From a virus: a DNA stretch of 34,014 bases. Of this stretch, positions 1 to 34,014 are shown piece by piece. Below the pieces are notes generated by a model. It made no database searches. It was not told where the DNA came from and saw only the letters and a list, made by a program, of their open reading frames with translations. Made by a program: the position numbers and the translations under genes. The first letter of the stretch is position 1; the number at the start of each line of letters is the position of its first letter. Where the stretch lies: the IMG/VR virus record IMGVR_UViG_3300022745_000112, positions 1 to 34,014 of that record; one strand, 5' to 3'.

Positions 1-7
1 GGGCAGG

Positions 8-66
8 GTGGGACCCGTGCGGGACCAGTGCGGGACCAGTGCGGGACCAGTGCGGGACCAGTGCGG
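8..66. repeat. 11-bp tandem repeat array
   Basis: The unit GTGCGGGACCA occurs four times without change at 17-27, 28-38, 39-49 and 50-60, followed by a partial GTGCGG at 61-66. A degenerate copy (GTGGGACC) lies at 8-15. The array may continue to the left of the window. The period is close to one helical turn, as in iteron-like binding arrays, but no partner protein or origin feature is visible. Confidence 0.9.
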
Positions 67-376
67 ACTCCAAAAATCGACGCTCGACTACCATTGCGGA
101 AAAACTTTGAAAATCTTTCCGGAATTCTTTTCCATTTTGGCAACAAGTTTTGGCAGATATTGGCTCGCTTACGGCTGCTCCGGAATGGCTCGGCGGCAAC
201 GGAGCTGGAGTATCGGCGGCAACGCCTCAAAAGTTGTTTGCGGCATCCATGCGAAATCGCTGCGAAATGTCTTCGCGGCGTGCTGGTTTCGGGGAGTGCA
301 GCCAGTTTCGGGAAGCGGTGAAAATCCCCATATAGTGAGGGGCCAAAAAAATCACCGAACTCCAAAGGAACTAGCC
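67..376. other. Non-coding stretch upstream of the plus-strand genes
   Basis: I see no gene here. Reading frames are open across it, but none has a good ribosome site or protein-like composition. A short direct repeat, CGGCGGCAACG, occurs at about 191-201 and 213-223. The stretch presumably carries the promoter for the plus-strand set, but I cannot point to convincing -35/-10 boxes. Confidence 0.5.
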
Positions 377-544
377 ATGAGCGAACTCAGAAAACTGATC
401 AACGAATTTCGCGACCTTCATCAATCTTCTCTTGAAGCGATCGTGCGAGGTTGCATTTTGAGAGACGATTTTGGGGATAGGTACGTGGCAGCAGCCTCGC
501 TGCTGCCATCTGCCGTCATGTTTCGCCTGAACCGCAAAAACTAG
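377..544 (+). CDS. Small unknown protein (55 aa)
   Basis: The start is set by AAAGGAA at 364-370, six bases before the ATG. The same frame is open further upstream, but that part runs through the tandem repeat and looks non-coding. The N-terminal half (MSELRKLINEFRDLHQ...) is charged and probably helical. The middle has several Ala and Leu residues after a small Arg/Asp-rich patch. The gene lies 18 bases upstream of the AAA+ gene and has a similar ribosome site, so the two are probably co-transcribed. I do not recognise a family. Confidence 0.6.
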   Translation: MSELRKLINEFRDLHQSSLEAIVRGCILRDDFGDRYVAAASLLPSAVMFRLNRKN

Positions 545-562
545 CCTAAAAGGAAATAAATC

Positions 563-1243
563 ATGCCCGAACTGTTTGAACGCGCTCGCCCACAACAATG
601 GTCTGACGTTGCAGGCCAAGACTCTGCCCTACGCACAATCGGCCTATGGCGACAACGCGGAGAAATGACGCCTCGCAAGGTCTGGCTTCAAGGCGCAAGC
701 GGCACTGGAAAAACCACGATTGCCAGGTTGTACGCTCACGAAATCGCTGACCCGATTTGCGTGACGGAAATTGATGCCGGAGACCTCACGGAAGCGAAAG
801 CGAAGGAACTTGTGGGCAAGCTCCGCGCGTCGTCGCTCTTCGCCTCACAGAGCGGTAAGCGAGGCAGAGCGTTGATCGTCAACGAAGCTCATCGTATGAA
901 AAAGGAAGTTGTCGGAGCGTTGTTGACGCTGATGGAGACCGACTTTCCGGAACATGCGGCGATCCTGTTTACAACCACGACGGAAGGGGCAGAGAAGTTT
1001 GAAGACGGTTTTGACGCCGCGCCGTTCCTTTCACGCTGTTCGATCATCGAACTTGCCCGGCGAGGTATCGCCGCGCCGTTCGCCAAGCGAGCCGCCGAAG
1101 TTGCCATTCGGGAGGGTCTCGTCTCCGAAGGAACTTCGCAAGCCGATGCTGAAAAGGCGATCGACGGACTCATGAAACGCCACGGAGCGAACTTGCGAGC
1201 GATCTACAGCCGAATCGACTCCGGCGCGTTACTCGTCAGTTAA
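563..1243 (+). CDS. Clamp-loader-like AAA+ ATPase
   Basis: This 226-residue protein resembles the ATPase core of sliding-clamp loaders (RFC small subunit / DnaX type). Walker A is GASGTGKT at residues 44-51. Walker B is ALIVNEAH at 103-110, with Asn where the usual motif has Asp. A sensor-1-like strand, ILFTTTTEG, lies at 134-142. SRC at 157-159 matches the arginine-finger motif of RFC subunits. The N-terminal segment (RARPQQWSDVAGQDSA) matches the usual lead-in of the family. It is shorter than full clamp loaders (about 320 residues) and lacks the C-terminal collar. The ribosome site AAAGGAA precedes the ATG. Expected role: loading a clamp in phage replication, or another DNA-remodelling job. 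No clamp or polymerase gene is in the window. The AAA+ assignment is firm; the clamp-loader role is inferred. Confidence 0.85.
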   Translation: MPELFERARPQQWSDVAGQDSALRTIGLWRQRGEMTPRKVWLQGASGTGKTTIARLYAHEIADPICVTEIDAGDLTEAKAKELVGKLRASSLFASQSGKRGRALIVNEAHRMKKEVVGALLTLMETDFPEHAAILFTTTTEGAEKFEDGFDAAPFLSRCSIIELARRGIAAPFAKRAAEVAIREGLVSEGTSQADAEKAIDGLMKRHGANLRAIYSRIDSGALLVS

Positions 1244-1297
1244 TGCCACACAACACCCGATCCGCGCCGGCAAGCGGGGAGCTTTTCCGAACGCCGT

Positions 1298-1345
1298 ACC
1301 GATTCGGCTTTTCAATCGGTTGTTCGCCGGGGGCACACTCCCGGC
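1298..1345 (+). promoter_or_regulatory. Twin hairpin in the leader of the Cys-rich gene
   Basis: Two inverted repeats lie back to back: ACCGATT (1298-1304) with AATCGGT (1314-1320), then GCCGGG (1326-1331) with CCCGGC (1340-1345). They end 13 bases before the next start codon, just ahead of the AAGG ribosome site. The layout resembles the leaders at 1820-1871 and 2299-2350. They may be RNA processing or stability elements, or weak terminators; no T-run follows. Confidence 0.55.
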
Positions 1346-1358
1346 CAAGGTTAACGCT

Positions 1359-1559
1359 ATGCCGGAATTGGAATTGGTCAAGATCGTGCTGGATGCTGAT
1401 TGTGATTGCGACGGTTGCCAATGCCCGCTGATGCCGGGGGAGGTTGCTTGGACGCACGAGGAAACATGGTCAACCGGCTGTTGTCAGCCCTGTTGTCGTG
1501 ATGCCGCTCGTCAAAAGTTGGCACTCTTTTCCGTTGCAAGCGAGGCGGCCCATGCGTAA
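1359..1559 (+). CDS. Cys-rich mini-protein, possible zinc binder (66 aa)
   Basis: The start at ATG 1359 is chosen for the AAGG eight bases upstream. The 66-residue product has clustered cysteines in two groups: DCDCDGCQCP near residues 12-21 and GCCQPCCRDA near 38-47. Together these could coordinate one or two zinc ions. The remainder is acidic, and the Trp pair between the groups suggests a compact fold. It sits in the plus-strand set, 115 bases after the ATPase gene, and its last bases overlap the start of the next gene. Small zinc proteins of this kind are frequent in phage early regions, often as nucleic-acid or RNA-polymerase binders. The family is not recognised and the function is not inferred further. 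Confidence 0.6.
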   Translation: MPELELVKIVLDADCDCDGCQCPLMPGEVAWTHEETWSTGCCQPCCRDAARQKLALFSVASEAAHA

Positions 1560-1770
1560 CGTCACCGCCGTACCAATTTCCGTCGCCAAACTCATCGACA
1601 ATCACGCTCGACTGATCGAAGAGCGCGACCGATTGCTGGTCGAGAAAACCGACCTGCGAAACGCCTTGACCGAACTGGAATTGCGGACTCGGCAATACCT
1701 TGAAGGAACGCTCGTCACATTCCCAGCGGCCTTGCTTCCGCAGGTCCGCAGCTTGATTGATATCCTCTAG
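1552..1770 (+). CDS. Small coiled-coil protein (72 aa)
   Basis: The ATG at 1552 overlaps the last eight bases of the preceding gene and has GAGGCGG just upstream. A longer in-frame version from 1444 would run through the preceding gene and is less likely. The protein has a short N-terminal strand (MRNVTAVPISV) and then a heptad-rich helix from about residue 17 to 50 (IEERDRLLVEKTDLRNAL), typical of a coiled coil. The C-terminus is hydrophobic (FPAALLPQVRSLIDIL). It could be a dimerising accessory factor. No family recognised. Confidence 0.6.
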   Translation: MRNVTAVPISVAKLIDNHARLIEERDRLLVEKTDLRNALTELELRTRQYLEGTLVTFPAALLPQVRSLIDIL

Positions 1771-1773
1771 CCC

Positions 1774-1871
1774 GCTTGTAGTGATCGCATTCATGCGGTC
1801 CCGCCCCAATCCCATCAAACCGATGAATCGGCTCACGACGAGCCAACGTCCGTGGCGAGCGTGTTCGCCAC
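1774..1871. repeat. Family A double-hairpin repeat, copy 1, plus leader hairpin
   Basis: The first arm (1774-1800) is GCTTGTAGTGAT followed by the small palindrome CGCATTCATGCG. The second arm (1820-1843) is CCGATGAATCGG followed by CTCACGACGAGC. A third hairpin follows: GTGGCGA (1852-1858) with TCGCCAC (1865-1871), ending seven bases before the GGAG ribosome site. It lies between the coiled-coil gene and the 119-residue gene. The section 1820-1871 is repeated almost exactly at 2299-2350. Confidence 0.85.
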
Positions 1872-1887
1872 ATATTTGGAGATCATC

Positions 1888-2247
1888 ATGAAACTAAACT
1901 TGGCGACCGAAAACTGGCGAGAAACGATCCTTGACCTCATTGACCGAGCCGAGGCCGAGGCCAGCCTTGACTCCAGTGAAACAGATGCTGCGGATTACGA
2001 CGACTTCGCGGACGAAGTGGCGGGCGACGTGCTTCGCGAGCTGACTGACAATGGGTTGGACTACGAGCGATGCTACTCCCAAAGTGTGGGCAGCTTCGTG
2101 ATCGTGCAATCCGCGAGTGAAGATGAGCAACACGCTTTTTCAATCGCGATTGAAAAAGCCAAGGAGGCAATCTATCCGAAGATTCTTGAGCAGGCCAAAG
2201 CATTCGCGGCAGAAATGTCTGCCAACCGTAACGAAGAAGACGAGTAA
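1888..2247 (+). CDS. Acidic unknown protein (119 aa)
   Basis: ATG 1888 is chosen over an in-frame upstream start at 1852, because GGAG sits seven bases before it and the upstream part is a repeat hairpin. The 119-residue product is strongly acidic, with an Asp/Glu-rich stretch at residues 20-52 (SSETDAADYDDFADEV). A predicted beta-alpha region follows, and it ends in a charged tail (NRNEEDE). Strong negative charge in a small early phage protein could mean DNA mimicry or protein binding, but this is speculation. It lies between two family A repeats. No family recognised. Confidence 0.65.
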   Translation: MKLNLATENWRETILDLIDRAEAEASLDSSETDAADYDDFADEVAGDVLRELTDNGLDYERCYSQSVGSFVIVQSASEDEQHAFSIAIEKAKEAIYPKILEQAKAFAAEMSANRNEEDE

Positions 2248-2252
2248 CGCTC

Positions 2253-2350
2253 GCTCGTAGTACTCGCATTCATGCGAGCCCGTCCTAAACCCATCGAACC
2301 GATAAATCGGCTCACGACGAGCCAACGTTCGTGGCGAGCGTGTTCGCCAC
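2253..2350. repeat. Family A double-hairpin repeat, copy 2, plus leader hairpin
   Basis: GCTCGTAGTACTCGCATTC begins the first arm at 2253, and the second arm ends in CTCACGACGAGC at 2322. The same third hairpin as in copy 1 follows: GTGGCGA (2331-2337) and TCGCCAC (2344-2350). From 2299 to 2350 it differs from 1820-1871 at only two positions, so the unit repeat-plus-leader was duplicated. Confidence 0.85.
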
Positions 2351-2370
2351 ACATTGTGAAAGGTGTTTGC

Positions 2371-2817
2371 GTGGAACTCATCACATTGGAACGCACAGGG
2401 AAAGCTCCGTTGCAGTTCGTGGGGAAGTTATTGGCGACGGCCAATGGTCAGTTTGTGGGGGCTCGCCCCAATTCGCCGAACGTGCATTGGTTTGAGATTT
2501 CGATCTACTTAGCCGAGACCGACGTATCGCGACCGCTCATCGTGGCCATCGTGTATCGCAAGCATCTCAAGAACGTTTCGCTAGCCGTTCACGTCGCCGA
2601 ATGTCCGAGCACCCTCATCGGCGAAAGCCCGGACGCGGTTGCCACGTACCTCGAAACGTTCGACCCGCTCAAACTGATCCACGGCTACCCGCCGGGAGCG
2701 AACTTCGCCGCGCGGCAACAGCGGCTTGAGAAGATGTTGCAAATCCAATTTGGAATGCTCGTCTCCGCCGTCCTGACCGACTACCCCGCCACACTCAAGC
2801 AAGGAATCACCCCATGA
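2371..2817 (+). CDS. Unknown protein (148 aa)
   Basis: The start is taken as GTG 2371, which has AAAGGTG at 2359-2365. No ATG lies nearby, and the upstream in-frame section is repeat DNA. The product has a beta-rich N-terminal half (ELITLERTGKAPLQFVGKLL, then VHWFEISIYLAETD). A C-terminal helical part follows (ARQQRLEKMLQIQFGMLVSAVL). No catalytic motif or membrane segment is evident. Its stop codon overlaps the start of a 19-codon hydrophobic peptide gene (ATGA), which implies coupled translation. I do not recognise the family. Confidence 0.6.
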   Translation: MELITLERTGKAPLQFVGKLLATANGQFVGARPNSPNVHWFEISIYLAETDVSRPLIVAIVYRKHLKNVSLAVHVAECPSTLIGESPDAVATYLETFDPLKLIHGYPPGANFAARQQRLEKMLQIQFGMLVSAVLTDYPATLKQGITP

Positions 2818-2873
2818 TCGTCATCATCATGATCGCCGTCGCCTTCCTCTTAGCCGCTTCGAGCGTCAGATAA
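2814..2873 (+). CDS. 19-residue hydrophobic micro-protein
   Basis: ATG 2814 overlaps the preceding stop in ATGA. The peptide, MIVIIMIAVAFLLAASSVR, is almost wholly hydrophobic for 14 residues and ends in a polar stretch with Arg, as a minimal single-span membrane peptide would. It would be translated by re-initiation. Very short open frames arise by chance, so this rests on the overlap and the composition only. If real it could be a membrane-active peptide. Confidence 0.4.
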   Translation: MIVIIMIAVAFLLAASSVR

Positions 2874-2885
2874 CCCGCCTCGCCC

Positions 2886-2964
2886 GCTCGTAGTGCTCGC
2901 ATTCATGCGATCCCGTCCGCTATGACGGAAGACAATCAACCCGATGAATCGGGTCACTACGAGC
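2886..2964. repeat. Family A double-hairpin repeat, copy 3, between converging genes
   Basis: It starts with GCTCGTAGTGCTCGCATTC at 2886 and ends with CCCGATGAATCGGGTCACTACGAGC-type sequence at 2964, the mirror of the start. A small hairpin, CCGTC...GACGG, sits in the middle. It is the only structured sequence between the last plus-strand gene and the end of the minus-strand operon, so it may act as a two-way terminator. It has no obvious T-run. Confidence 0.85.
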
Positions 2965-3033
2965 GGTCACATCAACCGCCCCACGTACTCAATCGGCCCG
3001 GCGGCTTCTCGTGCTCGCGCGAGGTAGTGTTTG

Positions 3034-3591
3034 TCAGGCGAACTTGGCTCGCGTTTCGGTGCCACCGTCTCCACGCGACCAGAAGAATAAGCACAGCGAG
3101 CGTCGAGTTGAGCGGCACTCTGCCACTCGGTGCCATTGGCTGGGAGTCGCAAACATCACGAGTCGATTGGATCGCGTTTCAATTGCCTCGATTTGCTGGC
3201 CCGTGGCGTCGCACAACTCCAACTCGCCGCCATCGCAGTCATCCAAATAGAGCACGACGCTTGCCTCACGTCTCCAAGGCAGCAATGGGTGCCGCTCTGA
3301 ATCGAGATGCAGTCCGAGAGAACCGCCTGCGTCAATTTGATGCAGACCTGCCCCGTGAAGGAACTCTACGTCAGGAAACGAATCATCAATACCGAGCATT
3401 GAGTCAACGTCAATCGTGGACATGACCCGAAGCAGCTCTTTCGCAGCTTGTGGAAGTCGTTCCGGGTCTTTGGTCGCTCGCTTGCCGTTCTCGTATCGGT
3501 GCCAATGCCCGGAGTCCGGCGGCAACCAGGTCTCGGTCAGCGATCGAACGAGTCCCTTCGGTGCGAAGTCGTCAATCACGATGTGACTCAT
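3034..3591 (-). CDS. 2-oxoglutarate/Fe(II)-dependent oxygenase
   Basis: This 185-residue protein looks like a small prolyl-hydroxylase-type dioxygenase. Such enzymes use Fe(II), O2 and 2-oxoglutarate to hydroxylate a protein or small-molecule substrate. The iron ligands are visible: H95 and D97 in LGLHLDSE, and H154 in QWHRV. R163 or R164 (STRRSL) sits ten residues further on, the usual 2-oxoglutarate anchor. Between them is the expected core, VVLYLDDCDGGELEL at residues 112-126. The ATG overlaps the methyltransferase stop (ATGA), so the two are translationally coupled. This is the last gene of the minus-strand operon. The substrate is unknown; the neighbours suggest virion or tail protein, but DNA-base or host substrates are possible. 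Confidence 0.88.
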   Translation of the reverse strand: MSHIVIDDFAPKGLVRSLTETWLPPDSGHWHRYENGKRATKDPERLPQAAKELLRVMSTIDVDSMLGIDDSFPDVEFLHGAGLHQIDAGGSLGLHLDSERHPLLPWRREASVVLYLDDCDGGELELCDATGQQIEAIETRSNRLVMFATPSQWHRVAECRSTRRSLCLFFWSRGDGGTETRAKFA

Positions 3592-4145
3592 ATTGCCCTC
3601 TCGGTAGTTCGCGGATCATGGACAGCAACGACCTCGAACTGATACCGGACCTCGTGCGAGGTGCCGGGGATTAGTCGCATGATCTGCTCATCGGTCATCT
3701 GCGGGAACAGCTTGCGAGCCTCGTCGAGCGTATTTTCCGGCTCGTACCGAGCCATGAGATAAAACAGTCGTTTCTCGCAGTTCGGCCAATAGGCTTGGCA
3801 GTTTATTTCGTTACAGACACGCCACCAGAACTGCGGCCCATAGCTGTGAAAGTGTGGCTCGTAACCGACTCCAAGTCCGCACAAAGAGCAGTCGTGTAGC
3901 CAGTGCGGCAGTCGAATTTCCGCTGTTGCACCGATCCGGCAAATGCGACTAATTTCGTGCAACGCTGGGGCAATGTTGGGCAAGTGCTCTAGGCAGTGTG
4001 ATGAATAGATTTCATCGACTGAGTTATCGTCGATCGGCCACGGCGTCTTGGTGATGTCGTGCTGAATGTTTGCGGCTTCGCATTGATCGAGGTTGATCCA
4101 CTGGCCGCCAAGAGCGTTATTGCCGCCACCGATTTCAAGACGCAT
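3588..4145 (-). CDS. Class I SAM-dependent methyltransferase
   Basis: Start ATG 4145 is chosen because GGAGGT lies just upstream; the open frame extends further into the preceding gene without a good signal. The 185-residue protein begins at once with the SAM-binding loop LEIGGGNN (residues 3-10), then the acidic ribose-binding residue D20 (WINLD). The motif IYSSHCLEHLPN at 46-57 is typical of the Methyltransf_11 group. The C-terminal part carries Trp, Tyr and Cys residues that may form the acceptor site. It overlaps the glycosyltransferase-like gene by 11 bases and the oxygenase by 4. Small methyltransferases of this type act on many acceptors, including sugars; a glycan or the same tail protein as its partners is a plausible but unproven substrate. 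Confidence 0.85.
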   Translation of the reverse strand: MRLEIGGGNNALGGQWINLDQCEAANIQHDITKTPWPIDDNSVDEIYSSHCLEHLPNIAPALHEISRICRIGATAEIRLPHWLHDCSLCGLGVGYEPHFHSYGPQFWWRVCNEINCQAYWPNCEKRLFYLMARYEPENTLDEARKLFPQMTDEQIMRLIPGTSHEVRYQFEVVAVHDPRTTERAI

Positions 4146-5547
4146 TGGATGACCTCCATTGTGAAAGCATTGGCTCGATTGAATTCTGCCAGTAGAAGAA
4201 GTTGTAGAGGTCTTGCATGTCGTCACCGATCGTGACGGCGGACTCATCCTTCGAGAACAGCAAGCCCGGCCAAGCCTCAGTGCCGATAAAGCTCTTCGGA
4301 ACGTTTCGCCAACTTCTGCGAAATACATCACGGTTTCGCCACCAGTAGAATGTCCCGCTGTAGTGCCAGCGACCGAAGCCGAGCTTTGGGGAGTGTGATA
4401 CAAAACGCCGGAACGCTCCCACGGTTGCGTGTTCTTCGAGTAACGGCTGAGTCAGTACCCAATCCGTTCCAAGTTCCCATTGAGCTTGAGTCCACCGGAA
4501 CACCGTCGAGCCATCGGAGTTGTCGGGTACGAGCTTGTGCCGCACACCTTTCGCATGACATGAGAACGTGACATCGTTTTCTGAGTCGTGCAATCGCAGT
4601 CTTTCTAGCATCGGATTCCATGTCGCCACTTCTCGTAGGATCGGATTGTTTTGGACGACAATGAACTCGTCGGTGAAGCCTTGCAGATATCGCCGAACCT
4701 CAAAATCCGAGTCCGTTGTGCCGTCAACGGCAATCGAGACAATCCGACGTCCGTTGAACAACTCAGCGGCTTTTAGTAGTCGATCACAGTTCCATTGCCA
4801 CGCCCCGAAGCCTGCGACAGGATAAATGTGGAACGTGAAATGTCGAATCGCGTTGGTCAGGTCCACGTGTTCTATTGCCGGTCCACCCGGAATCGGAATC
4901 GAAGCGACAAGCGTCTTCGCAGCGTAGTTGTTGACGTTCGGGAGTCGTGATGGCTTGGCTTCGACGATGTTCGGCTGCGTTGGTGGGACGTCGATCCATT
5001 CGAGCGGCTTTGCGGTTTCGATTGCGTTTTCGACGATCTGACGAATGGCCGCTGCTGTGACCGCTGTCGGTAGCAGCTTGGCCCACCACCCGACAGCGTT
5101 CGATTCCCATTCCAGCGCTCGAGGTAAGATGTCGGACACGATCAATTCGAGTTTGTCGCGGCAGCCTTCCGTACCCCATTCATTCATGCGTCGAGCGAGG
5201 TCGTAGCAGGCGTCGCACGCCTCGAATCCGTGCGACTTGAACATCTCGATAAGCCGCCCGCCAACGCCCGTCCCATCGACCATGCGTTGCGCGACCACGT
5301 TTGGCTTCGGTTTGCCTCCTCCGCAGCATCCACCCGTGGTCCTAGCCGCTGTTGGTGAGTTGACGCGACGAACCACGGACACTGACGTTCCGTTGACTGG
5401 TGTTGAGTCATCGTCGATCTCTTCGAGCGGTTCGATCCCGTGCATCAGCCGGAACGTGTTGACTCGCTTGAGCGTCCAGTCGGAAGTCCCTTCGCAGACC
5501 TGCCGCTGTCGTGATCCTAGTGCAAATTGTGAACAGTCAGTGAGCAT
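4135..5547 (-). CDS. Fusion of a Cys-containing phage domain with a glycosyltransferase-like domain
   Basis: Two parts are visible in 470 residues. The N-terminal part (about 1-180) starts with a short motif around RQVCEGTSDWTLKRVN and has a GGCCGGG patch at 72-78. It then has a Cys-containing helical domain (GVGGRLIEMFKSHGFEACDACYDLARRM, 94-121, continued to about 180). I know this arrangement from tail-operon proteins of planctomycete phages. The C-terminal part (about 235-440) has the order FHIYPV (239-244), FNGRRIVSIAVD (264-275), FSCHAKGV (328-335) and WHYSGTFYWWR (394-404). This resembles bacterial glycosyltransferase-like proteins of capsule and surface-glycan loci. I see no DxD pair that I can assign with certainty. 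It starts two bases after the Cys-rich tail gene stops. It probably links a sugar-transfer activity to the virion or its assembly. Confidence 0.65.
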   Translation of the reverse strand: MLTDCSQFALGSRQRQVCEGTSDWTLKRVNTFRLMHGIEPLEEIDDDSTPVNGTSVSVVRRVNSPTAARTTGGCCGGGKPKPNVVAQRMVDGTGVGGRLIEMFKSHGFEACDACYDLARRMNEWGTEGCRDKLELIVSDILPRALEWESNAVGWWAKLLPTAVTAAAIRQIVENAIETAKPLEWIDVPPTQPNIVEAKPSRLPNVNNYAAKTLVASIPIPGGPAIEHVDLTNAIRHFTFHIYPVAGFGAWQWNCDRLLKAAELFNGRRIVSIAVDGTTDSDFEVRRYLQGFTDEFIVVQNNPILREVATWNPMLERLRLHDSENDVTFSCHAKGVRHKLVPDNSDGSTVFRWTQAQWELGTDWVLTQPLLEEHATVGAFRRFVSHSPKLGFGRWHYSGTFYWWRNRDVFRRSWRNVPKSFIGTEAWPGLLFSKDESAVTIGDDMQDLYNFFYWQNSIEPMLSQWRSSNAS

Positions 5548-5549
5548 TG

Positions 5550-7445
5550 TTATTCCAGGAGTGTTTCACGCATCTCAGACGGTTGCAGTGAACTAGGGAT
5601 ATCCGCACAGCCCCAACGGCAATGCGTGTTCATGATGTGCCAGCCTGAGTCTGCGAAGAATGGATCGCACGATTGGACCGTGGCCGGAGTTCTCGTACCG
5701 ATGAACACAGAATCGAACGTGATTGGACCGCCATTAAGGTCAGCACGATCCACCTGATAATTGAATGCTCCCGGTCCACCCGACAGGACGGAAACGCGAA
5801 TCACAAAGTTTCTGGCTTCAGCGTTGTGTTCGTCGGGTGGGCATGAAATCGTTTTGTAGCCGACGTAGCCGCAGACGATCGGATTGTTGGGCCGGTTCTC
5901 AAAGAATCGCTTGAAGTAATGCAGTTCAACCGTGATGTTGCAGTATTCCGGCGTGACATACGGCTCCAGGTGATACGGTCGAGTTTCAATTTCGTAGTAG
6001 AGCAACTCCGGCATTCCGCCGCAGCGTTCTTCAGCACACAGGAAGCACGGAGTTACTTTGCAGTCGCACGGAGCGGCAGAGACCCATAGCCAGTTGTATG
6101 TTGCTGGCGATGCTGGATCATATTCGTTGTGCATTTCGGCGGCTAAGGCTTCGCCACACTCGACGGGCAGGCTCGGCAGAAACGGAACGCTGAAGGTGCC
6201 CACGGCGGTCAGTACGCAATCGCCACACTCGCCCGGACCAAGGTGAATGCTGAGCGGGTCTGCGTATTCGTTGAACTCGCCGCCCGTGAAGACCCAATCA
6301 AAGCCGTTCCACTCGCCGACTCCGCGAACCAGTTGACCATCGACTTCGCCAGTGATGCAGACCTTCTTCACCGCACAGCGGCAAGTTCCGCAGCGATATT
6401 TCCAGCACGAACAATCACCAGCCGAGATGTAAACGAACCTCGGAAGGGGGTCACCCATCAGCCTTGGTGTGAATTCAGGCCGAACGTCATGAGCACTAAT
6501 GTCGCAGCCGCACGACTCGACCGGCAACATCCCTTCGCGGATTTCGTGGATATCGGCTCCAAGCGTGTTCGGTGGAATGCCCCAATCGTTGGTGTCTGTC
6601 CCCGACTGCTCAAAGTCCAATTCGAGGTAGCAGTTCCCGTAATGATCGCCGCGAATGTAGATATGCTCTTGGTCGGTCGTCACGTTTCCGCCGCACGGGA
6701 GATAGCTCCAGCGGTCGCCAAGTTCCTGATTCCACTCAAACCGAACCTGTTCGCGGGCCTCGCCGCTGTGCCTGATGCCATCAACGCAAAGATACCGGGG
6801 GACCGACGTGCAATCGCACTGCGGGTCAATCGGAGTGAACATCTCCATTGGCGGCTTTGTGACGGCTCTTTCAAACGGAACCTTGACCGTGTCGGAGTTG
6901 CCGAACGTCATTGTGCCGACGCAACCGCTCGAATCAACGAGTCCCGTGATGGCGATGTCGGGGATCGACAGGCACGAAGTGTTGACATGGTCGATATAGA
7001 CTCGCTCCGCGACGTAGCCATTACTCGACTCGAAACCCCAATAGCACGCTCCGGCTGAGTAGCCACCGTCATTGTCGTGGGCGATGTAGAGGGTGAAATC
7101 AACGCCGTTGATTGAACCCGTGTAGGTGACTCTCGCATCGAGAGTTCCATCAGCGAAGATCGTCGAGGCCGTGAACACCGCAGGCACAGACACGCTATTG
7201 ACTCGACAGCACGCATTGGCCGCGTCGTCGGGGGTAAACTTCATGCAAAGCATCTTCGGGACGCATCGGCAGCACGAGGCGACATTGATCGCCAACGGCG
7301 GTCTGATGTAGCGGCAAGGGTCACAGCAGCAACAATGATCTTTGATGCCCGTGCGAACCCCGGAGTGATGCTGGGAGCATTGCACACCGCCTTTGACCGC
7401 GTCAGGTCCATCTGAGTATTCAATCCCGTCAATGACCACGCTCAT
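5550..7445 (-). CDS. Large Cys-rich tail or virion protein (631 aa)
   Basis: ATG 7445 overlaps the upstream stop (ATGA) and is preferred to an in-frame start at 7496 inside the preceding gene. About 42 of 631 residues are cysteine by my count, with clusters HCCCCDPC and SCCRC near the N-terminus, CSCWKYRCGTCRC in the middle and CDCKVTPCFLC later. Between the clusters are repeated beta-type segments with Gly, Asn and aromatic residues, as in tail fibres. No catalytic motif or signal peptide is seen. Its place after the tape measure and before the modification genes fits a tail-tip or fibre protein. The cysteines may form disulfides or bind metal. A homologous family is known to me only as planctomycete phage hypotheticals. 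Confidence 0.6.
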   Translation of the reverse strand: MSVVIDGIEYSDGPDAVKGGVQCSQHHSGVRTGIKDHCCCCDPCRYIRPPLAINVASCCRCVPKMLCMKFTPDDAANACCRVNSVSVPAVFTASTIFADGTLDARVTYTGSINGVDFTLYIAHDNDGGYSAGACYWGFESSNGYVAERVYIDHVNTSCLSIPDIAITGLVDSSGCVGTMTFGNSDTVKVPFERAVTKPPMEMFTPIDPQCDCTSVPRYLCVDGIRHSGEAREQVRFEWNQELGDRWSYLPCGGNVTTDQEHIYIRGDHYGNCYLELDFEQSGTDTNDWGIPPNTLGADIHEIREGMLPVESCGCDISAHDVRPEFTPRLMGDPLPRFVYISAGDCSCWKYRCGTCRCAVKKVCITGEVDGQLVRGVGEWNGFDWVFTGGEFNEYADPLSIHLGPGECGDCVLTAVGTFSVPFLPSLPVECGEALAAEMHNEYDPASPATYNWLWVSAAPCDCKVTPCFLCAEERCGGMPELLYYEIETRPYHLEPYVTPEYCNITVELHYFKRFFENRPNNPIVCGYVGYKTISCPPDEHNAEARNFVIRVSVLSGGPGAFNYQVDRADLNGGPITFDSVFIGTRTPATVQSCDPFFADSGWHIMNTHCRWGCADIPSSLQPSEMRETLLE

Positions 7446-8359
7446 GATCCGTAGGCTTCCTCCGCACAGCACAGAGATTCTACGGACCAGAAGCATTCAC
7501 CGGGACGAATCGCACCATAACCGGAGCAATTCACCTTGCCGTTATCATCCTCGCCGACACGCATCAGAAACGCGGTCCCCTTGCGTCCGATCAGCAGCGA
7601 AAGCGGGATGTTGAACCAGCACGTATCAACGTCCCAAACGGTAATGAAATCCCCTTTCTGGACCGAAGACACGCAAAGGACTCGCGTGATGACCGCTTGC
7701 ACGCACGGGCACCGATTGCCGATGTCTGCGTCAAGACCGGGGCAGGCCGCGAGAACCTCGAAGTTGATGATTTCGGCACCACCGCCGCCGCCCGCCCCGC
7801 CGAATCGAATCAATCCATACTGCGAATACTGCGGAGCCTCAGAACCAGCTCGCACATTGCCTACCCACAACACGGAAGCACAGCCGCCACTCACAGCGCT
7901 TAGCGTGTTGTTGTCGATTCTCTCCGTCGCATCGACATCAACCGTGTCGCCCACAACAACATTGGCATCAAGATAGACGATCTGCTTGCCTGCTACTCGC
8001 GCCTTCACCACGCCGTCTTGCGGTGCCGGTTCCAACAAGATTGCGAATCGCCCCCGATAGGCTTCGGTCGCAGGCCATGTGATCCCGAAGCAAGAATTAA
8101 AGAGCAATAAGGCTTCTTGGTTGAGCCCGTCTTCTGGCGGGAATACAGGATCGTCCAGGCCGACCACCGCCAACATCGGCAAATCCACTCCCGTAACATT
8201 CAATACATGGACGATCGAATCATCAGGAACCTCTCGGAACGAGTTCGACGCCTTCACCACGCCCGTTGCTTCGCGAGCGGTCGCGTGGATGGCGTTGATC
8301 GTGGCCGCGCTGGTGCGCGGGAGCGGATCGCCGGGGAAGATCGGGGCAAGGGAGGCCAT
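7442..8359 (-). CDS. Tail-tip type protein with Cys-rich C-terminus (305 aa)
   Basis: The N-terminal 30 residues (PGDPLPRTSAATINAIHATA) are a short motif often seen at the start of minor tail and fibre proteins. The middle is beta-rich with a Gly run, FGGAGGGGGAEIINFEV, that looks like a hinge before residue 200. The last 100 residues contain many cysteines, including CPGLDADIGNRCPCVQ and ESLCCAEEAYGS. The stop overlaps the start of the 631-residue Cys-rich gene, so the two are coupled and probably function together. There is no strong ribosome site at 8359, so the start is less certain. No enzyme motif seen; a structural role is inferred from context. Confidence 0.6.
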   Translation of the reverse strand: MASLAPIFPGDPLPRTSAATINAIHATAREATGVVKASNSFREVPDDSIVHVLNVTGVDLPMLAVVGLDDPVFPPEDGLNQEALLLFNSCFGITWPATEAYRGRFAILLEPAPQDGVVKARVAGKQIVYLDANVVVGDTVDVDATERIDNNTLSAVSGGCASVLWVGNVRAGSEAPQYSQYGLIRFGGAGGGGGAEIINFEVLAACPGLDADIGNRCPCVQAVITRVLCVSSVQKGDFITVWDVDTCWFNIPLSLLIGRKGTAFLMRVGEDDNGKVNCSGYGAIRPGECFWSVESLCCAEEAYGS

Positions 8360-8377
8360 TGGAGGTTGCTCGTGCGA

Positions 8378-9274
8378 TTATGGGAGGAGCGGGACTTTCA
8401 GCTTATTCAGGTCAGCTCGCCCGTAGGTCGGCGTCACCAGTGAGGCGAATGGCGTCGGAACGATCGTGCTGGAAGGCGTGTGAGTCTGCTTGCGAGTCGG
8501 GAAGTGAACGGCGTCCCACCCGCTGATCCACGTCGGAGTACCCGTCCAGGCATTGACCAGGGCATCTTGATACCGACTGATCTTTTTGAACTCCAAATCG
8601 ATCCGAATCAGCCCCGGCCCGGCCCACGATCGCGAGGACGACGCCAGCAGGCATTCGGTCGGTTGGAACTTCTCGACCGCTCCAATCAGGTTGAACTCGA
8701 AGTAAACGCTATTGAGCTTCGATTCGAGCGTACCTAGCAGGTCAATGTAGTTCTGGAGACTTTGATAGTTGGCATTCGACTGCGCTCCCGTGAATTGATC
8801 CGTCCGCCAATAGACCTGCACGGCGTAGGTCTTGACCGGAAAGTAAATCTCGATCCCTTGCACGTCGTTGTTTTGGTCAACGCCAACCATCCCGCCCAAA
8901 TCCGGAGCTGTCTGTCCCGGAGCGGCATAGACGGTCGGTGTATCCGTCCCGCGAAAGGTCTTGCGTGATTCTGGCCGCGAATCGACTTTGGCATCCCACG
9001 TTCCGTGATCCGGCAGTTCCCGCATCCCGTAGTTGACAATGCCGCGAAAACACTTCGACGCTCGCAGCCGCTTGACCACGATTTGACTGACCGGCAGATT
9101 GCCGTAGACCATGTGCCCCAGCGTGACGAGTTCCGCCCGCAAGTCCGCTTCCGCTTGAATCTGCGAATACTCCATGTCGTCCGTCACGATCGCGTATTCG
9201 CGAGTCGCCCCCGGAGTCGGACTATTCGTCAGCTCTTCTTCCCATTCTTGTTCGATCATCAACAGTGACGACAT
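8378..9274 (-). CDS. Unknown tail-module protein (298 aa)
   Basis: AAGGGA precedes ATG 9274. The protein has an acidic N-terminus (MSSLLMIEQEWEEELTNSP), a region that reads like a beta-sandwich (VQGIEIYFPVKTYAVQVYWRT), and a Pro/Thr-rich end (TPFASLVTPTYGR). The segment EFNLIGAVEKFQ and the later WDAVHFPTRKQT also look like virion surface protein. No membrane segment, signal peptide or catalytic motif is visible. It lies between the nuclease gene and the Cys-rich tail genes, where lambda-like phages have minor tail proteins of the tail tip. That role is an inference from position only. Confidence 0.55.
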   Translation of the reverse strand: MSSLLMIEQEWEEELTNSPTPGATREYAIVTDDMEYSQIQAEADLRAELVTLGHMVYGNLPVSQIVVKRLRASKCFRGIVNYGMRELPDHGTWDAKVDSRPESRKTFRGTDTPTVYAAPGQTAPDLGGMVGVDQNNDVQGIEIYFPVKTYAVQVYWRTDQFTGAQSNANYQSLQNYIDLLGTLESKLNSVYFEFNLIGAVEKFQPTECLLASSSRSWAGPGLIRIDLEFKKISRYQDALVNAWTGTPTWISGWDAVHFPTRKQTHTPSSTIVPTPFASLVTPTYGRADLNKLKVPLLP

Positions 9275-9283
9275 GCCAATCCC

Positions 9284-9625
9284 TTAGCTGAGTGCGGCTT
9301 CAATCAAATCCCAATTTTCCGGAGTCCACAAAACCGCTTCGACGCCAGCCCGATGAAACGCTCCCAACCACCGCAATTGCTCCGTCGATGGCTGGTTCTT
9401 ACCCACCTTCAACTCGGCGACAATTTGCTGCTCACCCCGTAACAGCAACAAATCCGGAAACCCCGCCACACTCCGCCGCGAATCGTGAGTGTGATAGACC
9501 ATCCACCCCATCAACTTCGCCAATTGAATCACCTGCCCCATAAACGCCTTCTCGGTAAGCCGAGCGACCCCGCTCCCTTGCGTCTTTGCGGCTTTGCGTC
9601 TTTGCGTTACCTCTCCCCCCATCAT
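9284..9625 (-). CDS. VRR-NUC family nuclease
   Basis: This 113-residue protein carries the PD-(D/E)XK nuclease core of the VRR-NUC domain: GFPDLLLL with D58, then VAELKVGKNQPSTEQ with E71 and K73, and Q84 in the family's usual place. Stand-alone VRR-NUC proteins occur in many phages, normally beside replication or packaging genes; members act as structure-dependent or replication-associated endonucleases. Here it is inside the tail module, its ATG overlapping the tape measure stop (ATGA). Residues 6-17 (VTQRRKAAKTQG) are encoded by a dispersed repeat, so the conserved part starts near residue 20. Whether it is a virion component, a packaging nuclease or a misplaced early gene is open. Confidence 0.85.
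   Translation of the reverse strand: MMGGEVTQRRKAAKTQGSGVARLTEKAFMGQVIQLAKLMGWMVYHTHDSRRSVAGFPDLLLLRGEQQIVAELKVGKNQPSTEQLRWLGAFHRAGVEAVLWTPENWDLIEAALS
9578..9610. repeat. Family C repeat (GCAAAGACGCAAAG type), copy 1, inside a gene
   Basis: On the minus strand this is GTAACGCAAAGACGCAAAG followed by CCGCAAAGACGCAAG. It encodes residues 6-17 of the VRR-NUC protein in frame. Similar sequence is at 12360-12386, 30887-30903 and, as a short piece, 31241-31256. Repeats built from GCAAAG steps are known from several environmental bacteria, usually between genes. Confidence 0.8.
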
Positions 9626-12600
9626 GCCGTCACCTGCCCATTCCGAATTAACTCCCGCAGAGCATCAATGATCCCCACGTAGTACCGAGCATCGTCGCGA
9701 TGCGTCTCCTCGAGCTTCGCAATCACCGCCCCCTGATCGATCTTGATTTGACTCCCCGGAGTCGGCGAAGCCTTGCCCGCACCCCCCAGCGAGGCCATCC
9801 GCATCGCCTGCAAATCCGGAATCCGACTCTTCAGGTCCGCCTTCGCCGACGCCAGATCCGGGACTCGCTGTTTCTCAGCTTCCTTCCGTTTCTGAGCCGC
9901 TTCGAGCAGCCGTTCGCGTTCCGCCGCCGTCGCGTCATCTTCGAACTGCGGCCCAATCCCCGCCTTCTCCCGATCGCGTCGCTTCTTCTCGGCGGCGATC
10001 TTTGCCTTTTCCGCTTCGATCAGCTTCTTGCGATCGTCGGCCTTCTTTTGGACTTCCATTTCTTCGGACCAATCGACTTCCGCCAACTCCTTGGCCCAAT
10101 CGCCGCGCACTGCTTTCTTCGGCTTCTTGCGTCCCTCAATCGCCGCGCGACGTTGAGCGACCATCTCCTCCCGTTGCCGAATTCGCTCTTGAGCCGTCCA
10201 GCGAGCTTGTTCCCGCTTGCTCAAACCGTTCGGCATGGATCGCGGCCCGGTCGGAGTAACCGTTGGACCGGTCGCCGCTTCTTTCGGAGCTTTCCCCGCC
10301 GCCGCGTCTGCCTCTTCTCGTTGCCGCCGCTTCTCTGCGGTTTCCTTGATGACCGTCGCCAAGTTCTCCTTTTCGAGCTTCAGCTTGGCTTCCAAATCTT
10401 TGGCCAGCTTTTGCCGCTCTTCGCCAGCCGCTCCGGCGTTCTTCAGCCGCTCCGCTTCCAAATCTTCGACTCGCTTGCGAGCCGCCTCAACGCGGGCATC
10501 CATGACGGGATCAGCATTCTTGACCTTCTCCCGTTCTTGCTTGCGACCGACGAATTGCTCGTCCAGCGACTTGCGAGCCTCATCGACGTTGAAGTGATTC
10601 AGCCCCAACGCTTTCGAGGTCATCCCGGTCGGATCGAGATCCGCCACCATCTTCGCCGCCGACATCATGGTCAGGATCGTCGAGGCGATCTTTTTTCGAA
10701 TCCACTCGAACGAATTCCATACGATATCGGCCATCGACTGACCCGCTTCGCCCATACCGCCGAACACCGAATCCCATTTCTCGGCGACCCAGGTTCCGAC
10801 TGCGGATGACTTTTCGCCGATCCAAGCCCAAGCCGTACCGAAAGCGGCCGTCACGTCGTTCAGGCGGACGCCGAACCAATCGAACAACGCCAGATCGAGC
10901 GTGTTCGTGATGCTCGCTGCGGAAGTCGTCGCGACTTGCAGCACGCCGGTGAACGCATCACTGGCCCACGTGGTCACGTCGAACCACTTCATTCGCAGAT
11001 AACCGAACCCTTCCGCCCAAATCGTGCGGATGCCGCTCCACAGGATCGACATCGCCGCCGGGATATCGCCCGCTTGCACCGCCTCGCTGATCGCTCCAAA
11101 CGACCGCAACGCCGTCTCTTTGATCCCGGACAGAGTCGGCAGAGCGTCCCCGCGAATCCTCGCCCACATCCCCGACAGTTCACCCGGAGCCGACGCCACC
11201 ACGCTCCGCACCGCCCCCGAAATCCGCCCCCAATTCGCCGCGACAACCAACGCCCCCGCCGCCACCAGCCCCATCGGAGACAACAGCATCGAAGCCCCGC
11301 TCACCAGCTCCGCGAAGCCTTTCAAAGCGACCAACCGCCCCACGGAGCTACTGGCCTTCAACGCACCCGCAGATACCCCGTAGAATCCAGGGATCATTCG
11401 AGCCAACGACTTCGCCGCGTTGACAGACATTGTTCCGATCGAGCGAATCCAACCGATCTTCGGCGGCGCGGCCTTCTTTTCGGTGAAGCCCTTGAACAAG
11501 TCCAAGCTGCTTGCCACTGGCTTCTGTTTTGGAAACCACCGCTCGAAAAATCCCGCTTTCATCGGCAGTTTCGGATAAGCCGCTTTGGCCATCATCTCGG
11601 TCATCGAAGGCAACGACGATGACATTGCCGCCGCGACTGAGTGAACTGGCCGACGATCCGGAGTCGGCCCCGCAAACTTCGGCAACGCCATCGTTGGCTT
11701 CGGCTGCCCCATCTTCATCGCCATGATCTTGCCGTAATCCAATTCAGGACCAGTCGGCTTGACGCGATCAATTCGCTTGCCACCCATCAACTCCGTCATC
11801 GACGGCAACGACGACGACATCGCCGCTGCCAATGAATCCACAACCGAACGATCCGGAGTCGGCCCCGCAAACTTCGGCAATGTTGGCTTTAGGATCGGAG
11901 CCCCCGTGTAGTGATCGACTTGATGAAAGACAGGCTTCACGCCCATCATCTCACCCAGCTTCTTGCCGATCCCGCTGTCCGACGCTTTCGCTGGTTTGAC
12001 CGACTTCTCGACGGACTCCTTCACCGGCAACTCCGACACGACAGGCTTCGCGCCCATCATCTCGCCCAGCTTCTTGCCGATCCCGCTGTCCGACTTACTC
12101 CGCTGTTTAGGCGTCTTCGTGGCGATACTTTCAATCATCCGTGACGGCCAATTAGTCACGAACACAGACACGGCAGACGATTTCGCTGACAGACCCAAAG
12201 ATTTGTCACGCACCTTGGGTAATTCGCCAACGGCCTTTGGCGTCTCCGGCGTTTCCGCAGCCGGTACTTCAGGCCGACGAAACACATTCCGCAGCGAACC
12301 AAAGCCCGCCATCATTTGAGACCCGCCCGCACTCACACCCGCCACCATCCGCTGGTAATCTTTGCGGCTTTGCGCCTTTGCGTAACTCTTTCCCCGCCCC
12401 TTGTCCCGTCCGCTCGACAGACTCGACAGCCCCGGCAGACTGACCGACGACATCAACACGCCCGCCAGCGAAGTCCCCATCCGGTTGGTCTTGGCGATCA
12501 CTCCCAAGACGCCGCTCAACGCGGCACTCAACGCCCGAGCGGGTGTCAACGCGAAGCGCAGAGCGTACCCGATGCCGCGCAGGTTCAACGCGGCCAAGCC

Positions 12601-13821
12601 ACCCGCCGTGCCGATCGCCATCAGTGACACGCCCGCCGCTCCGATACCGGCCACTCCTTTGGCAATGTCCACGATCACTTGCGGATTCTTCATCGTAAAG
12701 TCGGAGAGTGTCTTAAACGCGATTCCCGCCTTGTCGATCTGCGGCACCAAGTGCTTGTCCAATACCGTGCCGATCGACAGACCGAAATCCTTCAATGCGG
12801 CCCAAGAGACTCGCAGCGATCCGCCGATGCCCGAATCCATCGCCTTCGCCGCTCGTTCGGCGTAGCCGGTCACGTTCTGCAGCTCACGTTCGAGTTCCCG
12901 GATCGACCCCGCCGTTTGACCCACGGCGATTGACGAGGTGATGCCGAGAATTCCAAAAGCGTCGTGATACTTCTTCAGCCGATCGGCGGAACCGAGATTC
13001 TTCGTCGCTTGATTGACTCGTTCGAGCACATCAACCAGCGGCAGAGCGTTCCCCGCCGAATCCTTGAACGACACGCCAAAGACTTGTTGCATCCGGTCGG
13101 CATCCGAAGCAGTCATCGCCGCTAATCGCCGAATCGCCGTCCCCGCTTCCGTCCCGACGATCCCGATGTTTCCCAGCGTGCCGATGATGGCCAGCGTTCT
13201 TTGCAGCGAATAGCCTAACTGATACGCGGGGGGACCGGCGTATTCGAGCGACGCACCCAACGACTCAAGGGACGTGGCCGAGGCGTTCGCCGTCTTGGCC
13301 AGCAGATCAGTCACGTTGCCCGCTTCGCTGATATCCTTCTGAAACTGCCGCATCGTCGAGCCGGTAATCTTCGCCGAGAGTGCGACATCCGTCTTCGACG
13401 CCCTCGCCAGCAACAGGACCGATCGAGTCATCTTGTTAATTTCGTCGGTCGCAAACCCCGCGCGACCAAGTTCCGACATCAACGCCCCGATATCCTGAGC
13501 CAAGAACGACGTGCCCCGTCGCATCGCCAGCCGGCGAGCGGTCTTCGTCAACATATCAAGTTGCTTGTTCGTCGCCGACGTGATCCCCGCCACTTCGAGC
13601 ATTTGATCGCTGAACTTCACATAGTCGCTGGTCGCCTTAATGATCGGCACCGACAGCAACGCGCTACCGCTCGCCATCCGCAGCCCGACCGTCCGAATGA
13701 AGTCCGACAGACTCAGCATCCGCACCTGAGTCCGCTTCAACACCGCTTGCAGCTTGGAGTCGTCAGCAAATAGCTCGACAAACGCCCGCCCCGCGCGAAT
13801 CCCTTGTGCCGTCGCTCCCAT
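9622..13821 (-). CDS. Tail tape measure protein, TP901 type
   Basis: At 1399 residues this is the longest gene and sets tail length. Residues about 70-300 match the conserved core of TP901-type tape measures (SDYVKFSDQMLEVAGITSAT, then LLARASKTDV and GTEAGTAIRRLA). A hydrophobic region spans about 388-440 (GIGAAGVSLMAIGTAGGLAA). The middle (about 570-750) is low-complexity Pro/Lys-rich with two sets of internal repeats. A second hydrophobic part follows (SPMGLVAAGALVVAANW, near 850). The last 300 residues are Lys/Glu-rich coiled coil. GGAG precedes the ATG at 13821. Residues about 479-490 are encoded by a dispersed repeat. It is separated from the chaperone gene by about 8.2 kb, whereas in lambda-like phages the two are normally adjacent. 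Confidence 0.93.
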   Translation of the reverse strand: MGATAQGIRAGRAFVELFADDSKLQAVLKRTQVRMLSLSDFIRTVGLRMASGSALLSVPIIKATSDYVKFSDQMLEVAGITSATNKQLDMLTKTARRLAMRRGTSFLAQDIGALMSELGRAGFATDEINKMTRSVLLLARASKTDVALSAKITGSTMRQFQKDISEAGNVTDLLAKTANASATSLESLGASLEYAGPPAYQLGYSLQRTLAIIGTLGNIGIVGTEAGTAIRRLAAMTASDADRMQQVFGVSFKDSAGNALPLVDVLERVNQATKNLGSADRLKKYHDAFGILGITSSIAVGQTAGSIRELERELQNVTGYAERAAKAMDSGIGGSLRVSWAALKDFGLSIGTVLDKHLVPQIDKAGIAFKTLSDFTMKNPQVIVDIAKGVAGIGAAGVSLMAIGTAGGLAALNLRGIGYALRFALTPARALSAALSGVLGVIAKTNRMGTSLAGVLMSSVSLPGLSSLSSGRDKGRGKSYAKAQSRKDYQRMVAGVSAGGSQMMAGFGSLRNVFRRPEVPAAETPETPKAVGELPKVRDKSLGLSAKSSAVSVFVTNWPSRMIESIATKTPKQRSKSDSGIGKKLGEMMGAKPVVSELPVKESVEKSVKPAKASDSGIGKKLGEMMGVKPVFHQVDHYTGAPILKPTLPKFAGPTPDRSVVDSLAAAMSSSLPSMTELMGGKRIDRVKPTGPELDYGKIMAMKMGQPKPTMALPKFAGPTPDRRPVHSVAAAMSSSLPSMTEMMAKAAYPKLPMKAGFFERWFPKQKPVASSLDLFKGFTEKKAAPPKIGWIRSIGTMSVNAAKSLARMIPGFYGVSAGALKASSSVGRLVALKGFAELVSGASMLLSPMGLVAAGALVVAANWGRISGAVRSVVASAPGELSGMWARIRGDALPTLSGIKETALRSFGAISEAVQAGDIPAAMSILWSGIRTIWAEGFGYLRMKWFDVTTWASDAFTGVLQVATTSAASITNTLDLALFDWFGVRLNDVTAAFGTAWAWIGEKSSAVGTWVAEKWDSVFGGMGEAGQSMADIVWNSFEWIRKKIASTILTMMSAAKMVADLDPTGMTSKALGLNHFNVDEARKSLDEQFVGRKQEREKVKNADPVMDARVEAARKRVEDLEAERLKNAGAAGEERQKLAKDLEAKLKLEKENLATVIKETAEKRRQREEADAAAGKAPKEAATGPTVTPTGPRSMPNGLSKREQARWTAQERIRQREEMVAQRRAAIEGRKKPKKAVRGDWAKELAEVDWSEEMEVQKKADDRKKLIEAEKAKIAAEKKRRDREKAGIGPQFEDDATAAERERLLEAAQKRKEAEKQRVPDLASAKADLKSRIPDLQAMRMASLGGAGKASPTPGSQIKIDQGAVIAKLEETHRDDARYYVGIIDALRELIRNGQVTA
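11594..12094 (-). repeat. Internal duplications in the tape measure gene
   Basis: Two repeat pairs lie here. 11941-11983 and 12052-12094 are nearly identical 43-bp copies that encode SDSGIGKKLGEMMG, 111 bp apart. 11594-11686 and 11786-11880 are diverged copies of about 95 bp that encode PKFAGPTPDR...AAAMSSSLPSMTE, about 193 bp apart. Such duplications are a known way for tape measures, and so tails, to lengthen. Confidence 0.85.
12360..12386. repeat. Family C repeat, copy 2, inside the tape measure gene
   Basis: On the minus strand GTTACGCAAAGGCGCAAAG is followed by CCGCAAAG, as in copy 1. It encodes SYAKAQSRKDYQ, residues about 479-490 of the tape measure, without breaking the frame. It lies in the variable region between the hydrophobic segment and the Pro/Lys-rich part. 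Confidence 0.8.
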
Positions 13822-13854
13822 GTTCCGGACTCCGTCCCGTGATCAATCAAACCC

Positions 13855-13916
13855 GCTCGTAGTGACCCGATTCATCGGGGCGAGGCTTCGACTGCATCAA
13901 TGCAGTCACTACGAGC
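13855..13916. repeat. Family A double-hairpin repeat, copy 4
   Basis: GCTCGTAGTGACCCGATTC at 13855 and its mirror TGCAGTCACTACGAGC ending at 13916 enclose two small palindromes, CCCGATTCATCGGG and ACTGCATCAATGCAGT. It fills the gap between the 865-residue tail gene (ends 13920) and the tape measure start (13821). Transcripts across it would fold into a long stem. Confidence 0.88.
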
Positions 13917-13919
13917 CAA

Positions 13920-16517
13920 TCACTTCGCCAACAACGTTTCCACCACACCCTCTTCGAGCGTCACCACATCGCCGCCCGGATAGACCGCCACCAACCGGAA
14001 GCCCGCTTTATCGACATTGACCAGCATTGATTCCACCGCCGTCATCGCCACATCAATCCGTTGCCCCGATCCCGTCGCCACGGCCACGACACCCTCCACA
14101 GCGACCAACAACGTGTTCACGTCGTAAATGCTCAACGTGACCGTCGCCCCGGTCAGGTTGAACCAGCTCCCCGCCGAGTTCCCGAACTTAATCAACCGCT
14201 CGGTGTCATCCGAGTAATCATCCCCTTGAACCAGCTTCAACAGGCCGCGTCGAACCACCGAACCAAAGATCGCGATATGATCGAGTGCCGCCAGTTGCTC
14301 AAAGACGCCCGCACCCCATGACCCGATAATCATTGATCGAGTCTCGACCTCGTCCGCGATTTGATCCGCAGTCGGAGCACTCCCACCGCCGATCGCGGCA
14401 ATGTCTGCCGCAATGGATTCCCCGTCCGGCGTGCCCAACCGAGCCAGAACCGCGTCATCGGATTCAGAAATCGGCATATCAATGCGATTCAACCACGTAC
14501 CAAGGGTCACTTTGACCTCATCGTAAAACCCTTCGCCGCCACTCAAGACCTGTACCCCCAGCCGACCGTTGCCGTCATGCTGAGCCGTCTCACCATTGAT
14601 TTGCGTGACGTTCGCTTGGACCGTCGTCCCTTGCGGCATCACATAGTCACCGCTCACGAACGAAACGACTCCAGCAGTCCCGGTATCCACTGCCACGTCA
14701 TGCCCGTTGATACCCATCAACTCTGCTTGCACGCCTCGCCCATTATTGACGATCTTCGTGGAGACATCATCCAGGATCGTGTAGAGGGCCGGGTTTCCGC
14801 TCGTCACATCTGCGACAATGTTGTGTGCCGCATTTGCCTCGGAGATCGCAATATCAACCGCTTCCCCAATCGAACCTGCATTCGTAGACACACCGATCGC
14901 CGCCTCAAGCAACGTCTCGTCTGCGATGTTGTTCGCTGGAAGTTTGTTGTAGATCGCCGTCAGATTCGTTCGGTCGGTAGAACTAAAAGAAACCGATCCG
15001 TCAGCATTAACTTGAGGCTGAGTCACTGCCACGAAATTGGACGCAATCGAGTTCGTTGTCGTTGTCCCGGAGAACTTCATTACCAGTGGCTCAAGCGTCG
15101 CCGATGTAGTTACGGTGTATGTTGCCGTGTAGGTTCCGGTTGATCCGTGAGTCCATCCGCTGAAGTTAGAACTACGATCAGTACCAACGGCATTCGTGAT
15201 TGCGCTTGTGATCGTTCCGCCGTCCGCATCCTGTAATTGCCCGTTTTCATTCCAGATATACAGAGTGATTGGATACGCCTTATTCGTGCTTTCCACTGGA
15301 TAAACAAGCGAAGTCACAACCAAGGCGTTCGGCATCGACTGCGTGAAGTTCACGATATCAGCATGAGATGCAACACTGCCTCCGACGTTAAGGTTGTCCC
15401 AAAATCCAGCGCGGGAACTTGTTACGCGACCAAGCAAAGTAGTTGTTCCACTCGTATCAGCATTCAGCGTGACTGTGGAATTGATTGCATTCGCCGTTGT
15501 CTGCAACGCTGACACCGCAGATGCCGACGCAAGCGTTGATCCGGGGTCATGACCTGCCAGCGTGCCAAGATTTGTCGCGAGCGTACCGGACCACGTTGCC
15601 GTTGAAAGCGCCGTCGCCGCCAATGCCGCGTTGTCCGTTCCTCGCATGTCCGTGTTAGTGGTTGTTGTGTCAACCAGCGTAACACGAGGAAGCACGACTC
15701 CAGTTTGAGCATCCGTCGAAAGCATCGCCTTGTTGTCAGCGCCGAGAACCCAGTCTTTCAGTTTCTTGCCAACACTGCCAACTGTTAAAAAACCGCTCGT
15801 CAGCGAATTCCAAATAACTCCCGCCGTCGTCGTTCGCTCTCCGCTGGTTAACGCCATTGCGTCTCCGGCCTGCGACGCGGTTTTGGCGGGATCATAAGCG
15901 GAAGTCAAAGAGAACCCAGTCTTGTCACTCACTGTCACCGCTGGAGTTGCGGCATTCAGTGAGGTTTTTTGCGTGCTCGTGAAGTCCATCGCAGTGTTGA
16001 ATGCGAACGACGACGAATTTAGTGCGTATGCTCCACCAGTCACTTGCGTTTGCGTGAGCGTCGATGTCCCAAGCGTCGCACCGGGATCATGGCTCGACAG
16101 CGTGTTTGCGTTCGTGCCGTTGATTGCTGCTCCGCTTGAGCCGACGTATCCGGCAACCGCCGAGACCGCTGCCGTCGCTGCAATCAGTCCTCCAGTTCCA
16201 TTGGTGGCGTTCGTGATCAGTGCATCAAAAACAGAAGGCAGAAACACCAATAGATTCTTTTGAGGCATCTGATACGTGGATTTATTGCAACTGATTTCCA
16301 CTCGCCCGACCGTGTCCGTGTTTCCGGTCGTCAACGCGAGCGTATACATGCCGTTGGCGATATAGGTCAGCGTTGCCGCTGAAGCCAATGCCGTGAGCGT
16401 GCCGCCGTTTTTGCTGATCGACAAATCGCCGATCACGGCAGATGCGTATTCCGCTCCCGTCGAGTCGAGAATCGGACCAACGATGCAACTGGCAGCGGTT
16501 GATTGTTTGAGCCACAT
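13920..16517 (-). CDS. Large tail fibre or baseplate-type protein (865 aa)
   Basis: The protein is rich in Thr, Ala, Ser and Asn, as long beta-structured fibres are. It has repeated short modules, for example SSHDPGATLGTSTLTQTQV and AGHDPGSTLASASAVSALQ. The C-terminal 110 residues (LKLVQGDDYSDDTERLIKF, then NLTGATVTLSIYDV) look like the N-terminal domain of BppU-type baseplate proteins, here at the C-terminus. The first 90 residues have a similar beta-sandwich character (VGPILDSTGAEYASAVIGDL). It shares one base with the upstream LamG-type gene (TAATG) and has GGGAG upstream, so the two are coupled. A receptor-binding or baseplate role is likely. Its position ahead of the tape measure is unusual for a fibre. 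Confidence 0.7.
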   Translation of the reverse strand: MWLKQSTAASCIVGPILDSTGAEYASAVIGDLSISKNGGTLTALASAATLTYIANGMYTLALTTGNTDTVGRVEISCNKSTYQMPQKNLLVFLPSVFDALITNATNGTGGLIAATAAVSAVAGYVGSSGAAINGTNANTLSSHDPGATLGTSTLTQTQVTGGAYALNSSSFAFNTAMDFTSTQKTSLNAATPAVTVSDKTGFSLTSAYDPAKTASQAGDAMALTSGERTTTAGVIWNSLTSGFLTVGSVGKKLKDWVLGADNKAMLSTDAQTGVVLPRVTLVDTTTTNTDMRGTDNAALAATALSTATWSGTLATNLGTLAGHDPGSTLASASAVSALQTTANAINSTVTLNADTSGTTTLLGRVTSSRAGFWDNLNVGGSVASHADIVNFTQSMPNALVVTSLVYPVESTNKAYPITLYIWNENGQLQDADGGTITSAITNAVGTDRSSNFSGWTHGSTGTYTATYTVTTSATLEPLVMKFSGTTTTNSIASNFVAVTQPQVNADGSVSFSSTDRTNLTAIYNKLPANNIADETLLEAAIGVSTNAGSIGEAVDIAISEANAAHNIVADVTSGNPALYTILDDVSTKIVNNGRGVQAELMGINGHDVAVDTGTAGVVSFVSGDYVMPQGTTVQANVTQINGETAQHDGNGRLGVQVLSGGEGFYDEVKVTLGTWLNRIDMPISESDDAVLARLGTPDGESIAADIAAIGGGSAPTADQIADEVETRSMIIGSWGAGVFEQLAALDHIAIFGSVVRRGLLKLVQGDDYSDDTERLIKFGNSAGSWFNLTGATVTLSIYDVNTLLVAVEGVVAVATGSGQRIDVAMTAVESMLVNVDKAGFRLVAVYPGGDVVTLEEGVVETLLAK

Positions 16518-17248
16518 TAGGAATTACTCCCACACAACAAAACACGTCGCCTGCGATTCGTGGCCACGCTCAATGACGGAATGAAAATCTTCCGTCGCTT
16601 CGGTGTCCAAATCGGCGAATCGGTTACTTGGACTGCACCGGTCACAACCATGTCTCTGACACGCGGAGCGTTTGGATTTTGGTCGAATTCAATGCGTGAC
16701 CCCATCGTGTTGAGCGGCCAGTAACCTACAAGGCTCCCTGACTGCCCCGCATTATCTGGAGTCTGCCCTAAAGCGAGCGAGGCGACTACATCTGCGCTGA
16801 GCGCAGCATTCCATATAGCGGCATAAGCAATCGTTGAATTATTGCTAGACGCCCCGACACCTTTACACCCAATGGTTGTGTTGACAAGACCAGTCACCGC
16901 ACCGGATGTGCCAGAGCTAGGCTGTGAATCATACCTGTTCACGTACAATTGAATGCTGTCAACCGCATACCAAACCGCAAGCACATGGTGCCATTTGCCT
17001 GGCGTGAGCACCGACACTCCATTGGCAGATGCCGTACCAGAAGCGCCGACCGTTTTCGCAAACCCCTGCATTGACGACAGCTCTAGCGTAAAACACCTCG
17101 TCATGCCTGACCCATTATTAATAGTCATCAACACTTGGTCGCTCGTCGTTCTCGGAAGAACCCAGCATCCCATCGAAAAAGGCGCAGCGGTTATTGCAGC
17201 AGAAGCCAACCTGCACCCTTGTGTGACCGCTGTGTTGCGACGACTCAT
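16517..17248 (-). CDS. LamG-like (concanavalin fold) domain protein, probable adhesin
   Basis: ATG 17248 is chosen because AGGCGG lies nine bases upstream; a TTG three codons earlier is the alternative. The 243-residue protein contains a LamG/pentraxin-like jelly-roll domain over about residues 10-190. Markers are FSMGCWVLPRTT, then KWHHVLAVWYAVDSIQLYVN, then IAYAAIWNAALSADVVASL and VGYWPLNTMGS. In phages these domains bind glycans or decorate capsid or tail. The C-terminus is basic (TPKRRKIF...NRRRRVLL). Its stop overlaps the start of the 865-residue tail protein. Probably a receptor-binding or host-attachment component. Confidence 0.8.
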   Translation of the reverse strand: MSRRNTAVTQGCRLASAAITAAPFSMGCWVLPRTTSDQVLMTINNGSGMTRCFTLELSSMQGFAKTVGASGTASANGVSVLTPGKWHHVLAVWYAVDSIQLYVNRYDSQPSSGTSGAVTGLVNTTIGCKGVGASSNNSTIAYAAIWNAALSADVVASLALGQTPDNAGQSGSLVGYWPLNTMGSRIEFDQNPNAPRVRDMVVTGAVQVTDSPIWTPKRRKIFIPSLSVATNRRRRVLLCGSNS

Positions 17249-17263
17249 ATTATTCAACCGCCT

Positions 17264-17746
17264 TTACGTGTATTGGTTCATGACGCCTTGGTACGTAACC
17301 GCATGATTTCCGCCCGTCGAATCCAGTGTTCCGCCGGTCTTGTTCTCAAAGATCAATCCCCATTTTTCTGGCAAGATATTGTTGAATGCCGCCGCGACAC
17401 TGAACGGACCGAACTTATATGTCGTCGCATTGGCAACGACGTTAATGATGCCGATGAGTTTCGCGTTCGGCGGACTCGTGAGCGTGATGCCCGCATCGGA
17501 GCCGGTCGCACCGTCGCTGTAGGTTGTGCCACCATCCGTTGTGCCGGTGGCATAGACATTGATCGTGCCGGTTGACGATGTTCCTGACGCTCCGGATTTG
17601 ATTTTCCCGCCCACCAACGCATCAAGGTAACAGTTGGTTGAGTTGTCAATTGCCGTCCCTTCACGCTGACCGTTGTTGGCGAGCGACGCCAACGTCACCG
17701 TGATCGCTTGGTTGTTCGTGCCAAATTTTTGCTTGATGTCGCCCAT
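17264..17746 (-). CDS. Phage structural-type protein (160 aa)
   Basis: The sequence starts MGDIKQKFGTNNQ and continues ITVTLASLANNGQREGTAID. I recognise this as a widespread but unassigned phage protein family found beside LamG and fibre genes. It reads as a beta-sandwich with Gly/Thr turns (GTINVYATGTTDGGTTYSD) and no catalytic motif. A short gap of 15 bases separates it from the LamG gene. A role as a minor virion or fibre-base component is inferred from its neighbours. There is no clear ribosome site, only GGAA upstream. Confidence 0.65.
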   Translation of the reverse strand: MGDIKQKFGTNNQAITVTLASLANNGQREGTAIDNSTNCYLDALVGGKIKSGASGTSSTGTINVYATGTTDGGTTYSDGATGSDAGITLTSPPNAKLIGIINVVANATTYKFGPFSVAAAFNNILPEKWGLIFENKTGGTLDSTGGNHAVTYQGVMNQYT

Positions 17747-17811
17747 TTTTGTGTTCCGATTTACGCCGTTGCCTCAAAAATCAAATTGAACGTTGCTTGA
17801 CACTAGCCACG

Positions 17812-18123
17812 CTAAACCGCCACCGCTTTCGGAGCATCAATCATCCATTCGACCAGCGCGGCACAAATTGCGTCACCGATTTCCGTCCATTCGATCGCAT
17901 CTTCAGCCATACGCTGCTCGTTGCGTGCTCGGAAGCTGACCGCGAACCGCATCCGCGAACGGTACGCATTCAAAACGCTTTGATCCGCTCCGCGCGGCAA
18001 TTCGTTCGCCGCGAGGAACTCAATCGCGTAGTCGAAAGCATCATCCGCGCGTGCATCACCGATCCAGGGAGCACAGATCTCCGATCGCAATTGCTCGATA
18101 TCAGCCGTTTGAATTCGTCGCAT
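17812..18123 (-). CDS. Unknown small protein (103 aa)
   Basis: A mostly helical protein with Ala, Asp, Glu and Arg throughout (IEQLRSEICAPWIGDARADD). The N-terminus overlaps the preceding gene by 23 bases, which supports coupled translation. No membrane segment or known motif is seen. I cannot assign a function. It could equally be an assembly factor or a tail accessory protein. Confidence 0.55.
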   Translation of the reverse strand: MRRIQTADIEQLRSEICAPWIGDARADDAFDYAIEFLAANELPRGADQSVLNAYRSRMRFAVSFRARNEQRMAEDAIEWTEIGDAICAALVEWMIDAPKAVAV

Positions 18124-18451
18124 GATCTTCCTCGTCAGAATTCACTTCCGTCATGTCTGTTGTTTCCGGATATTGAACGTAGACACCGGCTCTCGGATCA
18201 ATCAGCGATCGCATTCGCATCACGATCCCTCGCAGTTCGACCGATTCCGAAAGTCGGCCACGACTCACGCTCGGCCATTCGTTGGCCACTTGCTCCACAA
18301 TCGCCGCGAGACGTTCAACACCCACCACATCCACGACAGACTCATCGAAATGCCGTTTGGTAATCGCATTCCGTCGCTGCTCATATTCGTGCTCGTCTTC
18401 CAGATACCCCTTATGCGGCACGACAACCGAATTCGGTTTCAATTCGCTCAC
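18101..18451 (-). CDS. Unknown small protein (116 aa)
   Basis: ATG 18451 overlaps the lipoprotein gene stop (ATGA). The N-terminus carries a charged section (LEDEHEYEQRRNAITKRHF). The middle (VVDVVGVERLAAIVEQVANEW) is helical, and the C-terminal 25 residues are acidic and Asn-rich. No family recognised. It is between the Trx-like lipoprotein and the next small gene, and is coupled to both by overlaps. Confidence 0.58.
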   Translation of the reverse strand: MSELKPNSVVVPHKGYLEDEHEYEQRRNAITKRHFDESVVDVVGVERLAAIVEQVANEWPSVSRGRLSESVELRGIVMRMRSLIDPRAGVYVQYPETTDMTEVNSDEEDHATNSNG

Positions 18452-19389
18452 AACAGCCCCTCGTGATCCGCAGCGTGTAACCTCAGCAATTCGTCGCGAG
18501 ACAGTGTTTCGAGTTTGTGCCGCTCGAACCGGCCACGGTGTTTACCGCCGTGCAACAAATGGTCGATCAGTTTTGCTCGCGACGGGCTCCAATCGTCATC
18601 GACCGACCAAGCCGCTTGCGGCGCGGGAGGCGAACGCGATCGCTCCCATTGTTCGCGAAGATGCTTGAGCGAATGCCAGCCTTCGAGCGTCTTCGTTTTG
18701 GCTTTGCTCTTGTCCGGCTGATCGGTATCGACCGACCACCAGAAACACGGGCGAGACTCCAGCCCCAACCGCTCCGGAGGCTCACCCGTTTTCCAGATCA
18801 CCTTGAACGGCAGATCGTTCGCCGCCGCAATCTCTTTCTTCGCACGTTCGCACGGAGCACAGGCAGGCATTGACCATGCCCACACTTCCGGAAGCGACTT
18901 GGCATCCGCGCCGGCCGTATCGGCCAACTCTCGCACGATCCATTTATGGTAGAGGTTTCCTTGTGCCTCAATTGCGACCGTGTCATCAGGCCGGATTTGC
19001 ACAGTCGGCATGAACGGATTGGCTTTAATACCCGCGAATAGTTCTGACGTGAGCACCGGCTGAGGCGACTTGAAGCGGCCCGTGATCAGCTTGGCGTCGC
19101 TCGACAGCGTGAACTGCGTCACGGTCGGCAGCGTGACCTTGCCCGCCTCACCGCTGATCGTGTGCGACTGAGGCAACTCGATCGTGACCTTCGCATTCGG
19201 CGGCAGAAACTTGCGGATCATGTCGAACAACGACGACGGCGCGGCCATCGTCAAGACGAACTCTTGCGGTTGGGCCGAGTCGTGAATCGCAATCGAATCA
19301 TCGAGCACAATGCCGCCGTCGTCTTTCAGCGACTGCGGAGGCTGAGCGCAGCCGACCAACACGCAAGCGATTAACCACCAAGTTTTCAT
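18448..19389 (-). CDS. Lipoprotein with thioredoxin/glutaredoxin-like CAPC domain
   Basis: ATG 19389 is fixed by AAGGAGGTGA upstream, a near-perfect ribosome site, and is preferred to a GTG inside that site. The 313-residue product begins with a lipoprotein signal (MKTWWLIACVLVGC, lipid-modified Cys14), so it should be anchored in a membrane facing the periplasm. Residues about 40-145 are beta-rich. A thioredoxin-fold segment follows with the CAPC redox pair (C177 and C180) in VWAWSMPACAPCERAKK. A later conserved-looking section (RPCFWWSVDTDQ) fits the rest of a glutaredoxin-like fold. The C-terminus is basic and helical. The stop overlaps the next gene. Possible roles are disulfide formation in virion or envelope proteins, or host surface change; neither is shown by the sequence. 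Confidence 0.75.
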   Translation of the reverse strand: MKTWWLIACVLVGCAQPPQSLKDDGGIVLDDSIAIHDSAQPQEFVLTMAAPSSLFDMIRKFLPPNAKVTIELPQSHTISGEAGKVTLPTVTQFTLSSDAKLITGRFKSPQPVLTSELFAGIKANPFMPTVQIRPDDTVAIEAQGNLYHKWIVRELADTAGADAKSLPEVWAWSMPACAPCERAKKEIAAANDLPFKVIWKTGEPPERLGLESRPCFWWSVDTDQPDKSKAKTKTLEGWHSLKHLREQWERSRSPPAPQAAWSVDDDWSPSRAKLIDHLLHGGKHRGRFERHKLETLSRDELLRLHAADHEGLL

Positions 19390-19409
19390 AATCACCTCCT
19401 TGAAGATTT

Positions 19410-19481
19410 ACCACAGAGACACAGAGGGCACGGAGAAACACAAACTCATTCCGATCTCTGTGCTCTCTGTGTCTCTGTGGT
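19410..19481. repeat. Family B inverted repeat (CACAGAG type), copy 1
   Basis: The arm ACCACAGAGACACAGAGGGC begins at 19410. The mirror arm, with CTCTGTGTCTCTGTGGT at its end, stops at 19481. The centre contains AACTCATTC. It fills the intergenic gap between the papain-like peptidase gene (ends 19492) and the lipoprotein start (19389). Similar units are at 21234-21315 and 20805-20830 (one arm). Confidence 0.88.
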
Positions 19482-19491
19482 GAACTCCCTC

Positions 19492-20343
19492 TTACCCCAA
19501 ACTCAACTGCATTCCGTTGCTGAAATTCGCAGTCTCCAACCAATCCCAAGGCCGAGCGGGTAGAGCGTCTTTCAGCTCCAAGTCACTCACCAAGCACGCA
19601 CCGAAGCGAGACTCTTTGAGCAGCCGATCCCACACTCGCGGGGACAAATAACACTTGCGAGCAACACCCCATTGCGGGTGCGAATTGTGCAACGCATACC
19701 AACGCTCACCACCGCGAGTGCGCCAGCCAAAACCAGCCAAGGCATGACCGCCACGAACTCGCCCACGCGGCATGTCGTCGAGGTATTCAGCACCTTTCAA
19801 ATCGTCCCAACCCGTCGTCCAATCGAACCCCAAGGCCAAGGCCACCAGACCCGATGTCAGCGCGGCATCCATCGCCTCGTAAGACCGACAGGCCGGAGCC
19901 AGCGAACGAATGCGGTGAGCATCCGCATTGGCCATGACGTTTTCCGGAATGCGGTTGCTGTAGCCCGTGTCGCCGAAGTACGGCAACAACTCTTCGAGTG
20001 CCTCGCCATACTTCTGAGACGCTCGCATTGATCCACCGATCGACGCTCCGTTCGGTCGTGAATCGTCGCCGTCCATTCGCATATCGGTAATCGCGGCAAA
20101 GCGTCGGCTATACTGCGTCACCTGCCCACGAGTCGCGACCCAATACAGATATTCGAGGCAAGCCGTCCGCATGTGAGCATGACAGAACGGCCAGAGCCCT
20201 TGGTCCTGTTGAGTGAACCAGCTCACGTCCAATTCTTTTGGGATATCGCCCGCCGAGCACACGGGAGCCGGTGCCGATATCTCAGCGATTGCCACTTCGT
20301 GCTGCTCTTCGAGTTCGGGGAGCCAGCCTAATTCCGGTTCCAT
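19492..20343 (-). CDS. Papain-like (C1 family) cysteine peptidase
   Basis: This 283-residue protein carries the papain active-site layout: oxyanion Gln48 and nucleophile Cys54 six residues apart in QGLWPFCHAH; His200 in GGHALAGFGW; and Asn220 in LHNSHPQWG, ending with the Trp-Gly seen in papain's NSWG. Spacing Q to C equals papain's Q19-C25. No signal peptide is visible; the first 30 residues are acidic and could be a short propeptide. GGAGGT precedes the ATG. It lies between two lipoprotein genes. It could be a virion-borne peptidase, a processing protease for tail or lipoproteins, or an anti-host effector. Papain-like proteins are rare in tail operons. Confidence 0.85.
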   Translation of the reverse strand: MEPELGWLPELEEQHEVAIAEISAPAPVCSAGDIPKELDVSWFTQQDQGLWPFCHAHMRTACLEYLYWVATRGQVTQYSRRFAAITDMRMDGDDSRPNGASIGGSMRASQKYGEALEELLPYFGDTGYSNRIPENVMANADAHRIRSLAPACRSYEAMDAALTSGLVALALGFDWTTGWDDLKGAEYLDDMPRGRVRGGHALAGFGWRTRGGERWYALHNSHPQWGVARKCYLSPRVWDRLLKESRFGACLVSDLELKDALPARPWDWLETANFSNGMQLSLG

Positions 20344-20438
20344 AATTTACCTCCAAGAACGAGCGACGAGTTTAGGCGGTCTCATCGACCTGATAGCTGC
20401 GTTTCCTCACGCTTAAGCCATGCCCGCCAGCCATTCAC

Positions 20439-20846
20439 TCACCGATACGAATTTCCGACCTCATCCCAAACTTTGTCGTGCGGGGCTTTTTGGAAGGCCT
20501 GCCTGAGCAGTCCGCTGACCGTCTCCGAAGTCTTCTGGCTGATGGCGGTGTCGCCTTTGTTCCATGCCTCACCGTATTGCGATGGCTCTTTCAACGCGCC
20601 CGACCGAATGTCTGCCGCGATCTTCGCCGCAAGCTCGGCTCGCTCCGATCGCTCGTCGGCCAGCCGTTGAGTGATCGCACCACGCAGCGTCTTCGGAGCC
20701 GAGTTGTCAAGTTTTCCTTGACTACTCAAACCCGGCCCCGCCGGACAGCCAATCAATAACGGCACGACTAGAGCCAGGGCCAACAGCACCCAACACCCGG
20801 TTGGCCTCCGTGCCTCTGTGCCTCTGTGGTCAACAAAATCCTTCAT
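20439..20846 (-). CDS. Putative lipoprotein with repeat-derived N-terminus (135 aa)
   Basis: The ATG at 20846 overlaps the preceding stop (ATGA). Residues about 6-14 (DHRGTEARR) are encoded by a family B repeat arm. A hydrophobic core follows, WVLLALALVVPLLIGC, ending in the lipobox LIGC (Cys34). The N-terminal extension before the hydrophobic core is long, but it has Arg residues as a signal peptide should. The mature part is helical and Ala/Lys/Asp/Glu-rich (ERSERAELAAKIAADI). It could be an outer-membrane lipoprotein, or an Rz1-like spanin; I cannot choose. The start is uncertain because no other ATG precedes the hydrophobic core. Confidence 0.65.
   Translation of the reverse strand: MKDFVDHRGTEARRPTGCWVLLALALVVPLLIGCPAGPGLSSQGKLDNSAPKTLRGAITQRLADERSERAELAAKIAADIRSGALKEPSQYGEAWNKGDTAISQKTSETVSGLLRQAFQKAPHDKVWDEVGNSYR
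20805..20830. repeat. Family B repeat, single arm, inside a lipoprotein gene
   Basis: On the minus strand it is ACCACAGAGGCACAGAGG followed by CACGGAGG. It lies in codons 6-14 of the lipoprotein gene without a frame break. Only one arm is present, unlike the two full copies. Confidence 0.78.
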
Positions 20847-21208
20847 CGCTTCGGCTCCGGTTCTTCCATTTGCACGTCTAACTGAATCAACTGATCGACC
20901 AACGCCACCGCTTCCGGCTTGGCCGCGAAACGCCAGCGCAGAGCGTTGAAGAGCGCGTCGCGAACCTCTTGCGGTAGCACCTTCTCACGGTACGGCAACA
21001 GTTGAGCCACCAGCTTCAAACCGTTTGGACTGCGGAACACGTTGTTGACCAACGAAACGATAGGACCGATCGAGAAGCTCGCTCCGGCCCCCACGGCTGG
21101 CAGCAAGGTTTGCCAATCGCCAAAGCCAACGACTTGGCCATTCCTGGCCGCCAACGCCGATAGGATCGCCGTGAGAATGTGCATGAGATTTTGAAGCCAC
21201 TGCGGCAT
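20843..21208 (-). CDS. Unknown membrane-associated protein (121 aa)
   Basis: The start is ATG 21208, with GGAAAC upstream. The same frame is open back to about 21319, but that part is repeat B DNA. Residues 8-20 (LMHILTAILSALAA) and 33-60 (LLPAVGAGASFSIGPIVSLV) are hydrophobic, the first possibly a membrane-associated helix. The C-terminal half is soluble, with ALRWRFAAKPEAVALVDQL. It is coupled to the lipoprotein gene by ATGA. No family recognised; could belong to a holin-like or envelope set. Confidence 0.55.
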   Translation of the reverse strand: MPQWLQNLMHILTAILSALAARNGQVVGFGDWQTLLPAVGAGASFSIGPIVSLVNNVFRSPNGLKLVAQLLPYREKVLPQEVRDALFNALRWRFAAKPEAVALVDQLIQLDVQMEEPEPKR

Positions 21209-21233
21209 GATTTGTTTCCATTCTTTTAAGTTC

Positions 21234-21315
21234 ACCACAGAGGGCACAGAGGGCACAGAGGGCACAGAGAAAGACCAACTCATTCTGAACTCTGCGTCCT
21301 CTGTGTCTCTGTGGT
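21234..21315. repeat. Family B inverted repeat (CACAGAG type), copy 2
   Basis: The left arm ACCACAGAGGGCACAGAG begins at 21234 and includes three tandem GGGCACAGA steps. The right arm CCTCTGTGTCTCTGTGGT ends at 21315. The centre AACTCATTCTGAAC matches the centre of copy 1 with two changes, so the two are the same element, not simple satellites. It lies immediately after the 134-residue gene. Confidence 0.88.
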
Positions 21316-21720
21316 TCAAACACCCTTCAAAAACCGCTCGGCTTGCCGACCGAGTTCTTCCAAATCTTCACCGCTGGCACCACACAGCGCAGCGGCTTCT
21401 GTGCTCGTCAGATAATCGGCGATGATCGGCAAGACCCATTCAATCACCGACAACCAAATCGGCCCGCCGGGGATGAAGATGGCCAGCAGCCAACTCACCA
21501 CACGAGCGAGCAACCCCAACTGCGACGTGATTGCTTCGACTTGCTGCTCCGTGGTCGCAATCTCAAACCAGCCAATCCCCTTCTCGGCCACAACTTTCGC
21601 CGTTGCCGCGACAACCGCCTCGCAATGCCGTCGATGCTTCTTGCCGGGAGCTGACGCCCCCGCTCCGCATCGCTCGCTACGCTCTAAGATTGCTTGTCGA
21701 AATGCCACATAATCATTCAC
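21316..21720 (-). CDS. Membrane protein with two hydrophobic segments (134 aa)
   Basis: The gene starts by ATGA overlap with the previous gene. Residues 68-84 (LGLLARVVSWLLAIFIP) and 86-101 (GPIWLSVIEWVLPIIA) look like two membrane spans with a very short Gly-Pro turn, as in some holins. The N-terminus is Cys/Lys/Arg-containing and the C-terminus is acidic (ASGEDLEELGRQAE). A holin-like role is possible, but no endolysin is nearby. It ends against a family B repeat, which follows directly. Confidence 0.6.
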   Translation of the reverse strand: MNDYVAFRQAILERSERCGAGASAPGKKHRRHCEAVVAATAKVVAEKGIGWFEIATTEQQVEAITSQLGLLARVVSWLLAIFIPGGPIWLSVIEWVLPIIADYLTSTEAAALCGASGEDLEELGRQAERFLKGV

Positions 21721-22055
21721 GGCTGAGCCACCTTGCGAGACTTTGTGTCTTTATCTGCGATCCGATCGAGCATCGCTTCGTAAGTCTGCGACATCTCTTT
21801 GACTTGCTGCGTGTGGTGTTCCTCGATCTTCAACGCTCCGTCGAGAATCGCTTTCCGTTCTTCTGGAATCACCGCCGTCAGCCCGTACCAACCCAGGAAG
21901 CACAAGATTCCCAATTGAGCGAGAATCAAAATGTTGTTAAACGGCTGTCCCTTCGCCCAATCCATAATCCCTTTGGCCGCTTTATCAGAGACACCCATGC
22001 CAGTTTCCTCACTGCTACGCTGAACAAGGATTGCAGGCCACTCGACCCGCTTCAT
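21717..22055 (-). CDS. Small membrane protein with one span (112 aa)
   Basis: It begins in an ATGA overlap with the chaperone -1 frame stop. Residues 41-62 (NILILAQLGILCFLGWYGLTA) form one hydrophobic span. An extended charged helix follows (ERKAILDGALKIEEHHTQQV). The shape, one span plus a coiled coil, is compatible with an i-spanin or a membrane-bound assembly factor. No family recognised. It is the first gene of the accessory block. Confidence 0.6.
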   Translation of the reverse strand: MKRVEWPAILVQRSSEETGMGVSDKAAKGIMDWAKGQPFNNILILAQLGILCFLGWYGLTAVIPEERKAILDGALKIEEHHTQQVKEMSQTYEAMLDRIADKDTKSRKVAQP

Positions 22056-22687
22056 GATTGAGCTGTCTTCCCCCTCATTCGTCGTACCGGAATCGTCCCG
22101 TAGGCCGCTCGCATCAACTTCAGTTTAGCGTCTATCGCTTCAGACCCTTGAAGCGCTCCCGATGTGTGCTGTGATTGTTCAGCGACGTGCAACGGCGAGA
22201 TCAGTTGCCAATCGAGCGGTTCTTTCAACTGGCCTGCAAAGGTGCAGATGGCAGCGGCACAAGTGGCGTCTCGCTCGAAACTACCGCAGGCGCGTAATCG
22301 GAGCTGACGATAGGTGAGTCGGTCGTGGTCGGTGATGCAGGCGATTCCGGCGAGTCGTTCAATTTCGTCCCACCACTCGTCACGTCGCCGTCGTTCTGCT
22401 GTTGATAGAGTGACTCGATCGCCTTCGCCGCCTCTTCGACCGTCATCGTCGCCGGTTCGTTCAGCTTCAGGATGATCGGGCGATAGGCTTCCGGATTCAG
22501 GCCGAGATTCGCCGCCACCATCGCCAACTGGAATTGATCGTCGCTCAGCTTCTCGATGTTCAGGATCGCTTCCTGAGATTGGCGGTTGGCGATTTGAATG
22601 ATCCGTTTCCGGCAGACCGCCTCCGCTGGAATCCGGCCTCGGAAAAAATCCAAGACTTCCTCCGTCAAGGCAAGCGTTGCCACCCAC
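22052..22687 (-). CDS. -1 frame extension of the tail assembly chaperone (GT-like)
   Basis: This reading frame overlaps the chaperone gene in the -1 frame and continues beyond its stop. It has no good start of its own: GTG at 22687 has no ribosome site. It is open across the slip site at 22648-22642 and on to 22052. The first part is a hydrophilic Ser/Gly/Pro/Asp-rich stretch (PDSSGGGLPETDHSN) that may only be the shadow of the chaperone frame. The last 110 residues are protein-like (DEWWDEIERLAGIACITDHD, then LDWQLISPLHVAEQ). The stop overlaps the next gene (ATGA). This matches lambda G and GT, where a -1 shift makes a longer fusion. A product of about 316 residues would result. Confidence 0.6.
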   Translation of the reverse strand: MGGNACLDGGSLGFFPRPDSSGGGLPETDHSNRQPPISGSDPEHREAERRSIPVGDGGGESRPESGSLSPDHPEAERTGDDDGRRGGEGDRVTLSTAERRRRDEWWDEIERLAGIACITDHDRLTYRQLRLRACGSFERDATCAAAICTFAGQLKEPLDWQLISPLHVAEQSQHTSGALQGSEAIDAKLKLMRAAYGTIPVRRMRGKTAQS

Positions 22688-23004
22688 AGATCAGTTGTTT
22701 TCCACGGCTCAGCATTCGAGCCTTCGCCGATAAATTGAGCGAAGGAGACTTGCTCACGAACCGAGCTTGGCAACAGGGCATACATCAGATCGACCGCGAA
22801 CAACGGGAGTTCGAGCAGCCGATTGACTTGTTCGTTCAGCTTTTCGCCGTCGCTGTGCCCGAAGTCTTCAAACAGCTTGCGAGGCGTTGAGACACCGTCT
22901 TCGACAATCGTTTCGATTGTCACGCCGTTTTGCAGGCGTCGCACATCAGACAGAGTTAGCCCGATGTTGTAGGTCGTGCCGACTGAATTCCGAATCTCAC
23001 GCAT
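22225..23004 (-). CDS. Tail assembly chaperone, G-like (259 aa)
   Basis: The start ATG 23004 has GGGGGAG just upstream. The product has a beta-type N-terminus (NIGLTLSDVRRLQNGVTIET) and a helical middle (NEQVNRLLELPLFAVDLMYAL, then WVATLALTEEVLDFFRG). From about residue 200 it ends in a Ser/Pro/Thr-rich tail (SPESPASPTTTDS). It sits between the tail tube gene and the tape measure region, where lambda gpG lies. There it coats the tape measure during tail assembly and is found as G and, after a frameshift, GT. The C-terminal part overlaps the -1 frame product. The assignment rests on order, size and the -1 frame, not on a recognised motif. Confidence 0.65.
   Translation of the reverse strand: MREIRNSVGTTYNIGLTLSDVRRLQNGVTIETIVEDGVSTPRKLFEDFGHSDGEKLNEQVNRLLELPLFAVDLMYALLPSSVREQVSFAQFIGEGSNAEPWKTTDLWVATLALTEEVLDFFRGRIPAEAVCRKRIIQIANRQSQEAILNIEKLSDDQFQLAMVAANLGLNPEAYRPIILKLNEPATMTVEEAAKAIESLYQQQNDGDVTSGGTKLNDSPESPASPTTTDSPIVSSDYAPAVVSSETPLVPLPSAPLQAS
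22642..22648 (-). promoter_or_regulatory. Candidate -1 ribosomal slippery site T_TTT_TTC
   Basis: Reading the minus strand in the chaperone frame, GAT TTT TTC (codons 119-121) contains the canonical heptamer X_XXY_YYZ as T_TTT_TTC. It is the only such heptamer I found in the overlap of the two frames. A shift here joins the first 121 chaperone codons to the open -1 frame that ends at 22052. It lies earlier in the gene than usual, so the true slip may be elsewhere. Confidence 0.5.
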
Positions 23005-23134
23005 AGCTCCCCCATTGATAAAAACGACAGACCCGCAGTGAAAGGCGTGACTGCTTTGGGCGCTTGGGGGAGCAACTCCCTCCACCTTCACGCCCTTCGC
23101 TGCGAATCTGCCAGAATGAACAGATTTCAAACAT

Positions 23135-23168
23135 GCCCGCCGGATGCAGCGAACCACATCCGGCGGGC
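23135..23168 (-). terminator. Strong hairpin after the tail tube gene
   Basis: A perfect 12-bp inverted repeat, GCCCGCCGGATG (23135-23146) and CATCCGGCGGGC (23157-23168), with a 10-base loop. On the minus strand it follows the tube gene (ends 23187) by 18 bases and is followed by ATGTTTG, a weak T stretch. It would act as a terminator, attenuator or 3'-end protector between the tube gene and the chaperone. Confidence 0.75.
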
Positions 23169-23186
23169 GCTCCCAAGGTTTTGCGA

Positions 23187-23693
23187 TTAGTCGATGACCA
23201 GCTCTTCGATCGTGTTGCCGTCTGCATCGCCAAGACCTGGCACGAATTCCACATCCGCCTGGATAACATCCTTGCCGTGCTTTTCGTCGAACTGTTTTAC
23301 AGTTGCCCACATCATGAATCCGCGAGCGAGACTGGTGATATCACCGTCAACTTCAGCGACGAGGATTTGATCGCCGAGCGTTGCCGCTTGGCACCGCGCT
23401 AAGATTGCCGACCAAACAGAATCGGGGACGTTTGTCGCAACGCCATCGATCGTGCGAGTGATCTTCCCTTTAATATCCGGCTTGTAACCGGAGACCGCTT
23501 CCATCGTCAGGCCGCGGCCCATGCGAGGATTTACCTCAGTCGTCTCAATACCTCGACCAACATCCCCCTCCTCAAACATACCGACTTCGGTCCAGACAGG
23601 CGTCGTGAAATCCGCAGTGCCAGCGGCGCGAAGATCGACATACAACCGACACTTTTTCCCTGGCGTTGTGACCAATGGCTTGGCAACAGTCAT
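23187..23693 (-). CDS. Major tail tube-like protein (168 aa)
   Basis: Size, position and composition fit a siphovirus tail tube subunit. It is beta-rich, with a Gly/Thr-rich segment (VGMFEEGDVGRGIETTEVN), an acidic C-terminus (LGDADGNTIEELVID), and a probable core strand pattern (KPDIKGKITRTIDGVAT). It lies after the completion protein gene and before the chaperone, as the lambda V gene does. No motif diagnostic of a family is visible. A strong hairpin follows the gene. High expression would be expected of a tube subunit. Confidence 0.65.
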   Translation of the reverse strand: MTVAKPLVTTPGKKCRLYVDLRAAGTADFTTPVWTEVGMFEEGDVGRGIETTEVNPRMGRGLTMEAVSGYKPDIKGKITRTIDGVATNVPDSVWSAILARCQAATLGDQILVAEVDGDITSLARGFMMWATVKQFDEKHGKDVIQADVEFVPGLGDADGNTIEELVID

Positions 23694-23703
23694 GACATTC
23701 TCC

Positions 23704-24165
23704 TTACGTAACCATCGCCATCAGTGAGGCGACTTGGGGTAACTCGGACTTGAAAGCCGGGAGCATGAACGGGCGAGCCCGCACATACACTCGGCGACGT
23801 TTTCGAGCGGCTCCCCCAGCCGACTCCGTGATCGTGGACATGCCCCCTTGTTCCAAGGCGGCTAATTCTTCACCAGTCTTATTGCCAAACAACGTGGGAC
23901 CGATCACCACGCTTCGACGACTCGGATCAGCCGAGAAGTAGATTTGTTTTCGCAGCCGGTCGGTGTGCCCTTTGGGAGCTTCCCCCGGCTGACTGTTTTC
24001 GTTCTTGCGACTGATCTTGATTGAGGACTTCGCCCGTTGCCGGACAAACGCCCCAAATCGAGACAACATCGACCGTTCTTTTCTGGTCATCATCCGCAGC
24101 ACGGCGGGACGATCGAAGAACAACGCCTTGGCGTCTTTCAATCGCATCCCAAACGTGACCGCCAT
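23704..24165 (-). CDS. HK97 gp10-like tail completion or connector protein
   Basis: The 153-residue protein has the marks of the HK97-gp10 family: basic helical N-terminus (RSMLSRFGAFVRQRAKSSIK), then GEAPKGHTDRLRKQI, the beta part RSVVIGPTLFG, and the C-terminal ARPFMLPAFKSELP. Members form or complete the head-tail joint. It follows a 63-residue gene by two bases and is ten bases before the tube gene. Basic charge at the N-terminus is typical. Start at 24165 is the only good choice. Confidence 0.8.
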   Translation of the reverse strand: MAVTFGMRLKDAKALFFDRPAVLRMMTRKERSMLSRFGAFVRQRAKSSIKISRKNENSQPGEAPKGHTDRLRKQIYFSADPSRRSVVIGPTLFGNKTGEELAALEQGGMSTITESAGGAARKRRRVYVRARPFMLPAFKSELPQVASLMAMVT

Positions 24166-24167
24166 GA

Positions 24168-24359
24168 TCAGCCCTCGTGACGCTCAAACTCGATCAACGC
24201 CGTGTCTTCGTGAACCTCTGGCGTCGGTGCGACAATCTCCGCTTCGCTGTGCGTAGCGTTGACGACCACATCCGGAGCGGGATCAACGACCGGAACGATT
24301 GCGTTCTCCCTTGCCGCCGCCATTCGCTGTGCTCGATTTTCCCAAAATTTTGATGTCAT
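24168..24359 (-). CDS. Small unknown head-tail region protein (63 aa)
   Basis: ATG 24359 overlaps the preceding stop (ATGA). The sequence has a basic N-terminus (MTSKFWENRAQRMAAARENA), a Val/Pro-rich middle (IVPVVDPAPDVVVNAT) and an acidic C-terminus. It is short and probably unstructured. The overlap and its place in a compact head-tail block are the evidence that it is translated. No function can be given. Confidence 0.55.
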   Translation of the reverse strand: MTSKFWENRAQRMAAARENAIVPVVDPAPDVVVNATHSEAEIVAPTPEVHEDTALIEFERHEG

Positions 24360-24892
24360 GCTGTTGGAAACTCCGCTGCATAATGAAGAAGAATCACCGA
24401 CTCAAACTGCCGTCGCTCTTTCAGTCCCGCCGGATTGAAGATCAACCCATCCGGGTTCGAGCGATCGCGATGAGTCCATTTCACAAACCGAGGCGATCCA
24501 GAACCGCCCGGAAAACAGTTGTCTCGCCGAGCCACCAACTGCGCGATCAGTTCGACGATTTCCGTCAAGGCGTCGCTCACTGCAAGTAATTCATTTTCGT
24601 CGGCGTCAATGGATTCGCCGTCCATCTCCGTCGGCTTGCACGCTCGCAAAATGGCCACCGGAATGACGTAGTTCACTCCATAGGTAATGCGAGCTTGCTC
24701 ATTGGCCCCTTCGGTTCCGTGCGTCGCCACTCGAATCCGAATCAGCCCTGTATCGTCGTTGAACTTCCATTGCTTGATGAAGGGGACTCGCTTGACGTGA
24801 AACGGTATTCCGGCCCCAAAGTCTTCCGCATCGACCGCCTGTTGAATCAGGTCGGTGATGCCGGTTGCCAGATTGATCACCGTCGCCGTCAT
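24356..24892 (-). CDS. Probable tail terminator or neck protein (178 aa)
   Basis: ATG 24892 is chosen, with GAGGGG upstream, over a longer frame that runs into a repeat. The N-terminus (TATVINLATGITDLIQQAV) and the beta segment TGLIRIRVATHG fit the family of head-tail and tail-terminator proteins, which have a similar position, although I see no diagnostic motif. It is followed by the small gene above in an ATGA overlap and preceded by a family A repeat. A role in the head-tail joint is inferred from context. Confidence 0.55.
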   Translation of the reverse strand: MTATVINLATGITDLIQQAVDAEDFGAGIPFHVKRVPFIKQWKFNDDTGLIRIRVATHGTEGANEQARITYGVNYVIPVAILRACKPTEMDGESIDADENELLAVSDALTEIVELIAQLVARRDNCFPGGSGSPRFVKWTHRDRSNPDGLIFNPAGLKERRQFESVILLHYAAEFPTA

Positions 24893-24902
24893 TGAGCCCC
24901 TC

Positions 24903-24960
24903 GCTCGTAGTGACCGCATTCATGCAGTCGAGTCATCAACCCGATGAATCGGGTCACTAC
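24903..24960. repeat. Family A double-hairpin repeat, copy 5
   Basis: The start GCTCGTAGTGACCGCATTC at 24903 and the mirrored end CGGGTCACTAC at 24960 are visible. Both small palindromes are present, GCATTCATGC and CCCGATGAATCGGG. It fills the gap between the connector gene (ends 24969) and the neck gene start (24892), with the ribosome site GAGGGG of the latter adjoining its left end. Confidence 0.85.
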
Positions 24961-24968
24961 AAACTGAC

Positions 24969-25331
24969 CTACAGATCCACCAATTGCTTGCAAAACACTC
25001 GATACCACAAACCCGATCGCGTCGGCACGTAGCAGTAGCCACCGCTGCTGTTATTCACTTCCAAAGTGATCACCACTCCCGCCGCGTCGGTATAAACCAG
25101 GCGAGCCCCCACGTGAGGGACGCCGTAATCACACAAGTCACCAGGAACGAGCAACACATGCCGCTCGTAACTGGCCGTCTCCACCCCTTCGGCATCCATC
25201 GCCTTTTGATCTTTGCGCGAAGGAATGATCCGCACATTCTTCGTTGGCCCAATCGATTCTCGATAAGTCGCCGGAGTCGTTTCCTCAAGCAGCCTGTCGC
25301 GCAATTGCAGCAATGAACTGTGCAGTGACAT
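24969..25331 (-). CDS. Probable head-tail connector or head closure protein (120 aa)
   Basis: The protein starts with an amphipathic helix (MSLHSSLLQLRDRLLEETTP) and continues as a beta-type fold (RHVLLVPGDLCDYGVPHVG, VITLEVNNSSGGYCYVPTR). The fold order, size and location after the cement protein and before the neck genes fit head closure proteins, although no diagnostic motif is seen. The start has a poor ribosome site. Upstream lies a gap of 124 bases with a hairpin. Confidence 0.55.
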   Translation of the reverse strand: MSLHSSLLQLRDRLLEETTPATYRESIGPTKNVRIIPSRKDQKAMDAEGVETASYERHVLLVPGDLCDYGVPHVGARLVYTDAAGVVITLEVNNSSGGYCYVPTRSGLWYRVFCKQLVDL

Positions 25332-25354
25332 ACTTGATTGACCCGGAACTAAAG

Positions 25355-25381
25355 ACTGGCCGAGAGTCCTTCTCAGCCAGT
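25355..25381 (-). terminator. Hairpin after the cement protein gene
   Basis: ACTGGC (25355-25360) pairs with GCCAGT (25376-25381), and the inner GAGA with TCTC adds four base pairs. On the minus strand TTTAGTTCC follows a few bases later, a weak T stretch. It lies between the cement gene (ends 25456) and the connector gene start, so it could weaken read-through or protect a 3' end. Confidence 0.5.
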
Positions 25382-25455
25382 GGTCATGTGAGGTTGCGTC
25401 CTTGCCGAAAGCCTCATGCCTTCACCTCGCGACGGATTCCCGTCCAGAAGTTCGA

Positions 25456-26163
25456 TTACGCCTCAACGGTCCAAGTCCCGCTGTACCCAAACGCAGACCA
25501 TTGACCAGCTTTCGTGCATTCAATGGCAATCGTTTCGCCATCCGCATCAGCCGTGATGTACTTGCCAGCCGCTTGTTGCACGCCGGTTGCCGGGAGGCAG
25601 ATGGTTTCGGTGCCGTTCGGATCGAGCCGCAATTCTTGAGCGGCACCGACTCGGAAACGATTCCTCATGCCCACCTTCGCCGCAGGCAACGCGAACGTGA
25701 CCGTTCCGGAGGCACCGACAGTCGTGAAGGTCTTGCCGTTGTCTGCTGGCAGCACCGTGTAGTTCGCCGTCTTGGCGACGACTTCAGAGACTCCCCCTTC
25801 AGTCGGTTGGACGTGAGCGAAGTAAACGATCGTGTCACCCGCCGCCGCCGGTCGAGTCACAATGCCGAGCAACTTCGCCCCGGTCGTGTAACTGACACCG
25901 TTGCCGGTTGCCGTGACGACATACAACTTGTCGCCAGCCGAAAACGCCTCAACATCCGCGACTTTCGGAGCGGAATAGATTCCACCGCAGATTGCCGGAT
26001 GATTGGGGTCGCCGCGAGTGATGTCCGCCGCGAGATAGTCACAGTGCTGAATCAACACGCCATTGCCAAACGCAATGGCATCGCCCGCCGCACGCACCGC
26101 CGCGTCGGCGGCATCCGAGGTAATACGAATCGTTTCGTATTCACCGGAAACAAACTTAATCAT
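25456..26163 (-). CDS. DUF2190-type capsid cement/decoration protein with added C-terminal domain
   Basis: ATG 26163 has GGGAG upstream and is preferred to a longer frame. The first 115 residues match DUF2190 capsid cement proteins: ITSDAADAAVRAAGDAIAFG, then KVADVEAFSAGDKLYVVTAT, then LLGIVTRPAAAGDTIVYFA. These coat and stabilise capsids. A second part (about 125-235) is a beta-type domain (ANYTVLPADNGKTFTTVGAS) seen in phage decoration and fibre proteins. The total, 235 residues, is about twice the usual DUF2190 length. It follows the capsid gene across a strong terminator hairpin. The match to DUF2190 is good; the C-terminal part might be surface-exposed. Confidence 0.8.
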   Translation of the reverse strand: MIKFVSGEYETIRITSDAADAAVRAAGDAIAFGNGVLIQHCDYLAADITRGDPNHPAICGGIYSAPKVADVEAFSAGDKLYVVTATGNGVSYTTGAKLLGIVTRPAAAGDTIVYFAHVQPTEGGVSEVVAKTANYTVLPADNGKTFTTVGASGTVTFALPAAKVGMRNRFRVGAAQELRLDPNGTETICLPATGVQQAAGKYITADADGETIAIECTKAGQWSAFGYSGTWTVEA

Positions 26164-26209
26164 GATCAACTCCCAAAAGAGTGTTATTTGGTCGCAACAA
26201 GACAATCAG

Positions 26210-26242
26210 AAAACGATCCCGGATCACACCGATCCGGGATCG
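26210..26242 (-). terminator. Rho-independent terminator after the capsid gene
   Basis: Perfect 12-bp inverted repeat: CGATCCCGGATC (26214-26225) and GATCCGGGATCG (26231-26242), loop 5 bases. On the minus strand the stem is directly followed by TTTTCTGATTG. It lies between the capsid gene (ends 26251) and the cement protein start (26163). This is the clearest intrinsic terminator in the window; it would split transcripts so that capsid RNA exceeds that of later genes. Confidence 0.85.
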
Positions 26243-26250
26243 CAGTGTGA

Positions 26251-28518
26251 CTACGCGGCACCCTTCGATTTGAAGATGCCGTAAGACTCGGCATAGCCCA
26301 CGCCGAAATCACCAAAGATTCGCATTTGACAACCGAGAACATCGAACTCGGCATCCCATGACCCGACCCCTTGAACTTCGAGGTACGGAGTTCGGCGACC
26401 ATTCAAGAAGCCGACAATTTGCGACGGCAACTTGTTCGGGTCAGCCTGCAAGAACCACTGCGTATCCGACTGACCGGACATTGCGGCACCCGTCTCTTGC
26501 AACCGCAACGCGGTATTCGACAGGTATGGACTCGCGACCACTTCCAGCAACCCGACATAAGGATTGTTCGGGAACTGCAAGTTGGTGTTCTTGGTCGCCG
26601 CCGGTTGAATGGTGGCGTTCTTGTAGATTTCGTCGGCAGTCACCTTCAGCGGGATTCCGCAGACGATGTACTTCGGAGCTGCCGTAATCGGACGCCCGTT
26701 GATCACCTTATTACCCCAATAGGTGTAAGCCGATTTCAACGCCGCGATATCCAGAGCAGTCGCAGAACCTTCCATGTAGTTCTGATTGGTGCCGCTGGTG
26801 ACGAAGTCATTGCGGTTGATGTACGAGTTGAAGAATTCCTCCTCAATGCTCGTCGCAAACAACTCACCCATCAGGCCAGGGACTTCACTGAAAACGGAAA
26901 GGTCATCATTGACGTAATCCGTGCGAGTGATCCCCAGGATTCCACCGCGAGTCGCCAGACTGTAGGTGAAAGCCGAATCGCCGAGCGTTAAGTTTTGCAA
27001 CTTGCCGTCACGTCCGACTTTCTTCAAACCATCCGCTCCCATCAGGAATCGAATCGTCGTGTTTTGCTTAAAGTCATTGACCGACTTCACCGTGGCCAGC
27101 TTCGGCCACGCGACTTCGACACCCTCAAACTTCGGGAGCATCGACTTGTTGGCGATGTTGCCGAGCACATACGGCAGCGAGAACATGCTCGCCCCTTCGG
27201 CTCGCAGTTGCTGACTCGCTTCACGAGCCAGCGACAACATGCCAAGTCCGCCGTGAGCCCCGCGATATTCACGCCCCGCCGCTCGAATCACGTCGGCACA
27301 CAGATCGTGTAGACTGTAGCCCCGGAAGTCCTCCGACATCGCCTTGTTCATTACCTCTTCGGCACGATCTTTACTCATACCGCGAGCGACGTGAGCTTCC
27401 GGCATCCCCGCCGTGATCGCCAACGCACAAGCAATGACTTCGGCCTGCACATCGTCAATCCGAGTTCGTCCGCCGTTGGCCTTCAAAGCCGCAGGCCGAT
27501 GCTTCTGGACCAGATTCAATTCCAGCTTGTCGAGCGACGTTTGATCGTCGTCGATCGCCGCTTCGATCATCCCATCCAGTTCCGCTTGGAGCTTGATGTC
27601 ATCGGTCTTGTATTTCACTCGCAAGCCGTCAATGCGAGCCAATCGCCGAGACGTGTTGCGATAGGTCGCTTTCAACTCACTGGCCAAATCCTGACCCATC
27701 GACGCACCGTCGCCACCCTTTGCCTTGATGAACGCAGTTCCGCGTTTCTTCGGCGGGGGAGCAGTTTCCTCGTCGTCATCTCCTTCCAGATCGTCGCTGC
27801 TCGCCAACGCCGCGATTTCCGCGTCGTACTGCGCCCGCAGGACTTTGACCTGACGACCTTTCAATTGATCCTCAGCGGGACACTCGTTTTCTTCCAGCCA
27901 TTGCGCGAAAGTCTTCACAGACAGTTCCTCCCTATAAAGAGCCGCCGCGATGGTGGCAGACGTTTTCGTGTCCGCTCCGATCGGAACAAAGCTCACTTCG
28001 ACCAACTCCATGTCTCGCGCGACGTACAAGGGACCGGACCAATTCCGACCATTCACCTTTGCCGCGTCCCCCTTCTCCACAAACTCGTAACGCCCCTTCA
28101 CACCGCGATTCGCACCGACCGACAATTGCCACGGGAAATTGTTCTTCCCGACCGCAACCACCTCTTTCGCCGCATCAGAGACGCCGCTGATCACACCGTC
28201 CTTGATGCGTACCCGCTGAGCCGAGATTTCCGGCACGGCATGACCGACGATTTGTTCGGGATCATGCTGTTTCAGCAGCGGGATTTGTGCGTTCGTCTTC
28301 AACGTCTCCAGATCAATCACAATTGGGAACGACGAGAAACCTTGTCGTAACAATCCGCCCGTGTAGGCCGTCCCTTGGCATGTCGGCAGACCGACCGATT
28401 CACCGTCCGCCGCTTGAATCTCCGCCAGCGAGATCGCACCCGCTTGCAGAAACAGCGTGTTCGGCGGAACGTTCCGCTCGGCAGTCCGTCGTGTTCGATT
28501 GGCAGTTCTTCCGGCCAT
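26251..28518 (-). CDS. Prohead protease fused to major capsid protein
   Basis: The 755-residue protein has three parts. Residues about 20-200 resemble the HK97-type prohead protease: LLKQHDPEQIVGHA with His85, then QLSVGANRG with Ser133, and ELVEVSFVPIGAD with Ser176. His and one of the Ser residues would be catalytic. Residues about 200-345 form a charged, helical region (acidic GDDDEETAPPPKKRG near 225) that could be a scaffold or delta domain. Residues about 370-755 are the capsid protein of the Mu gpT-like/HK97 fold (SLATRGGILGITRTDYVND, then SYINRNDFVTSGTNQNYM, then FDVLGCQMRIFGDFGVGYAES). GGGAGGT precedes the ATG and one base overlaps the portal stop. Normally protease and capsid are separate genes. 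Self-cleavage would release the capsid subunit. Confidence 0.88.
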   Translation of the reverse strand: MAGRTANRTRRTAERNVPPNTLFLQAGAISLAEIQAADGESVGLPTCQGTAYTGGLLRQGFSSFPIVIDLETLKTNAQIPLLKQHDPEQIVGHAVPEISAQRVRIKDGVISGVSDAAKEVVAVGKNNFPWQLSVGANRGVKGRYEFVEKGDAAKVNGRNWSGPLYVARDMELVEVSFVPIGADTKTSATIAAALYREELSVKTFAQWLEENECPAEDQLKGRQVKVLRAQYDAEIAALASSDDLEGDDDEETAPPPKKRGTAFIKAKGGDGASMGQDLASELKATYRNTSRRLARIDGLRVKYKTDDIKLQAELDGMIEAAIDDDQTSLDKLELNLVQKHRPAALKANGGRTRIDDVQAEVIACALAITAGMPEAHVARGMSKDRAEEVMNKAMSEDFRGYSLHDLCADVIRAAGREYRGAHGGLGMLSLAREASQQLRAEGASMFSLPYVLGNIANKSMLPKFEGVEVAWPKLATVKSVNDFKQNTTIRFLMGADGLKKVGRDGKLQNLTLGDSAFTYSLATRGGILGITRTDYVNDDLSVFSEVPGLMGELFATSIEEEFFNSYINRNDFVTSGTNQNYMEGSATALDIAALKSAYTYWGNKVINGRPITAAPKYIVCGIPLKVTADEIYKNATIQPAATKNTNLQFPNNPYVGLLEVVASPYLSNTALRLQETGAAMSGQSDTQWFLQADPNKLPSQIVGFLNGRRTPYLEVQGVGSWDAEFDVLGCQMRIFGDFGVGYAESYGIFKSKGAA

Positions 28519-30167
28519 TAGGTCCGACCTCCCACCGGTTGAGAGCGTCGGCTAATGGAACTCGGCACAGACTCTTGCACCGTCTGACGAGCCGCTTGTT
28601 TCTGATCGCTAACTACCGGGGAATCCTGAGTCGATCCCGGCGGCAAGGCGTTCGGATCGTTCGGATCAAACCCAAACTGTTTGATTCGTTGTGCTCGCTG
28701 GTACTGCTGGATCGTCATCCCCAGGTACTTGGCTTGCTTCTTGGCTTCCGTGCGAGCACTTCGGCCACGCGCGGCCGTTTCTGTTTCGGTCGATGACCGG
28801 CCCGCCGCAATGTCCATATCCGAACCCGTGGCCGCTTTGACCTGATCGACTTCCGGATGCCCGTCCCATTCCCAACCGACCGAATCACCAGAGATCAAGC
28901 CATCCACGGCATCATCAACGCTGATCACTTCGGGACCATCGTCGGTCGCATCCGCAGCCTGATCGCTTTCCGCCCAAGCGGTGAACGTGTCGGTCAAACG
29001 GAACTCCGCGAACCACGCTTGGAAGTCCGGATTGATCACGATCAATTCGCAGTCTTCACGCTGGCAATCGACCTCACCGAACCAGTGTTCGCCGTCATAT
29101 CGCGTCGAGGAAAAGTTGTATTGAGACGAGTTCCCTGAACTGACATTGGCCGTCATTCCCAGCGGAGCCCCGCTTTCGGACGCCATCTCCCGATTGAACA
29201 TCTCATAAGTGTCGTTGGGCGACTTCTGCTCGTACTCTTCACGCTTCCATCCGAATGGCAAAACGTGATCGGTGTTACGATCAAAATCGACCGGCCCTTG
29301 CTGGAAGTCATCTGGCATCGAACCGCTCGGCACGTCGGAATAAATGACGCCGTTGGTCGATGCCGCCGCTTCCGCCTTCATGACCGTGGCCCGTCGAAAC
29401 CGCCGCCCGTGAGCCATCAACTCGACCGACGAATGCAGTTCCGGCACGCCACGAAATTGCTCTTCACGCTCTTCGGTGAACCAGTGAGTCACATAGTCGG
29501 CACTCACCGGACGAGGAGCGGTTGAAATCTGGCTGAGATCGCCAGGGTGAGAATCCCAAACCCAATACGTGACCGGGTTGTCATAAACATCGAAGTCGAT
29601 CCCATCAACCTTGTGAGGATCGGCCAGATTCTCCGACAGCGAGGCACAGCGATCGGCCTCGAATGGCTGAATATCGAGCTTCACTTCAGTCGGTAGCTTT
29701 GGGTTCGACGTTCGCAAGCGAAACGATTCACCGTTGATGGTTCGACCGCTCAGACTGACTCGCAACTTGCGAACGTATCGCACCGCTTTGAACCAACGAT
29801 TCCAATGCTTGGAGACGAACTCATCGAAGTGCTCATGACCGCTCGACAATTGCAGCCGAGGGCCAGTGCCAATCACGTCTTTGACGTAGGCTTTGACGAT
29901 CCGCTTGAACTGCGGATTGTTCGCGGCTTCATAGCGAGAACGCTTCCGCATGACTTGGCGAACTCCGGCTGAATTAGCCGCTTTCGCTGACAGATTGTCG
30001 GCATTCGCGAAGTGTCGCGAGTTTTCGTCATGGGTTTGAGCGAGATCGTAGCGAGCTCGAATCGGTCCAATCGCATCGGCACCCCGACCACCGTTTCCGG
30101 AAGTCGATCGTTGCGACGTAGCCGAGCTACGAAACAACATGCCACGAATGGAATTGAGCCACGACAT
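28518..30167 (-). CDS. Portal protein, lambda family
   Basis: The 549-residue length and the N-terminal section fit lambda-family portals: NSAGVRQVMRKRSRYEAAN, then NPQFKRIVKAYVKDVIGTGP. The later ERCASLSENLAD-like part and SGNSSQYNFSSTRYDGEHWF match the conserved central region of the family. Portals form a dodecameric ring through which DNA is packaged and to which the neck binds. The gene shares its last base with the capsid gene start. The C-terminus (from about 460) is Gln, Ser and Arg-rich and probably disordered. Confidence 0.93.
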   Translation of the reverse strand: MSWLNSIRGMLFRSSATSQRSTSGNGGRGADAIGPIRARYDLAQTHDENSRHFANADNLSAKAANSAGVRQVMRKRSRYEAANNPQFKRIVKAYVKDVIGTGPRLQLSSGHEHFDEFVSKHWNRWFKAVRYVRKLRVSLSGRTINGESFRLRTSNPKLPTEVKLDIQPFEADRCASLSENLADPHKVDGIDFDVYDNPVTYWVWDSHPGDLSQISTAPRPVSADYVTHWFTEEREEQFRGVPELHSSVELMAHGRRFRRATVMKAEAAASTNGVIYSDVPSGSMPDDFQQGPVDFDRNTDHVLPFGWKREEYEQKSPNDTYEMFNREMASESGAPLGMTANVSSGNSSQYNFSSTRYDGEHWFGEVDCQREDCELIVINPDFQAWFAEFRLTDTFTAWAESDQAADATDDGPEVISVDDAVDGLISGDSVGWEWDGHPEVDQVKAATGSDMDIAAGRSSTETETAARGRSARTEAKKQAKYLGMTIQQYQRAQRIKQFGFDPNDPNALPPGSTQDSPVVSDQKQAARQTVQESVPSSISRRSQPVGGRT

Positions 30168-30179
30168 TGCAGACTCTCA

Positions 30180-30392
30180 CTAGACAGGGCCAGTCGTACC
30201 AGGGGGACGCATTCGGACGCGGCGATACCCCATTTTTGCCAAACTTGTGGCTTGATTCGCATCCAACCGACGTTGGTACTGATCAGCCTTAATCAGCTCG
30301 GAAAGCGAGTGATGCTTCGCTCGTCCCTCTTCGGTTTCCACCTCGAAGGATTCGCCAGCAACCTCAGTGATCCGTTCCGATAGTTCAGACAT
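30180..30392 (-). CDS. gpW-like head-tail joining protein (70 aa)
   Basis: Size, position between terminase and portal, and the pattern of a beta segment and a helix (ESFEVETEEGRAKHHSLSEL then IKADQYQRRLDANQA) match lambda gpW, a 68-residue head completion protein located at the same point. The C-terminus is basic (GYRRVRMRPPGTTGP), as in gpW. No ribosome site is clear; the ATG follows CCGCTCGCT. It is 13 bases upstream of the portal gene. The assignment is by order and pattern and not by a diagnostic motif. Confidence 0.65.
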   Translation of the reverse strand: MSELSERITEVAGESFEVETEEGRAKHHSLSELIKADQYQRRLDANQATSLAKMGYRRVRMRPPGTTGPV

Positions 30393-30450
30393 AGCGAGCG
30401 GCAGATTAGCCAGCCAAACCGGCCCATCAATGCCATCGTTCGCAGTTTTA

Positions 30451-30478
30451 TACCTGTATTAAGTCAGCGTTACAGGTA
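30451..30478. promoter_or_regulatory. Inverted repeat, possible operator or promoter element
   Basis: TACCTGTA (30451-30458) and TACAGGTA (30471-30478) form a perfect 8-bp inverted repeat with a 12-base spacer. On the minus strand TATAAA, a -10-like box, overlaps its downstream arm, upstream of the gpW-portal-capsid genes. No convincing -35 box is present. It could be an operator or a small hairpin. Confidence 0.4.
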
Positions 30479-30504
30479 GCAGAAAATCGTATCCATTCGG
30501 ACAC

Positions 30505-30531
30505 GCTCGTAGTGACCTAATTCATCAGGTC
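30505..30531. repeat. Family A repeat, half copy 6
   Basis: Only the first arm is present: GCTCGTAGTGACCTAATTC followed by ATCAGGTC. It overlaps the last codons of the 109-residue gene, whose stop TGA and final residues (RPMT) come from repeat sequence. Confidence 0.78.
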
Positions 30532-30854
30532 ATGGGGCGATCATAGTTTTGCCGCCAATCATCAACAGAACGGTGTCCATCTACGCAGCATCCATAGTCG
30601 ATAAATAATTTCGCGTCGAGTGATGTAAAATCCCGATCCCATTCAAACAGCGCGGGTTCTAGCTCAACATTTACTACGAAGTATCCCCCGTCGATAGACC
30701 AAAATACGCTTTTGATTTTCAAGCCATCGTCCGGATGTCTGACTGGAAATACCACAAGACCTGGAAACGGCACGAACGGAAGTAATACACGTTTCGTAAC
30801 CTCGAATGCACCATTAGCTGCTTGTATCTCCGTTGTAAATTCAACTTCATACAT
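30525..30854 (-). CDS. Unknown protein (109 aa) with repeat-derived C-terminus
   Basis: ATG 30854 is taken as start; the frame is open further upstream but that part carries a family C repeat, so its use is doubtful. The protein is beta-rich with a regular pattern of aromatic and hydrophobic residues (VLLPFVPFPGLVVFPVRH, then IKSVFWSIDGGYFVVNVEL). The last residues are supplied by a family A repeat. No motif known. It lies in a block of three unidentified genes between terminase and gpW, an insertion relative to lambda. No ribosome site is clear. Confidence 0.5.
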   Translation of the reverse strand: MYEVEFTTEIQAANGAFEVTKRVLLPFVPFPGLVVFPVRHPDDGLKIKSVFWSIDGGYFVVNVELEPALFEWDRDFTSLDAKLFIDYGCCVDGHRSVDDWRQNYDRPMT

Positions 30855-30886
30855 CACGGACAAACTTGACTCACTCACTTCTCCCC

Positions 30887-30903
30887 CTTTGCGCCTTTGC
30901 GTG
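30887..30903. repeat. Family C repeat, short copy 3
   Basis: CTTTGCGCCTTTGCGTG, the reverse of the GCAAAG-type unit. It is in the gap between two small genes. A similar fragment, CTTTGCGTCTTA, is near 31245 next to a family A copy. Confidence 0.7.
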
Positions 30904-30906
30904 AAA

Positions 30907-31188
30907 TCAAATCCCACCGCCTTGATCATTCTTCAGCATATCCGCAACATCACGAGCATCGACGTACTCGATCCCTACGACCCCATTACGACGATCAATG
31001 GAAAGCGTCCCCGCCACTGGCGCGAAGCCATAATCATTTTGGGCGCAATTAAGCCACATCCAACTCGCGGCTTGGTCCTCAAATCCTGCCGACAAGCATT
31101 GAATCGCAAGCTGACAAAACCTACCAAAGTGATAACGCTTTGCGACGCCAGCCGGAACATCACACACCGTCAACCACCGCGGCGTCAT
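30907..31188 (-). CDS. Unknown protein (93 aa)
   Basis: ATG 31188 is preferred; a longer frame from 31338 runs through a family A repeat. The product starts MTPRWLTVCDVPAGVAKR. It has a helical Cys-containing middle (CQLAIQCLSAGFEDQAASW) and a C-terminus VGIEYVDARDVADMLKND. No motif recognised. It may encode an assembly accessory factor near the terminase. The start is uncertain, since only a weak GGA lies upstream. Confidence 0.5.
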   Translation of the reverse strand: MTPRWLTVCDVPAGVAKRYHFGRFCQLAIQCLSAGFEDQAASWMWLNCAQNDYGFAPVAGTLSIDRRNGVVGIEYVDARDVADMLKNDQGGGI

Positions 31189-31257
31189 AGATTCCGATAA
31201 AAGATTCGATTGCTGAAACAACGATACAGACACAACCGTCCCCCTTTGCGTCTTATC

Positions 31258-31320
31258 GCTCGTAGTGACCTGATTCATCAGGTCATGTCGCTCGCTCGGA
31301 TGAATCCGAGCACTACGAGC
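31258..31320. repeat. Family A double-hairpin repeat, copy 7
   Basis: GCTCGTAGTGACCTGATTC at the left and GGATGAATCCGAGCACTACGAGC-type sequence at the right enclose two small palindromes (ACCTGATTCATCAGGT and CTCGGATGAATCCGAG). It lies immediately beyond the stop codon of the zinc-ribbon gene (31322) and ahead of the 93-residue gene. A family C fragment (CTTTGCGTC) adjoins it on the left. Confidence 0.88.
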
Positions 31321-31321
31321 T

Positions 31322-31648
31322 TCAATTATCCGCGACAATTTCGCGAGTATAAACCGGCAACTTACAGTTTCGGCAAATTCGCCTGCGACGGCGAGCGAAC
31401 TTCGCCAGCACAGACCACGTCACCTTGTCTTCGAGCAAATGCTGACACCCACAATGCGGGCATCGGCCTTGTTCCGAGTCGCCTGAGCCCGGTTGCCGAA
31501 ACGATTTCCCATCACACGGGGCGCTCGTATCGTGAAACCGTTCGCAGACCCAAAACTCACGCCCCATGACCATGATCGGCTTTCCGCCGTCATCCCGCAG
31601 TCGCACCATCGGGCGGCCACAGTGTCGGCAATGATCTTCGTTGTTCAT
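31322..31648 (-). CDS. Zinc-ribbon protein (108 aa)
   Basis: ATG 31648 has AAGGAA upstream and follows the terminase stop by 11 bases. It is chosen over a longer in-frame reading that is the shadow of the terminase gene. Three Cys groups are visible: CRHCGRPM with C27 (WVCERFH) and C36; CPHCGCQH; and CRNCKLPV near the C-terminus. The basic stretch LAKFARRRRRICRN fits nucleic acid binding. It may assist terminase or act as a regulator of late genes, as Ogr/Delta-like zinc proteins do in other phages; no direct match is claimed. Confidence 0.75.
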   Translation of the reverse strand: MNNEDHCRHCGRPMVRLRDDGGKPIMVMGREFWVCERFHDTSAPCDGKSFRQPGSGDSEQGRCPHCGCQHLLEDKVTWSVLAKFARRRRRICRNCKLPVYTREIVADN

Positions 31649-31659
31649 TCGCCGTTCCT

Positions 31660-33810
31660 TCAGCGTTGCCCGTAAAACTGCTCGCGAGTGACTCGCCGCC
31701 GTGCCCTGTTGACCGGTTCCGTCTCGGCCAACACACCAATTCCGCACACACTCAATGCCACATCCGTCGCCACGTCGAGGTCCAGAAAGTGGTTCTCCGT
31801 TCGACCCGGAAAAAGCACCCATTCGTCGGCCACGCGCCGGCCGTACTTCCCTTCTGCCGTGATGCGGTTCGGGTATTCCGAGGTCCGATGATCGGCGAAC
31901 ATGCCGTGTTCGTCGAAGTCGCGTCCGAACAGCGTCGCGCAGCCGTTGGCCCCTCGCCCGGTCAACCAGCGTGCTTGGCTTTGGCTCTTCCAATAGTTGG
32001 CATCGACCAACAAACGGTCCTGTCGGCCATATTCCTTTTTGCACGGCCCACGCACCCACTCTTCCCCGATCGTGACGCCGTTGTCCTTCTTAGTCGTGAT
32101 CGACAACGGACGATCGCTCGCTTTGACCGGTACACCGTGACGAGGCATCAACAGATGTCGATAAGGAGACTCTCGGCAGACCTGATAGACAATGCGCCAA
32201 TGGTCGCCGTCCTGAGCGTCGATCGTCCCGAGGCGGATCGGCATGGCTCCGCCGTTTTCGCGTCGCCAGTCGCGACCACACAGCAGATTCGACAATTCAA
32301 TCAAGCCGTCGTACATCGCCTCTTCACGAGACACAGCAAACGCCGTCCCGGCAGTATCTGCTCCGTCATCCCCAATGAATCCACCCGACTTCGCCCGCTT
32401 CTTCAGTGACAGCCGTTTCTTGAGTGTCATCTTGACTTCACGCACCGCAAAGTGTCGGCGGTTTTGTTCCGGGTAAAATCCATAATCAATCACCGCCCGA
32501 TCGCCATTCGGCCCGCCCGCCTTGACCAACCACAGCAAGATGTTGTCCTGCACATCGATATCGAACACGAGCACGCTCGACCAATCCGGCACAACGCCCC
32601 GCTTGATGCCGTTGAGCTTTTCCCGCAGATCATCGACCTTCAACCACTGCACGTCGCCGCCCGACGACAGCGGTGTGTTCTGGTATTCCGCGTAAAAAGC
32701 CGCTCGCCCCCGATCCTGAATCACGTTCATCGCAAACTGGATCGCCGAGACCGACCCATCTTTGAAATAGCCGTTCCACATCGGGACGACATTCCCATCC
32801 ATCTCGGCCCGATGAGCCAGATAGAATTCTGTTGCCTCTTTGAAGGTCACATCACCCATTCGCTGACAGGCCGAACGCATCGCAAAGTATTCGTCCCACA
32901 ACGGCGATTCAGGCACCGCTGACAAAAACCCCACGCGAGTTCCTTGCCAGCTTGGATTCTGTGATCGATCAAGCAACCTGTCGGCCAAGTCGTTTTGAGC
33001 AATCACTGTAATCCCGGCCAACACCGTCAAACTCACCTTGGGACCGGCCAGTCCCAGGATTGTGCCGTTGATGATCCTCAGCCGCTTCTCGTTCTGCCGT
33101 GGTTGAATCGCCGATTCGTCGTCCTGCGGATCATCGATCAAAACGATGTCAGGACGCAACGATTCTCCCTTGCGGCGTTTTTTGAGACCTCGCAGACCTT
33201 TCCCCAAGATGCCGTCCGCATACAAGACCGCTCCAGCACCGACCGCACCGGGGATTTGCGGGAAACGAATCAGATTCCCCTTCATGCGGACCTTCACCGG
33301 CTTTCCCAGGTAGAGCGGAGTCGATTGGTAGATCCCGCCCAAAGATTGGATCACCCCCACCGTGTCCGGGAAATCTTCACCGAGCAGTTCGTTCGTCTCC
33401 AACTGGTCCTTGATGTATTCGAGCATCTCCCCGGCCTTCGTCGCCGTCGCTCCGACCAAGACCACGAATTTACGATGACCACCGAGAATCGCCCACAAGC
33501 CGCTAGCTTGACAGAGCGTCGTTTTCCCGGTTCCACGCGGCATCGCCTGAGCTTTCTTAGTTCCGTATAAAATGGCCGTCTCCAGCCATTCAATGAACTC
33601 CAAATGAGCGGGGGACCATTCGAGGAAGAAGTCGTCGGCCAAATAGGTTTCGCAAAACGTCTTCAGCGACAGCAATCCCGCCCGCCGCCGCTGCGGATTC
33701 TTGGGAGCCGGAAGCGGCCATATTTCCCGCCCCGATTCAGAAATCTGCCGTTGCCGAGCAGCCGTCCGAACCTTATGCCGAGCATAAGCAGGGGTTTCGA
33801 TCGTTGGCAC
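31660..33810 (-). CDS. Terminase large subunit, GpA-like
   Basis: The 716-residue protein is the DNA packaging motor and nuclease. Walker A is AMPRGTGKTT (K96, T97). Walker B is PDIVLIDDPQDDES with D226 and D227. A nuclease-domain segment follows, VLVFDIDVQDNILLW with D residues near 405-410, and a later VDANYWKSQSQARW. The length and lambda-type neighbours (gpW, portal) suggest the GpA family. The start is GTG at 33810; an in-frame TGA lies 15 codons upstream and no ATG intervenes, so GTG is accepted despite a weak ribosome site. A small subunit gene was not found and may lie to the right. Confidence 0.92.
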   Translation of the reverse strand: MPTIETPAYARHKVRTAARQRQISESGREIWPLPAPKNPQRRRAGLLSLKTFCETYLADDFFLEWSPAHLEFIEWLETAILYGTKKAQAMPRGTGKTTLCQASGLWAILGGHRKFVVLVGATATKAGEMLEYIKDQLETNELLGEDFPDTVGVIQSLGGIYQSTPLYLGKPVKVRMKGNLIRFPQIPGAVGAGAVLYADGILGKGLRGLKKRRKGESLRPDIVLIDDPQDDESAIQPRQNEKRLRIINGTILGLAGPKVSLTVLAGITVIAQNDLADRLLDRSQNPSWQGTRVGFLSAVPESPLWDEYFAMRSACQRMGDVTFKEATEFYLAHRAEMDGNVVPMWNGYFKDGSVSAIQFAMNVIQDRGRAAFYAEYQNTPLSSGGDVQWLKVDDLREKLNGIKRGVVPDWSSVLVFDIDVQDNILLWLVKAGGPNGDRAVIDYGFYPEQNRRHFAVREVKMTLKKRLSLKKRAKSGGFIGDDGADTAGTAFAVSREEAMYDGLIELSNLLCGRDWRRENGGAMPIRLGTIDAQDGDHWRIVYQVCRESPYRHLLMPRHGVPVKASDRPLSITTKKDNGVTIGEEWVRGPCKKEYGRQDRLLVDANYWKSQSQARWLTGRGANGCATLFGRDFDEHGMFADHRTSEYPNRITAEGKYGRRVADEWVLFPGRTENHFLDLDVATDVALSVCGIGVLAETEPVNRARRRVTREQFYGQR

Positions 33811-33898
33811 TACTAGACTCTCTTCAGCAACCAGCCACCGTCTTTGTTTTCACTGCATTCGCGCCATCTATTCCGCGAACTAAGAAGCGTTCCAACGA

Positions 33899-34014
33899 TC
33901 AAATGCGTTCGATTAGGAACGCCGGAACATCAATTTCATTTTCCTTCCCGAAATCGAACGAGACCGCGTAAATCCCGCTTGGCTGGAAATCGCACTTCGA
34001 TCTGTCCAACTTCA
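33899..34014 (-). CDS. Partial C-terminus of an unknown gene
   Basis: The minus strand has an open frame from the right edge to a TGA at 33899-33901. It encodes 37 residues (KLDRSKCDFQPSGIYAVSFD, then FGKENEIDVPAFLIERI). Alternating hydrophobic and polar residues suggest a folded protein. It is upstream of the terminase and could be part of the small terminase or another early-late gene, but its N-terminus is outside the window and I cannot identify it. Confidence 0.45.
   Translation of the reverse strand, partial: KLDRSKCDFQPSGIYAVSFDFGKENEIDVPAFLIERI

Follow-up and report, generated by a model that had tools for sequence, protein, structure and literature searches.

In the chlorovirus PBCV-1, the 638-aa protein A064R carries an inverting, cation-independent rhamnosyltransferase as domain 2, followed by a methyltransferase domain; domain 2 represents a new glycosyltransferase family with a planctomycete relative (PMC9614988). 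Mimivirus L230 unites a lysyl hydroxylase with a glucosyltransferase and acts on viral collagen (PMC9614988). In the cytosolic Skp1 pathway of Dictyostelium, the prolyl hydroxylase PhyA is followed by the transferase Gnt1 (PMC3515798, PMC7864055). Glycosyltransferases encoded by mycobacteriophages are thought to decorate virion proteins (Freeman et al. 2023, as cited in PMC11256854), with those of Maravista lying near the 3' end of the genome, as far as PMC11256854 describes them. PHD/EGLN-like 2OG oxygenases (PHROG 61) are reported to be widespread in phages of marine bacteria (PMC12774648).

We analyzed a 34,014-base metagenomic contig of an uncultured phage (IMG/VR record IMGVR_UViG_3300022745_000112; hereafter, the window), in which the tail operon ends with a cassette of genes for a glycosyltransferase-like protein (GT), a methyltransferase (MT), and a 2OG-Fe(II) oxygenase (OX). 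To our knowledge, phage virion glycosylation is known in few cases and has not been viewed as a hypervariable tail feature that phages can exchange, and we know of neither a linked hydroxylase nor block exchange in the virion glycosylation of mycobacteriophages.

The cassette resembles the chlorovirus capsid N-glycan enzymes A064R and A061L in combining a virus-encoded, predicted GT-A transferase with a SAM methyltransferase. It differs from A064R in its separate genes, its association with the tail of a phage instead of the capsid of an algal virus, and its additional prolyl-hydroxylase-type OX. The coupling of a viral 2OG oxygenase to a sugar transferase is shared with Mimivirus L230, and the modeled GT fold matches LH3 and COLGALT1; unlike L230, the window has separate genes, an OX of the PHD/P4H type, and an extra methyltransferase. 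No collagen-like Gly-X-Y tract was found, the longest run in any frame of the window being 5. As in the Skp1 pathway, a PHD-class prolyl hydroxylase stands alongside glycosylation enzymes, but that pathway belongs to eukaryotic cellular signaling, and the window-type hydroxylase is optional. The cassette sits in the tail operon, unlike the Maravista GT genes as located in PMC11256854. Its OX is of the same fold class as the PHROG 61 oxygenases and differs from them, as described in PMC12774648, in being set in a tail-end GT–MT cassette; given how widespread that source reports them to be, the enzyme class of OX is by itself not new.

Organization of the tail-end locus

The cassette and the tail genes lie on the minus strand, and the order is tape measure, VRR-NUC gene, tail gene, T2, Cys-rich gene, GT, MT, and OX. 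The tape measure gene (9622–13821; PF10145, E = 1.8e-38; PHROG 1533, E = 1.7e-58) showed that the label "tail operon" in the original prediction was correct. The 298-aa tail protein (8378–9274) had no Pfam or PHROG match and was assigned by position only, which is that of tail clusters 6/7 in relatives. The second Cys-containing tail protein (7442–8359; 305 aa) is 34% identical to L002:4623–5468, and its family, T2 (cluster 2), is present in 14 loci. The Cys-rich tail protein (5550–7496; 648 aa, 43 Cys), a candidate substrate and tail-tip protein, lies between the tape measure and tail genes on one side and the cassette on the other.

Three consecutive genes, joined by 11- and 4-base overlaps and placed directly after Cys-rich tail genes, had been predicted, and the ORF coordinates agree. 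The start codon of GT (4135–5547; 470 aa) lies 2 bases past the stop of the adjoining Cys-rich gene; GT overlaps MT (3588–4145; 185 aa) by 11 bases (4135–4145), and MT overlaps OX (3034–3591; 185 aa) by 4 bases (3588–3591). All three genes start with ATG, and Shine–Dalgarno-like sequences (GGAGG / GAGAGGG) are located upstream of MT and OX. No membrane-spanning stretch was found in the three window enzymes. An alternative TTG start in the MT ORF would give a longer reading of 271 aa, in place of the 185 aa from ATG.

Predicted folds and motifs of the three enzymes

The GT-like protein had no useful sequence match in Pfam, PHROGs, or the PDB. The AlphaFold model of its C-terminal 250 residues (4138–4890), built from a 17-sequence alignment, reached a pLDDT of 90.5 and a pTM of 0.90. 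Foldseek against the PDB returned the GT-A enzymes ArnC, dolichyl-phosphate mannose synthase, GtrB, GlcAT-P, LH3, and COLGALT1 with high probability, yet with low TM scores of about 0.45. Against viral models, the matches were uncultured-phage proteins, a Klosneuvirus glycosyltransferase, and the 638-aa M1IF74, with best TM scores of 0.54–0.63. On the basis of this model and of conservation, the C-terminal domain is a GT-A-like sugar transferase fold. The structure prediction thus bears out the earlier label "glycosyltransferase-like" for residues ~220–470, whereas residues 1–220 (4891–5547) form a separate Cys-containing region, possibly for docking or as an adaptor. This N-terminal region is 34% identical to a stand-alone ORF (L059:6438–6944), and its counterparts in relatives are joined to PRTase or GT2 domains, as exemplified by a GT2 fusion in L113.

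The DxD metal motif is not conserved in the GT family, which has just a non-conserved D279-S-D; conserved instead are H331-A-K333-G (H-x-K-G), S-G, E-x-W, and E424. Domain 2 of A064R offers a metal-independent precedent for such a DxD-less transferase (PMC9614988). The BFVD entry M1IF74, matched by the GT model, has the same length as A064R. This match between models provides a lead that the GT family may be that of A064R domain 2.

MT is a class I SAM-dependent methyltransferase by its match to PF08241 (Methyltransf_11; E = 7.9e-7, 30.1 bits vs a cut-off of 21.2), its glycine-rich motif I, LEIGGG, and its match to PHROG 6636 (methyltransferase). The window MT showed neither the PC or ENV motif of C5-cytosine methylases nor a match to PF00145.

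OX matched PF13640 (E = 6.8e-14), and its iron triad and 2OG-binding arginine (H95, D97, H154, and R163) were invariant in 39/39 sequences. The closest PDB fold to its model (31-sequence alignment; pLDDT 95.8) was the Pseudomonas putida P4H 4j25 (TM 0.70, E = 2.6e-8), followed by HIF-PHD2 and OGFOD1. The profile search agreed in returning prolyl hydroxylases, with PolD of the polyoxin pathway (9blq) as the sole metabolite-pathway enzyme near the top. No TET/JBP or AlkB match appeared in the Pfam, PDB-profile, or top PDB-fold searches. The profile and the double-stranded beta-helix fold indicate an OX of the protein prolyl-hydroxylase (PHD/P4H) type, with the corresponding activity predicted. 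Of the two substrate classes originally considered, proteins or nucleotides, the former was retained and the nucleotide-acting TET/AlkB type was not.

Recurrence and block exchange in related phages

The gene set is not a one-off. It recurred from three independent seeds (OX, GT, and T2), and the search for the three genes together in other phages found them co-occurring at the tail end in related phages, contrary to the scattering that would have counted against the original prediction. The loci L002 and L003 share the order TMP / tail / Cys-rich / GT / MT / OX with the window, at identities of 57–59% for the GT domain, 39–40% for MT, and 38–50% for OX, and this common order makes the set more than a chance arrangement. 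Among 100 genomes of the L003 phylum, L003 itself was the sole match. The cultured-phage collection contained no relative of GT (queries: window, L019, and L021) or of tail family T2, and distant relatives only of OX, that of S-RIM8 lying beside head/replication genes.

The OX-seeded scan of uncultured phages yielded 17 loci, with GT directly before OX wherever upstream sequence exists (it is missing from the contigs of L010 and L022). Most of the loci without the window-type MT have another MT in the cassette. An MT follows OX in L011, L013, L015, L017, and L019, identified by Pfam in L011 and by homology in the others, the L019 copy being Pfam-matched as L112. No MT was seen in the cassettes of L007 and L008.

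The GT-seeded scan returned 104 relatives, of which 80 were taken for locus analysis. OX was present in 28 of the 48 non-redundant loci with at least 3 kb of downstream sequence, together with the window-type MT in 15 of the 48, and in 27/32 loci of the closest tier. Of 37 OX matches, 34 lay at −0.5 to +3 kb from the GT end, all on the same strand, compared with a mean of 8.8 and a maximum of 19 within that range upon random placement (5000 trials). On a GT tree of 65 sequences, the presence of OX required 9 changes, versus 21.5 with shuffled labels (0/500). OX has been lost or gained several times on this tree, and its presence is clustered there.

The third seed, T2, is a tail gene that carries no cassette information. 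Among its 20 usable loci, GT was found 1.8–3.3 kb downstream in 18, a methyltransferase in 19 (Pfam matches and homologues counted), with L183 as the sole locus where none was seen, and OX in 8. Family T2 showed no difference between loci with and without OX. In the two loci without GT (L165 and L195), the same Cys-rich N-terminal region carries a phosphoribosyltransferase-type protein instead. In L165, L166, and L195, this shared region is 75–84% identical, Pribosyltran is matched at E = 1.4e-7 to 3.9e-7, and a DFDG HAD-like motif occurs without a HAD Pfam match; a PRTase and a HAD make up ribofuranosyltransferases (gPRT + HAD) (PMC11127046). Since GT or PRTase and MT are near-constant and OX is not, sugar transfer and methylation form the constant core, and OX is an optional, lineage-linked member of the cassette. 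The slot is dominated by sugar chemistry, including a GT-GT-MT fusion with the layout of A064R (L015), an MT+GT2 fusion (L020), GT2 fusions, sugar epimerases, and sulfotransferases.

In phages with 94–99.5% upstream identity, the sequences diverge over the final part of the Cys-rich protein and the cassette, and are alike again beyond them. The cassette differed in every pair of distinct phages found with at least 92% upstream identity, repeat records excepted. L190 and L192 have a 10,082-bp stretch of 98.6% identity that reaches about two-thirds into the Cys-rich gene; beyond that point, the final ~150 codons of this gene and the cassette show either no relationship or a distant one (GT, 27%). 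L192 and L194 differ by a replaced block of ~3.5 kb, with 97.3% identity upstream of it and 98.3% over the 4.2 kb that follow, and the corresponding values around the differing block of L050 and L162 are 99.5% and 98.2%. L111 and L112 are 93.7% identical over 9.7 kb upstream. L162 and L165 have the Cys-rich protein and the N-terminal region in common and differ in the transferase domain (GT vs PRTase). In equivalents of the Cys-rich protein from relatives, the N-terminal half is conserved and the C-terminus has been swapped.

Assembly chimerism is an unlikely cause of the swaps: the paired phages derive from different metagenomes, three pairs regain similarity downstream, and two assemblies (L161/L162) contain an identical copy of one swapped version. 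Among the relatives, the cassette and the final part of the Cys-rich tail gene are thus exchanged as one block; the demonstration applies to these phages, as none of the fetched loci is closely related to the window. Diversifying selection on a tail-tip determinant would be expected to produce such a pattern. The GT type and the Cys-rich C-terminus showed no significant co-variation across 34 loci (Mantel r = 0.07, p = 0.10); C-termini that are nearly identical occur beside unrelated GTs, and vice versa. The pieces thus recombine independently, so the Cys-rich C-terminus need not be the acceptor, which may instead lie in a conserved part of the Cys-rich protein, in another tail protein, or in the GT gene's own N-terminal region.

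Proposed function and alternative readings

From fold, family, and context, we infer the activities, substrate, order of steps, and purpose of the cassette as follows. Cytoplasmic enzymes would furnish a tail-tip protein with a variable, methylated glycan, hydroxylation being optional; we consider this proposal fairly probable. The three genes would be expressed late, and decoration would take place before or during assembly. The GT-A-like enzyme would transfer a sugar, probably independently of metals, either directly to the tail-tip protein or to a short glycan that it already bears. We infer that the target is a virion protein from the position of the cassette and its block exchange with the end of the Cys-rich gene; it would most likely be the Cys-rich protein encoded immediately upstream, and the Cys-containing N-terminal region of the GT gene probably docks the enzyme on it. 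The methyltransferase would cap the sugar, as in PBCV-1 A064R. The PHD-type OX would hydroxylate a residue of the same protein, most likely a proline, which would be either the attachment point of the glycan, as in the Skp1 pathway, or a second, separate modification. As the locus is a mosaic swapped as a block, closely related phages would display differently decorated tail tips, serving adsorption specificity or escape from host factors.

If this proposal is true, enzymes join the tail-protein sequence in setting tail-tip specificity in a large group of uncultured phages, and receptor prediction from sequence alone is unreliable for these phages. Moreover, it would yield a sugar transferase family that lacks the DxD motif, as well as phage prolyl hydroxylases, with a natural substrate that can be tested.

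The original prediction held that the three enzymes could hydroxylate, glycosylate, and methylate a tail protein. The co-occurring set at the tail end and the protein-type OX support this idea; hydroxylation as a general step does not hold, since OX is optional (8/20) and thus not generally what makes the acceptor. A strict pathway, in which OX forms hydroxyproline on a tail protein, GT glycosylates its hydroxyl, and MT caps the product, would have precedents in Skp1 (PMC3515798) and Mimivirus L230 (PMC9614988), and would fit both the nearness of OX to protein prolyl hydroxylases by profile and fold and its ties to certain GT lineages. Nevertheless, 12 of the 20 T2-seeded loci lack the OX family, yet have GT or PRTase and nearly always an MT, and OX was lost or gained repeatedly on the GT tree. 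We therefore regard the strict pathway as rather unlikely; hydroxylation followed by glycosylation is possible in OX-bearing lineages and not general. We are similarly doubtful about viewing the locus as a phage version of hydroxyproline-linked glycosylation, in which a PHD-class OX, a metal-independent GT-A, and an MT would build a methylated glycan on the Cys-rich tail-tip protein, with serotype-like switching of the tail by a block swap that includes the end of the Cys-rich protein.

The enzymes might instead alter the envelope glycans of the host late in infection or during lysogeny, thereby excluding superinfecting phages or avoiding adsorption to debris. Loci for envelope glycans typically contain GT, MT, epimerases, and sulfotransferases, and L003 lies in a bacterial MAG contig with an ORF that appears integrase-like by eye. 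This explanation is unlikely: the cassette closes the tail operon and has overlapping starts, its three enzymes lack membrane-spanning stretches, it is exchanged together with the end of a tail gene, and a protein hydroxylase of the PHD type fits poorly.

The resemblance of OX to the P. putida EF-Tu hydroxylase, HIF-PHD2, and OGFOD1 could also mean that it acts on host EF-Tu or a ribosomal protein, like PPHD and OGFOD1, with GT and MT as unrelated neighbors. We consider this very unlikely, as a gene acting independently on the host would not be linked so closely to GT, which lies beside OX in every locus with upstream sequence.

An MT, a TET-like oxygenase, and a GT also occur together in 5mC-hypermodifying phages, and DNA hypermodification by the same three classes is the least probable reading, rejected on fold, family, and motifs: OX matches PF13640 and prolyl hydroxylases and, in the Pfam, PDB-profile, and top PDB-fold searches, never TET/JBP or AlkB, MT is without the C5-cytosine methylase motifs, and the cassette is placed in the tail module.

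Companions of the glycosyltransferase gene

In L026, a locus from a related uncultured phage, a radical SAM/SPASM gene (7725-8780) adjoins the GT-A-like glycosyltransferase gene in the cassette position. Four radical SAM/SPASM genes were identified among the glycosyltransferase neighbours, and they may act as a peptide-modifying substitute for the 2OG-Fe(II) oxygenase. Cassettes without the oxygenase contained a 235-aa protein family (L111:14390-15094, L160:12536-13252, L183:12602-13309, and L187:12295-13092), which showed no match to Pfam. The family resembles a GT-A enzyme carrying a DCD motif.

Repeated elements near the contig start

We detected three plus-strand copies of a ~75-85 nt element (window 1771-1843, 2250-2322, and 2883-2966), alternating with small plus-strand ORFs. 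The outer arms, GCTCGTAGTG...CACTACGAGC, accompany two inner hairpins, TCGCATTCATGCGA and CCGATGAATCGG, with mutually complementary loops (ATTCAT/ATGAAT). The element had no match in Rfam, and its core motif was found neither in the other fetched loci nor by exact matching to viral contigs. The folding energy of the third copy (2883-2966) was -42.3 kcal/mol (z = -6.1). A short plus-strand tandem repeat with an 11-nt unit, CAGTGCGGGAC, occupies the very start of the contig (window 4-66).

Other genes of the tail region

A minus-strand VRR-NUC nuclease gene (window 9284-9625; PF08774, PHROG 93 endonuclease) is unusually located, with the tape measure gene on one side and tail genes on the other. 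Upstream of the tape measure gene, the minus strand encodes a Laminin-G/concanavalin-like lectin domain protein (window 16517-17257; PF13385), possibly another surface-exposed virion protein.
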